Positions 1 to 64,000 of a stretch of 64,000 nucleotides of DNA are shown piece by piece (position 1 is the stretch's first letter; each line of letters begins with the position of its first letter). A program made the translations under genes and the position numbers. Source of the stretch: an uncultured Roseicyclus sp. (lineage in GTDB: Bacteria; Pseudomonadota; Alphaproteobacteria; Rhodobacterales; Rhodobacteraceae); NCBI GenBank assembly GCA_947494975.1, contig CANLXA010000002.1:248001-312000 (forward strand), written 5' to 3'. Under the pieces are notes generated by a model. It was not told where the DNA came from. It searched no databases and saw nothing but the letters and a program-made list of their open reading frames with translations.

Positions 1-1932
1 GCGATAGGGCGCGCGGCCCTGGGTCCCGCAGGATTGCAGGAGGGAGGATTGGAACCAACCCCGATGCTGATCGGTGCCCTCAAGGTAGAGGTCAGCCAGC
101 CCGTCGTCGGACCCGTCCTCGCGGTCGCGCAGCACGAAGGCGTGGGTGGACCCGCTGTCGAACCATACGTCGAGCACGTCAAACACCTGCTCATAGGCAT
201 CGTGATCGTGGTCATTGCCCAAGAACCGTGTCTTGGCATCTGCCGCGTACCAGGCATCGGCCCCCTCGGCCTCGAACGCTTCAAGGATGCGGGCGTTGAC
301 GGCCGGATCGCGCAGCAGGAAATCCTCGTCACCCGGCTCCGCACCGACCTTCACGAAGCATGTCAGCGGCACGCCCCAGGCGCGTTGGCGGCTGAGGTTC
401 CAGTCGGGGCGGTTCTCCACCATGGAGTAGAGCCGGTTTCGCCCGGTCTGCGGCGTCCACGTGACCAACTCATCGATTGAGCGCAATGCGCGTTCCCGGA
501 TCGTCGTGCCATAGGTGTCGTCGCCGCCCACGGCCTTGTCGATCGCCGCGAACCATTGCGGGCGGTTAAGGCGGATGACCGGGGCCTTGGAGCGCCACGA
601 ATGCGCGTCCGAGATCGTGATCCGCCTGCGCGCCAGAAGACGGTCAAACGAGACCAGCTTGTCGATGACGGCCTTGTTCGCCCCGCCGGGTTTGCCGTTC
701 GGCTTGATGATGACCTCACCGCCGAAAAACGGCAGATCGTCGCGGAACGAGCTGTCGTCGAGGATGTTGTAGGTCATCTCCAGCTTGTGGGTCAGGCCGA
801 TCTGGTAATCGTCCTCACCATGGCTGGGGGCTGTGTGCACAAAACCCGTGCCTGCATCGTCGGTGACGTGATCGCCGGGCAGAAGCGGAACGTCGTAATC
901 CCATTCGCCCTTGGCTCCGTCCGCCCCCCGCAACGGGTGCGCGCAGGCCATGCTGCCAAGCTCATCCGCCGTCACGTCGCGCAGGCGGGTCCACTGGTCG
1001 GCTTCCAACCGCATCGCGGCGAAGGCGTCTTCGGCCAGGGCATCAGCGATCAGGTAGCGGTCACCGGTTTTGGCCCAACATTCCTCGGGCGTTCCGGTCA
1101 CTTCATAAAGGCCATAGCTTATCTTTGGTCCGAAGCAGATCGCCCGGTTCTGAGGCAGCGTCCAGGGTGTCGTCGTCCAGATGATGACACGGGCACCCGA
1201 TAGATCGCCCATGGCGGCGACCTTGCCCTCGCCCTTAGAAACAGCGTCGGTTTCTGACAGCAGCGCGAACGGCACCCAAACCGCGTCGGTCTGGCGGTCG
1301 TGATACTCCACCTCGGCTTCGGCCAGCGCGGTTTTCTCCACGGGCGACCACATCACCGGCATCGAGCCACGATAGAGCGCGCCGTTCATGAGAAACTTCA
1401 TGAACTCTTCCGCGATCACCCGCTCGGCGTGGTAATCCATTGTCAGGTAGGGTTTGTCCCACGTGCCTTCGACGCCCAGGCGTTTGAACTCATCGCGCTG
1501 CACGTCGATCCAGCCCTCGGCGAAGGCGCGGCATTCGCGGCGAAACTCGACGACGTCAACCGCATCCTTGTCGCGCCCCTTCTGACGGTATTGCTCCTCG
1601 ATCTTCCATTCGATGGGCAGGCCGTGGCAATCCCAGCCGGGGATGTAACGCGCATCATGGCCCAACATCTGCTGCGAGCGGACGACCATATCCTTGAGGA
1701 TCTTGTTGAGCGCGTGGCCGATATGCAGATGCCCGTTGGCATAGGGCGGGCCATCGTGGAGGGTGAAGGGCGGGCGGCCGGTCTTGGCACGCAGTTGGCC
1801 ATAGATGTCCATCTTGTCCCAACGCGCCAGCCAGCCGGGCTCGCGTTTGGGCAGGCCCGCGCGCATCGGGAAATCGGTCTTCGGCAGGTTCAGCGTGGAT
1901 TTGTAATCCACCGCAGGTGTCTCAGCGCACAT
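1..1932 (-). CDS. ileS: isoleucyl-tRNA synthetase, C-terminal part beyond window
   Basis: Minus-strand reading from ATG at 1932: [47 protein letters not shown]...[32 protein letters not shown]...[18 protein letters not shown] motif. Open at the left edge, so missing from the ORF track. Confidence 0.96.
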
Positions 1933-2146
1933 CTGGGCGCTCCTCATATTCGAATGTCATGTGGGGTGTAGCAGGGCGGTGCGGAGGCTCAAGCCCCGCG
2001 CAGCAGAATTCCCGGCGTCTCAGAGATCAGAGCGCCGGGGTGCTAATTCGAATGGAGGTGTCGAAATGCTGTGCCATGGGCGCGGTATAGTCCTGCACGC
2101 CGGGAAGGTCAAAGGGACTTGCGCTGCCCGGCGGTGCATCCGCAAT

Positions 2147-2449
2147 TCAGCACGGGCCGCCGATGATCCCGAGGCCCACCAGCACGTGGAAAATGCCCAC
2201 AAGCGATGCGCCGCCAGAGGCCAGAAGATTGGGAATGCGCGCGGCAGACATGCGGAGCGCCGAGACTTCACCCAATCCTCCAACCATGATCGCAAGTCCG
2301 CCGAAGATGAGCTTGCCGTAATCGACAAAGCTGCAGTCGGTCACGCCGTTGACCGAGCTGGTGTTCAGCGTCGTGAAACTGAACAGGAAGCCGGCAAGGG
2401 CAAGGCCGATGGCAATCTTGGACAGCAGCGTCAGGTCGGAGAGTTTCAT
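2147..2449 (-). CDS. small multi-spanning membrane protein, hypothetical
   Basis: MKLSDLTLLSKIAIGLALAGFLFSF...; hydrophobic segments; internal ATG at 2449 of the longer ORF. Confidence 0.6.
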   Translation of the reverse strand: MKLSDLTLLSKIAIGLALAGFLFSFTTLNTSSVNGVTDCSFVDYGKLIFGGLAIMVGGLGEVSALRMSAARIPNLLASGGASLVGIFHVLVGLGIIGGPC

Positions 2450-2578
2450 CAGGTGTCTTTCGCGAGGGGTGCATGCGCAGATCACCATGCCGCCCGGCCC
2501 CAGCGCAATGGGCGTTTCCCGTAAACGTGCGCCGCATGCCGCATGGGCGCGTGGCGTCGGACCGTTAAAGTGCACAAC

Positions 2579-3772
2579 ATGAAACTGAATATCGCAATTG
2601 CAGGTGCCGGGATCGGTGGGTTGGCGGCGGCGGCCCTGCTGGCGCGGGACGGCCACAAGGTGCGGGTCTTTGACAAGTTCGATGCGCCCCGCCCGGTAGG
2701 CTCGGGGTTGGTGATGCAGCCGGTGGGTCTGGATGTGCTGCACGCGGCCGATGCCGCGGAGGAGGTAATGGCCCGCGGCGCGCCGATCACGCGGATGTTC
2801 GGGGATGAGGTGGACCGGAACCGGGAAGTCCTGTCGGTGCGGTATGGGGCCAGCCGGGATCGGCAGGGGCTTGGCATTCACCGTTCTGCACTGTTCCAGG
2901 CGCTCCATGACGCGGCGGGCCGGGCCGGAGTTATGGTTGAGGCATCAAGCCCTGTCGACGGACGGGACGGCGCCTATGTGTCGGTTGCCGGGCGGCGTGT
3001 GGGGCCGTTTGACCTGATCGTCGACGCGCTCGGGGCGTCGTCGACCCTCTCGCCGCTGCGGTCCCGCCCGCTGCCTTACGGGGCGGTTTGGGCAACGGTT
3101 CCATGGCCCGACGCGGCCCCCTTCGCGCCGGACCAGTTGACGCAGCGCTATCGCAAGGCGGATCGGATGCTGGGTGTCCTGCCCGTAGGGACGAGGCACG
3201 ACGCGCCGGACCGGCCCCTGGCGGCGATATTCTATTCCCTGAAATCGGACGCGATCGATGCCCATTTCGCCCGTCCCTTCGCGGAGTGGGCCGTCGAGGC
3301 GCGGGCGCTTTGGCCTCAATTCTCCGCCTTCCTGCCAGACGGCCTCAGCCATGGGGATTTCACCGCGGCGCGGTACACCCATGGATCGCTGCGGCGGCCC
3401 TATGGGGATAGGATCGCGCATATCGGGGATGCGGCCCACCGCGCATCGCCGCAACTGGGGCAGGGGGCGAATATGGCGCTTCTGGATGCGCGGGCTTTGC
3501 AATTGGCGCTGCGGCGGGCCCGTGGGGAAGAGGCGTTGCGCCTCTATTCCGGGGCGCGGCGGTGGCATGTGGCGGCCTATCAGGCCCTCAGCGCATCCTT
3601 CACGCCGCAATATCAATCCGACAGCACCGTTCTGCCGGTACTCAGGGATACGGTACTCGCGCCGCTGAGCCGGACATGGCCGGTGCCACGGATCCTGACG
3701 CGCCTGGTTTGCGGCGATCTGGTGCCGCCGATGCCCGCACTTACGCCACGGGCGGCGCCGCGGCGCGGCTGA
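2579..3772 (+). CDS. FAD-dependent monooxygenase (NAD(P)/FAD-dependent oxidoreductase)
   Basis: MKLNIAIAGAGIGGLAAAALLARDGHKVRVFDK (GxGxxG) and late IGDAAHRASPQLGQGANMALLDA. Confidence 0.9.
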   Translation: MKLNIAIAGAGIGGLAAAALLARDGHKVRVFDKFDAPRPVGSGLVMQPVGLDVLHAADAAEEVMARGAPITRMFGDEVDRNREVLSVRYGASRDRQGLGIHRSALFQALHDAAGRAGVMVEASSPVDGRDGAYVSVAGRRVGPFDLIVDALGASSTLSPLRSRPLPYGAVWATVPWPDAAPFAPDQLTQRYRKADRMLGVLPVGTRHDAPDRPLAAIFYSLKSDAIDAHFARPFAEWAVEARALWPQFSAFLPDGLSHGDFTAARYTHGSLRRPYGDRIAHIGDAAHRASPQLGQGANMALLDARALQLALRRARGEEALRLYSGARRWHVAAYQALSASFTPQYQSDSTVLPVLRDTVLAPLSRTWPVPRILTRLVCGDLVPPMPALTPRAAPRRG

Positions 3773-4664
3773 CGGCCCGTTCGCGCAGCACGATGTAGAC
3801 CCCGGCGGCAATCGTCACCGCGATCCCGGCGGCTGCAAGGCCATTGGGCAGATCGCGAAACATCACGAAACCCACTAGCGTGGCCATCGGGATCTCGAGA
3901 TACTGCATCGGTGCAAGGGTGGCTGACGGCGCGAACCGCAAGGACCACGTCATCAGCAGATGGCCGATGGATCCGAAGATGCCGAGGGCGATGAACAACC
4001 AGATTTCCGGCCCGACGGGCGCCAACCAGCCGACCAGCGGTGCGATATCGGCCACGGGCAGGGCGGCCAGCGGTGCGATCAGCGGCAGTGCAAGAAGGCC
4101 CGACGCACCCTGAAGGGCAAGGGGGTCGATCTCCCTCGCCATGGCGCGGGTGACCAGCATGAAGAAGGCAAAGACGAAGGCCACGCCAATCGGTAGCAAC
4201 GCGGCCCATCCGACGGCCACGAAGCTGGGTTGCACCACCATCAGCGTGCCGATGAAACCGACGGCGCAGGCCATCAGGCGGCGGGGGCCGACCTCTTCGT
4301 CGAGGAAGAACCGCCCGAGCAGAAGCATGAGAAACGGCATCACGAAGGCGATGGCGATGGCATCCGCAAGCGGCAGAACACGCAGGGCGGCGAACATCAT
4401 AAGGAGCCCGGCAACCTGCAGGAGGGCCCGCAGCAACGTCAGGCCCACCACCCGGCGGGAGGGGAACAGGACGGCACCAGCCCAGAGCGCCAGCGGCACG
4501 AACAGGATCGCTTGCGTTGCAAACCGGACCAGCACCAGTTGCATCAGGGGAAAGTCCTCCCCCAGAAGCTTGGCCAGCGCGTCGGCAAATGGGATGATTG
4601 TGCAAAAGCCAAACATCAGAAGGATGCCGAGGAGGGGCCGGTCGGTGGACGTGTCGCGTGTCAT
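3741..4664 (-). CDS. DMT family (EamA) transporter
   Basis: Multi-TM protein with EamA-like duplicated halves; MTRDTSTDRPLLGILLMFGFCTIIPFADALAKLLGEDFPLMQLVLVRF. Confidence 0.9.
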   Translation of the reverse strand: MTRDTSTDRPLLGILLMFGFCTIIPFADALAKLLGEDFPLMQLVLVRFATQAILFVPLALWAGAVLFPSRRVVGLTLLRALLQVAGLLMMFAALRVLPLADAIAIAFVMPFLMLLLGRFFLDEEVGPRRLMACAVGFIGTLMVVQPSFVAVGWAALLPIGVAFVFAFFMLVTRAMAREIDPLALQGASGLLALPLIAPLAALPVADIAPLVGWLAPVGPEIWLFIALGIFGSIGHLLMTWSLRFAPSATLAPMQYLEIPMATLVGFVMFRDLPNGLAAAGIAVTIAAGVYIVLRERAVSRAAAPPVA

Positions 4665-4695
4665 CCCAAACCCATGGCACGGTCTGCCGGGATTG

Positions 4696-5277
4696 TCAGC
4701 GCCGCCCGTGCAGGACAAGCCAGGTCCACGTGACCCCCGCCGCACGATTGACGGGTTGCACCGACGGGGCCTCGATCCGGTCGGTGCAGATCATGCCACT
4801 TGCGTCCGCCAGCAACAGGGTCTCCTCCACCGGGTTTGACCAGATCGGGCGGTCATCCGGCACCTCTCCGTGGCGCAACGCCATGATAACGCGTCCCTGC
4901 GCTGCCATGGCCCGGGCCAGTCGCGCCAGCGCGGCGGGGCGGTCGGGTGGTGCAACATGCTGCCAGACACCCAGAAGCAGAATGGCGTCGAACACCCCGT
5001 TGATGCCATCCAGCTCGGGCAGTCTGGCGTTGACCCATGCCGGGCCAGCGGTTCCGTGAAAGGCGGCGACCGGCTCGGCGGCCACCACGTCATGGCCCAG
5101 ACGGCTCAGATGTCGGGCAATCTGCCCGGTACCGGCGCCGACATCGAGAATGCGGGCGGGAGGGGTGGGAAGATGGGCGCGAACCGGCGCCAGCAAGGCG
5201 GCCGGATCAAGCCGCTGCCATGCGGCCCGCAACCGTGCGGCATGGTCCGCGTAAAACGCAATAGCGTCGTCGGTCAC
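4696..5277 (-). CDS. class I SAM-dependent methyltransferase
   Basis: PPARILDVGAGTGQIARHLSRLGHDVVAAEP; GTG start at 5277 overlaps the upstream stop (GTGA). Confidence 0.85.
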   Translation of the reverse strand: MTDDAIAFYADHAARLRAAWQRLDPAALLAPVRAHLPTPPARILDVGAGTGQIARHLSRLGHDVVAAEPVAAFHGTAGPAWVNARLPELDGINGVFDAILLLGVWQHVAPPDRPAALARLARAMAAQGRVIMALRHGEVPDDRPIWSNPVEETLLLADASGMICTDRIEAPSVQPVNRAAGVTWTWLVLHGRR

Positions 5278-6899
5278 GCCTGACTCTGCAGGAAATCCCA
5301 GACGCGGCTGATCACAACGGAGCCTTCGCCGACGGCACTTGCAACCCGTTTCACGCTGCCGGCCCGCACGTCGCCCACGGCGAAGATCCCCGGGCAGGAG
5401 GTGGAATAGGCGCTTGGCGCGCCGACGTTTTCGCCTGTTTTGACAAAGCCCTGTTCGTCCAGATCCACAAGGCCCGAAAGCCAAGCCGTGTTCGGGGCTG
5501 CTCCCACCATGACAAAGACGGCGCGGGTGTTGATCCGCCAGGATTGCCCTGCCGCTTTCTCGCGGATCGTGATCGCTTCCAATTCATCCTCGCCGTGCAG
5601 GTCCTCCATCTGGGTGCCGTAATGGATCGTGATGCGGGGATGTGCCTCCAGCCGGTCGGTCAGGTAACGGGACATGGAGGCGGCCAGTGACGTGCCGCGC
5701 ACCAGGAGGTGCACGTGGCGCGCGGTGCGGCTGAGGAACATGGCGGCCTGGCCTGCTGAATTGCCACCTCCGATCACCACAACCTCGGTATCGCGGCAAT
5801 AGCGCGCCTCCACATCCGTCGCCGCATAATAGACGCCCGCGCTCTCGAACGCCTCGAGCCGGTCGATGGGCAGGCGGCGATACTGCACGCCCGTGGCCAC
5901 CACCAGCGCACGGGCGCAGGTTTCAGCCCCATCCTCAAGCACGATGTGGAATGTGCCGTCGTCCTTGCGGGTCAGGGCCGTCGCGCGGCGCGGGACGGCA
6001 AACCGGGTGCCGAACTTCATCGCCTGCACTTCCCCGCGCCAGCACAGATCCGCCCCGGAGATGCCGGTGGGAAAGCCCATGTAATTCTCGATCCTGCTGG
6101 ATGTGCCAGCCTGCCCGCCGATGGCCAGATCCTCCAGCACCAGCGCCTTGAGGCCCTCGGATCCGGCATAAACTGCGGCCGCCACACCTGCCGGGCCGCC
6201 GCCCACGATCAGGACATCATGCAATTCGTCGGCATCGAAGTTCAGGTCCAGCCCAAGGCGCGCCGCAATCTTGCGGGGCGTCGGATCCGGGATGACCTCC
6301 CCCTTGCCGAAGATAACGGCGGGTTCGCTCGGCGCGATGGAGCAGGCATGGGCAACCGCCTCGGCCTCGGCCTCATCCAGGGTCAGCATCCGAACGGGGA
6401 TCTTGTTGCGCCCGGCAAAGCCCGCGATTTCCCGGATCGTCCGGTCGACCTCTGCCCCGATCAGGGTGAGGCTGGAGGCGCCGCGATCGAGCTGGCCCCG
6501 GCGGCGGGCGGCGAGAACCGTGATGACGATGTCCGACATTTCCGGGATCCGGGCCATCAGATCGAGCATCTGTTCCCGGCTCAGGCACAGCAGGCGGGTA
6601 TCCTGCACGGCGCGCAGGCCGAATTGCACCGCGCCCCCGGACAGCAGGCTGATATCGCCGGTGAATTGCGTTGGCCCAAGCGTGGCGCCATCGCCATACC
6701 GTTCGCCCGTCGTCGGATCGATGGCCTCGATCTCTCCATCGAGCAGGTAGCAGAACCGGTCCGCCGGATCGCCCGGGCGGAACAGGTAATCGCCCTTGGC
6801 CAGTACCTCTTCGGTTCCGACTTTCCGCATCGCGGTCACGTGCGCCTCTTCAAGCGGCGTGCGCGCCATGGTGCGCAGATCGGCGGCCAGTGTTTCCAT
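5274..6899 (-). CDS. cyclic nucleotide-binding domain fused to thioredoxin reductase-like FAD-dependent oxidoreductase
   Basis: N-terminal cNMP-like domain (EVLAKGDYLFRPGDPADRFCYLLDGEIEAID) then VLIVGGGPAGVAAAVYAGSEGLKALVLEDLAIGGQAGTSSRIENYMGFPTGISG and VVVIGGGNSAGQAAMFLS. Confidence 0.92.
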   Translation of the reverse strand: METLAADLRTMARTPLEEAHVTAMRKVGTEEVLAKGDYLFRPGDPADRFCYLLDGEIEAIDPTTGERYGDGATLGPTQFTGDISLLSGGAVQFGLRAVQDTRLLCLSREQMLDLMARIPEMSDIVITVLAARRRGQLDRGASSLTLIGAEVDRTIREIAGFAGRNKIPVRMLTLDEAEAEAVAHACSIAPSEPAVIFGKGEVIPDPTPRKIAARLGLDLNFDADELHDVLIVGGGPAGVAAAVYAGSEGLKALVLEDLAIGGQAGTSSRIENYMGFPTGISGADLCWRGEVQAMKFGTRFAVPRRATALTRKDDGTFHIVLEDGAETCARALVVATGVQYRRLPIDRLEAFESAGVYYAATDVEARYCRDTEVVVIGGGNSAGQAAMFLSRTARHVHLLVRGTSLAASMSRYLTDRLEAHPRITIHYGTQMEDLHGEDELEAITIREKAAGQSWRINTRAVFVMVGAAPNTAWLSGLVDLDEQGFVKTGENVGAPSAYSTSCPGIFAVGDVRAGSVKRVASAVGEGSVVISRVWDFLQSQA

Positions 6900-6902
6900 A
6901 TC

Positions 6903-7907
6903 CTAGGGCTCCCGTTGTCCAAACAATCCCGTCAAGGCGCACCGGATCATGCCGGTGACGCTTGGCCGTGTGGCCAGCCCGAAGGGCAGCGGGCGGCACA
7001 CCTCCATGGTGGCGACGCCCACCCGCGCGGTCAGCGCTCCGTTCACGACGCCTTCGCCAAAACGGCGCGAGACCTTCGACAGGACGGATCCGCCGAGCGC
7101 GGACCCCAAGAGGTCATCCCCGATCGCCACCGCGCCCGTGGCCACCAGATGGGTCATCACCGCGCGGGTCAAACGCCAGGACCCAAGCGTGCCGGCCCGG
7201 CCGCCGTAGATCTCGGCAATGCGCCGGATCATGCGCAGGTTCGCGGTTAGCGCGGTGAAGACATCGGCCAGCGCCAGCGGCACCAGGGCCGTGACCGTCG
7301 CCACCTGCCGGGCGGCGGCCTCCACTTCCCGCTCTGCGGCGCGGTCCAATGGCGCCATCAGCTGCGCCTCGGCAAGCGCGAAGAGGCTTGCCGGCTCAAA
7401 CATCTCATCGCGTTGCCGGTCCAGAGCCTCGCGGCCCACCCTTAGGTCTGGGCGCCCTGCATAGAGCGCCGAAATCTGGCGCACGACGTCACGTGCGCCC
7501 TGCAGATCACCCGCGGCCAGGGCCGCCTCTGCCGCCTGATGCACCCGATCCAGCCGTCCCAATCGCGAGAACGCCGCCAATTCGCGCAGGCAGATCAGGA
7601 TCAGCGCAAGGATGACCGCGCCAATCAGGCCGGTCGCGATCCATCCCAGAACCGGGTTGTCCTCCAGCAGGCCCGTCACGAAATTCCATGCGGCAAGCGA
7701 GGCGACGAAGCCCACCAGCCCCAGAAGGGCGGACCAGAAAAACCGCCCCAACCGCGAGGCCCGGCGCGCGCCGAGCGTGGCCACAACCTGCATCGCGCGC
7801 CCTTCCGGTTGGCTGAGGCCGGGATCGGGAACCGGCGCGGCCTCCTCCGGCCCCAGCTCGGGTGCCTCGTCCAGCTCGATCAGGACCGGGCCCTTACGCT
7901 CGCTCAT
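6903..7907 (-). CDS. TIGR01620 / YcjF-like membrane protein
   Basis: MSERKGPVLIELDEAPELGPEEAAPVPDP...; TM helices; adjacent to YcjX-like gene. Confidence 0.8.
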   Translation of the reverse strand: MSERKGPVLIELDEAPELGPEEAAPVPDPGLSQPEGRAMQVVATLGARRASRLGRFFWSALLGLVGFVASLAAWNFVTGLLEDNPVLGWIATGLIGAVILALILICLRELAAFSRLGRLDRVHQAAEAALAAGDLQGARDVVRQISALYAGRPDLRVGREALDRQRDEMFEPASLFALAEAQLMAPLDRAAEREVEAAARQVATVTALVPLALADVFTALTANLRMIRRIAEIYGGRAGTLGSWRLTRAVMTHLVATGAVAIGDDLLGSALGGSVLSKVSRRFGEGVVNGALTARVGVATMEVCRPLPFGLATRPSVTGMIRCALTGLFGQREP

Positions 7908-8018
7908 ATCGGTCTCCACCCAAGTCATATCCGGCCATGTTACGTGGCCCGGTGTCCCTTCTGACCTCCGGGCGCGTGCCACCATAATCGTGGCCTGGGT
8001 CAAAGACGTAACCTGCCA

Positions 8019-9440
8019 TCATCGCAACTTGTCCCCGATCAGGAATTCCGCGGCCCGGTCGAGCCTGATATGGGGCGGGCCCTCGCCCCGGCGCAGGGAC
8101 AGCGGCGCGGGGGCAAACCGCATGATGCCGAAATCTCCATCCAGCCAATCCCGCGCCCCATCGCGGGCGGGCGACAGAAGCACGCCGGGATCCTGCGGCA
8201 GATCGCCGGGGTGCAGCGCGGCTTGTCGTCCGTCTTCCAGCAGCTTGCCCCGCACCACGCCCAGATCCGCCCCGTTGACACGCCGTGTTTCCTCCACCGT
8301 CGCGCGGAGCGAGGCCAGTGCCATGGCACCGGTCTGTGCGCCGGAAAAATCCGCGCGACGTTGCGCGTCGGCCACCAGCGCCTCGATAATGGCCTGAAGG
8401 CGCGCATGTTGGTCGTGGTGCAGATGATCGGCCTTGGTTGCCGCAAACAGGATCTTGTCCACCCGTCGCCCGAGGATCGATGTCAGGAAGCTGTTCCTGC
8501 CGGGTCGAAACGCGCCGAGAATGCCGGTCAGGGCCTGGCGCAGATCCTCCAGTGCGGGTGGTCCGGCATGGATCGCGCCAAGGGCATCCACCAACACCAC
8601 TTGCCGGTCGATCCGCGCAAAATGGGACCGGAAGAATGGCTTCACGACCTGAGATTTGTACGCCTCGAACCGGCGTGCGAACTCACGGGCGAGGGAGCCG
8701 CGGGGTGCCGCGCCGGGCGGCAGGGGGGCGAAGGTCAGCGCGGGAGAGCCTTCCAGGTCGCCGGGCAGAAGGAACCGCCCGGGCGTGCAGTCGGAATACC
8801 CGGCCGCGCGGGCCGCGCGCAGGTAGGCGGTCCAGCCCTCGGCCAGCGCCTTGGCGGTGAGTTCATCAAGTTTCTCGCCCGGCTCGGATCCCCGGACTTG
8901 CGCGACATAGGCCGCACCTTCTGCGCGCGCTTCAGCGCGGGCCAGAGCCCGGGCGGACCACGTGGTGAAATCCATGTCCAGCAGCGCCAGATCCAGCAGC
9001 CATTCGCCGGGGTAGTCCACGATATCCAGATGAACGGTCCGTGGCCCCGACAGGCCGGACAGAAGCCCCTTGGGCCGCACCCGCAAAGACAGGCGCAATT
9101 CCGAGACCGACCGGGTGGAATCCGGCCAGTAGGGTTCGGCCCCCGTCATCGCGGCAAGGTGGGTCTCAAATTCGAAGCGCGGGACAGTATCGTCGGGTTG
9201 TGGCTGCAAAAACGCGGCTTCGATCCGGCCCGACGCCGCCGCCTCCAGCCCCGCCATGCGGCCCCGATCCATCAGGTTGGCGACGAGCGACGTGATGAAC
9301 ACGGTCTTGCCCGACCGTGCAAGGCCCGTCACGCCTAACCGGATGACGGGCTCAAAGAACGTCTCCGACACGGCGCCCGACACGCCTTCAATGCCCCGGC
9401 CCAGGGTGTCTGCAATGGCTCCGATCACCAAGGGGGGCAT
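8019..9440 (-). CDS. YcjX family GTP-binding protein (DUF463)
   Basis: RLGVTGLARSGKTVFITSLVANLMDRGRM (P-loop variant); DIVDYPGEWLLDLALL. Confidence 0.9.
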   Translation of the reverse strand: MPPLVIGAIADTLGRGIEGVSGAVSETFFEPVIRLGVTGLARSGKTVFITSLVANLMDRGRMAGLEAAASGRIEAAFLQPQPDDTVPRFEFETHLAAMTGAEPYWPDSTRSVSELRLSLRVRPKGLLSGLSGPRTVHLDIVDYPGEWLLDLALLDMDFTTWSARALARAEARAEGAAYVAQVRGSEPGEKLDELTAKALAEGWTAYLRAARAAGYSDCTPGRFLLPGDLEGSPALTFAPLPPGAAPRGSLAREFARRFEAYKSQVVKPFFRSHFARIDRQVVLVDALGAIHAGPPALEDLRQALTGILGAFRPGRNSFLTSILGRRVDKILFAATKADHLHHDQHARLQAIIEALVADAQRRADFSGAQTGAMALASLRATVEETRRVNGADLGVVRGKLLEDGRQAALHPGDLPQDPGVLLSPARDGARDWLDGDFGIMRFAPAPLSLRRGEGPPHIRLDRAAEFLIGDKLR

Positions 9441-9534
9441 CCTCTCGCGCTTGTGACCGTGTTAGAATAGGCATTCCGTCCAAAGGTTTCGAGGGCCGAT
9501 GGACGCCGATGCGATCATGCGGTAGCCCGGTGCC

Positions 9535-10359
9535 ATGCCCCGCTACGCGTTCAAGATCGAATATGACGGCCTGCCGTTTGCCGGATGGCAGCGCCAGACC
9601 GATCAAACCACGGTTCAGGGATGCGTCGAGGCGGCGCTGGCCGGGCTGCAGCCGGATGCGCCGGGTGTCGTGGCCGCCGGGCGCACCGATACCGGCGTTC
9701 ACGCTCTGGGCCAGGTGGTCAGCGTGGATCTGGAGCGGGATTGGGATCCGTTTCGCCTGGCCGAGGCGCTCAACTGGCACCTCAGGCCCGACCCCGTGGC
9801 GATTGTGGCCTGCGCGCGGGTGGACGATGATTTTCATGCCCGGTTTTCCGCGCGCGGCCGGAGTTACACCTATCGCCTGATCTGCCGCCGCGCGCCCCTT
9901 GTGCACGGGGCGGGCCAGGCCTGGGCGGTGAAGGGTGATCTGGACGTCGGGGCCATGACAGAGGCCGCGCGCCATCTGGTTGGCAAGCACGATTTCACCA
10001 CCTTCCGGGCCGTCCATTGCCAAGCGAAATCACCGATCAAGACGCTTGATGAGCTGCGGGTGGAGGAGGTGCACCTGCCAGCTGGGCGCGAGATCCGGTT
10101 TCACCTCCATGCGCGGTCTTTCCTTCACAATCAGGTCCGCTCCATCGTCGGGTCGCTGGAGCGGGTCGGCGCGGGATCCTGGGTGCCGGATGATATGCGG
10201 ACGGCTTTGGAGGCCCGCAACCGCGCCGCGTGTGGGCCTGTTGCGCCGTCGGAGGGGCTTTACCTGACATCCGTGGGTTATCCGCAAGATCCGTTCCGTC
10301 AAGGCTGGCGAGAGGCGGGCCTTCCGCCTGCGGCCATGCCAGTCTCGGACCAGAGTTGA
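9535..10359 (+). CDS. truA: tRNA pseudouridine(38-40) synthase
   Basis: [29 protein letters not shown]...[16 protein letters not shown]. Confidence 0.96.
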
Positions 10360-10379
10360 ATTAGGGAGGGGGCGGGTCT

Positions 10380-12530
10380 TTGGAGCGCAGCGTGCCGATT
10401 GTGAAGGAGCTGGTGTTTCTGGGCGGCGGGCATACCCACGCGCTGGTGCTGCGCAAATGGGGCATGCGACCGGTGCCCGGGGTTCGTGTGACATTGGTGA
10501 ACCCCGGGGCCACCGCGCCCTATTCCGGCATGTTACCGGGCCACATTGCGGGTCATTACGAGCGCTCGGCGCTTGATATCGACCTGGTGCGGCTGGCGCG
10601 GTTTGCGGGCGCGCGGTTGATTGTGGACCGCGCCGTTGCGCTTGATCCGGCGGTCAAGTGCGTCACCCTCGGCTCCGGGCGGGTGCTGCCTTACGATTTG
10701 CTGTCGCTTGATATCGGGATCACGTCCGAGATGCCGCTGCTGTCCGGATTTGCAGAGCATGGCATTGCCGCCAAGCCACTGGGCCGGTTCGCCGATCTCT
10801 GGGCCGAGACCTGCAAGGGCACCGGGCCGATCCGGATTGCAGTTCTGGGCGGCGGCGTGGCCGGATGCGAGGTGGCCATGGCAGCGGTGCACAGGATGCA
10901 ATCGCTGGGGCGCGACGCGTCGGCCTGCGTGATCGATCGGGGCGAGGTTCTGTCCAACGTCGTGCCCGCCGCTCGCCGGAAACTCATATCGGCGTTGGCA
11001 GATCACGGCGTAGAGTTGATCGAACACGCCACGCCGGTTGCGGTCGAGGCGGATGCCGTTGCGCTGGAAGGCGGGCGGCGGGTGCCCTCGGATCTGACCA
11101 TCGGCACCGCCGGTGCAACGCCGCAGCCCTGGGTGGCTGAAACCGGGCTGCCCTGCCGTGATGGGTATCTGGAGGTCGATGAATACCTCCGCTCCACCGC
11201 CGACAAGACGGTGTTCGCGGCGGGCGATTGCGCCCACATCGCCCATGATCCGCGCCCGAAAGCGGGCGTCTACGCGGTGCGCGCGGCCCCTGTCTTGGCG
11301 CACAACCTGCGGGCCGATCTCGTCGGCCTGCAGCGCAAGGCGTTTCGCCCGCAAAAGGATTTCCTGAAGCTCATTTCCCTGGGCGATCGGGTGGCCGTGG
11401 CCGAGAAGGCGGGGCTGGCCCTGTCCGGCCCGCGCCTGTGGCGGTTGAAGGATCGTATCGATCAGAACTTCATGGATCAGTTCCGCACATTGCCCGCGAT
11501 GCCCGTCCCGGCTGTGCCCGCAGGCGCCGCCAAGGGCCTTGCGGCTGAGATGGCGGGCCCGGCCCCCTGTGGTGGCTGCGGCGCAAAGCTGTCGTCGGGC
11601 GCGTTGGGCGGCGTCATCGCAACCTCACCGGGGGCCACCCGCAAGGATGTGGAGGCTGTGCCGGGTGATGATGCGGCAGTCCTCAAGATGGGTAAGACGC
11701 GGCAAGTGATCAGCACGGACCATTTGCGCGGCTTCGCGCTTGATCCGGCCCTGGTTGCGCGGGTCGCTGCGGTGCACGCATTGGGCGATATCTGGGCCAT
11801 GGGCGCGGAGCCACAGGCGGCGCTGGCGCAGGTGATCCTGCCGCATGCCGCCGCGCGATTGCAGCGGGCGCAGTTGGACGAGGTGATGGAGGCCGCCGGT
11901 GAGGTCTTTGCAGCCGAAGGCGTTGCGGTGGTGGGCGGACATTCGACCGCCGGTGCCGAACTGACGATCGGCTTCACCGTCACGGGCCTCCTGGCTCGTG
12001 CACCGATCACGTTGGCGGGCGCCAATGCGGGGGATGCGATCATCCTGACCAAGCCGATCGGCACTGGCGTGATCCTGGCCGCCGAAATGCAGGCCTTGGC
12101 CGACGGCGAGGATGTGCTGGCCTGCTGGACGTCGATGACAACTCCGTCCAGCAAGGCCGCCCGGGCGCTGGCCCCCCTGGCCCATGCGATGACGGACCTC
12201 ACCGGGTTCGGGTTGGCTGGTCATCTCGGCAACATATGCTCGGCGTCGGGCGTCGGGGCCGAGGTCACCCTGGAGGCGGTCCCAGTGCTGCGCGGCGCGG
12301 ACGACCTGGCCGCCGCTGGCATCAAATCTTCCCTCTGGGCGCAGAACCGCGCGGCGCAAGCGGTCGATGTACCGGGCATTCCGCGCGGCGATCTGATGTT
12401 CGATCCACAGACGGCCGGCGGCCTTTTGGCAACCGTGCCGCAATCCCGGCTGCAAGAGGCGCTGACCGATTGTCCGGGCGCGGTCCTGATCGGCCAAATC
12501 ACCAAGCAAAAGGGCGTGGTGTTCCGGTAG
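10380..12530 (+). CDS. selD: fusion: NADH dehydrogenase-like pyridine nucleotide-disulfide oxidoreductase + selenide, water dikinase
   Basis: N-terminal ~380 aa LVFLGGGHTHALVLRKWGM...FAAGDCAHI (TIGR03169-type); C-terminal CGGCGAKLSSGAL...VPGDDAAVLKMGKTRQVISTDH...VHALGDIWAMGAEPQAALAQVILP (SelD). Confidence 0.93.
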   Translation: MERSVPIVKELVFLGGGHTHALVLRKWGMRPVPGVRVTLVNPGATAPYSGMLPGHIAGHYERSALDIDLVRLARFAGARLIVDRAVALDPAVKCVTLGSGRVLPYDLLSLDIGITSEMPLLSGFAEHGIAAKPLGRFADLWAETCKGTGPIRIAVLGGGVAGCEVAMAAVHRMQSLGRDASACVIDRGEVLSNVVPAARRKLISALADHGVELIEHATPVAVEADAVALEGGRRVPSDLTIGTAGATPQPWVAETGLPCRDGYLEVDEYLRSTADKTVFAAGDCAHIAHDPRPKAGVYAVRAAPVLAHNLRADLVGLQRKAFRPQKDFLKLISLGDRVAVAEKAGLALSGPRLWRLKDRIDQNFMDQFRTLPAMPVPAVPAGAAKGLAAEMAGPAPCGGCGAKLSSGALGGVIATSPGATRKDVEAVPGDDAAVLKMGKTRQVISTDHLRGFALDPALVARVAAVHALGDIWAMGAEPQAALAQVILPHAAARLQRAQLDEVMEAAGEVFAAEGVAVVGGHSTAGAELTIGFTVTGLLARAPITLAGANAGDAIILTKPIGTGVILAAEMQALADGEDVLACWTSMTTPSSKAARALAPLAHAMTDLTGFGLAGHLGNICSASGVGAEVTLEAVPVLRGADDLAAAGIKSSLWAQNRAAQAVDVPGIPRGDLMFDPQTAGGLLATVPQSRLQEALTDCPGAVLIGQITKQKGVVFR

Positions 12531-12591
12531 AGCTCGCGGCCACTGGACACTGCCGCTCGCACGCCTAGTGTCGCCCCTATCCCGATAGCCC

Positions 12592-14907
12592 ATGCGAAAG
12601 GTGCGCGAGATGTCGAAATTCGGTTCCAGCCAGTCCGTGGCCCGCTTCGAAGATACCCGGTTTCTGACGGGCCGGGGCGCCTATGTGGACGATCTGGCCC
12701 CGGCGGATGCGCTCCACGGCTATGTCCTGCGCGCTCCGATGGCCCATGGCGTCATCACCGATCTGGATGTCGGCGAGGCCCGTGATGCGCCCGGTGTACA
12801 CGCCGTCTATACCGCGGCGGATCTCAAAGACGCGGGCCTGAAAAACGCGATGCGGTTTTCGACCGTCAAGAACCGCGACGGCTCCAATGGCAACCGCGCC
12901 CCGCGCCCGATCCTGGCGGAGGGACGTGTGCGGTTTGTGGGCGACGCCGTAGTCTTTATCGTGGCCGATACGCTGGCGCAGGCCAAGGACGCGGCCGAAT
13001 TGATCGTGCTTGATGTCGACGACCTGCCGGTGAAGCTGGATCTGCAACCGGGCGGCCCGGTGATCCACGACGACGCGCCCGATAACGTCGTCTACGATTT
13101 CGGGATGGGGGATGAAGTGGAAACCGACGCGGCGCTGGCCAAGGCGGCCCATACCGTCACGCTCACCACCTACGACAACCGGGTGATCGTCAACTCCATG
13201 GAACCCCGTGGATGCTACGCGAAAATGGAGGGGGATCGCATCCATGTCTCCGTCAACGGGCAGGGTGTCTGGGGCACGAAGAAGGATGTTGCCAAATTCC
13301 TTGGCATCGACGCGGAGCGCGTGCGCGTGACGACCCCCGATGTCGGCGGCGGCTTCGGTATGAAGGCGATGGGCTATCCGGAATACCTTCTGGTGGCGCT
13401 CGCCACGAAGCAAACGGGCCGGTCGGTGCGCTGGATCGGCGAACGGACGGAATCCATGTTGTCGGACAATTCCGGGCGCGACCTGAACGTGACCTGTACC
13501 CTTGGTTTCGACGCCGATCACAAGATCACCGCCTACAAGGTCGACAGCCTGTCGAATATGGGGGCCTACAATTCCGAGTTCGGGCAGGGCATCCAATCGA
13601 GCCTTTTCTCCAAGGTCCTGACCGGCCCCTATGACATCCAGACCATGTCGTTCCGCAATCGCGGCATCTTCACCAACACGACCCAGGTCGATGCCTATCG
13701 CGGTGCCGGGCGGCCCGAGGCGATCTATGCGCTGGAACGCGTCATGGATTTCGCCGCGCGGGAGCTCGGCGTCGATCCCGTGGAGCTGCGGCGCAAGAAC
13801 TTCATCACGCCCCAGGCCTTCCCCTACAGGTCGGCCACCGGTGAGCTTTATGACGTGGGCGAGTTTGACCGGGTGCTTACCCGCGCGGAAGCGGAGGCCG
13901 ACCTTGCAGGGTTCCCCGCCCGTCGCGCCACAGCGGAGGCGGAGGGCAAACTGCGCGGCCTTGGCATCGCCTATTACATCGAGAGTATCCTTGGATCGCC
14001 CGAGGAAACGGCGACGGTTGAGCTGACGCAAACCGGCGCCACCCTCTATGTCGGGACCCAATCCAACGGGCAGGGGCATGAGACGGTGTACCGCCAGATT
14101 CTCCACGATCAGACGGGGCTGCCCTTCGACAAGATCACCGTGGTTCAGGGCGACAGCGACCGCATCGCCAATGGCGGCGGCACGGGCGGATCACGCTCGG
14201 TCACAGTTCAGGGAACCGCGATGCGCGCCACGGCGGATGTGTTAATCTCGCAGCTGACCGCATTTCTGGAACGCGACATGGACGCCACCGATATCACATT
14301 CGACCCCGAGGAGGGCGTGTTCCGCGCCCCCGGCTCGAACGTTGTGATCACGCTTCTGGAGGCGGCCGGCCGTGCCGCGGCGGCGGGGCAGGCGGAACTG
14401 GCGCGGGCCTCCGAGACCACCACGCTTCCGGGCCGCTCCTACCCCAATGGATGCCACATCGCCGAGGTCGAGATTGACTGCGACACCGGCGTGACGCGGG
14501 TGGATCGCTACACGGTGGTTGATGATTTCGGGATTCTGATGAACCCGATGCTGGCCGAGGGACAGGTTCACGGCGGTGTGGCCCAGGGCATCGGGCAGGC
14601 GATCACCGAGCACACGATGTTCGACGCCGATGGTCAGCTTCTGACAGCCACGTTCATGGATTACGGTATGCCGCGCGCCGATGACATGCCGTTCGTGGCC
14701 TTCTATACTGAGGAGGTGCCGTCAACGGCCAACCCGCTTGGCATGAAGGGCTGTGGGGAGGCCGGAACCGTCGGCGCGCTTGGGGCCGTGGCCAATGCCG
14801 TGCAGGATGCGCTCTGGCCCCTCGGGATCAGGCAGGTGGACATGCCGTTCACCCCGTCGCGGGTTTGGGCGATGTTGGAGGAAGCGAGGGCGATTGCAGC
14901 GGAATAA
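12592..14907 (+). CDS. xanthine dehydrogenase family, molybdopterin-binding large subunit (CoxL-like form II)
   Basis: GSSQSVARFEDTRFLTGRGAYVDDL; PDVGGGFGMK; active-site-loop AYRGAGRPEA; GCGEAGTVGALGAVANAV. Confidence 0.93.
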   Translation: MRKVREMSKFGSSQSVARFEDTRFLTGRGAYVDDLAPADALHGYVLRAPMAHGVITDLDVGEARDAPGVHAVYTAADLKDAGLKNAMRFSTVKNRDGSNGNRAPRPILAEGRVRFVGDAVVFIVADTLAQAKDAAELIVLDVDDLPVKLDLQPGGPVIHDDAPDNVVYDFGMGDEVETDAALAKAAHTVTLTTYDNRVIVNSMEPRGCYAKMEGDRIHVSVNGQGVWGTKKDVAKFLGIDAERVRVTTPDVGGGFGMKAMGYPEYLLVALATKQTGRSVRWIGERTESMLSDNSGRDLNVTCTLGFDADHKITAYKVDSLSNMGAYNSEFGQGIQSSLFSKVLTGPYDIQTMSFRNRGIFTNTTQVDAYRGAGRPEAIYALERVMDFAARELGVDPVELRRKNFITPQAFPYRSATGELYDVGEFDRVLTRAEAEADLAGFPARRATAEAEGKLRGLGIAYYIESILGSPEETATVELTQTGATLYVGTQSNGQGHETVYRQILHDQTGLPFDKITVVQGDSDRIANGGGTGGSRSVTVQGTAMRATADVLISQLTAFLERDMDATDITFDPEEGVFRAPGSNVVITLLEAAGRAAAAGQAELARASETTTLPGRSYPNGCHIAEVEIDCDTGVTRVDRYTVVDDFGILMNPMLAEGQVHGGVAQGIGQAITEHTMFDADGQLLTATFMDYGMPRADDMPFVAFYTEEVPSTANPLGMKGCGEAGTVGALGAVANAVQDALWPLGIRQVDMPFTPSRVWAMLEEARAIAAE

Positions 14908-15985
14908 GGGCATATGGGCCCGGCTTCTGGGCTTTCGTAACGCTGAGCCGCCTGCGCCTGAGCCGCAGAAAAGCTGCACCCACGTTATCCTTCTGGATGG
15001 GACGATGTCCTCCCTGACCCCGGGTTGTGAGACGAATATCGGGCTGACCTATCGGCTGTTGATGGAGGCCGACCGTAGCTCCGGTCTGCGCCTCTATTAC
15101 GAGCCCGGCATCCAGTGGCGCGGCCTGTCGCGCGCCCATGAGGTTATGGCCGGGATCGGCATCAACCGGCAGATCCGCCGTGCCTATGTCTGGCTGTCCC
15201 ATGCCTATCGCCCCGGCGACAAGGTGATCCTTCTGGGCTATTCGCGTGGGGCTTATGCGGTGCGTTCCCTCGGGGGGTTGATCGACCGTATGGGTCTGAT
15301 GAAACGCGAGGCGCTCAGCCAGGAACGGGTTGAGGCGCTTTATGAGCTTTATCGCGCCGCACCCAACAGTGTGGCCGCCGAAGCGATGCGCGCCCAATAT
15401 TGCGGCCCGTCGATCCCCATCACGTTTGTAGGTGTGTTCGATACGGTCCGCGCCCTTGGCATCCGTTGGCCCCTTGTCTGGCGGATGTTGCCCCTGCCGC
15501 ACCCCTACCACAACCATACGTTGGGCCCTCACGTTGAGGTCGCGCGCCACGCGCTGGCGCTGGATGAGACACGCGTGGCCTACGATCCGATCTTGTGGGA
15601 CACGGATCGGGAGATGCCGGGCCAAAGCGTGGTTCAGATGTGGTTTCGCGGCAGTCATGGCGATATCGGCGGCCAGTTGAATGGGCGCGCCGCGGTGCGG
15701 CGGAGGTCCAACATTGCACTGAACTGGATGTTGGCCGAAGCAGGAGCCGCCGGCCTGCCCCTTCCCGACGGGTGGAAGACGCGATTTCCGACGGATGCCA
15801 ACGCGCCATCGGTGGGCACGTTCGGTGGGTTTGGGAAACTTCTATGGATGCGCAAGCGTCGGATCGTCGGGCGCGATCCATCGGAACGCGTGCATCCAAG
15901 TGCCAAGGATTGGGCCAGTGCCAAGGGCTTGGATCTGGGGGACGCCACGGAAGATGTGGATCCTGATACGGCTGTGCCCGGCTAG
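14894..15985 (+). CDS. DUF2235 domain-containing protein (alpha/beta-hydrolase-like)
   Basis: THVILLDGTMSSLTPG...VILLGYSRGAYAVRSLGGLIDRMG; TTG start overlapping the end of the upstream gene is tentative. Confidence 0.75.
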   Translation: MQRNKGIWARLLGFRNAEPPAPEPQKSCTHVILLDGTMSSLTPGCETNIGLTYRLLMEADRSSGLRLYYEPGIQWRGLSRAHEVMAGIGINRQIRRAYVWLSHAYRPGDKVILLGYSRGAYAVRSLGGLIDRMGLMKREALSQERVEALYELYRAAPNSVAAEAMRAQYCGPSIPITFVGVFDTVRALGIRWPLVWRMLPLPHPYHNHTLGPHVEVARHALALDETRVAYDPILWDTDREMPGQSVVQMWFRGSHGDIGGQLNGRAAVRRRSNIALNWMLAEAGAAGLPLPDGWKTRFPTDANAPSVGTFGGFGKLLWMRKRRIVGRDPSERVHPSAKDWASAKGLDLGDATEDVDPDTAVPG

Positions 15986-18396
15986 CGCCCGCGCGGTTTG
16001 GCGCGCAGCGTGGGATCCGCCTCACGCGGGTTCTCCGGCCATGGATGCCTGGGGTACTTGGCGCGCATATCCTTGCGGACATCGGCGTAGGACCCGTCCC
16101 AGAACCCTGGCAGATCGGTGGTCACCTGCACCGGGCGTTGTGCGGGTGACAACAGCACCATTCGAAGCGGCAGGTTGTCCGGCCCCACGCGAGGGTGCGA
16201 CGTGGTCCCGAAGACCTCCTGTAGGCGCAGGGACACTTCGGGTGTATCCTCCGAATAATCAATCGATGTCCGGCGCCCCAGTGGCGTAATCCACCCCTCG
16301 GGCGCCAATGCATTGACCTTTTGCAACGCGTCCCAGCCGAGCCATGCTTCCAGCGCTTGGGCCGGATCGAAGCGGGCAAGATCCTCCGCCGTTTTCAGGC
16401 CGTCCAGATACGGCGCGGCCCAGTCCGGCAGAGCGTCCAGAAGGGCGCCGTCCGACATATCGGCAACGCCGGAAAATCCAACCCGCGCCCGCAGAAGGCG
16501 GGCCCGTTTCGACCAGCCAAGCGCCGCAAGCCCCAGATCGCGAATTCCGTCCAGAAGCGCCGTGGCCATCGCCTCTGCCGGCGCGTCGCGCCAGATCCGG
16601 TCATCCAGGACCAGCGCACCAAGCCGCTCCTGCTGCCGCGCCTCGACCCGCTTGTGGCGTTTCGACCAGCGGCACACATTCTGCCACCCGATCTGATCGG
16701 CAAAAACCTCCCGGATCTCAGCTTCCGACACCTCAACGGCCAAGCGAATGCGCGCCTCGCGCGGGTTGCCGTCCAGATCGGTCGCGATGATCAGGCGCGA
16801 TCCCTGCAACGCGTCGCCGTCCGGCAAAACCGCTCCCTTGCCACCGGACAGGACATAGCGGGGCTGCTCCCCCGGGCGCCGCAACCCGATCCGGTCGGGA
16901 TAGGCCAGCGCGGCCTGCGCACCGGTGCTTCGACGTGGGCCTTTTTCGAACCGGGTCAGGCGTTTGGCCTCGGTCCGGATGCGTGCAATCGCGCCGGGAT
17001 CCGCCCCGAATTCCTGCGATCGGTCCAACGCCCGCAGACGGCGCATGATGTCCACCCCTTGCCCCCGGAGCGGGTCGCGTTCCGACATCAACGCGGCCAG
17101 CCTGGCGCTGCTCGGCCCGCCCAGGGTCAACATATGCCCAAGGCGCGGGTGCAGCGGCAAACGCGCCAGGCGCCGCCCATGCTCGGTGATGCGGCCCTGC
17201 CCATCCAATGCCCCCAAGCCCGTCAAAAGCGCCCGCGCCTCCGCCATGGCGCCGTCGGGCGGCGGCGTCAGAAAGGCCAGCCCCGCATCCGCGCCCCACA
17301 CCGCCAGCTCCAGGGCAAGGTTCGACAGATCGGCCGCCTCGATCTCCGCCGGGGGAAAGGCGGGCAGCGCCCCCTCCGCCCCTTTCGTCCACATCCGGTA
17401 ACACGTGCCCTCCGCAACCCGCCCCGCGCGGCCCCGCCGTTGATCGGCCTCTGCTCGGCTCACCGGTTCCGTCACCAGCCGCGTCATCCCCGAACCGGGA
17501 TCAAACCGCGCCCGTCTCGCGCGCCCGGCATCGACCACGATGCGAATGTCTTCAATGGTGAGCGACGTTTCCGCGATGGCCGTGGCAAGGACCAGCTTGC
17601 GGCCCTGCGCCTCGGGGCGGATCGCGGCGCGCTGGTCGGCCAGCTTCATGGCCCCGAAAAGGGGGCGCACATGCACATTATCGGGAAGCCGACCGGTGAG
17701 CGCAGTCGCCGTCCGGCGGATCTCCCCCTCACCCGGCAGGAAGACAAGGCAGCCGCCCTCAACGTCTTCCAGGGCACGCAGAATTGTATCTGCGGCGGCG
17801 TGTTCCAGTCGGGCGCCTGCGGGCAGGGGGCTTTCAAGCCACCGTGTCTCCACGGGAAACGCCCGCCCGTCCGAGGAGATCAACGGCGCATGGTTCAGCA
17901 GCGCCGCAACCGGCTCCGCATCCAACGTCGCTGACATCACAAGCAGCCACAGATCCGGGCGCAGGGCCCACCGCGCCTCCCATGTCAGGGCAAGGCCCAG
18001 ATCGGCATTGAGCGAGCGTTCATGGAATTCGTCGAAAATGACCGCGCCAATGCCCGGCAATTCCGGATTATCCTGCAACATCCGTGTCAGGATGCCTTCC
18101 GTCACAACCTCGATGCGCGTGCCTTTACCCACTGCGCTGTCGCCACGAATGCGGTAGCCGACCGTACCGCCCACCTCCTCGCCCAATGTCTTCGCCATAC
18201 GGTCCGCCGCCGCGCGGGCGGCCAGGCGGCGCGGCTCCAGCATCACGATCCGCCCCTGCACCTCCGGCAATAGGGCCAGCGGCACACGGGTCGTTTTCCC
18301 CGCGCCCGGCGGCGCCTGTAGCACGGCACGGCCGTCGGCGCGCAGGGCGTCCAGAAGCTCCGGAAGGATGGCATCAATCGGCAAGTCCATGGCCAA
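15982..18396 (-). CDS. hrpB: ATP-dependent helicase HrpB
   Basis: QAPPGAGKTTRVPLALL; DEFHERSLNADL; SATLDAEPVAALL; QRRGRAGRVAEGTCYRMW. Confidence 0.96.
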   Translation of the reverse strand: MAMDLPIDAILPELLDALRADGRAVLQAPPGAGKTTRVPLALLPEVQGRIVMLEPRRLAARAAADRMAKTLGEEVGGTVGYRIRGDSAVGKGTRIEVVTEGILTRMLQDNPELPGIGAVIFDEFHERSLNADLGLALTWEARWALRPDLWLLVMSATLDAEPVAALLNHAPLISSDGRAFPVETRWLESPLPAGARLEHAAADTILRALEDVEGGCLVFLPGEGEIRRTATALTGRLPDNVHVRPLFGAMKLADQRAAIRPEAQGRKLVLATAIAETSLTIEDIRIVVDAGRARRARFDPGSGMTRLVTEPVSRAEADQRRGRAGRVAEGTCYRMWTKGAEGALPAFPPAEIEAADLSNLALELAVWGADAGLAFLTPPPDGAMAEARALLTGLGALDGQGRITEHGRRLARLPLHPRLGHMLTLGGPSSARLAALMSERDPLRGQGVDIMRRLRALDRSQEFGADPGAIARIRTEAKRLTRFEKGPRRSTGAQAALAYPDRIGLRRPGEQPRYVLSGGKGAVLPDGDALQGSRLIIATDLDGNPREARIRLAVEVSEAEIREVFADQIGWQNVCRWSKRHKRVEARQQERLGALVLDDRIWRDAPAEAMATALLDGIRDLGLAALGWSKRARLLRARVGFSGVADMSDGALLDALPDWAAPYLDGLKTAEDLARFDPAQALEAWLGWDALQKVNALAPEGWITPLGRRTSIDYSEDTPEVSLRLQEVFGTTSHPRVGPDNLPLRMVLLSPAQRPVQVTTDLPGFWDGSYADVRKDMRAKYPRHPWPENPREADPTLRAKPRGR

Positions 18397-18484
18397 TCGC
18401 GATAGGCGGCTGTCTTGCGGGCGTCAACGGCTGGACAGCCGCGCCTTGGCCGGGTCAAGTGGCGCTGACAGCGGCGGAGGGGAC

Positions 18485-19459
18485 ATGGACGACGATTTGG
18501 CAGATCGGATTGCGACGGGAGATCGTCGCGCCCTGGCCCGCGCCGTGACGCTGGTGGAAAGCACCCGCGCCGATCACCGCGCGCAGGCCGCCGCCCTGCT
18601 GGATCACCTGCGGGGCCTTGGGCGGCAGGCGCTGCGCATCGGCCTGTCGGGCACGCCGGGCGTGGGCAAATCGACCTTCATCGAGGCCTTCGGAATGAAG
18701 CTGACGGACGCGGGCCTGAAGGTGGCTGTCCTTGCCGTGGATCCGTCCTCCACCCGCTCCGGTGGGTCCATTCTGGGTGACAAGACCCGGATGGAGCGGT
18801 TGAGCCGCGAGAAGAACGCCTTTATCCGCCCCTCGCCCTCCGCCGCGGCCCTGGGCGGTGTGGCCCGGCGCACCCGTGAGGCGATCAGCCTTTGCGAAGC
18901 GGCGGGGTTCGACGTGGTCCTGATCGAAACCGTCGGCGTCGGCCAATCCGAAACGATGGTGGCCCAGATGTGCGATCTCTTCGTGCTGCTTCTGGCCCCG
19001 GCCGGTGGCGACGAATTGCAGGGGGTCAAGCGCGGGATCATGGAAATGGCCGATATGATACTGATCAACAAGGCGGATGGTGAGTTGAAATCCACCGCGA
19101 TCCGTACCGTCTCGGACTATGCCGGTGCACTGCGCCTGTTGCGCAAACGCCCGCAGGATCCCGACGACTTCCCCAAGGCCCTGGCCGTTTCCGCCTTGGA
19201 GGGGGAGGGGTTGCAGACCGCCTGGGACGAGATGCAGGCGCTGGCCGAATGGCGCCGTGACCACGGATTTTGGGATCGCACACGCGCCGAACAAGCGGCG
19301 CATTGGTTCGAATTCGAGGTGCGCGAAGGCCTGTTGGCGCGTCTGCGCGAGGATCAGGCCCTGCGCTCGGCGATGACGGATCTGGCGCAATCGGTGGCGG
19401 CCGGTGAGGTAACGCCGACCGCGGCGGCCCGACAGATCCTTGACCAGATGCGCGGCTAG
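18485..19459 (+). CDS. meaB: methylmalonyl-CoA mutase-associated GTPase MeaB
   Basis: LRIGLSGTPGVGKSTFIEAFGMKLTDAGLKVAVLAVDPSSTRSGGSILGDKTRM. Confidence 0.95.
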   Translation: MDDDLADRIATGDRRALARAVTLVESTRADHRAQAAALLDHLRGLGRQALRIGLSGTPGVGKSTFIEAFGMKLTDAGLKVAVLAVDPSSTRSGGSILGDKTRMERLSREKNAFIRPSPSAAALGGVARRTREAISLCEAAGFDVVLIETVGVGQSETMVAQMCDLFVLLLAPAGGDELQGVKRGIMEMADMILINKADGELKSTAIRTVSDYAGALRLLRKRPQDPDDFPKALAVSALEGEGLQTAWDEMQALAEWRRDHGFWDRTRAEQAAHWFEFEVREGLLARLREDQALRSAMTDLAQSVAAGEVTPTAAARQILDQMRG

Positions 19460-19505
19460 GCCCGCACGACCGGTTGGCCAGGCCGCCCGCAATCATTAAC
19501 TTCGG

Positions 19506-19521
19506 TTAACCTTGCGTTAAC
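19506..19521. promoter_or_regulatory. candidate CtrA binding site TTAA-N7-TTAAC
   Basis: TTAACCTTGCGTTAAC, exact match to the alphaproteobacterial CtrA consensus, 62 bp upstream of the radC start. Confidence 0.65.
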
Positions 19522-19583
19522 CATAGCCACGGCAGGATGGATGTCGGGCCGATTTTTGTGGCCTGCAAGAGAAGACATTTGCC

Positions 19584-20459
19584 ATGGCCACCAACGATAG
19601 CACCCCGATGTCGGCACGCGGATTTTCCGAAGACGCGATGCGAGGGCTCGAGGATCTGGACGCGCGGCTGCCGCCGCCGGGCGCCTCCACCAAACCCGCC
19701 TTTACCCGCAGCTTTCGCAAGACCGATCGCCTGTCGAAGGACATGGCGGCGGGTGGCGGGCTGATCACCGGCAAGGATGGCGAGAAACGGCCGCATTATT
19801 GGGGCCATCGCGAGCGGTTGCGCACGCGGTTCCTGTCGGGCGGGCACCAGCCGATGCCGGATTACGAGGTGCTTGAACTGCTGCTGTTCAACGCCATTCC
19901 GAAGATCGACGTAAAGCCCCTGGCGAAGCGATTGCTGTCGGCCTTCGGGGATCTCAACGGCGTTGTCGCCGCGTCCGAGCACCGGGTGCTGCAGATCGAA
20001 GGGGCCAACCGCAAGGTCTATCTCCAACTGCGTATCGTGGAGGCCTTTGCCCACCGCATGGCGCAGGCCAGCATCCTGCACCGGGAGGTGGTGTCGAGCT
20101 GGGACGCGCTGATTTCCTATTGCCGCACCGCCATGGCCCATCGTGAAACCGAGCAGTTCCGGGTTCTGTTCCTGGACCGCAAGAATGTGCTGATCGCCGA
20201 TGAAGAACAGGCGCGGGGGACGGTCGACCACGTTCCGGTCTATCCGCGTGAAGTGGTGAAGCGCGCGCTGGAATTGTCAGCCACGGCGATCATCCTGGTG
20301 CATAACCACCCCTCCGGCGATCCGACCCCGAGCCAATCCGACATCGAGATGACCGACAAGATTGCCGAGGTTTGTGGCGTGCTGGACATCACGGTCCACG
20401 ATCACGTCATTATCGGGAAGGCCGATGAGTTGAGCTTCCGCTCCGCGGGGCTGCTCTGA
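19584..20459 (+). CDS. radC: RadC family JAB-domain protein
   Basis: ATAIILVHNHPSGDPTPSQSDIEMTDKI (HxHxSGD..PS..D JAB motif). Confidence 0.95.
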   Translation: MATNDSTPMSARGFSEDAMRGLEDLDARLPPPGASTKPAFTRSFRKTDRLSKDMAAGGGLITGKDGEKRPHYWGHRERLRTRFLSGGHQPMPDYEVLELLLFNAIPKIDVKPLAKRLLSAFGDLNGVVAASEHRVLQIEGANRKVYLQLRIVEAFAHRMAQASILHREVVSSWDALISYCRTAMAHRETEQFRVLFLDRKNVLIADEEQARGTVDHVPVYPREVVKRALELSATAIILVHNHPSGDPTPSQSDIEMTDKIAEVCGVLDITVHDHVIIGKADELSFRSAGLL

Positions 20460-20478
20460 GCGCGCGTGATGTTCGCCG

Positions 20479-21003
20479 TTATTCCGGGCCGGACAGGACG
20501 CCCTGATATCGGACGATCAGCCCGATGACCCGGATACGCGCGTGGACGTCAAACGTGATGTCACCTTCCTCGGTCACGGTTTCTACCCCCTCGCAACTGG
20601 CCAGAACTCCGCTTGGGAGCGGCAGGCCAAATCCGCGCAGGCCTATGATCGGGATGTAGAGGTCGGATCCGCGCAATTGCGGCTGCATCAGGAATTCGCT
20701 TGTCCCGACACGCTCCGCAATCACGCCGGGCCGGAGCAATCTTTGGGTGGAGCGTGTGATGTGGCCGTCGAAATTGCGCTCCCAGATCTCTTCCTCTCCG
20801 TCCCGCGTCGCGCGGAAGGTGAAGGGCATTCGGCCGGAGGTCGCCGGCATCCCACCGGCCTTTGCGATCCTCCGCCCCAAGGCGCTGCCATGACTTACCG
20901 TGACATGGCCGCGGTAAAGCGTGCTGTCGGCCACGTTGTGGAAGGCCTGTAGCGCCTCGGGCAGGTCATTGAATGCGGCGCCCATGGCGCGCGGATACAG
21001 CAT
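20479..21003 (-). CDS. DUF4166 domain-containing protein
   Basis: MLYPRAMGAAFNDLPEALQAFHNVADSTLYRGHVTVSHG... Confidence 0.7.
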   Translation of the reverse strand: MLYPRAMGAAFNDLPEALQAFHNVADSTLYRGHVTVSHGSALGRRIAKAGGMPATSGRMPFTFRATRDGEEEIWERNFDGHITRSTQRLLRPGVIAERVGTSEFLMQPQLRGSDLYIPIIGLRGFGLPLPSGVLASCEGVETVTEEGDITFDVHARIRVIGLIVRYQGVLSGPE

Positions 21004-21464
21004 CAGGCCGCTCCAGTGCCGCGGTCAATGAACCGGGCCATCACGGCGGGATCTGGCATCATGCAGGTGTCGTACCGTCCGAACAGCCGGTAGCGGTTGC
21101 GCGCGATACGATTGTAGACGAAGCCTTTCAGCGGCTCGGGAATAAACCGCGAGATGGCCAGCGCCCGGTAGGGCCAGCCCACGGCGCGCATGGCGGCCGC
21201 GAAGCTGTCGAGCTTGGTGTGGATCGTGCCGTCCACGATGATCAGGTTGGTCTCGAACTCGGTCTCATCCATGCCGAGTGCCCTGTAGAGCGCTGCGCCA
21301 AGCTCTGATTGCGCGTGGGCAAAGGCGAAGCGCTGGGTCGTGTCGATGCGGGTGATGAGCCGGAAGAAGCCGGAGCAGAGCACGCATTCGCCGTCGAACA
21401 CGATCAGATCGCGCGCGCCGATGCGGGACTGGAGGGCATCGGGGAGGGTGGAGACCGGTATCAT
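21003..21464 (-). CDS. DCC family thiol-disulfide oxidoreductase (DUF393)
   Basis: DLIVFDGECVLCSGFFRLITRIDTTQRFAFAHAQS. Confidence 0.85.
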   Translation of the reverse strand: MIPVSTLPDALQSRIGARDLIVFDGECVLCSGFFRLITRIDTTQRFAFAHAQSELGAALYRALGMDETEFETNLIIVDGTIHTKLDSFAAAMRAVGWPYRALAISRFIPEPLKGFVYNRIARNRYRLFGRYDTCMMPDPAVMARFIDRGTGAA

Positions 21465-21521
21465 GGACGCACCATACGCGCGGATGGGTGCAAACGGATG
21501 TGGCGGGGTGCCGCTGGTGGA

Positions 21522-21791
21522 TTATCGGAAGATCGTCTCACCTTGCTGATCGATCAGCAACTTGGCCTTCAGGACCGAGGTTGTCTTCGCCTCCTCCGCC
21601 GATTGGCAGACATCGGCGCGGATCATCTGGTGGGTTTTCATCTCCCCGTTGATCTCTTTCTCGATCCGGGCGGCGACCCGAAATCCGCCGCTGTCCGATT
21701 GCGGCTCGGCGAAAATACGGAACCCGTCATGCTCCTCGGCCTGGGGCTCCGCTTTCGCGCCGCCGCCGAAGAGTTTCGAGAGGATGGACAT
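21522..21791 (-). CDS. HlyU family protein
   Basis: MSILSKLFGGGAKAEPQAEEHDGFRIFAEPQSDSGGFRVAARIEKEINGEMKTHQMIRAD. Confidence 0.75.
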   Translation of the reverse strand: MSILSKLFGGGAKAEPQAEEHDGFRIFAEPQSDSGGFRVAARIEKEINGEMKTHQMIRADVCQSAEEAKTTSVLKAKLLIDQQGETIFR

Positions 21792-21954
21792 GGGGCTGCT
21801 CCGGGTCGTTTTTGGGTCGGGGTAGAAGGTAGCGCGATGGGGAGGGGAGGGGAAGGTGGGGCTTCTGTGCAAGCTTGCACAAGCAGGGCAAACTTCTGAA
21901 ATAATTGGGAAAACGGATTTTCGTTTACCTTTGGTTAACCACGTTTGTGGCTGC

Positions 21955-22311
21955 TCACGGCGTGGCATCGAGATGGTCCAGGTCGTGGGCCACGCAATCC
22001 TGCACCCGGCGGAAGCGGTCGCCGCCCAGATGCACACCGCCGACCCAGCGGGTGACGATGCTAAGGGGGGGTTGCAGGTCCGCGCGTTCCAGCATGCGGA
22101 CAATCACCATGCCCGCGCCGGCCTCTCCGTCGTCGTTCTAGAGCGGGCCATCGGGGGTGAGGGGTGCCCAGGTGTTGTGGGTGGCGTTGGCGAATTTCTT
22201 GTGGCGTTTGAGGGATTTGAGGAGGGCCTCGGCCTTATTTGTCGCGGGTCCGCCGGCGACGGCGTATTTCGAGCCGCGGTCGGTGAGGATGGTGTCGTGG
22301 GTGGTGCGCAT
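21955..22311 (-). pseudogene. YigZ/IMPACT (UPF0029)-like gene interrupted by an in-frame TAG at codon 58
   Basis: ATG at 22311: MRTTHDTILTDRGSKYAVAGGPATNKAEALLKSLKRHKKFANATHNTWAPLTPDGPL-TAG(22140-22138)-NDDGEAGAGMVIVRMLERADLQPPLSIVTRWVGGVHLGGDRFRRVQDCVAHDLDHLDATP-TGA; same frame on both sides. Confidence 0.75.
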
Positions 22312-22354
22312 GGAGCGGGCTTAGGTGGCCGGACGGGGCGTCGCAACGGGGTAC

Positions 22355-22413
22355 CCGGGCCACGGCCCGGTCTACGGGTCGCTTGCGACCCGCCCGCGCG
22401 CGTATGCGCGCGG
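22355..22413. repeat. three consecutive hairpins
   Basis: CCGGGCC-AC-GGCCCGG (22355-22370), CGGGTCGC-TT-GCGACCCG (22375-22392), CCGCGCGC-GTAT-GCGCGCGG (22394-22413). Confidence 0.75.
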
Positions 22414-22460
22414 CCCCCGGCGACGACGCAGTCGGCGCAATCCCGGTTTGAGGGGGAGTG

Positions 22461-22636
22461 CTGAAGCCGCGCCAGCGTCGGGCCTCGGACTGGCGATCCG
22501 GACAGGTGGTGTTTGGCAGTTTATGGTGGCCAGGTCTTTGTGACTTAACGGGCGAAGCACCAAGCGGCAGCCAAATCGCCGGGCCGTGGGGAGGCCCGAC
22601 GATGGCGGGGCGGCTGCGCCGCTGTTAACCCGCTTA
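22461..22636. repeat. MITE/BIME-like inverted-repeat element, copy A
   Basis: Left arm GAAGCCGCGCCAGCGTCGGGCC, right arm GGCCCGACGATGGCGGGGCGGCTGCGCCGCTGTTAACCCGC. Confidence 0.7.
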
Positions 22637-22647
22637 GGTGCGCAAAC

Positions 22648-23331
22648 TTAGGTTCCTCGCTGGGTGTCTTCGGGCGGCGGCTCCTGTCCCAATTCGCCGC
22701 GTTCCAACCGATCAATCAATTCCGACATTGGCACGCCGTTGAGTTTGAAATCCCAAGGACTGTCTAAGTAACCAGATGTCGCGTCTCTCGCCACAGCAAC
22801 GATCTCTTGCCAATGCTCAACTATGGCAGTTCGGCGGTCTCCCAAGAAATGCTCAGGCCTGGCGAGCCGTTCACTTGCTTTGTAGTGGTCCAATTCGTCA
22901 AGAACGCGCAGGTAAAGAATTTCGGCACTAGCTCTCAGCGGCCCAAGAAACGGATATGCGCTAGGACGCGTGTCGAGGTTGAAGTCGTGGTGGGCGAAAC
23001 CACGGTTCCTCATTGCCTCGATGTCTTTCCAAAGCTGTTCAAGGTTTTCGACTGGCTGGTCCTCAAGCGCCGACTCAAGCTGATCCCTAAAGGCTTCGTG
23101 CTCTTCTTCCGGCAGTAAATTGGTCCAATGACTCGATTCCCTTCGGTTGCCAAAATAGCGCCACCAATAGATCACGCTGGAAATCATAAGTGTTCCGCCG
23201 AAGAGACGGAAAAAGTTCAACCGTTCGCGCTCGGTGAGGTCGAGGGCGTCATGCATCGAAAGAAATCGGAGTAGCTCAAGAACACTATAGGCGACTTCAC
23301 GAAGCCGCCTAATCCGATCGTTAAGGCTCAC
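22648..23331 (-). CDS. hypothetical protein, possible HEPN/AbiU2-like
   Basis: 227 aa, mostly helical-looking; RNRGFAH fits R-x(4-6)-H; GTG start overlaps rpoD stop (GTGA). Confidence 0.6.
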
Positions 23332-25328
23332 TGATCCAAGAAACTCCGCAGCTTCCGGCTCCGGCTCGGATGTTTCAGCTTCCGCAAAGCCTTGGCCTCG
23401 ATCTGGCGGATCCGCTCCCGCGTCACGCTGAACTGCTGGCCGACTTCTTCCAGCGTGTGATCGGTGTTCATGCCAATGCCGAACCGCATCCGCAGCACCC
23501 GTTCTTCACGCGGGGTCAACGACGCCAGAACCCGGGTCGTCGTCTCTTTCAGGTTCTCCTGAATGGCGGAGTCGAGCGGGAGGACGGCGTTCTTGTCCTC
23601 GATGAAATCGCCGAGCTGAGAATCTTCCTCGTCGCCGATGGGCGTTTCGAGCGAAATCGGCTCCTTGGCGATCTTCATCACCTTGCGGACCTTTTCGAGC
23701 GGCATTTGCAGCTTCTCGGCCAATTCCTCCGGCGTCGGCTCGCGGCCGATTTCGTGGAGCATCTGGCGGCCGGTGCGGACCAGCTTGTTGATCGTCTCGA
23801 TCATGTGGACCGGGATGCGGATCGTGCGGGCCTGATCGGCGATGGACCGGGTGATCGCCTGCCTGATCCACCATGTCGCGTAGGTGGAGAACTTGTAGCC
23901 GCGGCGGTATTCGAACTTATCGACCGCCTTCATGAGGCCGATGTTGCCTTCCTGAATGAGATCAAGGAATTGCAGGCCGCGGTTGGTGTATTTCTTGGCG
24001 ATGGAAATCACGAGGCGCAGGTTGGCTTCGACCATTTCCTTCTTGGCCTGACGCGCTTCCTTCTCACCCTTCTGGACCTGATTCACGATGCGGCGGAATT
24101 CGGGGATGTCGAGGCCGACATATTGGCCGACCTGGGCCATGTCGCCGCGCAACTCCTCGATCTTGCCGCTTGAACGCTCCATGAGCGCGGTCCAGCCGCG
24201 CCCGGACTTCTGGGTCATCCGCTCCATCCAGGTGGGATCAAGCTCCTGACCGCGATATTCCTCGATGAATTCGCGGCGATTGATGCGGGCCTGGTCGGCC
24301 AGCTTCACCATGGACGAGTCGATGGACATGATCCGGCGGTTGATGCCGTAAAGCTGATCGACCAGCGCCTCGATCCGGTTGTTGTGCAGATGCAGCTCAT
24401 TGACCAGTTCGACGATTTCGGAACGGAGTTTTTGGTAGGTTTTCTCTTCTTTGGCGGAAAAGCTGCCATCTTCGTTCAGGGTGGCCGAAATCCGGCTGTC
24501 CTGCATTTCGGACAATTGCACGTAATCGGCGGCGATCCGGTCGAGCGTGGCCAGAACCTGCGGCTTCAGTGCGGCCTCCATCGCGGCAAGCGACATGTTG
24601 GCGGCTTCATCCTCGTCCTCATCGTCATCCTTGGCGATGGGGTTGCCGTCGGCATCCAGCTCCTGCTCGGGCTCGTCCTTCTTGGCCTCGGCGCCTGCGG
24701 CGGGAGCGGCGGCGGGGGTGACGCCCGGCTGAACCACCGGCGTGTCGCTGTCTTCGCCCATCTGGCGCCCGAAGGTGGTATCGAGGTCGATCACGTCGCG
24801 CAGCAAGATGTCTTCGTCGAGAAGTTCGTCGCGCCAGATCGTGATGGCCTGGAAGGTCAGCGGGCTTTCGCACAGGCCGGAAATCATCGTGTTGCGCCCG
24901 GCCTCGATGCGCTTGGCAATCGCGATCTCACCCTCGCGGGAAAGCAGCTCCACGCTGCCCATTTCGCGCAGATACATGCGCACCGGGTCATCGGTGCGGT
25001 CGAGTTTTTCCGTCTCGGTGGCGGCGACGGCCACTTCGCGGGAGCCGGAGGTTTCGACAACATCCGTGCCGGCCTGCTTGTCGTCGCTCTCTTCGGCTTC
25101 CTCGTCCTCGATCACGTTGATGCCCATCTCGGAGAGCATCGACATGACGTCTTCGATCTGTTCGGAGCTGACCTGCTCGGGCGGCAGAACCGTGTTGAGC
25201 TGATCATAGGTGATGTACCCTTTGACCCGCGCATCGGCGATCATTTTCTTGACGGCGGTTTGGCTCATATCGAGGCCAAGTTCCTGCTCTTCTCCGTCCT
25301 GCTTTCGATCGTCCGTATCTTTGGCCAT
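23328..25328 (-). CDS. rpoD: RNA polymerase sigma factor RpoD (sigma-70)
   Basis: [79 protein letters not shown]. Confidence 0.98.
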
Positions 25329-25419
25329 TCGGTCTATCCTTTGGGCTTGAGTCGATTCGGGTGAGTCGAACCCTTGCGTCTGCAATCGATCCTAGCGCGA
25401 ATCAGTGATTCGGACAGGT

Positions 25420-27366
25420 CTATTTGCTTGTTTTCTTGCCCTGACCCGCGGTCGAGAGCAACTGGTGGAAGGCCGAACGCGCTTCGGCCGTCTCTCCGAA
25501 TTGTTCTTCGTTATCATCCCCCTTCGGATGAAGGGCCGCATGTTTGCCGCGCACGGCTTCGTTCAGGCGGAAGGCAAGTGTGTGGTCCTCGGCGTCGGTG
25601 ACGGCCCCCAGGTCCTGGGTGGCCTCAACCATCTCATCCTCGATGGCGCGGGCGGCATTCAGCTTGGTGAACTCCTCGGCCAGACAATCGGCCGCGCGGA
25701 CGGCGTCGCCATCGCCAATAAGGAACGGTGTAATCGCCAAGTGGGAAAGGCCCAGAAGGCTTTCAAGGGCGGGGCGCAGGGAAGATGCGGAAATTTCTTC
25801 GGTCAGGGCGGCGGCGTTGCGGATCTGGGTGCGCAGGAGGTGCGCGATCAGCGCCGCATGATCGGGATCGCGGGGGGCAAGGCGCTCAAGCTGATCCTCG
25901 AAGGCGTCGATCAGGTCGGGGAAGCGGAGCAGCGTGGCGAGGATGAGCCCGGTTTTCAGGACATCGCCGTTGAGCGAGACGGCCTTGGCCCGCGTGCTGG
26001 CGAGCGGGGACTGGGCCTCGGCAAACCCGCGGGTCCGGCCCCCGGATTTCCCGCCGGGCCGCCACGGCCTGGGGGTCCATTGCGGGCGGAACAGGGCGCG
26101 GCGCAGCTCTGCGATGGCGTCGCCGTAGTGCCGCCGCAGGCCGGGATCGGCGATCCGCTTGAGTGCCTCGCGCAGCCTCAGGTCCAAGGCCGACCGGCGC
26201 TCGGGGCTGTCAAAGACCTGCCCCTCGGTCTCGCGGCGCCACAGCAGCGTGACCATCGGTTCGGCCTTGTCCAGAAGTGCCTGCATCGCGCCGGGCCCCT
26301 GCGCGCGCAGCAGATCGTCGGGGTCCTGGCCCTCGGGCAGGATGACGAAGCGGAGCGACTTGCCGCCGTCCAGCATCGGCAGCGCCAGATCGATCAGCCG
26401 CATCGCGGCGCGCAGGCCGGCCTTGTCACCATCCAGCGCGACGATGGGTTCATCGGAAATGCGCCAGAGCAGCCGCAGCTGATCCTCGGTGATCGCCGTC
26501 CCGAGGGGGGCGACGGCGGCCCCGAACCCGGCTTTCACGAGCGCAATGACATCCATGTAGCCTTCGGCCACGATCAACGGCTGGCCTTTGCCCGCCGCCT
26601 CGCGCGCGGGGCCGTGATTGTAGAGCGCGCGGCCCTTGTCAAAGAGCGGGGTTTCGCGGCTATTCAGGTACTTGGCACGGGCATTCGGGTCCATGGCCCG
26701 GCCACCAAACCCGATGCAGCGGCCGCGCGGATCGCGGATCGGGAAGATGATCCGGTCGCGGAAGGCATCATAGGGCGAGCCGCCATCGTCGGGTTGGGCG
26801 GCGATGTTCGCGTCGACCAGATGTTCGGGATTGAGGCCCTTGCCCGTCAGGGCCTGAAAGGTGGCGTCGCGGGCATTGGGGGCGAAGCCGATCTCGAACC
26901 GGTCCAGCACCGCCTGATCCAGGCCGCGCCGCTCCAGATAGGCGCGGGCCTCTGCGGCGGCCTGTGTCTTCAATTGCAGACGGAAATGGGACACGGCCGC
27001 GTCGGTGACCTTGGCCAGTTCCGTATTCCGGTCCGCCTTCTCCTGTGCCCTGGGGTCACGCTCGGGCATCGGCATCCCGGCCTCGTTGGCGAGCAGTTGC
27101 ACCGCCTCCATGAAACCCACATTCTCCGTTTCCTGAACGAATTTGAACATGTCGCCCTTCGCATGGCATCCAAAGCAATAATAGAACCCCTTGCGGTCCT
27201 CCACATGGAAGCTGGCGGTCTTTTCCTGGTGGAACGGGCAGGGCGCCCACATGTCGCCCTTGGCCTGGTTGGATTTGCGATTGTCCCAGATGACCTTGCG
27301 CCCGACAACCTGCGCCAGCGAGGTGCGGTTTCGAAGCTCATCAAGGAATCCGGGGGGCAGGCTCAT
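25420..27366 (-). CDS. dnaG: DNA primase
   Basis: CPFHQEKTASFHVEDRKGFYYCFGCHAKGD zinc finger; IVAEGYMDVIAL toprim. Confidence 0.97.
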   Translation of the reverse strand: MSLPPGFLDELRNRTSLAQVVGRKVIWDNRKSNQAKGDMWAPCPFHQEKTASFHVEDRKGFYYCFGCHAKGDMFKFVQETENVGFMEAVQLLANEAGMPMPERDPRAQEKADRNTELAKVTDAAVSHFRLQLKTQAAAEARAYLERRGLDQAVLDRFEIGFAPNARDATFQALTGKGLNPEHLVDANIAAQPDDGGSPYDAFRDRIIFPIRDPRGRCIGFGGRAMDPNARAKYLNSRETPLFDKGRALYNHGPAREAAGKGQPLIVAEGYMDVIALVKAGFGAAVAPLGTAITEDQLRLLWRISDEPIVALDGDKAGLRAAMRLIDLALPMLDGGKSLRFVILPEGQDPDDLLRAQGPGAMQALLDKAEPMVTLLWRRETEGQVFDSPERRSALDLRLREALKRIADPGLRRHYGDAIAELRRALFRPQWTPRPWRPGGKSGGRTRGFAEAQSPLASTRAKAVSLNGDVLKTGLILATLLRFPDLIDAFEDQLERLAPRDPDHAALIAHLLRTQIRNAAALTEEISASSLRPALESLLGLSHLAITPFLIGDGDAVRAADCLAEEFTKLNAARAIEDEMVEATQDLGAVTDAEDHTLAFRLNEAVRGKHAALHPKGDDNEEQFGETAEARSAFHQLLSTAGQGKKTSK

Positions 27367-27463
27367 GGACCCAATATCGGGCCGCGCAGGGGGAGTGTCC
27401 AGATGGCGAAACGGGCGTTTGGTTAACCGGTTGGGCGGGCTGGAGAATTGGGTGTGTGTCGTG

Positions 27464-27633
27464 GGAGCCCCGCTATCGACGGGCCGGGGACTGTCGATCC
27501 AACGCCGGTTCGGAGCACTTTATCCCAGCCAAGCCCCTCAACCCAACGAAGGATGCATCAAGCGCACCCAAATCGACAGGCCGCCGGACGGCCCGTTGAT
27601 AGCGGGGCGGCTGCGCCGCCGTTCACCCGCTTT
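27464..27633. repeat. MITE/BIME-like inverted-repeat element, copy B
   Basis: Left GAGCCCCGCTATCGACGGGCC, right GGCCCGTTGATAGCGGGGCGGCTGCGCCG. Confidence 0.7.
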
Positions 27634-27657
27634 AGCGCTCTGCCTGAAGGTCGGTGC

Positions 27658-28209
27658 TCAGGCGTCTGCCCGCGCCACCACCATCCGCATCGCGCGCGCG
27701 ATCTCGTGGGCGCAGGTGGATGCCATGGACCGGAACACCATGATCTCGTAGCGCGCCGCGCCCGTGCGCATCAGCACGCAGTTCATGTGGCCAAGGACCG
27801 TCCGCGCGGCATGGCCGACGGCGAAGGTGTCGTCGCGCAGGTCGATCGGCACCAGGCGCGCCAGGACCTCCGCCGCGTGATCCCCTTCGAGGGCGCAGGC
27901 GGCCCAGGCGCTGGTCTGATCCGCCATCGCGGCCCCGGTGATGGGTTTGAGCGGCTTGCCGAGGACGAAAGCCTGCCCCGGCCCGGTCCAGACCGCCCGC
28001 GCGTCGCCGCTGCCGGTTGTGCGGTTCGGGTCGGGGAAGACGGCCGCGATCTGCTTGTCCAACGCCTTGGAAACGGCGGCGGCCTTGCCTTGGTAGGGCG
28101 CGACCCAGGTGATGGCATCGAAGGTGATTTCGCTCAGCGTCACATCGCCTTTTGCGATCGGCAGCAAGCCGTCAAAGGCGGTCTTGGCGGTCAGATTAGC
28201 CACGGGCAC
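27658..28209 (-). CDS. soxG: sarcosine oxidase subunit gamma
   Basis: Position after soxA and gamma-like sequence MPVANLTAKTAFDGLLPIAKGDVTLSEITFDAITWVAPYQGK. Confidence 0.88.
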   Translation of the reverse strand: MPVANLTAKTAFDGLLPIAKGDVTLSEITFDAITWVAPYQGKAAAVSKALDKQIAAVFPDPNRTTGSGDARAVWTGPGQAFVLGKPLKPITGAAMADQTSAWAACALEGDHAAEVLARLVPIDLRDDTFAVGHAARTVLGHMNCVLMRTGAARYEIMVFRSMASTCAHEIARAMRMVVARADA

Positions 28210-31123
28210 GTCCTCCTTCGGGATCGAAGAACACCGGATCGCAGATTTCCACCTCTGCCGTTACGCCGCGCAGATGGTCGACCATTTTCATGTGGTGCCC
28301 GATGCGGCTTGGCCCGCCCCGCAAGAACCCCAGCCCGATGAAATGGCCCAGGGTCGGCGAGTAGCCGACGGAGGTGATGTAGCCCAGATCGTTGACGCGC
28401 GTGGCCTCGGCATCTTGTTCGAACAGATGCGCCCCGGCGGTGAGTTCCTTGACCGCGCCCACCGGTCTCAGGCCGATCAGGCGCTCGCGGTCCTCCTCCA
28501 GCAGGCCGGGGCGGGTGGCCGCCGCCTTGCCGATGAAATCCTTCTTCTTCGACAGCATGCCCTGCATGCCGGTATCGAAGGCCGTGACCCGCCCGTGGAT
28601 TTCGGAATGGGTGATGAAGCCCTTCTCGATCCTGAGAACGTTCAGCGCCTCCATGCCATAGCCGCCGCCGCCAAGCGCCTCGGCCCGCGCCACCAGATCA
28701 CGGTATAGCGCGTCGCCATAGGTGCTTGGCACCGCAACCTCGTAGGCATGTTCGCCGGAGAAGGAGATGCGGAAGAGGCGGCCATCAATGCCGTGGATGC
28801 GGGCGGTGCCGCATTGCATGAAGGGGAAGGTCTCATCGCTGATCGGGTCGTTGAGAACACCGTTGAGCAGATCCCGCGCCCGTGGCCCGGCGACGGAGAA
28901 TTGCGCCCATTGCTCCGTTACCGACACGAAGCGGACGTCCCAATCGGGGCGCAGAACCTGCGAGACGAATTCCATATGCGCCATGACCTGCCCGGCGGCG
29001 GCAGTGGTGGTGGTCATGACGTAGTGGTTTTCGCCGAGGCAGGCGGTGGTGCCGTCATCCATCACGTGCCCGTCTTCGCGCAACATCAGGCCATAGCGGA
29101 CGCGGCCCGGCTTCAGGGTGGAGAACATGTTCGTATACAAGAAGTCGAGGAAGGCCCTGGCATCCTTGCCCATGATCTCGATCTTGCCGAGGGTCGAGAC
29201 ATCGACCACACCCACGGCGTTGCGGACCATATTGACCTCGCGGTCGCAGCTTTGCCGCCAATGGGACTCGCCGGGCGCGGGCAGGTAGGAGGGGCGATAC
29301 CACAGGCCCGCCTCGATCATCGGCGCGCCGCGCGCGGTGACGGCCTTGTGGGAGGTGGTGAGGCGTTCGGGCGCGAAGCCCTTGCCCTGCGCACCCGCCG
29401 CCATGGTGCCAAGCGCCACGGGCGTGAAGGGCGGGCGGTAGGTGGTGGTTCCGGTCTCGGGGATGCCGCGGCCGGTGGCGTCGGCCAGCACCGCCAGCGC
29501 GCCGATATTGGAGCTTTTGCCCTGGTCCGGGGCCATGCCCTGGGTGGTGTAGCGCTTCATGTGCTCGACGGATTTGAAGCCTTCGCGGGCGGATTGCCTG
29601 ACGTCCTTGGTGGTGACGTCATTGGCGAAATCGAGCCAGGCGCGGCCTTTGCCCTCGACGCTCCAGAGCGCGGAGGTGGTGCCTGCTTCGTCGCTGGCTT
29701 TTGGGATGTCCGGTTTGCGGAGGCGTTTGCCGAGGGTTTTGAGGGCTGTGCTGGCCGCTTCAACGCCTTGCGCTAAAGCGTCTGCCGTTGAGAATGCGCC
29801 GGTGCAGGCGCCCGCGATGTGCAGGCCCTTGACGGCGTTTTCGGCTGGCACAAAGGCATGGATCGCGTCGTTCCAGACGGGGCGCGCGCCGAGATGGCAG
29901 ATCAGGTGGACGGAGGGGTTCCAGCCGCCCGACATGCCGAGGCAATCCGTTTCGAGATCATGGGTGCCGGACGCGGTGCGGTAAGTGATGCCGGTGAGCG
30001 CGCGGCGGCCCTTGGTGCCGATCACCTGCGCGCCGTCGATCACGCGGTAATCGCCCCGTGGCGACACGCCCGGGCGGCTGTCGAGAACGGTTGCCTTGAT
30101 CCCGGCATCGACCAGCTCCAGCGCCGTCTTGTGCGCTTCATCGTTGGTGGTGAAGAGGGTCACGTTTTCGCCGGGTGTGACGCCGTAGCGGTTCACGTAG
30201 GTCCGGATGGCGGAGGCGAGCATGATGCCGGGGCGGTCATTCATCGGGAAGGCGATGGGGCGCTCCAACGCGCCTGCGGCGAGCACGGCCTGACCCGCCT
30301 GGATGCGCCAGAAGCATTCTTGTGGAAGATCTTCGATGTGGGACTGGTGGCTGCCGACCCGCTCCACCGCGCCGAAGGTCAGGCCGTCATAGACGCCGGT
30401 TGCGGTGGTGCGGGTCATGATCCGGACGCGGCCGGTCTCTTCCAGGGCGTCCCGGATTTCCTGAACCCAGATCGAGCCGGGCACGCCATCGATATCTTCA
30501 CCGTCAGACAGGAGCCGCCCGCCCAGATCGGCGCTGTCCTCCAGCAAGATCACATCGGCGCCGGAGCGCGCCGCGGTCAGCGCCGCCATCAGGCCCGCCG
30601 GGCCGCCGCCGATCACGAGCACGTCGCAGAAGGCAAAGGCACGCTCGCTATCGTCGGGTGGCGCGCCTTTGGTCATCCGCCCCAGCCCCGCCGCGCGGCG
30701 GATCGTGGGCTCATAGACCTTTTCCCAGAAGGCGCGGGGCCACATGAACGTCTTGTAATAGAAGCCCGCGCCGAGCCAGGGCCAGAGCAGGTCATTCACG
30801 CTCATCAAGTCGCGGTCGAGGGGGCCGAGGCGGTTCTGACTGCGCGTCTCAAGGCCGGTGAAAATCTCCTGCATCGTCGCACGGACATTGGGCAGCATCG
30901 CGTCGCCCGCGCCCACCTGGATCAGCGCGTTGGGCTCTTCCGATCCGGCAGTCATCACGCCGCGGGGGCGGTGGTACTTGAACGAGCGGCCCATCAGCTT
31001 GACGCCATTGGCCAGCAGGGCGGAGGCGACGGTATCACCCTTGAAGCCTTCGTAGGCCTTGCCGTCGAAGTGGAACCGGACGGGCGTGTCGCGGTCGATC
31101 AGGCCCTTGCCGTCGAGCCTCAT
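28196..31123 (-). CDS. soxA: sarcosine oxidase subunit alpha
   Basis: 975 aa; MRLDGKGLIDRDTPVRFHFDGKAYEGFKGDTVASALLANGVKLMGRSFKYHRPRG; GcvT-like C-terminal domain. Confidence 0.96.
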   Translation of the reverse strand: MRLDGKGLIDRDTPVRFHFDGKAYEGFKGDTVASALLANGVKLMGRSFKYHRPRGVMTAGSEEPNALIQVGAGDAMLPNVRATMQEIFTGLETRSQNRLGPLDRDLMSVNDLLWPWLGAGFYYKTFMWPRAFWEKVYEPTIRRAAGLGRMTKGAPPDDSERAFAFCDVLVIGGGPAGLMAALTAARSGADVILLEDSADLGGRLLSDGEDIDGVPGSIWVQEIRDALEETGRVRIMTRTTATGVYDGLTFGAVERVGSHQSHIEDLPQECFWRIQAGQAVLAAGALERPIAFPMNDRPGIMLASAIRTYVNRYGVTPGENVTLFTTNDEAHKTALELVDAGIKATVLDSRPGVSPRGDYRVIDGAQVIGTKGRRALTGITYRTASGTHDLETDCLGMSGGWNPSVHLICHLGARPVWNDAIHAFVPAENAVKGLHIAGACTGAFSTADALAQGVEAASTALKTLGKRLRKPDIPKASDEAGTTSALWSVEGKGRAWLDFANDVTTKDVRQSAREGFKSVEHMKRYTTQGMAPDQGKSSNIGALAVLADATGRGIPETGTTTYRPPFTPVALGTMAAGAQGKGFAPERLTTSHKAVTARGAPMIEAGLWYRPSYLPAPGESHWRQSCDREVNMVRNAVGVVDVSTLGKIEIMGKDARAFLDFLYTNMFSTLKPGRVRYGLMLREDGHVMDDGTTACLGENHYVMTTTTAAAGQVMAHMEFVSQVLRPDWDVRFVSVTEQWAQFSVAGPRARDLLNGVLNDPISDETFPFMQCGTARIHGIDGRLFRISFSGEHAYEVAVPSTYGDALYRDLVARAEALGGGGYGMEALNVLRIEKGFITHSEIHGRVTAFDTGMQGMLSKKKDFIGKAAATRPGLLEEDRERLIGLRPVGAVKELTAGAHLFEQDAEATRVNDLGYITSVGYSPTLGHFIGLGFLRGGPSRIGHHMKMVDHLRGVTAEVEICDPVFFDPEGGRARG

Positions 31124-31383
31124 TGCCCACCCTCCGAGGCCAGCTTTGCGCCGAAGACCTCATGCGTGACCGTATCGCGGTCGACGATCAGCCAGGCGGA
31201 GCAGCCGCCGCCGTGAAACCAGAGCTCCTCCGTCCGGCCCGCGGGATTGTCGCGGTTGTGGATGAAGTCATCCCAGTCGGCGCTCCAGGTTTCCCCTTCG
31301 GGCCGTTTGGCGCCGAGCGCGTGGCCGCGGATGGAAAACTCGCGCAGATCGCGGTTGCCGCAAAGGGGGCAGGGAATTTGCAT
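31120..31383 (-). CDS. soxD: sarcosine oxidase subunit delta
   Basis: MQIPCPLCGNRDLREFSIRGHA...HNRDNPAGRTEELWFHGGGCSAWLIVDRDTVTHEV. Confidence 0.95.
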   Translation of the reverse strand: MQIPCPLCGNRDLREFSIRGHALGAKRPEGETWSADWDDFIHNRDNPAGRTEELWFHGGGCSAWLIVDRDTVTHEVFGAKLASEGGQ

Positions 31384-31395
31384 GTCTCGCGTCCC

Positions 31396-32649
31396 TCAGT
31401 GCAGGTTGTGCTGGCTACCGGTGGCCTCTTCATCCATCAGGCCTCGGCCCGTGGTGAAGCGATCCAGCCGATGCTTTGTGGCGGCCTCGTGCGGGCGGTC
31501 GGTGGCCATGAGATGGGCCATGCAATGGCCCGATCCCGGCACCGCCTTGAACCCGCCATAACACCAGCCGCCGTTGAAATAGAGCCCGTCGATATGGGTC
31601 TTGTCGATGATGGGGGAGCCGTCGGACGACATGTCCATGATCCCGCCCCAAGACCGCAGCATCCTGGCCTTTCCGATCATCGGCATCAGGGTCATCCCCG
31701 CCTCCACCACATGTTCGGCCATGGGCAGGTTGCCGCGCGCGGCGTAGGAGGCGTAGAAATCCAGATCGCCGCCGAACACCAGCCCGCCCTTGTCGGACTG
31801 ACTGATATAGAAATGGCCCATGCCGTAGGTCACGACATGGTCGATCACGGGCTTCAAGCCCTCGGTCACGAAAGCCTGCAAGACGTGGCTTTCAATCGGC
31901 AGACGCAGTCCGGCCATGGCGGCCACCTGTGAGGAGCGGCCCGCCACGATGATCCCGACTTTCTTGGCGCGGATCGCCCCGCGCGTGGTCTGCACCCCGC
32001 GCACCGCACCGCCTTCGATATCAATGCCGGTAACCTCGCAATTCTGGATCAGGTCCACCCCGCGCCGATCCGCGCCGCGGGCGAAGCCCCAGGCCACGGC
32101 GTCGTGCCGGGCCGACCCGCCGCGCGGATGGTAAAGGCCGCCGTAGATCGGGAAGCGCGTCTGTTCGTAATCCAGATAGGGCAAGATCTTGCGCACGCCG
32201 GCGCGGTCCAGCAAGATCGCATCGTCGCCCTGATTGATCATGGCGTTGCCGCGCCGGGCGAAGGCATCGCGCTGGCCGTCGGAATGGAACAGGTTGATGA
32301 TGCCGCGTTGCGAATGCATCACGTTGTAGTTCAACTCCTGCTCCAGCCCTTCCCAGAGCTTGAGGGAGTGGGAGTAGAATTCGGAATTTCCAGGCAGCCC
32401 GTAATTGGCCCGCACGATCGTGGTGTTGCGCCCGACATTGCCGCCGCCCAGATACCCTTTTTCGAGGACCGCAACATTCGTCAGCCCGTGCTCGGCCGCA
32501 AGGTAATAGGCGGTCGCCAGACCATGCCCGCCGCCGCCGATGATGACGATATCGTATTCGGATTTGGGATCCGGATCACGCCATGCGGGGCCCCACCCCC
32601 TGTTGCCGGTCAGGCCTTGCCACAGTACCTGAAGCCCTGAATATCGCAT
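31396..32649 (-). CDS. soxB: sarcosine oxidase subunit beta
   Basis: MRYSGLQVLWQGLTGNRGWGPAWRDPDPKSEYDIVIIGGGGHGLATAYYLAAEHG. Confidence 0.96.
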   Translation of the reverse strand: MRYSGLQVLWQGLTGNRGWGPAWRDPDPKSEYDIVIIGGGGHGLATAYYLAAEHGLTNVAVLEKGYLGGGNVGRNTTIVRANYGLPGNSEFYSHSLKLWEGLEQELNYNVMHSQRGIINLFHSDGQRDAFARRGNAMINQGDDAILLDRAGVRKILPYLDYEQTRFPIYGGLYHPRGGSARHDAVAWGFARGADRRGVDLIQNCEVTGIDIEGGAVRGVQTTRGAIRAKKVGIIVAGRSSQVAAMAGLRLPIESHVLQAFVTEGLKPVIDHVVTYGMGHFYISQSDKGGLVFGGDLDFYASYAARGNLPMAEHVVEAGMTLMPMIGKARMLRSWGGIMDMSSDGSPIIDKTHIDGLYFNGGWCYGGFKAVPGSGHCMAHLMATDRPHEAATKHRLDRFTTGRGLMDEEATGSQHNLH

Positions 32650-32769
32650 CCATCCCTCATGACGTCATCAACGGCCCGGGTCAGGCCGGTCATGCAGAGC
32701 GTAGGAGGAGTGGGATGCGAGGGAAACCCCGCCCGCGACATCGCGCGGGCAGGCTGCGACCGAACCGTC

Positions 32770-33345
32770 TCAGGTGGCGCCGTCGTCGTGATCCGTGCCA
32801 TGCACCGTCGTGCCATCATCGAACAGCACCTGGGTGGTGGAGTTTCGCGGGCGCGTCAGAATGAAATTGTCGAATGTCAGATCATTGAGCCCGACATCGA
32901 AGGTCGGAGCGTAGTCGATATAGCTTTCGACGAGGATCACGCGCTCACCCGCTGCCATGGCAGGCAGACGATCCTCCAGCGGCACGAGGTTGGGCGTTGC
33001 CAATTCGGCAAGCGTGCCGGTGGCGAAGGATCCGTCGACCCGGTAATCGTCATCCGTGCTGCGCAGGATCTGGGTTACCCGGATCTGCACATCATCGTTG
33101 CCGCGGATCATGGAGACCAGCATGTTGCGCATGCCGTCAATCTCGGCCTGGTCGACCTCCTCCTGGCGGGAGATGAGGTCGGCGATCGTGTAGGTCGCCT
33201 TCACGGACGTATTGTAGGTGCGATAGGCATCGAAGAACGCGAAGGATCCGATCCAGGCAAGTGCCAGGACGGGGAACAGAATCACGGCTTCGAAGGCCAC
33301 CGCGGCAGAGGTTTCGGACCAGAAACGGGTTATCAGACGTTTCAT
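32770..33345 (-). CDS. TadE-like pilus assembly protein
   Basis: FWSETSAAVAFEAVILFPVLALAWIGSFAFFDAYRTYNTSVKATYTIADLISR; adjacent to TadG. Confidence 0.8.
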   Translation of the reverse strand: MKRLITRFWSETSAAVAFEAVILFPVLALAWIGSFAFFDAYRTYNTSVKATYTIADLISRQEEVDQAEIDGMRNMLVSMIRGNDDVQIRVTQILRSTDDDYRVDGSFATGTLAELATPNLVPLEDRLPAMAAGERVILVESYIDYAPTFDVGLNDLTFDNFILTRPRNSTTQVLFDDGTTVHGTDHDDGAT

Positions 33346-33359
33346 CTAAGGCGCCTTTC

Positions 33360-33917
33360 TCAGGTCGGTTCAACGACGAAGATCGTCGAAGCAATCATGT
33401 GCAACCCGCCGCTATCGTCGCGCGCCAGGTTCAGGCCGAAGCCGGAAATGGGCAGGATCCGATCCACCACCATACAGGTCCGGATCAGCAGGAAGTCGTT
33501 GTTTGCATCGTTCAGATTGTCGTCGCCGAATTGAAAGGCATTGGCGGGGCGCACGATCATGTCGTTGCCCCGTTGGGCGCAAATCTGGTCGTCCTCCGGC
33601 AATTCATAGGTACTGCGATCGACGATCTGCAGATCGATCTCGAGCAGGTCCTCGCAATTGGGCAGCAGAGAGGTGTTGGCGCACATCGTGGCGCGCACTT
33701 CATCCGCGTTTGTAATGACACCCTGGGCGAGGCGCAGAACCCGCACCGACATGTCGAGCGTCCGCTCCAACATGACCTGACGCGTCAGGATCATGGCCGA
33801 TTCGAAGGCTGCGATGAACAGCAGGATCAGTATTGGGAAGACGATCACCAATTCCATTGAGGCGGTCGCGGCTTCGTCGTCCCGAAACTGACGCAGCTTG
33901 TGTTTGAGGGTGTACAT
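33360..33917 (-). CDS. TadE family protein
   Basis: FRDDEAATASMELVIVFPILILLFIAAFESAMILTRQVMLERTLDMSVR; GTG at 33926 is an alternative start. Confidence 0.85.
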   Translation of the reverse strand: MYTLKHKLRQFRDDEAATASMELVIVFPILILLFIAAFESAMILTRQVMLERTLDMSVRVLRLAQGVITNADEVRATMCANTSLLPNCEDLLEIDLQIVDRSTYELPEDDQICAQRGNDMIVRPANAFQFGDDNLNDANNDFLLIRTCMVVDRILPISGFGLNLARDDSGGLHMIASTIFVVEPT

Positions 33918-33922
33918 GACAA

Positions 33923-35644
33923 TCACTGAATAAGCCGAAGCTGGTTGATGGAGCGGGCGATCGAGGCGAATGCCTCACTGATCTCGACCCCCTCCACATC
34001 ATAGTAGTGGGCCGCCGTTGAGGCGCAGTGGCGCATGACGGCCTGGCCGTCGGCGGGCGCTTCGAAGCCGATGGCGAACACCACGATGCCGGCCTCATTG
34101 GCGCGGTCACAGATCGCGCGCAGGTTGGCATCCGCTTCGGCCTGAGCCGCGTAGCGGTAGTTGGAATTGTCGGCCACATCGTTGTGGTAATCCCAGATCC
34201 CCGACGCGCGGGCCGGTTCCTCGAACCATTCCTCGGCGATGAACTCGGCGGTATAGGTGGCCCAGAGATCGGGCCAGTACAGAACGGTACCGCCAGCAGA
34301 TCCTGTAGGATCGAAGGCGTTCGGACCATCGGCCGCGAATTCGGTGCTGGTGATGCCGTAGTGACCCCATCCACCATGGGGTTCGGCTTCCCACGAGCCG
34401 CTTGCATCGCGCGGATCGCCGGCAGGCAGCCAGAATTGTCCCTGGTCTTCCCACCAGACCGAGTACTGGTCGTCACCGGGATGGTAGAAGATCGGTGCGT
34501 AGCCGGTCCGATACCGATCGCGCAGGTCGTACTGGTTGGTGTTGGCGCCATCGGTCATCAGCACGACGACCTTGATGGTTTCGTCGTCCAGCTGGGTGGC
34601 CTGATCGCCATCGACGAAGGGTGCCGGACGCAGGCCGAAATCGGGATGCACATGGCCCGATGCGATCAACCCCTGCAAGGCCGGGGCCGCTGTGGGATCA
34701 AGAAGGCCAACGCCCCAGTTCATGCCCAGGTCGATGGCGGTCCAGCCGCCGGTGCCCAGGCTGTTGATGTGGTTGTGCAGCACCGTTTCATCGTGTTGCC
34801 ACGGCAGGATGGCGCCGTATTGGTCGGTCTGACAATGGGGCGTTTCGAACAATTGGTCGTCGTCGTCGTTGACGCGATCAAAGTGCGAAATGCGCCGGAT
34901 CGGCACAGCCGGATCGATGGCCGTGGTCTGGTAATCCGCGGCGCTGAAGCGTGCGCAGTTGGAGGCATTGTGCACGTCGTCGAACGCGAAGACGCTGCCG
35001 ATCAGCGCGCCGCCATTCACGCGCCCGTTATAGGGCACGATGGAGATGGAGACGAAGTTTTCGCTGGCCAGTTCGCCGTTGACGTCCAGAACCTCGGTGA
35101 CGAATTCCCGCGCCGCGGGGCGCAGGTTCACCATCCGGTTGTTGGATCCCATGGAGCCCGAGATATCGAGAACCATCGACACTTCGATGTTGTTCACGCG
35201 TTCCTCGGCGGCGCCGAGGGCCGGGGAGGTCATCAGGCGCACTCCGAAGAGCTGCATGAAGAGCGAGCGGATTTCCAACTCGGCATAAGCGTGGACGCGG
35301 CGGAAGTTCAGGCCCTGCTCCACGCGGATATCCAGGCGATAATTGGTGAGCCCGGAAATCTCGAAATAGTCGCGAACGACCCCTTCCGGGTTGTAGGGCT
35401 GCGTCAAGGAGGCCGCGGCCAGGATGGCGCGGTCCAACGTATATTGCAGCTGAGCGCGCTGGGTTTCGTAGCGCATCACGTCAATTGCGATGCCACCTGC
35501 GCCAATCATGAGAACAAACATGAACATTGCGAAGGCGGTGACAGTCCCGTCTTCGCGGTTCTTGAAACGTGTCGGCGAAAGGCGCGCAGACATTGCGCGT
35601 GCCGAACTTGCCATTTTGCCAAAGAGGCCCGTCATGGCCTTCAC
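33923..35644 (-). CDS. TadG-like pilus assembly protein with VWA domain
   Basis: FKNREDGTVTAFAMFMFVLMIGAGGIAIDVMRYETQRAQLQYTLDRAILAAASL; MVLDISGSMGSNNRM (MIDAS DxSxS). Confidence 0.88.
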   Translation of the reverse strand: MKAMTGLFGKMASSARAMSARLSPTRFKNREDGTVTAFAMFMFVLMIGAGGIAIDVMRYETQRAQLQYTLDRAILAAASLTQPYNPEGVVRDYFEISGLTNYRLDIRVEQGLNFRRVHAYAELEIRSLFMQLFGVRLMTSPALGAAEERVNNIEVSMVLDISGSMGSNNRMVNLRPAAREFVTEVLDVNGELASENFVSISIVPYNGRVNGGALIGSVFAFDDVHNASNCARFSAADYQTTAIDPAVPIRRISHFDRVNDDDDQLFETPHCQTDQYGAILPWQHDETVLHNHINSLGTGGWTAIDLGMNWGVGLLDPTAAPALQGLIASGHVHPDFGLRPAPFVDGDQATQLDDETIKVVVLMTDGANTNQYDLRDRYRTGYAPIFYHPGDDQYSVWWEDQGQFWLPAGDPRDASGSWEAEPHGGWGHYGITSTEFAADGPNAFDPTGSAGGTVLYWPDLWATYTAEFIAEEWFEEPARASGIWDYHNDVADNSNYRYAAQAEADANLRAICDRANEAGIVVFAIGFEAPADGQAVMRHCASTAAHYYDVEGVEISEAFASIARSINQLRLIQ

Positions 35645-35901
35645 TCCACAAATAATACCCTCTGGGCGCAGTTTCCCCGACAGACCGCACCAAGGATCGT
35701 TGTCCCCTGCAAGGAAGGCAAAAATGAGGCAGAGCCGTGATCGAATGTGGCCACTTTTACCCTTCGCGCCGGTTACGCGCGGTGCAGCGGGCCATGTGAA
35801 GGTTGCGAAAACAAACGTCCTGTGCCCTTCTGGCCGAGGGCGCCCGCGGCCCCGCGGCGCCTCAGCCTCGTATGAGGTAACGGCGATAAGGGAGGAGCGC
35901 C

Positions 35902-37335
35902 ATGACCACTGACAGGGCAGAGCCCAGTTTCCGACAATCCGTGGATCTGATGTTCAACCGCGCGGCGGCGCTGTTGGATCTGCCGCCTGGTCTGGAAGAG
36001 AAAATTCGTGTCTGCAACTCCACTTACACCGTGCGCTTCGGCGTGAGACTGCGCGGCAAGGTGCACACGTTCACCGGTTATCGGTCGGTCCATTCCGAGC
36101 ACACCGAACCGGTCAAGGGCGGCATCCGCTATGCAATGGGCGTGAACCAGGATGAGGTCGAGGCGCTGGCTGCGCTGATGACGTACAAATGCGCGCTGGT
36201 GGAGGCACCGTTCGGCGGCTCCAAGGGCGGGCTGCGCATCGATCCGCGCGAGTGGGACCAGGACGAGCTTGAAAAGATAACGCGTCGCTTTGCCTACGAG
36301 CTGATCAAGCGTGATCTGATCGATCCGGCCCAGAACGTGCCCGCCCCCGATATGGGAACGGGCGAGAGGGAAATGGCCATCATGGCCGACCAATATGCCC
36401 GGATGAACACGACCGATATCAACGCGCGCGCCTGCGTGACGGGCAAGCCGCCCCATGCGGGCGGCATCCAGGGCCGGGTGGAGGCCACGGGCCGCGGCGT
36501 GCAATACGCGTTGCAGGAGTTCTTCCGCCACCCCGAGGACATCGCCCATGCCGGCCTGTCGGGCAGCCTCGACGGCAAGCGGGTGATCGTGCAGGGCCTC
36601 GGCAATGTGGGCTACCACGCCGCGAAGTTCCTGAGCCAGGAAGACGGTTGCGTTGTCACCCATGTGATCGAACGGGACGGGGCCATTGCCGACGAACATG
36701 GTATCGACATCGATGCCCTGCACCGCTGGATCGGCGAACACGGCGGTGTGAAGGGCTATCCGAACGGCCAATATATCGAGAACGGGACTGCGGTTCTGGA
36801 GGAGGAATGCGACATCCTGATCCCGGCGGCGCTGGAAGGGGTGATCAACCTGTCGAACGCGGCCGACGTGAAGGCCTCCCTGATCATCGAAGCCGCCAAC
36901 GGCCCGATCACGGCCGGGGCCAATGACATCCTGATGGAGAAGGGCACGGTCATCATTCCGGACCTCTACGCCAATGCGGGCGGTGTGACGGTGTCCTACT
37001 TCGAGTGGGTCAAGAACCTGAGCCATATCCGGTTTGGCCGGATGCAGCGCCGCCAGGAGGAATCGCGCCACCAGCTGATCGTCGATGAGATGGAACGGAT
37101 CAGCAAGGACAGCTCGATCAACTGGACGCTGTCGCCGGGCTTCAAGCAGAAATACCTGCGTGGGGCCGGGGAGTTGGAGCTTGTCCGCTCGGGCCTCGAT
37201 GACACGATGCGCGAAGCCTATGCCGCCATGCGCGAGGTGTGGCATTCCCGCGAGGATGTGCACGATCTGCGGACGGCCGGTTTCCTTGTCTCGATCAGCC
37301 GCGTCGCGGCCAGCTATCAGGCGAAAGGCATCTGA
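35902..37335 (+). CDS. Glu/Leu/Phe/Val dehydrogenase
   Basis: VKGGIRYAMGVNQDEVEALAALMTYKCALVEAPFGGSKGGLRIDP; PAPDMGTGEREMAIMADQYARM. Confidence 0.95.
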   Translation: MTTDRAEPSFRQSVDLMFNRAAALLDLPPGLEEKIRVCNSTYTVRFGVRLRGKVHTFTGYRSVHSEHTEPVKGGIRYAMGVNQDEVEALAALMTYKCALVEAPFGGSKGGLRIDPREWDQDELEKITRRFAYELIKRDLIDPAQNVPAPDMGTGEREMAIMADQYARMNTTDINARACVTGKPPHAGGIQGRVEATGRGVQYALQEFFRHPEDIAHAGLSGSLDGKRVIVQGLGNVGYHAAKFLSQEDGCVVTHVIERDGAIADEHGIDIDALHRWIGEHGGVKGYPNGQYIENGTAVLEEECDILIPAALEGVINLSNAADVKASLIIEAANGPITAGANDILMEKGTVIIPDLYANAGGVTVSYFEWVKNLSHIRFGRMQRRQEESRHQLIVDEMERISKDSSINWTLSPGFKQKYLRGAGELELVRSGLDDTMREAYAAMREVWHSREDVHDLRTAGFLVSISRVAASYQAKGI

Positions 37336-37350
37336 AAGATCGCGGCGGGA

Positions 37351-37860
37351 TCAGCCAGCCTGGTCCCGCTGCACCAGCAACACGATCATCAGATCGGCGA
37401 CTTCCTTGCCTTCGCGCCGGGCCGAGACGCCGCCCACCGCGAGCGTGCGCCCCGCGCGCCACCAACTGCCCGGCGCATAGACCCGGCCCACCGGCTCTTT
37501 CAGGCGGACCAGAAATCCGCCCGCGGGTTTGAACGCGAACATCCCGCGGTCCACCCTGGCCACATTGTCGATGGTGCAAAGCACGCGGCCATCCGGCCCG
37601 ACTTCCCGCAATTCCGACCGGGTCAGCTCGATCTCGCGGCCCGTTGCCTGCCACATCGCCCAGGCGAGCCAGAGGCAGAGCGCCCCGAAGAAGACCAGGA
37701 ACAGCATCCACCCGAAGATCGCCGGCGGGCTGCTGATGGCGACGCTCAACACGATCAGGCCCAGGATCACGAGCATGCCGACGGCCACGACGCGGCGGGG
37801 CTGTTTGGGCGTGATCGTTGCCAGAACTTCGTTGGGGTCGATCTTTGTCTTACGCGCCAT
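37351..37860 (-). CDS. hypothetical membrane protein
   Basis: 169 aa, two adjacent TM segments. Confidence 0.65.
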   Translation of the reverse strand: MARKTKIDPNEVLATITPKQPRRVVAVGMLVILGLIVLSVAISSPPAIFGWMLFLVFFGALCLWLAWAMWQATGREIELTRSELREVGPDGRVLCTIDNVARVDRGMFAFKPAGGFLVRLKEPVGRVYAPGSWWRAGRTLAVGGVSARREGKEVADLMIVLLVQRDQAG

Positions 37861-37949
37861 CGCACACCTTCCGTGCCGCCGCGCGGAATGGACGGCAGGC
37901 TGGGCCCGTCCTACCTAGAGCGCCAACACCCCGCAAGGAGGCAACAGAC

Positions 37950-38861
37950 ATGTCCATTCGTCCCATCCTCGAAACCCGTCCCGCCCAGCCGACCATGGAG
38001 GGCGCCGGTGTGCACCTGCACCGGGCCTTCGGGTTTCAGGACCCGTCGGAGCTTGATCCCTTCTTGCTGTTCGACGATTTCCGCAACGATGACCCGGCCT
38101 TCTATGCGAAGGGCTTCCCCTGGCACCCCCATCGCGGGATCGAGACGATCACCTATGTGCTGGAAGGCACGGTGGAGCATTCCGACAGCCTGGGCAATAC
38201 CGGCAAACTCGGGCCGGGATCGGTACAGTGGATGACGGCCGGATCGGGCATCCTGCATCAGGAGATGCCGCTTGGAAACGCGAAGGGGCAGATGCATGGC
38301 TTCCAGCTTTGGGGCAATCTCCCGTCGAGCCAGAAGATGACGGCCCCGCGCTATCAGGACATTCAAGGCGCGGATATTCCGGAGGTTGTGGACGATGACG
38401 GCACCCGCGTGCGCGTGATCACCGGGGAATTCTGGGGCCAGCGCGGCCCGGTCGACGGCATTGCGGCCGATCCGCAATATCTGGATGTGTCCGTGCCCGC
38501 CGGTGTGAAGAAGACCTTCCGCATCGACACCTATCGCCGCGCCTTCGCCTATGTGTTCGAGGGCGCCGCTGCCTTCGCCGACGCCTCGGCGCCGCAAGGT
38601 GTGCTGCTGGAAAAGGAGGTGATGGGGCAGGAGGTGAACATCCGCGACCTGTCCGGCAACCGGACCCTGATCCGGTTCGGCACCGGCGACGAAGTGACGG
38701 TTCAAGCCGGTGCGGAGGGTGTTCGGTTCCTGTTGATCTCAGGTGCCCCGATCGAGGAGCCCGTCGCATGGCATGGGCCGATCGTGATGAACACGCAGGC
38801 CGAGCTGCAGCAGGCGATGCGCGATCTGCAGAACGGGACGTTCATCAAGCCCGCCCATTGA
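37950..38861 (+). CDS. pirin family protein
   Basis: DPFLLFDDFRNDDPAFYAKGFPWHPHRGIETITYVLEGTVEHSDSLGNTGKLGPGSVQWMTAGSGILHQEMP. Confidence 0.95.
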   Translation: MSIRPILETRPAQPTMEGAGVHLHRAFGFQDPSELDPFLLFDDFRNDDPAFYAKGFPWHPHRGIETITYVLEGTVEHSDSLGNTGKLGPGSVQWMTAGSGILHQEMPLGNAKGQMHGFQLWGNLPSSQKMTAPRYQDIQGADIPEVVDDDGTRVRVITGEFWGQRGPVDGIAADPQYLDVSVPAGVKKTFRIDTYRRAFAYVFEGAAAFADASAPQGVLLEKEVMGQEVNIRDLSGNRTLIRFGTGDEVTVQAGAEGVRFLLISGAPIEEPVAWHGPIVMNTQAELQQAMRDLQNGTFIKPAH

Positions 38862-38865
38862 GGGC

Positions 38866-39237
38866 CTAGACCGGGCTTTGCCATTGAAGGATGGCAAGGC
38901 CGGCGCCGATGACGACGAGGGTGCGAAAGCCGATCTCGGCCATCAGGAGGCTGCGTTGCCGGCTGGCGCGGGCGCCGGGGCGATGGGCTTTCAGGGTTGC
39001 GCGGAGCGTGTCGGCGGCGCGGGCCGCATGGGCGGGATCGGTGCGGGCGGCGAGTTTGGGATGCGCGAGGCGCTGTTCGAGTTCGATCAGCTCGTCCGCC
39101 GCGGCGCGGGCATTTGCGGGCAGCAGACGTCCCGCCTTGCGCACGGCGCGGGGGAAGGTGCGGGCGCGGATCGAGAGGCGGTCGGCCATCAGCGCGCGGA
39201 GATCTTCCGTCATGTCCGTGTAGCGCGCATGATCCAT
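38866..39237 (-). CDS. hypothetical protein with C-terminal TM helix
   Basis: MDHARYTDMTEDLRALMADRLSIRARTFPRAVRKAGRLLP...IGFRTLVVIGAGLAILQW. Confidence 0.6.
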   Translation of the reverse strand: MDHARYTDMTEDLRALMADRLSIRARTFPRAVRKAGRLLPANARAAADELIELEQRLAHPKLAARTDPAHAARAADTLRATLKAHRPGARASRQRSLLMAEIGFRTLVVIGAGLAILQWQSPV

Positions 39238-39335
39238 GGAATCGGCCCTCAGCCCTTGAACCGGGCCAGGATACCGGGGAGGTGCGTGCGGCTCAACCCA
39301 TTGGTATCGGGCGGATTTCGGCATAGGGTGGGGCA

Positions 39336-40085
39336 ATGTTGAACGTGGTGGAATACGGCGCGGGCGCGCCTTTGGTGATCGTGCACGGGCTTTTTGGGTC
39401 GGCGCGCAACTGGGGGGTGATCGCGAAGCGGTTGGGCGAGACGCGGCAGGTGATCGCGGTGGACATGCGCAATCACGGGTTCAGCGACTGGGCCGCGCCC
39501 CATGATTACCCGGCGATGGCAAGCGATCTGGCGGAGGTGATCGACGCCTACGGGGGCCGCGCCGATGTGATCGGGCATTCGATGGGCGGCAAGGCGGCGA
39601 TGCTGCTGGCGCTGACATGTCCCAATGTTGTCAATCGGTTGATCGTGGCGGATATCGCGCCGGTTGCGTATGCGCACACCCAGACCGGGATGATCGACGC
39701 GATGCGCGCGGTGGATCTGGCGCGGGTCGAGACGCGGGGGGATGCGGACCGGCAACTGGCCGGGATCATCGAGGAGGCGGGCGTGCGGGCCTTCTTGCTG
39801 CAATCGCTCGACGTGAAGGCGAAACGCTGGCGGCTGAACCTGGACCAGCTTGAGGCGGATATGCCTGATATCATTGGATTTCCAGAGGCTTCCGGCGCCT
39901 TCGAGGGGCCTGTTTTCATGCTCTCGGGCGCCGCATCCGACTACGTTCTGCCCGCGCATCGCGACACGATAAAGGGCCTGTTCCCGGCGGCGCGGTTTGC
40001 GAAAATCCCCGGCGCGGGGCACTGGCTCCACGCCGAAAAACCGCGCGAATTCGAAGCCGCGTGCCGGGCGTTTCTGGACGCATAG
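39336..40085 (+). CDS. alpha/beta hydrolase
   Basis: PLVIVHGLFGSARNWGVIAKRLGETRQVIAVDMRNHGFSDW; VIGHSMGGKAAM; GAGHWLHAEKP. Confidence 0.93.
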   Translation: MLNVVEYGAGAPLVIVHGLFGSARNWGVIAKRLGETRQVIAVDMRNHGFSDWAAPHDYPAMASDLAEVIDAYGGRADVIGHSMGGKAAMLLALTCPNVVNRLIVADIAPVAYAHTQTGMIDAMRAVDLARVETRGDADRQLAGIIEEAGVRAFLLQSLDVKAKRWRLNLDQLEADMPDIIGFPEASGAFEGPVFMLSGAASDYVLPAHRDTIKGLFPAARFAKIPGAGHWLHAEKPREFEAACRAFLDA

Positions 40086-40235
40086 AGCAGGCCGATCCGC
40101 CGCCGCACCGCCCGTGCACAGGCTGTACGCAACCTCTGCACCGCCGGGCCGGGCACGGGCGGGCGGCACGGCGCGGGGAACCCGATGGCGTGCCCGCGCG
40201 TTGTCTTGCCGGACATCATCCCGAAGGAGACCATC

Positions 40236-40376
40236 ATGATCCGTATCGCATTGATGCTGACCGCCATTCTCGGCCTGGCCGCCTGCGAAACCATCGGCGG
40301 CTTTGGCGAAGACGTCAGCACCGCCGGACAAGGCATCACCGCCGTTGCCCAGGACGTGGAAGACGAACTGGACTGA
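40236..40376 (+). CDS. entericidin A/B-like small lipoprotein
   Basis: MIRIALMLTAILGLAACETIGGFGEDVSTAGQGITAVAQDVEDELD; lipobox LAAC. Confidence 0.8.
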   Translation: MIRIALMLTAILGLAACETIGGFGEDVSTAGQGITAVAQDVEDELD

Positions 40377-40399
40377 AGAGGCCCGGTTTGACGACGCCG

Positions 40400-40431
40400 A
40401 ACGCTCCCCGCAAGGGGGGCGTTTTCTTGTT
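40400..40431 (+). terminator. rho-independent terminator
   Basis: AACGCTCCCCGCAAGGGGGGCGTTTTCTTGT, GC stem plus T-rich tail 24 bp after the entericidin stop. Confidence 0.7.
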
Positions 40432-40490
40432 TGGAGGGCGGGGACTGGTCCGATCCCGCCGGATCAGACCGGGGGCGGACCGGACGCCGG

Positions 40491-40679
40491 CTAGCGCAGG
40501 TTGCGGATCTGGCGGGTGGCGAAGAGCGTGACCGGCACGGCCACCAGCGCGCCGAGCGCCGCGGCGATCACGATGGGCTGCCAGCCGTCATACCCGGCGG
40601 CCAGAACACCGGTGATCGCGGCACCGGCAAGGGCGGTGGAGGCCATGATGAATACGAGAAGCGGCAGGCCGAGGCGCAT
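40491..40679 (-). CDS. small two-TM protein (commonly mis-annotated as CTP synthetase)
   Basis: MRLGLPLLVFIMASTALAGAAITGVLAAGYDGWQPIVIAAALGALVAVPVTLFATRQIRNLR. Confidence 0.65.
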   Translation of the reverse strand: MRLGLPLLVFIMASTALAGAAITGVLAAGYDGWQPIVIAAALGALVAVPVTLFATRQIRNLR

Positions 40680-41123
40680 GGGGGATCTCCCGATGAAGGT
40701 TGCGTGCGGCGGGAGTGTAGCGCGAGGCGCAGTGGGCCGCGTTGATGTGGGTCAAGATGGGGGGTGAGAGGCGTGCTGGAAACGGTCCAGCGGATTGTTT
40801 CAGGGCCGACCGGGCGGAGCCCCGGGGGCGATGGGGATGATCTCGCTAAAGCGGGTTGCCGAGATGGCCCGCGTCGCAGGCGGGGAGGAGGAGGAGCGGG
40901 AGGGCGAGGAGGGGGCGCATGGGGGAGGATGCGCCGAGTGGTGGAGGTTGGGCAAGGCTGGGTGTGTTGAGTGCGGAGGGCAGCGCCCGGACCGAGGGGT
41001 GGGCGAGAAGTGCCCGCACTGTGGGGGCGGTTCGAGCGCTGCCCGGCCTAGGGGCGGAAATAGTTCTCTGACAATAGCGTTACCACCGGTGTTTGAGATT
41101 TCAGCTACGAACATCATGGGTAT

Positions 41124-41981
41124 TCACGCATTACCGTACTCTGAAATGGCAAGTTGAACTCGCCTCACGGACATATGAGCAACTTCGGTCTCCGGATCCA
41201 TATCGAAAATAACTATGACTCTTTTCGGATCTCTATCTAACTCGCCCTCAATGCCAACAACAAACCTAATGCCAAATAATTTTTCTACCAATGAGTCATA
41301 TTCCTGTGGGGAAATATTGTCAGGGAGTAGAAAAACTTGGGGAAAAAATTTTGGAGCTAACGCTGCATGTAAGTTGGACTTGCGTGGGGAACTATCCGCT
41401 GTGAATTGGCGCAGGGAATTTCGAAGATCAGCTATTTGCCGTTTTGTTGCCTGGAGTTCTTCCAGAATAACTGTGTCCACTGGCGCATGTTCGACCTCAA
41501 TCTTGGCAACCTTAAATGACCCAAAGCTCTTTAGGAAACTGGTATCACCACCGCCATCTGCGGTTGATTTTATTTTTTCTTGAAGTTTTTTCTGAAATGC
41601 CTCGATTTGCGAGAACCGAAGATCACGCGGGTAACTGAGGTGTTCGATTGGTGAAGTGTCAAACGAAAATGGCGTTTTGTCGTCCTTGATTATGATGGTG
41701 GGTTTGTCAAAAGCCAATCTCATGCCTAATTCGAACATCACGTTGGGGTTCCGACCGCTTATATCGCAAACAACAACTGGGTTGTCGTAGAGGTTTTGAA
41801 CAATTCTCTTTTGGATAACACCCATCTCATCAGCGTCGCTCACTAAGTTTGGAGAAAATCCAGCAGATTTTATGGTTCGTTTCAAAATATTCAATACTTC
41901 TGACCAATGGGATTCGGAGCACCCATCAAACTCTGAAATCGGCATAACTATGCCACAGTTTGGTTCTTCTTCTGTAGTCAC
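41124..41981 (-). CDS. TIR-like / nucleoside 2-deoxyribosyltransferase-like Rossmann protein, orphan
   Basis: GIVMPISEFDGCSESHWSEVLNILKRTIKSAGF...NPVVVCDISGRNPNVMFELGMRLAFDKPTIIIKDD; AT-rich relative to flanks. Confidence 0.7.
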   Translation of the reverse strand: MTTEEEPNCGIVMPISEFDGCSESHWSEVLNILKRTIKSAGFSPNLVSDADEMGVIQKRIVQNLYDNPVVVCDISGRNPNVMFELGMRLAFDKPTIIIKDDKTPFSFDTSPIEHLSYPRDLRFSQIEAFQKKLQEKIKSTADGGGDTSFLKSFGSFKVAKIEVEHAPVDTVILEELQATKRQIADLRNSLRQFTADSSPRKSNLHAALAPKFFPQVFLLPDNISPQEYDSLVEKLFGIRFVVGIEGELDRDPKRVIVIFDMDPETEVAHMSVRRVQLAISEYGNA

Positions 41982-42101
41982 TTTTCTTGTCCGCCCTCTA
42001 CGAATTGGATTGCCCCATGTGCGCCAGTCTTACAGTTGTGGGCTACTGTGTCATCCTGATTGTGCCTCTCTTCTAGCTGTGCAATCCCAACTAACTAGCT
42101 G

Positions 42102-42319
42102 GTTAACAGCAGCGGAGCCGCCCCGTTATCTACAGGCCTGTCCGGGGCCCCCTTCTCGGCATCTTTTGCTGGGCAAAAGAGCCTGTCGGGCAGTGGGCGA
42201 TTTGGTGAGGCTGGGTGCTCCGTTCGTTAAGTAGGATGTTGGGGCGACCATTAAGTGCCAGAGCACGACCGTTGGGATCGCCGGTCCCAGGCCCGTCGAT
42301 GGCGGGGCTTTGGGGCGGG
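42102..42319. repeat. MITE/BIME-like inverted-repeat element, copy C, with internal hairpin
   Basis: Left GCGGAGCCGCCCCGTTATCTACAGGCC, right GGCCCGTCGATGGCGGGGCTTTGG; internal TCTTTTGC-TGG-GCAAAAGA (42162-42180). Confidence 0.6.
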
Positions 42320-42376
42320 TGTTTAAAGGAGCGCGGGGTTACTGGTGCGCCCGAATTTTATCTGTGTGGGGCGGCA

Positions 42377-42396
42377 GACTTTTGCGAGCAAAAGTC
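42377..42396. repeat. perfect hairpin GACTTTTGC-GA-GCAAAAGTC
   Basis: Read directly; same CTTTTGC arm as the hairpin inside repeat copy C. Confidence 0.8.
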
Positions 42397-42432
42397 GCTT
42401 TCCCCCACCGTTGAGGCGGGGCAAGCCCCGCC

Positions 42433-44232
<1,800 letters not shown>

Positions 44233-44344
44233 GGACGGGCCTTGAAGCGTTGGGTTTCAAGGGGATGTAGCGTGTGGGGGAAAGGGAGGGAAGGGGGCGG
44301 TTGCGCCACTGGTATAGCAATGCCAAAGCCACTACGCAGTGTCG

Positions 44345-44518
44345 CTAATTTCTCTTGTGGTCCTGTTGCGTGGAGATGGCATGTAAACCTAAACTGATAG
44401 AAACCTCTTTCCTCGCATCCTTCCAAACCGCCACGATTGGTGTCTTCCGCCAGATTGCGATTAACAAAAGGACGAATACACCTCCCCCTACGATTGCTAG
44501 TGTCGGAAGTTCAAACAC
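44345..44518 (-). CDS. small single-TM protein downstream of the ImmA/IrrE gene
   Basis: GTG start; (M)FELPTLAIVGGGVFVLLLIAIWRKTPIVAVWKDARKEVSISLGLHAISTQQDHKRN. Confidence 0.45.
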   Translation of the reverse strand: MFELPTLAIVGGGVFVLLLIAIWRKTPIVAVWKDARKEVSISLGLHAISTQQDHKRN

Positions 44519-44528
44519 GTTCCGCCTT

Positions 44529-45227
44529 TCATTTTTGCCTCGATTGCTCAAGAAACAAGGCTCGCTGGTAGTCCTTGGCCAGCATTGCCGCCTGATACGC
44601 AGTTCTATTCGTGACGTCGTAAGTCTTGGACAATTGAGTGATCGATAGTGAGCCATCAAGTTTCGCAATGGGAACAAGGCAGGCGTACATGAAGCAGTCC
44701 GCTTCTTCTTCTAGGTCAAGGTTCTGCGCCTTTAGGGCCAAGGGGTCGGCGCTGCTTCCGCGGTGTTGATTGTGGGCGGCCCGGACCGTGGAAAGGGTGG
44801 CCGATCGAGCGCGAGCGATTAGTTTCCTTCGATGGCTTGGGAGATGAACATGTCCCAACTCGTGAGCGATAACTTCGAACGCGTGCCGGCGATTGGCGCA
44901 TCCAGTTTTCGCTCCGTAAAGGTGGTCCCAAATGAACTCACGCATAAAAACAATAGTTTCCCCGGAAAAGTCACAAAAGGCTTCGACACCTTCCATGAAA
45001 CCGCGTTCTGCGATGAAGTGCTGGTCGTCTGGCATGAAGTAAACGCCATCTGGGAGGCCATGCTGAATGGCTAAGAGTGCATCGAAGACGCCAAACAAGT
45101 CAGAAAATTTAGTTCGATAGACCGCAGCGGTGTCACAGACTTCCAAAAGCCGATTATGCCCCATGTTTCTTCGGGGGCGGTCGTCCCTCAAGTTGGAATA
45201 CGGAAACTTCGGGATTCTAATACTCAT
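44529..45227 (-). CDS. ImmA/IrrE family metallopeptidase
   Basis: FEVIAHELGHVHLPSHRR (HExxH) and downstream LDLEEEADCFMYACLVP. Confidence 0.85.
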   Translation of the reverse strand: MSIRIPKFPYSNLRDDRPRRNMGHNRLLEVCDTAAVYRTKFSDLFGVFDALLAIQHGLPDGVYFMPDDQHFIAERGFMEGVEAFCDFSGETIVFMREFIWDHLYGAKTGCANRRHAFEVIAHELGHVHLPSHRRKLIARARSATLSTVRAAHNQHRGSSADPLALKAQNLDLEEEADCFMYACLVPIAKLDGSLSITQLSKTYDVTNRTAYQAAMLAKDYQRALFLEQSRQK

Positions 45228-45231
45228 GGTC

Positions 45232-45552
45232 TTACTCCGGGAGGTAGTCATCGCCGCGCAAAGTTTGCATGAACGCAACAATCTTTTTGGCCTCTTCGGG
45301 CCCCTTGGGTCTAACCGATATCTTGTACTGGCTGATCTTCGCCAGAAATCGCAGTTCCTCAGCTTCGGATGCTGTAAGAGCGAACGCTTTAATGGTGGCA
45401 TCTACAAATGCTGTGGTCGGAGGCCGCGAGCCATTTAGAACCCTCGCCAGCAGTGCCGGAGATAGCCTCATTGAATTTGCGATGGATCGATAGCTCCGCG
45501 CGCTCTTGCGAGCCAGATCCTGAAACCTTTTCGAGAACGGGGAAATCGACAT
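45232..45552 (-). CDS. XRE-like helix-turn-helix protein paired with ImmA/IrrE
   Basis: MSISPFSKRFQDLARKSARSYRSIANSMRLSPALLARVLNGSRPPTTAFVDATIKAFALTASEAEELRFLA. Confidence 0.75.
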   Translation of the reverse strand: MSISPFSKRFQDLARKSARSYRSIANSMRLSPALLARVLNGSRPPTTAFVDATIKAFALTASEAEELRFLAKISQYKISVRPKGPEEAKKIVAFMQTLRGDDYLPE

Positions 45553-45663
45553 TTGGGCCTCCAAGTTTGAGCTAAGTATTGACGGTTTACGGAAATTGTC
45601 AACACAATATTGCGATAGGCCGGGAAAAGGCAACAAGATGTAGTGCTTCGGCTCGGCCAGCGC

Positions 45664-45830
45664 GTTAACAGCGGCCCCTGGGCCGCCGCGCCATCGTCAG
45701 GCTGCCCCCGGCACGGCGATTTGGTGAGGCCGGGCGCTGCACTTTGAGGGTACGGGATTTGGCGGGGATAAAGGGCGATGGCGGGACCGTCCGGTTCGCC
45801 GTACCGCGGCCCGAAGATGGCGCGGCTTCG
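45664..45830. repeat. MITE/BIME-like inverted-repeat element, copy D
   Basis: Left GGGCCGCCGCGCCATCGTCAGGCTGCC, right CGCGGCCCGAAGATGGCGCGGCTTCG. Confidence 0.65.
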
Positions 45831-46002
45831 TGTCGTGTGGTGGAGGTGAGAGAGCAGGGCTGCCGGTTTTGCGATTTCGTGAGGTTGGGGCCAGGGCATT
45901 TGGTGAGCATGAAGTGTTATTGCGCTGCCGGTTGAGTGCCGCACCGCGGCCCGACGATGGCGCGGCTTTGGGTCGGGCGGTGACCGTGAGAGAGCGGGGC
46001 TG
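45801..46002 (+). repeat. two direct 62 bp units at 140 bp offset (45801-45862, 45941-46002)
   Basis: GTACCGCGGCCCGAAGATGGCGCGGCTTCG... vs GCACCGCGGCCCGACGATGGCGCGGCTTTG...; 52/62 identical by eye. Confidence 0.7.
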
Positions 46003-46062
46003 TTGGCGGCACGGGGTTGTGTTGGGCGATCCCGACGGCGCGTCTTGCCGGGCGTTTGCCAC

Positions 46063-46545
46063 TCACGCGGTGGGCGGCGCGGGCCTTCGTCCGATCGGGT
46101 GCATCGTGTCGCGGTGGAACTTCTCGGTTCCGGCGGCGCGGAGGGTGAGGTGGGCGATTTTCCAGCCGTCGGGCGTGCGGCGGAGATCGTGGTGGTATTG
46201 GCCCCATAGCTCGCTGTCGGGGCGTCCGTCGCGGTAGCGGTGCCAGGCGTAGAGGTAGCACACGGAGTGCGCCGCATCGGGGCCGTCGAACCGGATCGTG
46301 ACGTTGGAGACATGGTGGCTGGTGGCGGCGAAGAGATTGGCGAGACCGCCCGCGACCATGGGGCCGATCGTGTCGGTGCCTGTCATCCTCGGCACGTCGG
46401 GGCCGTAATCGACGACGGCATCGGGCGTGAAGAGCGCCAGAACTGCCTCCGCCTCGGCCCGGTCGAAGTGAATGCAATAGGCGTGGATCACATCGGTGAT
46501 CGCGGCCTTGTCGAGGAGGCCGTTGAGGGTGTTGGCGTGATCCAT
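46063..46545 (-). CDS. nuclear transport factor 2 / SnoaL-like protein
   Basis: LLDKAAITDVIHAYCIHFDRAEAEAVLALFTPDAVVDYGP. Confidence 0.88.
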   Translation of the reverse strand: MDHANTLNGLLDKAAITDVIHAYCIHFDRAEAEAVLALFTPDAVVDYGPDVPRMTGTDTIGPMVAGGLANLFAATSHHVSNVTIRFDGPDAAHSVCYLYAWHRYRDGRPDSELWGQYHHDLRRTPDGWKIAHLTLRAAGTEKFHRDTMHPIGRRPAPPTA

Positions 46546-46739
46546 GGCTGTGTCGTGTCCGGTATGAGCGCTGTGGTGTGCAGTGTTTCATGGGGAGGGT
46601 GGGGCGGACAAGGCGGGTTGCGGCGCCGCAGGATGTGTGTGGGCGCCTGTCCACTTCCGCCAAGACAATCGCGATCCTTCCGCGTAGGCTGTGCGCAGCC
46701 CTCTCGACGCCCCGGCCGATCCCCGGCCCCGGGGGCTGG

Positions 46740-47177
46740 GTGGCAACCGGGAGAACGGCCATCGCGGATCTCGTTCAACTTATCTATTCCTCGCGCCCGT
46801 TCGGGTATGACAGCGCCATGCTGAGCGGCATCCTGGTCGATGCCCGGCGGTGCAACACCCGCGACGGCGTGACCGGCGCGCTGGTGTGCCGCAATGATGT
46901 GTTCCTGCAGCTGCTGGAAGGGCCCGCGGCGGCGGTGGAGGCGACATTGGCGCGGATTGCGCGGGACGATCGGCATGTGGATGTGACGGTGCGCGTGTCG
47001 AAATCGGTGGCGGCGCGGATGTTCGGCGATTGGGCGATGCTGCATGATCCGGCGACCTCGTGGATCTGGTCGGCCCAGGAGATCTCGGGCGGGGCGCTCG
47101 ACCGCGCGGCGCCGGAAGATTACGAGGCGATCTTCGAGACGCTGGCGCGGCAGGCCGCCGCGGGGCGGGCGACGTGA
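46740..47177 (+). CDS. BLUF domain-containing photoreceptor
   Basis: LVQLIYSSRP...RRCNTRDGVTGALVCRNDVFLQLLEGP...DWAM: flavin-pocket Y, N, Q and W/M conserved; GTG start tentative. Confidence 0.85.
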   Translation: MATGRTAIADLVQLIYSSRPFGYDSAMLSGILVDARRCNTRDGVTGALVCRNDVFLQLLEGPAAAVEATLARIARDDRHVDVTVRVSKSVAARMFGDWAMLHDPATSWIWSAQEISGGALDRAAPEDYEAIFETLARQAAAGRAT

Positions 47178-47232
47178 GGGCGGGGACCCCGGTGCTGCGC
47201 CCTGATCCTGCCGCCGGTTTGAAGGTGTCCTG

Positions 47233-47481
47233 ATGCCCAATCCGATCCCGCTGCGCATTGCCGATATCTATGTGCCCGTCAAACGGGCCAAGACGCTGCA
47301 GCCCGAGAAGGTGGAGGCGCTGGCCAATGATATCCTCGAGAACGGCCAGACCACGCCGATCAGCGTGCGCGAGGGCAAGGGGCGCTATGTGCTGATCGAG
47401 GGGTATCACCGGCTGGAGGCGCTTCGGGCGCTGGGCGAAGAGCGGGTGGTGGTGTTCGTGGTGCAGGCCCGCCAGCACTAG
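47233..47481 (+). CDS. small solitary ParB/Srx-like domain protein
   Basis: IPLRIADIYVPVKRAKTLQPEKVEALANDILENGQTTPISVREGKGRYVLIEGYHRLEALRALGE; GxxRxxA present as GYHRLEA. Confidence 0.75.
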   Translation: MPNPIPLRIADIYVPVKRAKTLQPEKVEALANDILENGQTTPISVREGKGRYVLIEGYHRLEALRALGEERVVVFVVQARQH

Positions 47482-47597
47482 GGGCGGCGGCCCCGGGGGT
47501 TTCGAAAGCGTGAATTGATCGCTCGCGCGGGTTCTGGCATATTCGAGTGCAGAGCAGACCCGGGCGCAAAGACCCGATCCCAACCGAGGCGACATTG

Positions 47598-47897
47598 ATG
47601 AAACTGATTTATCCGGCGCTTGCGGCCGTATTTCTGGCCGTTCCGACCTCCGCATCTGCAAACCCGATCCAGCGGGCCTGTCTGGCCTCGGACAACAATT
47701 CCTCGCGCGCCTTGTGTTCGTGTATCGGCGACGCGGCCGATGCCACGCTGTCGCGCAGCCAGATGCGGGAAGGCGCGCGGTGGTTCGACGATCCGCAGCG
47801 CGCGCAGGATGTGCGCCAGTCGGACCGCGCGTCTGACGAGGCGATGTGGCAGGCGTGGCGGACCTTCTCGTCACTGGCCGAGCAGCGCTGCGGCTGA
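47598..47897 (+). CDS. secreted hypothetical protein
   Basis: MKLIYPALAAVFLAVPTSASANPIQRACLASDNNSSRALCSCIGDAAD; signal peptide and cysteines. Confidence 0.7.
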   Translation: MKLIYPALAAVFLAVPTSASANPIQRACLASDNNSSRALCSCIGDAADATLSRSQMREGARWFDDPQRAQDVRQSDRASDEAMWQAWRTFSSLAEQRCG

Positions 47898-47909
47898 TCG
47901 GCGATCGGA

Positions 47910-48338
47910 TCAGGTGCTGAGCGCGCGGGCCCATCCCTCGGCCGCCGCTTCGATCAGATCCAGCGCCCCGTCGAAATCACCGGTATAATACGGATCCGGC
48001 ACGGCCCCGCCGCCGACCGGCGCGCGGAACAGGTCGATCCGTGTGCCCTGCGGCGCCATCCTCATCAGGTCCGACAGGTTCTGCTCATCCATGGCAAGGA
48101 TCAGGTCGAAGGCGGTGAAATCCGCGGCCGTGACCTGCCGGGCGCGTTGGGTGCTGAGATCGTAGCCGCGGGCGGCGGCGGCGTCGATCGCGGGCGGGTA
48201 GGGCGGCTTGCCGATATGCCAATCGCCGGTGCCCGCGCTGTCGATCCGCATCCCGGGCAGCCGCGCGCGCAACACGGCTTCGGCGGTGGGGGAGCGGCAG
48301 ATGTTGCCGAGGCAGACGCAGAGGATAGAGTGGGTCAT
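47910..48338 (-). CDS. low molecular weight protein-tyrosine phosphatase
   Basis: SILCVCLGNICRSPTAEAVLRARLPG (CxxxxxRS P-loop); MDEQNLSDL; VPDPYYTGDFDGALDLIEAA. Confidence 0.95.
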   Translation of the reverse strand: MTHSILCVCLGNICRSPTAEAVLRARLPGMRIDSAGTGDWHIGKPPYPPAIDAAAARGYDLSTQRARQVTAADFTAFDLILAMDEQNLSDLMRMAPQGTRIDLFRAPVGGGAVPDPYYTGDFDGALDLIEAAAEGWARALST

Positions 48339-48372
48339 CGCCGAGAGATGACAATCGGAAGGCCCATACGCA

Positions 48373-48948
48373 ATGGCAAAGTTTTGGAATTGGATCGCGG
48401 CCTGGATGCTGGCGTTGTGTGGCGCGGCCCAGGCGCAGGCGCCGGATTGGGTGACGGCGGGAGAGCAGTTGATCTACCCGTTGCCCGAGGCGGCGGTGCT
48501 GATTGGAACGGAAGACACGGGCAGGTTTTTCGAACGGCAATATGTGATGCCGGACCCGGAGGGTGGGGGGCCGCAGGGCGGGTTGCTGATCACGGTCTAC
48601 GAAATCGCCCCCGGCTCGGCCGAGGCAGAGGCGCTCTTGGTCGAGGCGGCCACGAGTATCGCTGATGCCTGCCCGGCCCTGGAGATACACGAAGAGGGCG
48701 CGCTGGACGTGGCCGGGCGGCGGGCCGATGGGGCGCTTCTGGCATGCCCCGCCGCGATCCAGTCAGACGAGGTGGTGATCGACACTTATGAGATCCTCGT
48801 GGTTCTGCCCGGCGAAGAGCGCATGTTCCTTGTGCTTCGGATTTTGCAGGCCGCGGCATCGGAGCTGTCATTCACCGATCATTTCCAGCGGCTGGGGGAC
48901 GCCGTGTTGTGCGGGTCCGCAAATGCCGGGAGGTGCAGCGATGACTGA
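48373..48948 (+). CDS. secreted hypothetical protein
   Basis: MAKFWNWIAAWMLALCGAAQAQA signal peptide; ATGA overlap with the sirtuin start. Confidence 0.65.
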   Translation: MAKFWNWIAAWMLALCGAAQAQAPDWVTAGEQLIYPLPEAAVLIGTEDTGRFFERQYVMPDPEGGGPQGGLLITVYEIAPGSAEAEALLVEAATSIADACPALEIHEEGALDVAGRRADGALLACPAAIQSDEVVIDTYEILVVLPGEERMFLVLRILQAAASELSFTDHFQRLGDAVLCGSANAGRCSDD

Positions 48949-49630
48949 AACAGGGCCTCGCATCGTGGTTCTGACCGGGGCGGGCGTGTCGGCGGAAAGC
49001 GGGCTGGGCACGTTTCGCGACAAGGATGGGCTCTGGACGAAATACGATCTGGCGGAGGTGGCCACACCGGAAGGGTTTGCCGCCGATCCCGCGAAGGTCC
49101 ACGCCTTCTACAACGCACGTCGCAAGAATGCGCGGGCGGCGGAACCGAACGCGGCCCATGGGGCGCTGGCGCGGCTGGAGGCGGCGGGGGCGTTAATAGT
49201 GACGCAGAATGTCGATGACCTGCATGAACGGGCGGGGGCGGCGGGCGTGGTGCATATGCATGGCGAGTTGATGCGCGCGCTGTGTGCGGCCTGCGGCGCG
49301 ACATGGGAGGCGCCGGACGTCATGGAGGTGGGCGATGCCTGCCCCGATTGCGGCGGCGGGCCATGCCGCCCCGATATCGTGTGGTTCGGGGAATTCCCCT
49401 ATCACATGGACCGGATCGCGGAGGCGGTGCAGGGGTGTGAGCTTTTCGTGGCCATTGGCACGTCGGGCGAGGTCTACCCGGCGGCGGGGTTTGTGGAGGA
49501 GGCGCGGGGCGCGGGGGCGCGGACGCTGGAGATCAATCTGGAGGCGACGGGCGGGCGGTTTGACCAGCGGATCCTCGGCCCGGCCAGCGACGTGGTGCCG
49601 GATTGGGTGGAGGGCCTTCTGGGCCGCTGA
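48941..49630 (+). CDS. cobB: NAD-dependent protein deacylase (sirtuin)
   Basis: IVVLTGAGVSAESGLGTFRDKDGLW; VTQNVDDLHERAG; HGEL; Cys zinc ligands CAAC/CPDC; YxxR pair in FYNARRKNA. Confidence 0.95.
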   Translation: MTETGPRIVVLTGAGVSAESGLGTFRDKDGLWTKYDLAEVATPEGFAADPAKVHAFYNARRKNARAAEPNAAHGALARLEAAGALIVTQNVDDLHERAGAAGVVHMHGELMRALCAACGATWEAPDVMEVGDACPDCGGGPCRPDIVWFGEFPYHMDRIAEAVQGCELFVAIGTSGEVYPAAGFVEEARGAGARTLEINLEATGGRFDQRILGPASDVVPDWVEGLLGR

Positions 49631-49695
49631 CGATTCTGTGACCGCGCCGGGGCCCGGGGCCGGGCTATACCCTTGCACACAGGAGCGACCGGGGG

Positions 49696-50295
49696 ATGTG
49701 GGCGATGGATCATCGGATGAAAGTGGCGGCCATTGGCGCGGTTATCTGCGCGCTGGCATCCCCAGCCACGGCCTGGGTGCTGGGCGGAGAGATCGTGCAG
49801 CAAAGCGGGGCGGGGGAGTTCGTGATCCTCGACCCGTCGGAACCCTTCGCCGTGGGGGCGGATACGTTCAACACCGATCACCTCTATGCGTTCAACGAGG
49901 ATCAGAACATCACCCTGATCGAGCCGATCCGCGTGGATATCGGCGGCTGCATGGCCGCGCCTACGGGGCGTGGTGGCGTGATTGCCGCGGGGACCGTCGT
50001 GGCGAGCCATTACGTGTTTTTCGACAGCGTCGATGGCATCCATTACGGTTATGTCGATTTCGACGCGCCGATCCTGGGCATCGCGGCGTTTCAGGACAGC
50101 ATGGCGGCGACGGATTTTCTGGCCAACACCAACGTGACCTATCTGAGCCTTGAGCTGCGCGGGCTGGAGCGGGGGGATCAGGTGTGGGTGGATGAGGACG
50201 ACCCGCACCGCCTCTGGGTCTATTGGGCGGGGTCGAGCCCCGGCGATTACATCCGGGTGTTCACCGCACAAAGCTCTGCCGCGCCGTTGATGTAG
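49696..50295 (+). CDS. secreted hypothetical protein
   Basis: MDHRMKVAAIGAVICALASPATAWVLGGEIVQQSGAGEFVILDPSE; N-terminal signal. Confidence 0.7.
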   Translation: MWAMDHRMKVAAIGAVICALASPATAWVLGGEIVQQSGAGEFVILDPSEPFAVGADTFNTDHLYAFNEDQNITLIEPIRVDIGGCMAAPTGRGGVIAAGTVVASHYVFFDSVDGIHYGYVDFDAPILGIAAFQDSMAATDFLANTNVTYLSLELRGLERGDQVWVDEDDPHRLWVYWAGSSPGDYIRVFTAQSSAAPLM

Positions 50296-50409
50296 GGGGG
50301 GGCGGGATCGGTGGCCGGATTGAACAGCCCGCAGCACGGCGCTGGCCCATGTCGCGCGCGGTTGGCCCACCAGATCGACGGTCGGCCCTCGTAATCCCGG
50401 GCACTGGTC

Positions 50410-51111
50410 TTACAGAACCGTGCGCAGTTGGTGACCAGGGCCGAACAGCAACCGAACCTTCGTAACGGACGCGGCTCCATCCCAGGTGAGGCGGTCGATT
50501 GCGAACAGGGCGCTGCTGGCAGGGCAGCCCAGGATGGCGGCCTCGTCGGGTGTTGCCGAGGTGGCCGAAAAGGCGATTTCGCCATGGGTGTAGGGGGCGT
50601 GGCGGAGCAGCCATTCATTGGCGCTGACGCTGTCGAAGGGCTCCTGCATCGCATCGGGGACCACGTCCGGATTGATCCAGCGATCCTCGAAGGCGTAGGG
50701 CGCATCATCGGCCAGATGCAGGGCGCGGATATGCAGAAGCGGACGCTGGGCGCTGGTTTTCATCGCCCCGCTGATCGCCAAGGGCGGCACGGCGGCGTCC
50801 CGTTCGATCCGCTGATATCCGTATTTCTGCCCGCGCTCCTCAACCTCGATGCGGATCACCGAGATATCCAGCGTGGCCTTGGCGACCGGCTGGGCGGCGA
50901 CGCGGGTGCCGGCCTTGCGGCGCCTGTCCAGCACACCGCTCTCGGCCAGCGACCGCAAGGCGCGGTTGACCGTGGTGCGGGCGCAGCCGAATTCCTGCGC
51001 CAGTTCGGATTCATTGGGGATCAGGTCGCCGGGCTTCCATTCGCGGGCATGGATGCGGCGGCGCACTTCCTCCTGCACCGATTGCCAATTCCGGAAGGAT
51101 GGGCGGTTCAT
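50410..51111 (-). CDS. hutC: histidine utilization repressor (GntR/HutC)
   Basis: SVQEEVRRRIHAREWKPGDLIPNESELAQEFGCARTTVNRALRSLAESGVLDRRRKAGTRVA; next to hutF. Confidence 0.93.
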   Translation of the reverse strand: MNRPSFRNWQSVQEEVRRRIHAREWKPGDLIPNESELAQEFGCARTTVNRALRSLAESGVLDRRRKAGTRVAAQPVAKATLDISVIRIEVEERGQKYGYQRIERDAAVPPLAISGAMKTSAQRPLLHIRALHLADDAPYAFEDRWINPDVVPDAMQEPFDSVSANEWLLRHAPYTHGEIAFSATSATPDEAAILGCPASSALFAIDRLTWDGAASVTKVRLLFGPGHQLRTVL

Positions 51112-52475
51112 AGGGCATCTTTCAAGGCGTCGATGGTGCGCCGGTAGGCCGCCACGATCCGGGCGCGGGCGATATGTTCGCCGTCCCTTACCATGTGCCG
51201 TCCCGCCGACCAAACATCGCGCACCAGCCGATCGTCGCCTGCAAAGATCCACGCGTCGAGCGCGGTATCGCCACTGCGCCCCCACAGGGGGTCGGAGGAC
51301 GTATCGAGCGCCAGCATGTCCGCCCAATACCCAACCTCCAGCCGCCCGGTCCTGCGCCCCGTGGCCTGCGCGCCACCTGTCAGGATGCCTTCGAACAGGC
51401 GCCGCCCGGTGGATTGATCGGGGGAGGCGAGCGCCGCCCGCGTGCCATCGCGCAGGCGTTGCGAATAGTCGAGCGTGCGCAGCTCTTCGCTCAGGGCGAT
51501 GCGGATGTTGCTGTCCGATCCCACGGCGATGGCGCCGTTGGCCGCCATCCACCGCACCGCGTCGAAAATCCCGTCGCCCAGGCTGCTTTCGGTGATGGGG
51601 CACAGCCCCGCCACCGCCCCCGTCCGCGCCAGGCGCTCGGTTTCCCGCGGCTGCATCTGGGTGCAGTGGATCAGGCACCACCGTGGGTTCAGGTCCATGT
51701 GGTCCAGGGCCCAGTCGACGGGCCGCGCGCCCCAATGGGCCTGCACTTCGTCGACTTCGGGGCGCTGCTCGGCCAGGTGCATATGGATCGGGCCGGACGG
51801 AAAGTGCCGGGAATAGGCCGAGAGGTCATCGCGGCCCACGGCGCGGAGCGAATGGGGCGCGACGCCGTGGGTTGTGTCCACGGGAAGCGGGGAGAGGGCT
51901 GCGATGGCGCGATCGTGGAGGGTTTGAAACCGCTCCAGATCGTTGCCGAACCGGATCTGCCCGGCGGTCAGGGCGCGCCCGTCACATCCGCCGAACTGGT
52001 AATGGACCGGTAGCAGACAGAGCCCGATGCCGGTTTGACCGGCGGCCGCCGCGATACGCGCCGACATCTCGGCGATATCGTCATAGGGGGCACCACCGGG
52101 CTGGTGGTGAAGGTAGTGGAATTCGGCGTTGGTGGCATAGCCCGCTTCCAGCATTTCCATCTGCACCAGCGCGGCGATGGCCTCGACATGGTCGGGCGTC
52201 AGCCGGTCGAGGAAGCGGAACATCAGCTGCCGCCATGTCCAGAAGCTGTCGCTCGCCGTTGGCCCGCGCCGTTCGGTGAGGCCCGCCATCGCGCGTTGGA
52301 AGGCGTGGCTGTGAACATTGACAGGTGCGGGCACCAGAAGGGCGGTCCGCGTGCCGGCGGCGGGCGCATCGTGCTGGACGTTGGCAATCCGCCCGTCCGC
52401 GTCGATATCGATCCGCACGCCCTGGGCCCACCCGGTGGGGAGCAACGCGGTTTCGGCCCAGAATGTGGTCATCAT
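51108..52475 (-). CDS. hutF: formimidoylglutamate deiminase
   Basis: LLVPAPVNVHSHAFQRAMAGLTERRG...FWTWRQLMFRFLDRLTPDHVEAIAALVQMEMLEAGYATNAEFHYLHHQPGG. Confidence 0.95.
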   Translation of the reverse strand: MMTTFWAETALLPTGWAQGVRIDIDADGRIANVQHDAPAAGTRTALLVPAPVNVHSHAFQRAMAGLTERRGPTASDSFWTWRQLMFRFLDRLTPDHVEAIAALVQMEMLEAGYATNAEFHYLHHQPGGAPYDDIAEMSARIAAAAGQTGIGLCLLPVHYQFGGCDGRALTAGQIRFGNDLERFQTLHDRAIAALSPLPVDTTHGVAPHSLRAVGRDDLSAYSRHFPSGPIHMHLAEQRPEVDEVQAHWGARPVDWALDHMDLNPRWCLIHCTQMQPRETERLARTGAVAGLCPITESSLGDGIFDAVRWMAANGAIAVGSDSNIRIALSEELRTLDYSQRLRDGTRAALASPDQSTGRRLFEGILTGGAQATGRRTGRLEVGYWADMLALDTSSDPLWGRSGDTALDAWIFAGDDRLVRDVWSAGRHMVRDGEHIARARIVAAYRRTIDALKDAL

Positions 52476-52494
52476 GCGCTCGCTTGACAGATTA

Positions 52495-52510
52495 TTATGT
52501 ATGCACATAA
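52495..52510. promoter_or_regulatory. candidate HutC operator
   Basis: Palindrome TTATGT-ATGC-ACATAA in the divergent hutF/hutI intergenic region; GT...AC core as in GntR/HutC operators. Confidence 0.55.
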
Positions 52511-52548
52511 CATCATTAAACACAATTTATTGCAAGCGAGTCGATCCG

Positions 52549-53742
52549 ATGCTGTTGACCAACGCCAAGATCGCGACGCTCCGAACCGATGACGATTTCG
52601 GGATCATCGAGGCGGGGGCGATCGTACTGGACGGCGCGCGTATCGCGTGGGTCGGCGCGGCGGGTGAGCTTCCGGGCGAGTATCAGGTGCGGGAGACGCA
52701 GGATCTTGACGGCGGCCTTGTCACGCCCGCGCTGATCGATTGCCACACCCACGTGGTGTTTGGCGGCAACCGGGCGGCGGAATTCGAGTTGCGCCTCAAT
52801 GGCGCGAGTTATGAGGAACTGGCCAAGGCGGGCGGGGGGATTGCGTCGACCGTTGCCGCGACGCGGGCCGCGTCCGAGGCGGAGCTGCTGGCCGACGCGC
52901 TCCGCCGTGTGGATGCGATGATCGCCGAGGGCGTCACCCTGATCGAGGTGAAATCCGGCTATGGGCTGGATCGCGGGACGGAGCTGAAAATGCTCCGGGT
53001 TGCGCGGCAATTGGCGCGGAGGCGGCCCATCGAGGTGCGCACCAGCTTCCTCGGCGCCCATGCGGTGCCGCCGGACCATACCGGCAATGCGGATGCCTAT
53101 ATAGACGAGGTTTGCATTCCCACCCTGCGGGCCGCCCATGGCGAGGGTCTTGTCGATGCGGTTGACGGATTTTGTGAGGGCATTGCTTTTGACACGGTGC
53201 AGATGGCGCGGGTGTTCGCGGTCGCCCATGAGCTTGGCCTTCCGGTCAAACTCCATGCCGAGCAATTGTCCCATATCGGCGGCACCCGGCTGGCCGCCGC
53301 GCATGGTGCGCTGAGTGCGGATCATGTGGAATATGCCACCGAGGCGGATGCGCGGGCGCTGGCCGCGGCGGGCACCACCGCCGTCCTGCTGCCCGGCGCG
53401 TTCTACACCCTGCGCGAGACGCAGGCGCCGCCGATCCAGGCGTTCCGTGACCATGGGGTGCCGATGGCGCTGGCGACCGATTGCAACCCCGGATCGTCGC
53501 CGCTCAGCTCGCCCCTGCTTGCCATGAACATGGCCTGCACGCTGTTTCGCCTGACCCCGTTGGAGGCGCTGTTGGGGATGACGGCCCATGCGGCCCGCGC
53601 CTTGGGCGAGAGCGGCAGGGGCCGGATTGCGCGCGGCGCCATCGCCGATCTTTGCGTCTGGGATGCCGCACATCCCGCGGAGCTGGCCTATCGTATCGGG
53701 TTCAACCCGCTTCGCTCTCGCATTTTCGGGGGCGCGCCATGA
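52549..53742 (+). CDS. hutI: imidazolonepropionase
   Basis: [48 protein letters not shown]. Confidence 0.97.
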
Positions 53743-55280
53743 CCATCACGCTGACGCCCGGTGCCGCGACCCTGGGGCAGTTGCACGACATCTGGGCCAA
53801 CGGCCATGCCGTCGCGCTCGACCCAGCCGCCCGTGCGGGTATCGAGGCCGCGCAGGCGCTGGTGGCACAGGCGGCGGCGGGCGAGGCCGCCGTTTACGGC
53901 GTCAATACCGGCTTCGGCAAACTGGCCAGCGTGAAGATCGCCGCCAGGGACGTGGCGACGTTGCAGCGCAATCTGATCCTGTCCCATTGCTGTGGCGTTG
54001 GGGAGCCGCTGGATGCAGCGACCACGCGCCTGATGATGGTGCTGAAATTGCTGTCACTGGGTCGCGGGGCCTCGGGCGTTGCACAGCAGACCGTGGCCCT
54101 GATCGAAGCCATGTTGGAACATGACGTGATCCCGGTGATCCCGTCACAGGGCTCGGTCGGGGCGTCGGGTGATCTGGCACCCTTGGCGCATATGGCCGCC
54201 GCGATGATCGGTGAGGGAGAGGTCATCTGGGCTGGCGACCGGATGCCTGCCGACGCGGCGCTTGCCTTGACGGGCCTGTCGCCGGTGGTGCTCGGGCCGA
54301 AAGAGGGGCTTGCGCTGATCAACGGCACGCAATTTTCCACCGCCTGTGCGCTGGTGGGCCTGTGGGGCGCGTGGCGCAATGCGGAGACCTGCGTGCTGAC
54401 CTGTGCGCTGTCCACCGACGCGATCATGGGCTCCACCGCGCCGTTGCAGGACGCGATCCACACGTTGCGCGGCCATGCAGGCCAGATCGCCGTGGCGCGC
54501 GCGCAGCGGGCGCTGATGGAGGGCAGCCAGATCCGGGAAAGCCACCGCGACGGGGATACCCGCGTGCAGGACCCCTATTGCATCCGCTGCCAGCCCCAGG
54601 TGACGGGTGCGGCCATGGACCTGCTGCATTTCGCGGGGCGCACGCTGGAGGTGGAGGCCAACGCCGTGACGGATAATCCGCTGGTGCTGGTGGAGGAGGG
54701 CCTGATCGTGTCCGGCGGGAACTTCCACGCAGAACCGGTGGGCTTCGCCGCGGACCAGATTGCCGTGGCCATTTCCGAGATCGGAGCCATTGCGCAAAGG
54801 CGTGTCGCGCTGATGGTGGACCCGACGCTGAGCTTCGATCTGCCGCCGTTCCTGACACCCGATCCGGGCCTGAATTCCGGCCTGATGATCGCCGAGGTCA
54901 CGACGGCGGCGCTGATGAGTGAGAACAAGCATCTGGCTAATCCCTGCACGACGGACAGCACGCCGACCTCCGCCAATCAGGAGGATCACGTGAGCATGGC
55001 CGCCCATGCCGCGCGGCGGCTGGAGCGGATGAATGCGAACCTCAACGTCATCCTCGGGGTCGAGGCGATGTGCGGCGCGCAGGGCATCGAGTTTCGCGCG
55101 CCGTTGCAGACCAGCGCGCCGCTGCAGGCGGCGATGGCGGTGCTGCGCGCCGAGGTTCCCGCGATTGCGGAGGATCGCTACATGGCGCCGTCGATCGAGG
55201 CCGCCAGCGCGCTGGTGCGCAGCGGAGCGCTGGCGGGGTCCGTGGAGCTGCCCGGCTTCGTGAAGGGGCATGTAGCATGA
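53739..55280 (+). CDS. hutH: histidine ammonia-lyase
   Basis: [18 protein letters not shown] motif [16 protein letters not shown]. Confidence 0.97.
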
Positions 55281-56074
55281 GGCCCGTCAGCATTGTCCAA
55301 GGCAGCGGCCCCATCGTTCTGGGCCTGCCCCATACGGGCACCTTTGTGCCCGACGACGTTGCCGCGCGGCTGAATGAGAACGGGCGCAAGCTGGCGGATA
55401 CGGATTGGCATATCGACCGGCTCTATGCCGGGCAGCACCCGGACGTGACCACCGTGCGCGCCAATTTTCACCGCTATGTCATCGACGCGAACCGGGACCC
55501 TGCGGGCGAAAGCCTGTATCCGGGGCAGAACACCACCACGCTGGTGCCGCTTACGGATTTTGACGGGGTGGAGATTTGGGACGACCCGCCCACCGAAGCG
55601 GAGATTGATGCCCGCCGCCGTGAGTTCCATGCGCCATATCATGCAGCGTTGGAAGCGGAGTTGATGCGGGTGCGGGACCTGCGCGGGGTGGCGATCCTCT
55701 ATGATTGCCACTCGATCCGGTCGCATATTCCGTTCCTGTTCGAGGGCACCTTGCCCGATTTCAATGTGGGCACGAATGGCGGCACCACCTGTGCGCCAGA
55801 GATCGAGGCCGCCACCGTCGCGATCTGCGCCGCCGCGCCCTGCACATCGGTGCTGAATGGGCGGTTCAAGGGCGGCTGGACCACGCGGCACTACGGGCGG
55901 CCCGCCGAGAACATCCACGCCATCCAGATGGAACTGGCGCAATCCACCTACCTGACGGACGAGGCCGCGCCCTGGACCTGTGACGCGGCCAAATCCGCCG
56001 CCCTGCGCCCATATCTGACATCCATCCTGACCGAACTGGCCGCTCTGGCCCCGTCCCTAGGAGGCTCCCGATGA
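55277..56074 (+). CDS. hutG: N-formylglutamate deformylase
   Basis: [20 protein letters not shown]...[12 protein letters not shown]...[24 protein letters not shown]. Confidence 0.95.
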
Positions 56075-57741
56075 ACACTCCCCGCCACAACCTGCGCGAC
56101 GTCTTCCCGCCCACGGGCCCCGAGATCACCGCGAAGTCCTGGCTGACCGAGGCACCGATGCGGATGCTGATGAACAACCTGCATCCCGACGTGGCCGAGA
56201 ACCCCCATGAACTGGTCGTCTACGGTGGTATTGGCCGCGCCGCGCGGACGTGGGAGGATTTCGATGCGATCGTGGCCGCCCTGAAGGATCTGGAAGACAC
56301 GCAGACGCTGCTGGTGCAATCGGGCAAGCCGGTGGGCGTTTTCAACACCCACAAGGATGCGCCGCGCGTTCTGATAGCCAATAGCAACCTCGTGCCCCAT
56401 TGGGCGACTTGGGATCACTTCAACGCGCTCGATAAGAAGGGTCTGGCGATGTACGGCCAGATGACGGCGGGCTCGTGGATCTACATCGGCACGCAGGGCA
56501 TCGTGCAGGGCACCTATGAGACGTTCATGGAGGCGGGGCGGCAGCATTACGACGGCAACCTCAGGGGCCGCTGGATCCTGACGGGCGGCCTGGGCGGCAT
56601 GGGCGGTGCGCAGCCTTTGGCGGCTGTGATGGCGGGGGCCTGTTGCCTTGCCGTGGAGTGCGACGAGACCCGGGCCGATTTCCGGCTGCGCACGCGCTAT
56701 GTGGATGAGAAGACGCAATCGCTGGATGAGGCATTGGCGATGATCGACCGCTGGACGACGGCGGGTGAGGCGAAATCCGTCGCCCTGATCGGCAACGCGG
56801 CCGATGTGTTCCCTGAACTGGTGAAGCGCGGCGTGAAGCCGGATATGGTGACGGACCAGACCTCTGCCCATGACCCGATCCACGGTTATCTGCCGCAAGG
56901 CTGGAGTGTGGCCGAGTGGCGTGAGAAGCAGGAGAGCGACCCGAAAGCGGTGGAGAAAGCCGCGCGCGCCTCGATGAAAGTGCAGGTCGCGGCGATGGTG
57001 GAGTTCTGGAACCAGGGCGTGCCGACGCTCGATTACGGCAACAACATCCGGCAGGTCGCGCAGGAAGAGGGGCTGGAGAATGCCTTTGCCTTCCCCGGTT
57101 TCGTGCCCGCCTATATCCGCCCGCTCTTTTGCCGGGGCATCGGGCCGTTCCGCTGGTGCGCGCTATCCGGTGACCCGGAGGATATCTACAAGACCGACGC
57201 CAAGGTGAAGGAGCTGATCGACGATCCGCACCTGCACAATTGGCTCGACATGGCGCGCGAGCGGATCGAATTTCAGGGGCTGCCCGCGCGGATCTGCTGG
57301 GTGGGTCTGGGCCAGCGGGACAAGCTCGGGCTGGCGTTTAACGAGATGGTGCGCAATGGGGAATTGTCGGCACCTGTCGTGATCGGGCGGGACCACCTCG
57401 ACAGCGGCTCCGTCGCCTCGCCCAACCGCGAGACGGAGGCGATGAAGGACGGCTCGGATGCGGTGTCGGACTGGCCGCTGCTCAACGCGATGCTGAACGT
57501 CGCGGGGGGCGCCACCTGGGTGTCGCTGCACCATGGCGGCGGCGTTGGCATGGGGTTTTCGCAGCATTCCGGCATGGTGATCTGCTGTGACGGCACCGAG
57601 GATGCCGACCGTCGCATCGCAAACGTCTTGTGGAACGACCCGGCCACCGGCGTGATGCGCCATGCCGATGCAGGCTACGAGGATGCGCTGAAATGCGCGC
57701 GCGAGAAGGGGCTGAATTTGCCCGGCATTCTGGGGCGGTAG
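56071..57741 (+). CDS. hutU: urocanate hydratase
   Basis: [66 protein letters not shown]. Confidence 0.97.
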
Positions 57742-57967
57742 GCCCGCGGTTTTGCAGGACGCCTAGCGGGTCGAGGCGGGGGATCACGGCGACGCGGGAT
57801 CTGTGGAAGACCGGTGTGTTTGGCGGGGCGGTCTGCTTGTCTTGTACCACCCGGGGGCAGGTTGGCTTACCCCCGACCCTCGACGATCTGGCGCGCAAGG
57901 CCCGACCCCGTCCCGCAAGGACCGACCCCGCCCCGCAATTCGGCGGCGGAGCCGGTCCTGTCAGGCC

Positions 57968-58489
57968 TCAACCGTCAGTGCCGTGGCCGGATTGGTCATC
58001 GCCGTGACTATCCGCGTCGCCGTCCATTTCCATCTCGACGTGACCGGCCAATGCATTGGCCGCCTCGTTATCTACGGTCACGGTGACGGTGACAGGGATC
58101 CAGACGTCGAAGAACATCAGCAGTTCGAACGTGTCGCCCGGTTCCAGCGGTTCGGTCAGGCCCAGAAGCATGATGTGATCGCCGCCCGGCGCCAGTTGGT
58201 GACTGGCGCCGCTGGCGATGGCGATGCCGTCTTCCAGCTCGACCATGCGCATGACGCCGTCATCGGTCTGGATGTTGGTATGGATTTCCACCCGGTCCGC
58301 GGCATCGCTTTCGACGCGGAACAGGCGATCATCCTCGTCGGAATGGTTGCGGATCGACATGTAGATTGCGGCGGTCTGGGCCAGAGGGCTGGCGACGCGG
58401 GCGACGGCGCCCTCGATCTCGACATGGGCCGCGGCAAGGGCGGGCAGCGCCGCGATGGCGGCGGCAAGGACGGTGGTTCTGAGGGTCAT
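57968..58489 (-). CDS. copper chaperone PCu(A)C family protein
   Basis: Signal peptide; MSIRNHSDEDDRLFRVESDAADRVEIHTNIQTDDGVMRMVELEDGIAIASGASHQLAPGGDHIMLLGL. Confidence 0.85.
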   Translation of the reverse strand: MTLRTTVLAAAIAALPALAAAHVEIEGAVARVASPLAQTAAIYMSIRNHSDEDDRLFRVESDAADRVEIHTNIQTDDGVMRMVELEDGIAIASGASHQLAPGGDHIMLLGLTEPLEPGDTFELLMFFDVWIPVTVTVTVDNEAANALAGHVEMEMDGDADSHGDDQSGHGTDG

Positions 58490-58524
58490 TTTGGTTTCTC
58501 TCGAAGGATCAGGTTGGGGTTTGC

Positions 58525-58887
58525 TCAGGCGCGCATCCGGGCCGGGGGCGCGCGGGCACTCCGGTCGATCCGGGTTTCGAGAGCAGAGAGGGTGGGTAGG
58601 GGACCCGCGGGGGCGTTGAAAACAAGACGGTGTGGTGCCGTTGGCGCGGCTGACGCCGAACCATCCAGCGCGGCGGAAAGGGTACAGATCGGGCAATCGA
58701 ACCCGGCCACGGCCTGCCCGTCGCCATCGAGCTGCGGCAGGCCCGCCGCATCCAGCAAGATGTCCGGCGTAGCCGCGCCGCAAAATCCGCCCGCCGCCGC
58801 CATCCGCGTTTCGGCCACCACGGCGGCGGTGCCGGTCAGCACAAGGCTGAGCGCAAGGAGCGTGGAGAGGAGCGCGCGGCGGATCAT
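58525..58887 (-). CDS. DUF2946-like protein
   Basis: N-terminal TM/signal; FDCPICTLSAAL motif; adjacent to PCu(A)C. Confidence 0.65.
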   Translation of the reverse strand: MIRRALLSTLLALSLVLTGTAAVVAETRMAAAGGFCGAATPDILLDAAGLPQLDGDGQAVAGFDCPICTLSAALDGSASAAPTAPHRLVFNAPAGPLPTLSALETRIDRSARAPPARMRA

Positions 58888-58945
58888 GGCGCGGTAATAG
58901 CGCGGGTCACGCCCATGGGCGCTGCGACAAATGCGTAGGGCGCAC

Positions 58946-58982
58946 ACGAAAACGCCCCACGCGGGAAAATCCCGGCGGGGCG
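58946..58982 (-). terminator. candidate rho-independent terminator of rpmB
   Basis: Minus strand GCCCCGCCGGGATTTTCCCGCGTGGGGCGTTTTCG just after the rpmB stop. Confidence 0.6.
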
Positions 58983-59003
58983 CAGATCCGCGACGCGATT
59001 GGA

Positions 59004-59294
59004 TCAGGCCTGAGCAGCCTGGGCCTTCGCGATCTCTTTCTTGATCTTGAGCGCCTTGGGGCTCAGCTCATCATCCTTGGCTTTCGCCATGAACGAATCC
59101 AGCCCGCCGCGGTGGTCGACGGTGCGCAGGGCCGCATTCGAGATGCGCAGCTTGAACCGGCGATCCAGAATGTCCGAGCCGAGCGTCACTTCGCTTAGAT
59201 TCGGCAAGAAGCGGCGCTTCGTCTTGTTGTTGGCGTGGCTTACGTTGTTGCCCGTCATCGGGCCCTTGCCGGTCAGTTCGCAGACGCGCGACAT
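59004..59294 (-). CDS. rpmB: 50S ribosomal protein L28
   Basis: [38 protein letters not shown]. Confidence 0.97.
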
Positions 59295-59490
59295 GGGGTG
59301 TCCTCTCAATTCAAATCCGGGGCGCGAGCAAGGGTGCCTGCGGGGCCCGAAACCAAAAGGGCGCGGAGAACGGCTCCACGCCCGGAAATCTGCGCAGGCA
59401 TTACGAAGGCGGGGGCGGGGTGTCAAGCCGGGAATCGGGCCTTTCGTGGGGGATTCACGGGCGCGGTGTTTGTGCGTAGGCTGCGCGGCG

Positions 59491-60129
59491 ATGCGTGAGA
59501 GTGATCTATATCCGCCGGTCAAAGCGTTTTTGCAGGCCCAGGGCTACGAGGTGAAGGGCGAGATCGGCCCGGCGGATGTGGTGGGCGTCCGGGATGAAGA
59601 TGACATGGTGGTGGTGGAGCTGAAGCGCGGCTTTTCGCTGGCGCTGTTCCACCAGGGGATTGCGCGGCTGTCGGTGTGCGATTGCGTCTATGTGGCGGTG
59701 GCGCGCGGCCAGGGGCGGCCCTGGATGAAGGCGTTGCGCGAGAATAGGACGCTGGCGCGGCGGCTGGGACTGGGCCTGATGAGTGTGCGGATGGAGACCG
59801 GCGCGGTGGAGGTGCATTGCGATCCCGGGCCCTACGCGCCGCGCAAGGTGGCCCGGCGCAAGCGCGCGATGCTGGGCGAGTTCGAGCGGCGCGAGGGCGA
59901 TCCGAACCTGGGCGGAATTCGCGGCGCGCGGGTGACGGCCTATCGGCAGGAGGCGGTTCTGTGCGCCGAGTTCCTGGCGCTGGCGGGTGAGGCCAGGGGC
60001 GCGGAGGTGGCGCGCTCGACCGGGGTGAAGCGGGCGACCACGATCATGCGGGACAATCATTATGGCTGGTTCGAGAAGATCTCCGTCGGGGTATACCGGC
60101 TGAGTGAGGGCGGTCGAGGCGCAATCTGA
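59491..60129 (+). CDS. DUF2161 domain-containing protein (PDDEXK-like)
   Basis: [60 protein letters not shown]. Confidence 0.85.
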
Positions 60130-60249
60130 AGGCGCGCCTTGCGGCGCATATCCTTGCCTCGCGGCCCCCCGTTTGGGGGCCGCTCAGGCAGGGCCCGGCC
60201 GCTGGTGCCGGATCGCGTCATCGACGTTGGCCGGGGCGGAGAGGTTGGG

Positions 60250-60696
60250 ATGTGCATGTTCAAGGAACAAAGATTGGGGGGCGGGGTGCAAAAAGAGATC
60301 GTGATCGAGACACGGGGGCCGGGCTTGTACGAGTTCACAAGGGCGGTCGCCGATTGGGTGACAGGCGATGGGTTGATGACCTTGCTGGTGCAGCACACCT
60401 CGGCCTCGCTCCTGATCCAGGAGAATGCCGATCCGGATGTGAAGGTGGATCTGATGGGGTTCTTCGGGCGGCTGGTGCCGCGGGGGGACGACCCGTCGAT
60501 GACCTGGATGCGCCACGTGATGGAGGGCCCCGATGACATGCCGGCGCATATCAAGGCGGCTTTGCTGCCGGTCTCGTTGCAGATTCCCGTGGCCGATGGG
60601 CGACTGAGGCTTGGCACGTGGCAGGGGATTTACCTGGTGGAGCATCGCGACGCCCCCCATCGGCGGCGCGTGGCGGCGCAGTTTTTGCGGGCGTGA
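60250..60696 (+). CDS. YjbQ / UPF0047 family protein
   Basis: LLVQHTSASLLIQENADPDVKVDLMGFF; LGTWQGIYLVEHRD. Confidence 0.9.
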   Translation: MCMFKEQRLGGGVQKEIVIETRGPGLYEFTRAVADWVTGDGLMTLLVQHTSASLLIQENADPDVKVDLMGFFGRLVPRGDDPSMTWMRHVMEGPDDMPAHIKAALLPVSLQIPVADGRLRLGTWQGIYLVEHRDAPHRRRVAAQFLRA

Positions 60697-60782
60697 CGGC
60701 GGGACGCGGCGTTGGCGCAACACCTAGATGCTGTGGTGTCTATTTGACTCTACCCAATCCTCAGGTGCATCCGTATAGTGCC

Positions 60783-60791
60783 TGTGGATAA
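60783..60791 (-). promoter_or_regulatory. candidate DnaA box
   Basis: TGTGGATAA = exact complement of TTATCCACA, ~75 bp upstream of nrdR. Confidence 0.4.
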
Positions 60792-60865
60792 GCGGGCATG
60801 AGACCCAAGGACGAGGCAGGCGCGGCGGGTCCCCTTCGCGCGACCAGGGACAGGAGGGAGCGGCC

Positions 60866-61333
60866 ATGCGCTGCCCATTTTGCGGAAATGTCGACACTCA
60901 GGTGAAGGATTCGCGCCCCGCTGAGGATCATGTGGCGATCCGGCGGCGGCGGTTTTGCCCCGCCTGTGCCGGGCGGTTCACGACCTATGAGCGCGTGCAG
61001 CTACGCGATCTGGTGGTGATCAAATCGAGCGGCAAGCGCGAGGATTTTGATCGCGACAAGCTGGAGCGGTCGATCCGGATCGCGTTGCAGAAGCGCCCGG
61101 TGGACCCCGACCGGGTGGATCAGATGATCTCGGGCATGGTGCGTCGGCTGGAATCTTTGGGTGAGACGGATATCCAGTCGAAGGTCATCGGCGAGATCGT
61201 GATGGAGCGCCTCGCGGCGATCGATACGGTCGCCTATGTGCGGTTTGCGAGCGTCTACAAGAACTTCCAGGCGACCGGTGATTTCGAGGATTTCCTGTCG
61301 GAGTTGCGGCCCCCGACCACCCCCGAGAGCTGA
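60866..61333 (+). CDS. nrdR: transcriptional repressor NrdR
   Basis: [59 protein letters not shown]. Confidence 0.98.
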
Positions 61334-61334
61334 C

Positions 61335-62429
61335 ATGGACGATGTGCGCTGGATGCGTCTGGCGCTGTCGCTTGGGCGGCGTGGATTGGGCCGGGTTTGG
61401 CCCAATCCGGCAGTGGGATGTGTTCTGGTGCGCGGTGGCCGCGTGGTCGGGCGCGGACGGACGGCGCCGGGCGGGCGACCCCATGCGGAAGTGCTGGCGC
61501 TGAGCCAGGCCGGTGATCTGGCGCGGGGGGCTTGCGCCTATGTCTCGCTGGAGCCCTGCAATCATCACGGACAGACCGGGCCATGTGCCCAGGCTTTGAT
61601 CGACGCCGGTGTATCGCGGGTGGGTGTGGCATGTGAGGATCCCGACCCCCGCGTGGCTGGTGGCGGGATCGCCCGGATGCGGGCGGCGGGGATCGAGGTG
61701 GTGACCGGCATCTGCGCGGCGGAAGCGGCGGCGGATCATGCGGGCTTCTTCAGCCGCGTGCGGTCCGGGCGGCCGATGCTGACGCTGAAACTGGCGATGT
61801 CGCTGGATGGGCGGATTGCGACGGCGAGCGGTGAGAGCCAGTGGATCACCGGGCCGGAGGCGCGGCGGCACGTCCATGGGATGCGCGCCAATCACGATGC
61901 GGTTCTGGTTGGCGCGGGAACGGCGCGGGCCGATGATCCGTCGCTGACGGTAAGGGGCCTTGGCGTGGCGCATCAGTCGGTGCGGGTGGTGATCTCACGG
62001 CGGTTGGATTTGCCGGTTGCCTCGGTGCTGGGGCGCAGTGCGCGGGACGTTCCGGTTTGGCTGATCCACGGAGAGGATGCCCCCGATACGGCCCGTGCCG
62101 CGTGGCGGGAGGCTGGGGCGCGGTTGCTGGAGGTGGAGACCGGACCGGGCGGCCAGGTAGACCCCGCCGCGGCGTTGGTGGCCCTGGGTGAGGCGGGGCT
62201 GACGCGGGTGTTCTGCGAAGGCGGCGGGGCGCTTGGCGCATCGCTTTTGGCGGCGGATCTGGTGGATGAACTGGCCGTGTTCAATGGCGGCCTGATCCTG
62301 GGTGCAGAGGGCACACCGGGGATTGGGGCCCTGGGTATTGCAGCGCTGGGTGAGGCGCCGCGCTGGCGGCTGGATCGGGTCGAACGGGCGGGCGAAGATA
62401 CGATCAGCCGCTGGCGGCGGGATCGATAG
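61335..62429 (+). CDS. ribD: bifunctional riboflavin biosynthesis deaminase/reductase
   Basis: GRVWPNPAVGCVLVRGGRVVGRGRTAPGGRPHAEVLAL; SLEPCNHHGQTGPCAQALIDAG; TLKLAMSLDGRIATASGESQWITG. Confidence 0.97.
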   Translation: MDDVRWMRLALSLGRRGLGRVWPNPAVGCVLVRGGRVVGRGRTAPGGRPHAEVLALSQAGDLARGACAYVSLEPCNHHGQTGPCAQALIDAGVSRVGVACEDPDPRVAGGGIARMRAAGIEVVTGICAAEAAADHAGFFSRVRSGRPMLTLKLAMSLDGRIATASGESQWITGPEARRHVHGMRANHDAVLVGAGTARADDPSLTVRGLGVAHQSVRVVISRRLDLPVASVLGRSARDVPVWLIHGEDAPDTARAAWREAGARLLEVETGPGGQVDPAAALVALGEAGLTRVFCEGGGALGASLLAADLVDELAVFNGGLILGAEGTPGIGALGIAALGEAPRWRLDRVERAGEDTISRWRRDR

Positions 62430-62502
62430 GCAGATCGCGTTCACGTCGTTTTTCGGGGGATAAAACGGTGGATAACCCGGTTTCGTGTCGCGTAATCGAT
62501 AG

Positions 62503-64000
62503 TCACCGCCGCCAGATCCAGCTTTGCCCCGCAAACCAGCCCTGTAGTTTTGCGAGCCCGCGAAGGGCTGGTTTTTGCGCCAGCCCTTCCCCGGAGACGA
62601 GGCGCGCCACCGCCACCTCCACCGCGCAGGGCAGGCCCGTGGCCGGGTCCATGTAGCGCGGGTAGGTGATCAGCGCCGCGTGAACCAGGGCGGCGAGGGA
62701 TGGCCGCGCCGTGCGCCTGTCCGGCACCGGCCCGAGATCGCTGGTGAGGCCCCATCCCGCGTAAAACGGCGCGCCGAGCGTGGTGACGGGAATGCCACGG
62801 ATCAGGGCCTCGAACCCCATGGCCGATGTCATGGTGACGACCCTGTCGGAGATGGCGAGCAGCGCCTCGGCGCTGGTGGTCTGCGCGATGTGATCGGCCA
62901 GGCCGTGGGCAGCCTCGGGCAGGGCGCCGGACCGCAGACCGGCCTCCACGTCGGGGTGGGGTTTGTAGATCACGAAGGCCTGCGGGTTGAGGCGGCGGGC
63001 GGTGCGCAGAAGCTCATCATTGGTGTTCACATCACCGGCGCCGAGGCGGATGGAGGCGTCATCCTCCACCTGCCCTGGCACGAGGATCACCGGCCGGTCA
63101 TCGGGCATGGGCGGGGCCGGGTCGCCCGGGAGATTGTACTTCGTCAACCCGGCGCGGCGCAGCGATTGGATCAGGCGCTCCGCCCGGTCCAGCCGCGCGA
63201 CCGGCAGGGCGGCGGCCTCGGCAATCAGATGCTCAAGGCGGCTCTCGCGGGTCGGATCGTAGTAGATCCCGAGGTCATCCAGCACGAGGGAGAGCGGTGC
63301 GATCAGCTCGGCCCCGAGCCCGCGGGACCGCAGGAACCCGTCCTCGACACGGTAGAGCGGCGCGTCGGCACAGGCCTGCCGGATCGCCTCGGTCTCGCGC
63401 CCGGCCCAGACGAGGACGGGGCGGCCATCCCCTCCGGCGCGCGCTGCATCCTCCTCGAAATCAAGTTGTCCGTGGCGGCCGAACGCCGTGCGCAGATGGC
63501 CTTTTTTCCAGCTCCGCATCCCCAGCGCCACGTAACCGCGCCGATCCTCGCGCCAGGACCGGGCCTGCGCCTCCAGGGCGCCGAGCACGTCTTCGACCTC
63601 ACCCAGGGCATCGGCATGGGGATCGTACCATGTGGGGTAGAGCACCAGTGCGCCTGCGATCAGTTGCGCGCGGGTCAGGTGGCGCTGACGACGGGCAGGT
63701 GTAGGGCGGCGATCATCGGTCAGGCCCCAGCCGGCATAGAACGGCACGCCGAAGGTGACGGGTTTGTGGCCTGCCAGAATGGCCTCGAACCCACCCTGGG
63801 AGGTCACGGTATAGACGGCGCGGGCATGGTCGAACATCCGCCAGAGCGAGATCGGGCGGTCATCCAGGATGACGTTGGGGGGCAGGGTGTCGGGATCGAA
63901 ATGGCCGGGACGGTGGCCTTGCTGCGTTTCGGGATGAGTCTTGATGACGATCTGCGCGTCGGGGTGATCTTCGCGGGCCCAGGTCAACGCCTCGGCGAAA
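62503..64000 (-). CDS. KpsC-like capsule polysaccharide biosynthesis/export protein, N-terminus beyond window
   Basis: Duplicated halves, each with FYAGWGLT and TSQGGFEA/TSAMGFEALI...GIPVTTLGAPFYAGWGLTSDLGP; reads open to the right edge. Confidence 0.85.
   Translation of the reverse strand, partial: FAEALTWAREDHPDAQIVIKTHPETQQGHRPGHFDPDTLPPNVILDDRPISLWRMFDHARAVYTVTSQGGFEAILAGHKPVTFGVPFYAGWGLTDDRRPTPARRQRHLTRAQLIAGALVLYPTWYDPHADALGEVEDVLGALEAQARSWREDRRGYVALGMRSWKKGHLRTAFGRHGQLDFEEDAARAGGDGRPVLVWAGRETEAIRQACADAPLYRVEDGFLRSRGLGAELIAPLSLVLDDLGIYYDPTRESRLEHLIAEAAALPVARLDRAERLIQSLRRAGLTKYNLPGDPAPPMPDDRPVILVPGQVEDDASIRLGAGDVNTNDELLRTARRLNPQAFVIYKPHPDVEAGLRSGALPEAAHGLADHIAQTTSAEALLAISDRVVTMTSAMGFEALIRGIPVTTLGAPFYAGWGLTSDLGPVPDRRTARPSLAALVHAALITYPRYMDPATGLPCAVEVAVARLVSGEGLAQKPALRGLAKLQGWFAGQSWIWRR

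Follow-up and report, generated by a model that had tools for sequence, protein, structure and literature searches.

What could a solitary AT-rich gene beside lepA encode, and what does its position say about its role? NADases of the TIR type play a central part in the immunity of bacteria and eukaryotes and, to our knowledge, their recognition of phage is understood for only a few. An earlier note on the DNA analysed here (a stretch of 64,000 nucleotides from an uncultured Roseicyclus sp., hereafter the window) had described one open reading frame as an orphan TIR/deoxyribosyltransferase-like protein and a candidate defence or signalling effector. The open reading frame is genuine, has the sequence that was first quoted and lies, as reported, between lepA and a small membrane protein (a 62-aa ORF at 40491-40679). 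Its GC content is about 43% (0.43-0.48 across the ORF) against about 64% in its neighbourhood (0.61-0.70 on both sides), in agreement with the AT-rich islet originally perceived, and it is present once in the 4.55-Mb genome. Since 22 invariant residues are common to 119 of 119 relatives, the ORF is more than a product of chance. Its features are as follows:

41124-41981, minus strand: predicted one-gene sensor-effector, 285 aa, GTG start.
41457-41957, minus strand: constant N-terminal TIR/deoxyribosyltransferase-like domain, residues 9-175, supported by a single phmmer cluster of 142 members, AF2 and Foldseek.
41730-41732, minus strand: codon of Glu84, the predicted catalytic nucleophile, in the motif DxSxxNxNVxFELG.
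41763-41765, minus strand: codon of Asp73, at the end of the strand preceding the FELG helix.
41397-41480, minus strand: helical linker, residues 168-195; the break in family homology falls within or just after it.
41127-41396, minus strand: hypervariable C-terminal domain, residues 196-285, a small alpha/beta unit and predicted sensor.

The window protein passed no curated Pfam or NCBIfam model. Against PF05014 (nucleoside 2-deoxyribosyltransferase) it scored 13.8 bits, the cut-off being 28.8 bits, and its relatives likewise scored below; in PHROGs it fell into families of unknown function. The PADLOC TIR effector model PDLC00733 matched it with E=1e-7, over about 69 residues only. All 119 members of the alignment (A3) matched this model and no other PADLOC model, and PF10137 gave a weak match in one of them (E=0.03). 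Both models describe TIR effectors of CBASS and Pycsar systems, from which the family nevertheless differs in the shortness of the match, in having no adjacent cyclase gene (CD-NTase) and in that no nucleotide-sensor domain was recognised in it.

An AF2 model computed from the 119-sequence alignment had a mean pLDDT of 81, and much of residues 1-140 exceeded 90. The model contained an alpha/beta N-domain, one long helix (residues 168-195) where a coiled-coil-like linker had been proposed, and a separate C-terminal domain, also foreseen in the earlier note, with a beta-alpha-beta-alpha order; the pLDDT of this last domain was about 50-83 and confidence in the model is moderate. In Foldseek, nucleoside deoxyribosyltransferases (CtNDT, E=5e-6) together with DNPH1 (TM 0.6-0.7 by target length) formed the top class of structural matches; MilB, the TIR domain of SARM1 (TM 0.64) and the phage-defence TIR protein SpbK (9phb, TM 0.59) were also matched. 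The TIR/deoxyribosyltransferase-like fold first suspected from the sequence is therefore present. Searches of PDB sequences by phmmer and by profile gave nothing useful, and found neither SpbK nor the other fold matches; thus, the likeness to NDT, DNPH1, SARM1 and SpbK is one of fold. The alignment of 142 members shows strong conservation over residues 9-175 and an abrupt loss of it from about residue 184 (numbering of the window protein). The residues that never vary in these 142 are P14, H25, V47, I56, I60, D73, S75, N80, V81, E84, L85, G86, R88, D100, T103, F107, D108 and Y117. Two features that characterise the TIR/DrHyd (TDS) Rossmannoid domains were found, namely the alpha/beta Rossmannoid fold (AF2 and Foldseek) and a conserved Glu (E84) in the helix that follows the central strand. 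From motif and fold, we infer that E84 is the equivalent of the catalytic Glu of the TIR and NDT families. In its fold and its predicted nucleotide chemistry the family resembles the TIR-DrHyd-SLOG clade of nucleotide-processing Rossmannoid domains (PMC9503650). The survey of that clade reported viruses with only ARC-type DrHyd and few TIR proteins (PMC9503650), whereas the present family is common in viral contigs and has a constant/variable build.

These matches raise the alternative that the protein is a phage or host nucleotide-salvage or base-modification enzyme of the deoxyribosyltransferase or CMP-hydrolase kind, the tail being an incidental regulatory domain. The top PDB matches belong to this class, which also has a Glu in an FELG/EIG-type motif, the best viral match is a phage 'CMP/hydroxymethyl CMP hydrolase', and some phage copies sit between replication genes. 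However, NDT and DNPH1 have a second catalytic Asp, which we take to lie in the helix just before the strand of the motif. Secondary structure and the presumed NDT spacing assign this helix, with some uncertainty, to positions 53-65, none of which has more than 6% acidic residues; no conserved Asp of this second type was found there, which argues against a housekeeping deoxyribosyltransferase. The family moreover lies far under the PF05014 cut-off, its gene is often antisense inside replication modules, and it differs from NDT and DNPH1 in its extra variable C-domain and its mobile, accessory distribution; a hypervariable tail, carriage by integrons and sporadic occurrence are ill-suited to metabolism. 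We regard a salvage or modification enzyme as unlikely.

The word 'orphan' did not survive a wider search. When 84,980 species genomes and IMG/VR were searched, with the best 80 of each set of relatives retained, relatives were found to be encoded at no fewer than 173 genome loci and on at least 107 viral contigs; a single-protein query of the viral contigs gave nothing, and the viral relatives were found with an alignment as query. For the best 80 of the 173 genome loci, identity with the window protein is 41-67% within the aligned segment. The carriers belong to Pseudomonadota, Bacteroidota, Verrucomicrobiota, Acidobacteriota, Planctomycetota, Thermodesulfobacteriota, Bacillota and others. 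On the N-domain tree the phylum labels are near-random (26 phylum changes, the mean after shuffling being 28.6), as expected of a gene that moves often, and the reading frames, called at related loci by a simple longest-ORF procedure, are intact in nearly all members. The gene occurs in one of two congeneric genomes searched and, at high similarity, in 4 of 397 genomes of the bacterial family; it is thus not a syntenic core gene, and the accessory distribution anticipated earlier holds. We found no paper on this protein family in a literature search that lay outside most subscription journals.

The two parts of the protein differ sharply in their conservation. At a phmmer threshold of 1e-4, the N-domains of 142 members form one cluster in which 10,011 of 10,011 pairs are linked, whereas the C-domains of about 100 aa fall, at the same threshold, into 95 clusters, 80 of which are singletons. 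In three pairs with N-domain identities of 98, 96 and 94%, tail identity was 31, 26 and 21%, respectively, random pairs being about 21% identical. Near-identical phages differ in the tail, with DNA homology lost at member residues 184-207. Phages L181 and L185 have 90.6% DNA identity from 599 nt upstream to codon 193, then 37-58%, and 92% again from 86 nt past the stop. In L138 and L149 the break is at codon 190 and homology is regained 46 nt past the stop; in L135 and L149 it is regained after 29 nt, in a short match of 52 nt; in L125 and L127 the break is at codon 207 and homology is not regained within the 600 nt compared. Since identity falls at the level of the DNA and recovers further on (29-86 nt past the stop in three of four swapped pairs), the tail is a replaced module and not the result of a frameshift. 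The tail of the window protein is a singleton. It has no relative in phages or plasmids, the 397 genomes of the bacterial family gave marginal matches only (E >= 0.004), and profile comparison did not support a relationship to the four largest C-domain classes. The largest class, with 20 members, has an invariant Cys and a near-invariant His-x-His (alignment A5 of 19 C-domains, e.g. L049:10538-10852), possibly a metal site; its model has a beta-alpha-beta-beta-alpha order and gave generic ferredoxin/S6-like fold matches only (E >= 0.0065).

An identical architecture, a constant N-part followed by exchangeable toxin tips, is found in polymorphic toxins, which are accompanied by matching immunity genes. 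But the return of homology 29-86 nt past the stop in three pairs leaves no room for an immunity gene swapped along with the tip, no partner recurs downstream, and the conserved part looks enzymatic rather than secretory, so that a toxin of this type seems very improbable. Specificity of some other sort is a further possible function of the variable tails. A constant enzyme joined to an exchanged tail is what is expected of a one-protein sensor-killer directed against phages.

Family members stand alone in temperate phages, and the position of the gene differs from phage to phage: for example, beside an integrase, in a lambda-type early region, or inside replication modules. At 16 of 47 viral loci the gene is antisense to both neighbours, for example between a large primase-like gene and a DNA polymerase-like gene (names inferred from sequence), as expected of cargo that is expressed on its own. 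Of 73 genome loci, 13 have an attC-like site where the gene stops, 0.48 being expected from shuffles, as against 0 of 64 viral loci; these counts are estimates from a stop-anchored pattern. Two earlier attC searches, one strict and one looser and scored, had lacked power, and a covariance model was dropped because MAFFT misaligned the variable loops. Cassette-type arrays are visible at the integron-carried relatives, and an attC overlapping or following the stop, the mark of an integron gene cassette, is found in some relatives and not in the window gene. No partner gene recurs near family members (149 loci). Single neighbours match DarG, AbiU, PD-T7-4 and CapP models, with no recurrent defence family among them, which makes a defence-island argument weak outside Rhodobacteraceae. 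The copy in E. coli phage 606R2 is split between two ORFs (L024 5929-6850), and that of the otherwise very similar phage 689R2 (L022) is intact; a separate gene annotated as TIR-like lies four genes upstream in both.

Gene neighbourhoods also bear on a Thoeris-like arrangement, in which the N-domain would make a messenger of the cyclic ADP-ribose type for an unlinked receptor. The TIR-like fold would allow this, and cADPR-type products have been reported for TIR proteins such as SpbK and ThsB (PMC12847820, PMC11312562). Against it, no receptor gene recurs nearby, and the solitary carriage of the gene, across phyla and in integrons, points to a unit that works by itself; the own genome gave no STALD or ThsA_Macro match, which weighs little because control searches were equally silent. 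We consider such a signal maker unlikely, as we do the salvage enzyme, and favour the self-contained sensor-effector.

The place that the window gene occupies was compared with the 3' sides of lepA in congeners (L191-L201) and in other genera (L202-L230). The elements of this locus are:

41058-42096, no strand: accessory slot (islet) of about 1.04 kb, with approximate borders taken from flank alignments with congeners and from the GC dip.
40845-41057, no strand: conserved distal slot flank, single copy in the genome, with stretches of 87-93% identity common to L192, L193, L196, L198 and L199.
42120-42432, no strand: lepA-proximal slot flank, which holds dispersed repeats.
42433-44232, minus strand: lepA (EF4), core gene and anchor of the slot.

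At 11 of 12 complete lepA loci in the window's genus, lepA is followed on its 3' side by an AT-rich insert, about 1 kb long, that usually differs from species to species; in L200 the flank is uniform in GC and runs on towards the next core gene. Among the congeners' cargo are two RelA/SpoT-domain proteins (PADLOC PDC-S33, best E=2e-93), a Fic protein (SoFic), a DUF5343 protein (PDC-M34A), and HNH, ATPase-like and small membrane-type proteins. In L195 (3663-4794) the slot protein is of a different build, with a TIR-effector match near its C-terminal end (residues 225-333). In other genera (29 loci), an AT-rich insert was recognised by eye in about 18 of 28 readable loci, and the products of those scanned include a UG13a-type DRT reverse transcriptase (E=4.5e-123), an AAA-TIR protein, and RelA/SpoT, HNH, DUF3800 and DUF2971 proteins. 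The 3' side of lepA is thus an accessory slot with rotating toxin- and defence-type genes across Rhodobacteraceae; no paper on a lepA hotspot or slot was found, most subscription journals being outside the search. The family gene itself adjoins lepA in the window genome, in Yoonia, Pelagimonas and Ascidiaceihabitans and in one MAG, and in two other Rhodobacteraceae genomes (L003/L028 and L004/L029) it lies at the 3' end of an ettA-like ABC-F gene. Neighbours of family genes also include LepA, class II and class I tRNA synthetase and GatB domains, and translation genes may be preferred anchors.

Two further observations concern the surroundings of the slot. A GC-rich dispersed repeat with a core like GTCGATGGCGGGGCTTTGGGGCGGG lies in the lepA-side flank (42120-42432) and beside a second islet (45798-45977), and recurs in partial form at 11 further sites of the genome. 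The second islet, also AT-rich (44529-45636), is on the other side of lepA and encodes an XRE-type HTH protein and a Zn-protease-like protein (PADLOC capP, E=1e-4; Pfam M48 below cut-off), a pair that resembles the ImmA/IrrE-type regulator and protease.

The presence in the slot of toxin-type genes such as RelA/SpoT and Fic, and the broken copy in one E. coli phage, would fit a toxin or addiction module, or a decaying mobile gene, that senses no phage in particular. Yet no antitoxin partner was found, the N-domain is strongly conserved and nearly all members have intact frames; we hold this explanation to be quite improbable.

We conclude that the window protein is probably a solitary, horizontally mobile, one-protein abortive-infection system against phages, with catalysis and defence as its predicted activities. 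The C-terminal tail would recognise a product or state of phage infection, and this recognition would cluster or release the constant TIR/DrHyd-type domain, clustering being modelled on SpbK (PMC12847820). The N-domain would then cleave the N-glycosidic bond of NAD(P)+ or of another nucleotide by means of Glu84, and infection would abort. A defensive role has strong, though indirect, support in mobility, in a slot used in common with known defence-type genes, in phage and integron carriage and in tail swapping, all of which, like the fold and the invariant residues, were shown by computation. SpbK (266 residues), from ICEBs1 of Bacillus subtilis, offers the closest parallel in plan: binding of the phage portal by its small helical domain leads to clustering of the TIR domain, which then destroys NAD+ (PMC12847820). 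It is likewise a single small protein on a mobile element, with a TIR-fold domain and a second domain. The order of domains is, however, reversed, the window family having its putative effector at the N-terminus and its putative sensor at the C-terminus; there is no sequence homology, the family's putative sensor is hypervariable and swapped, and its activity is a prediction.

It is conceivable, if somewhat short of an even chance, that this is a cross-phylum family of one-protein immune receptors, in which a near-fixed TIR/DrHyd N-domain is recombined with unrelated C-domains, each sensing a different phage component, and which temperate phages, integrons and core-gene slots circulate. These results bring to light a widespread protein that escapes curated Pfam and NCBIfam models, and point to the 3' side of lepA as a defence slot in Rhodobacteraceae. 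Near-identical phages that differ in the putative sensor would be natural experiments on modular recognition.
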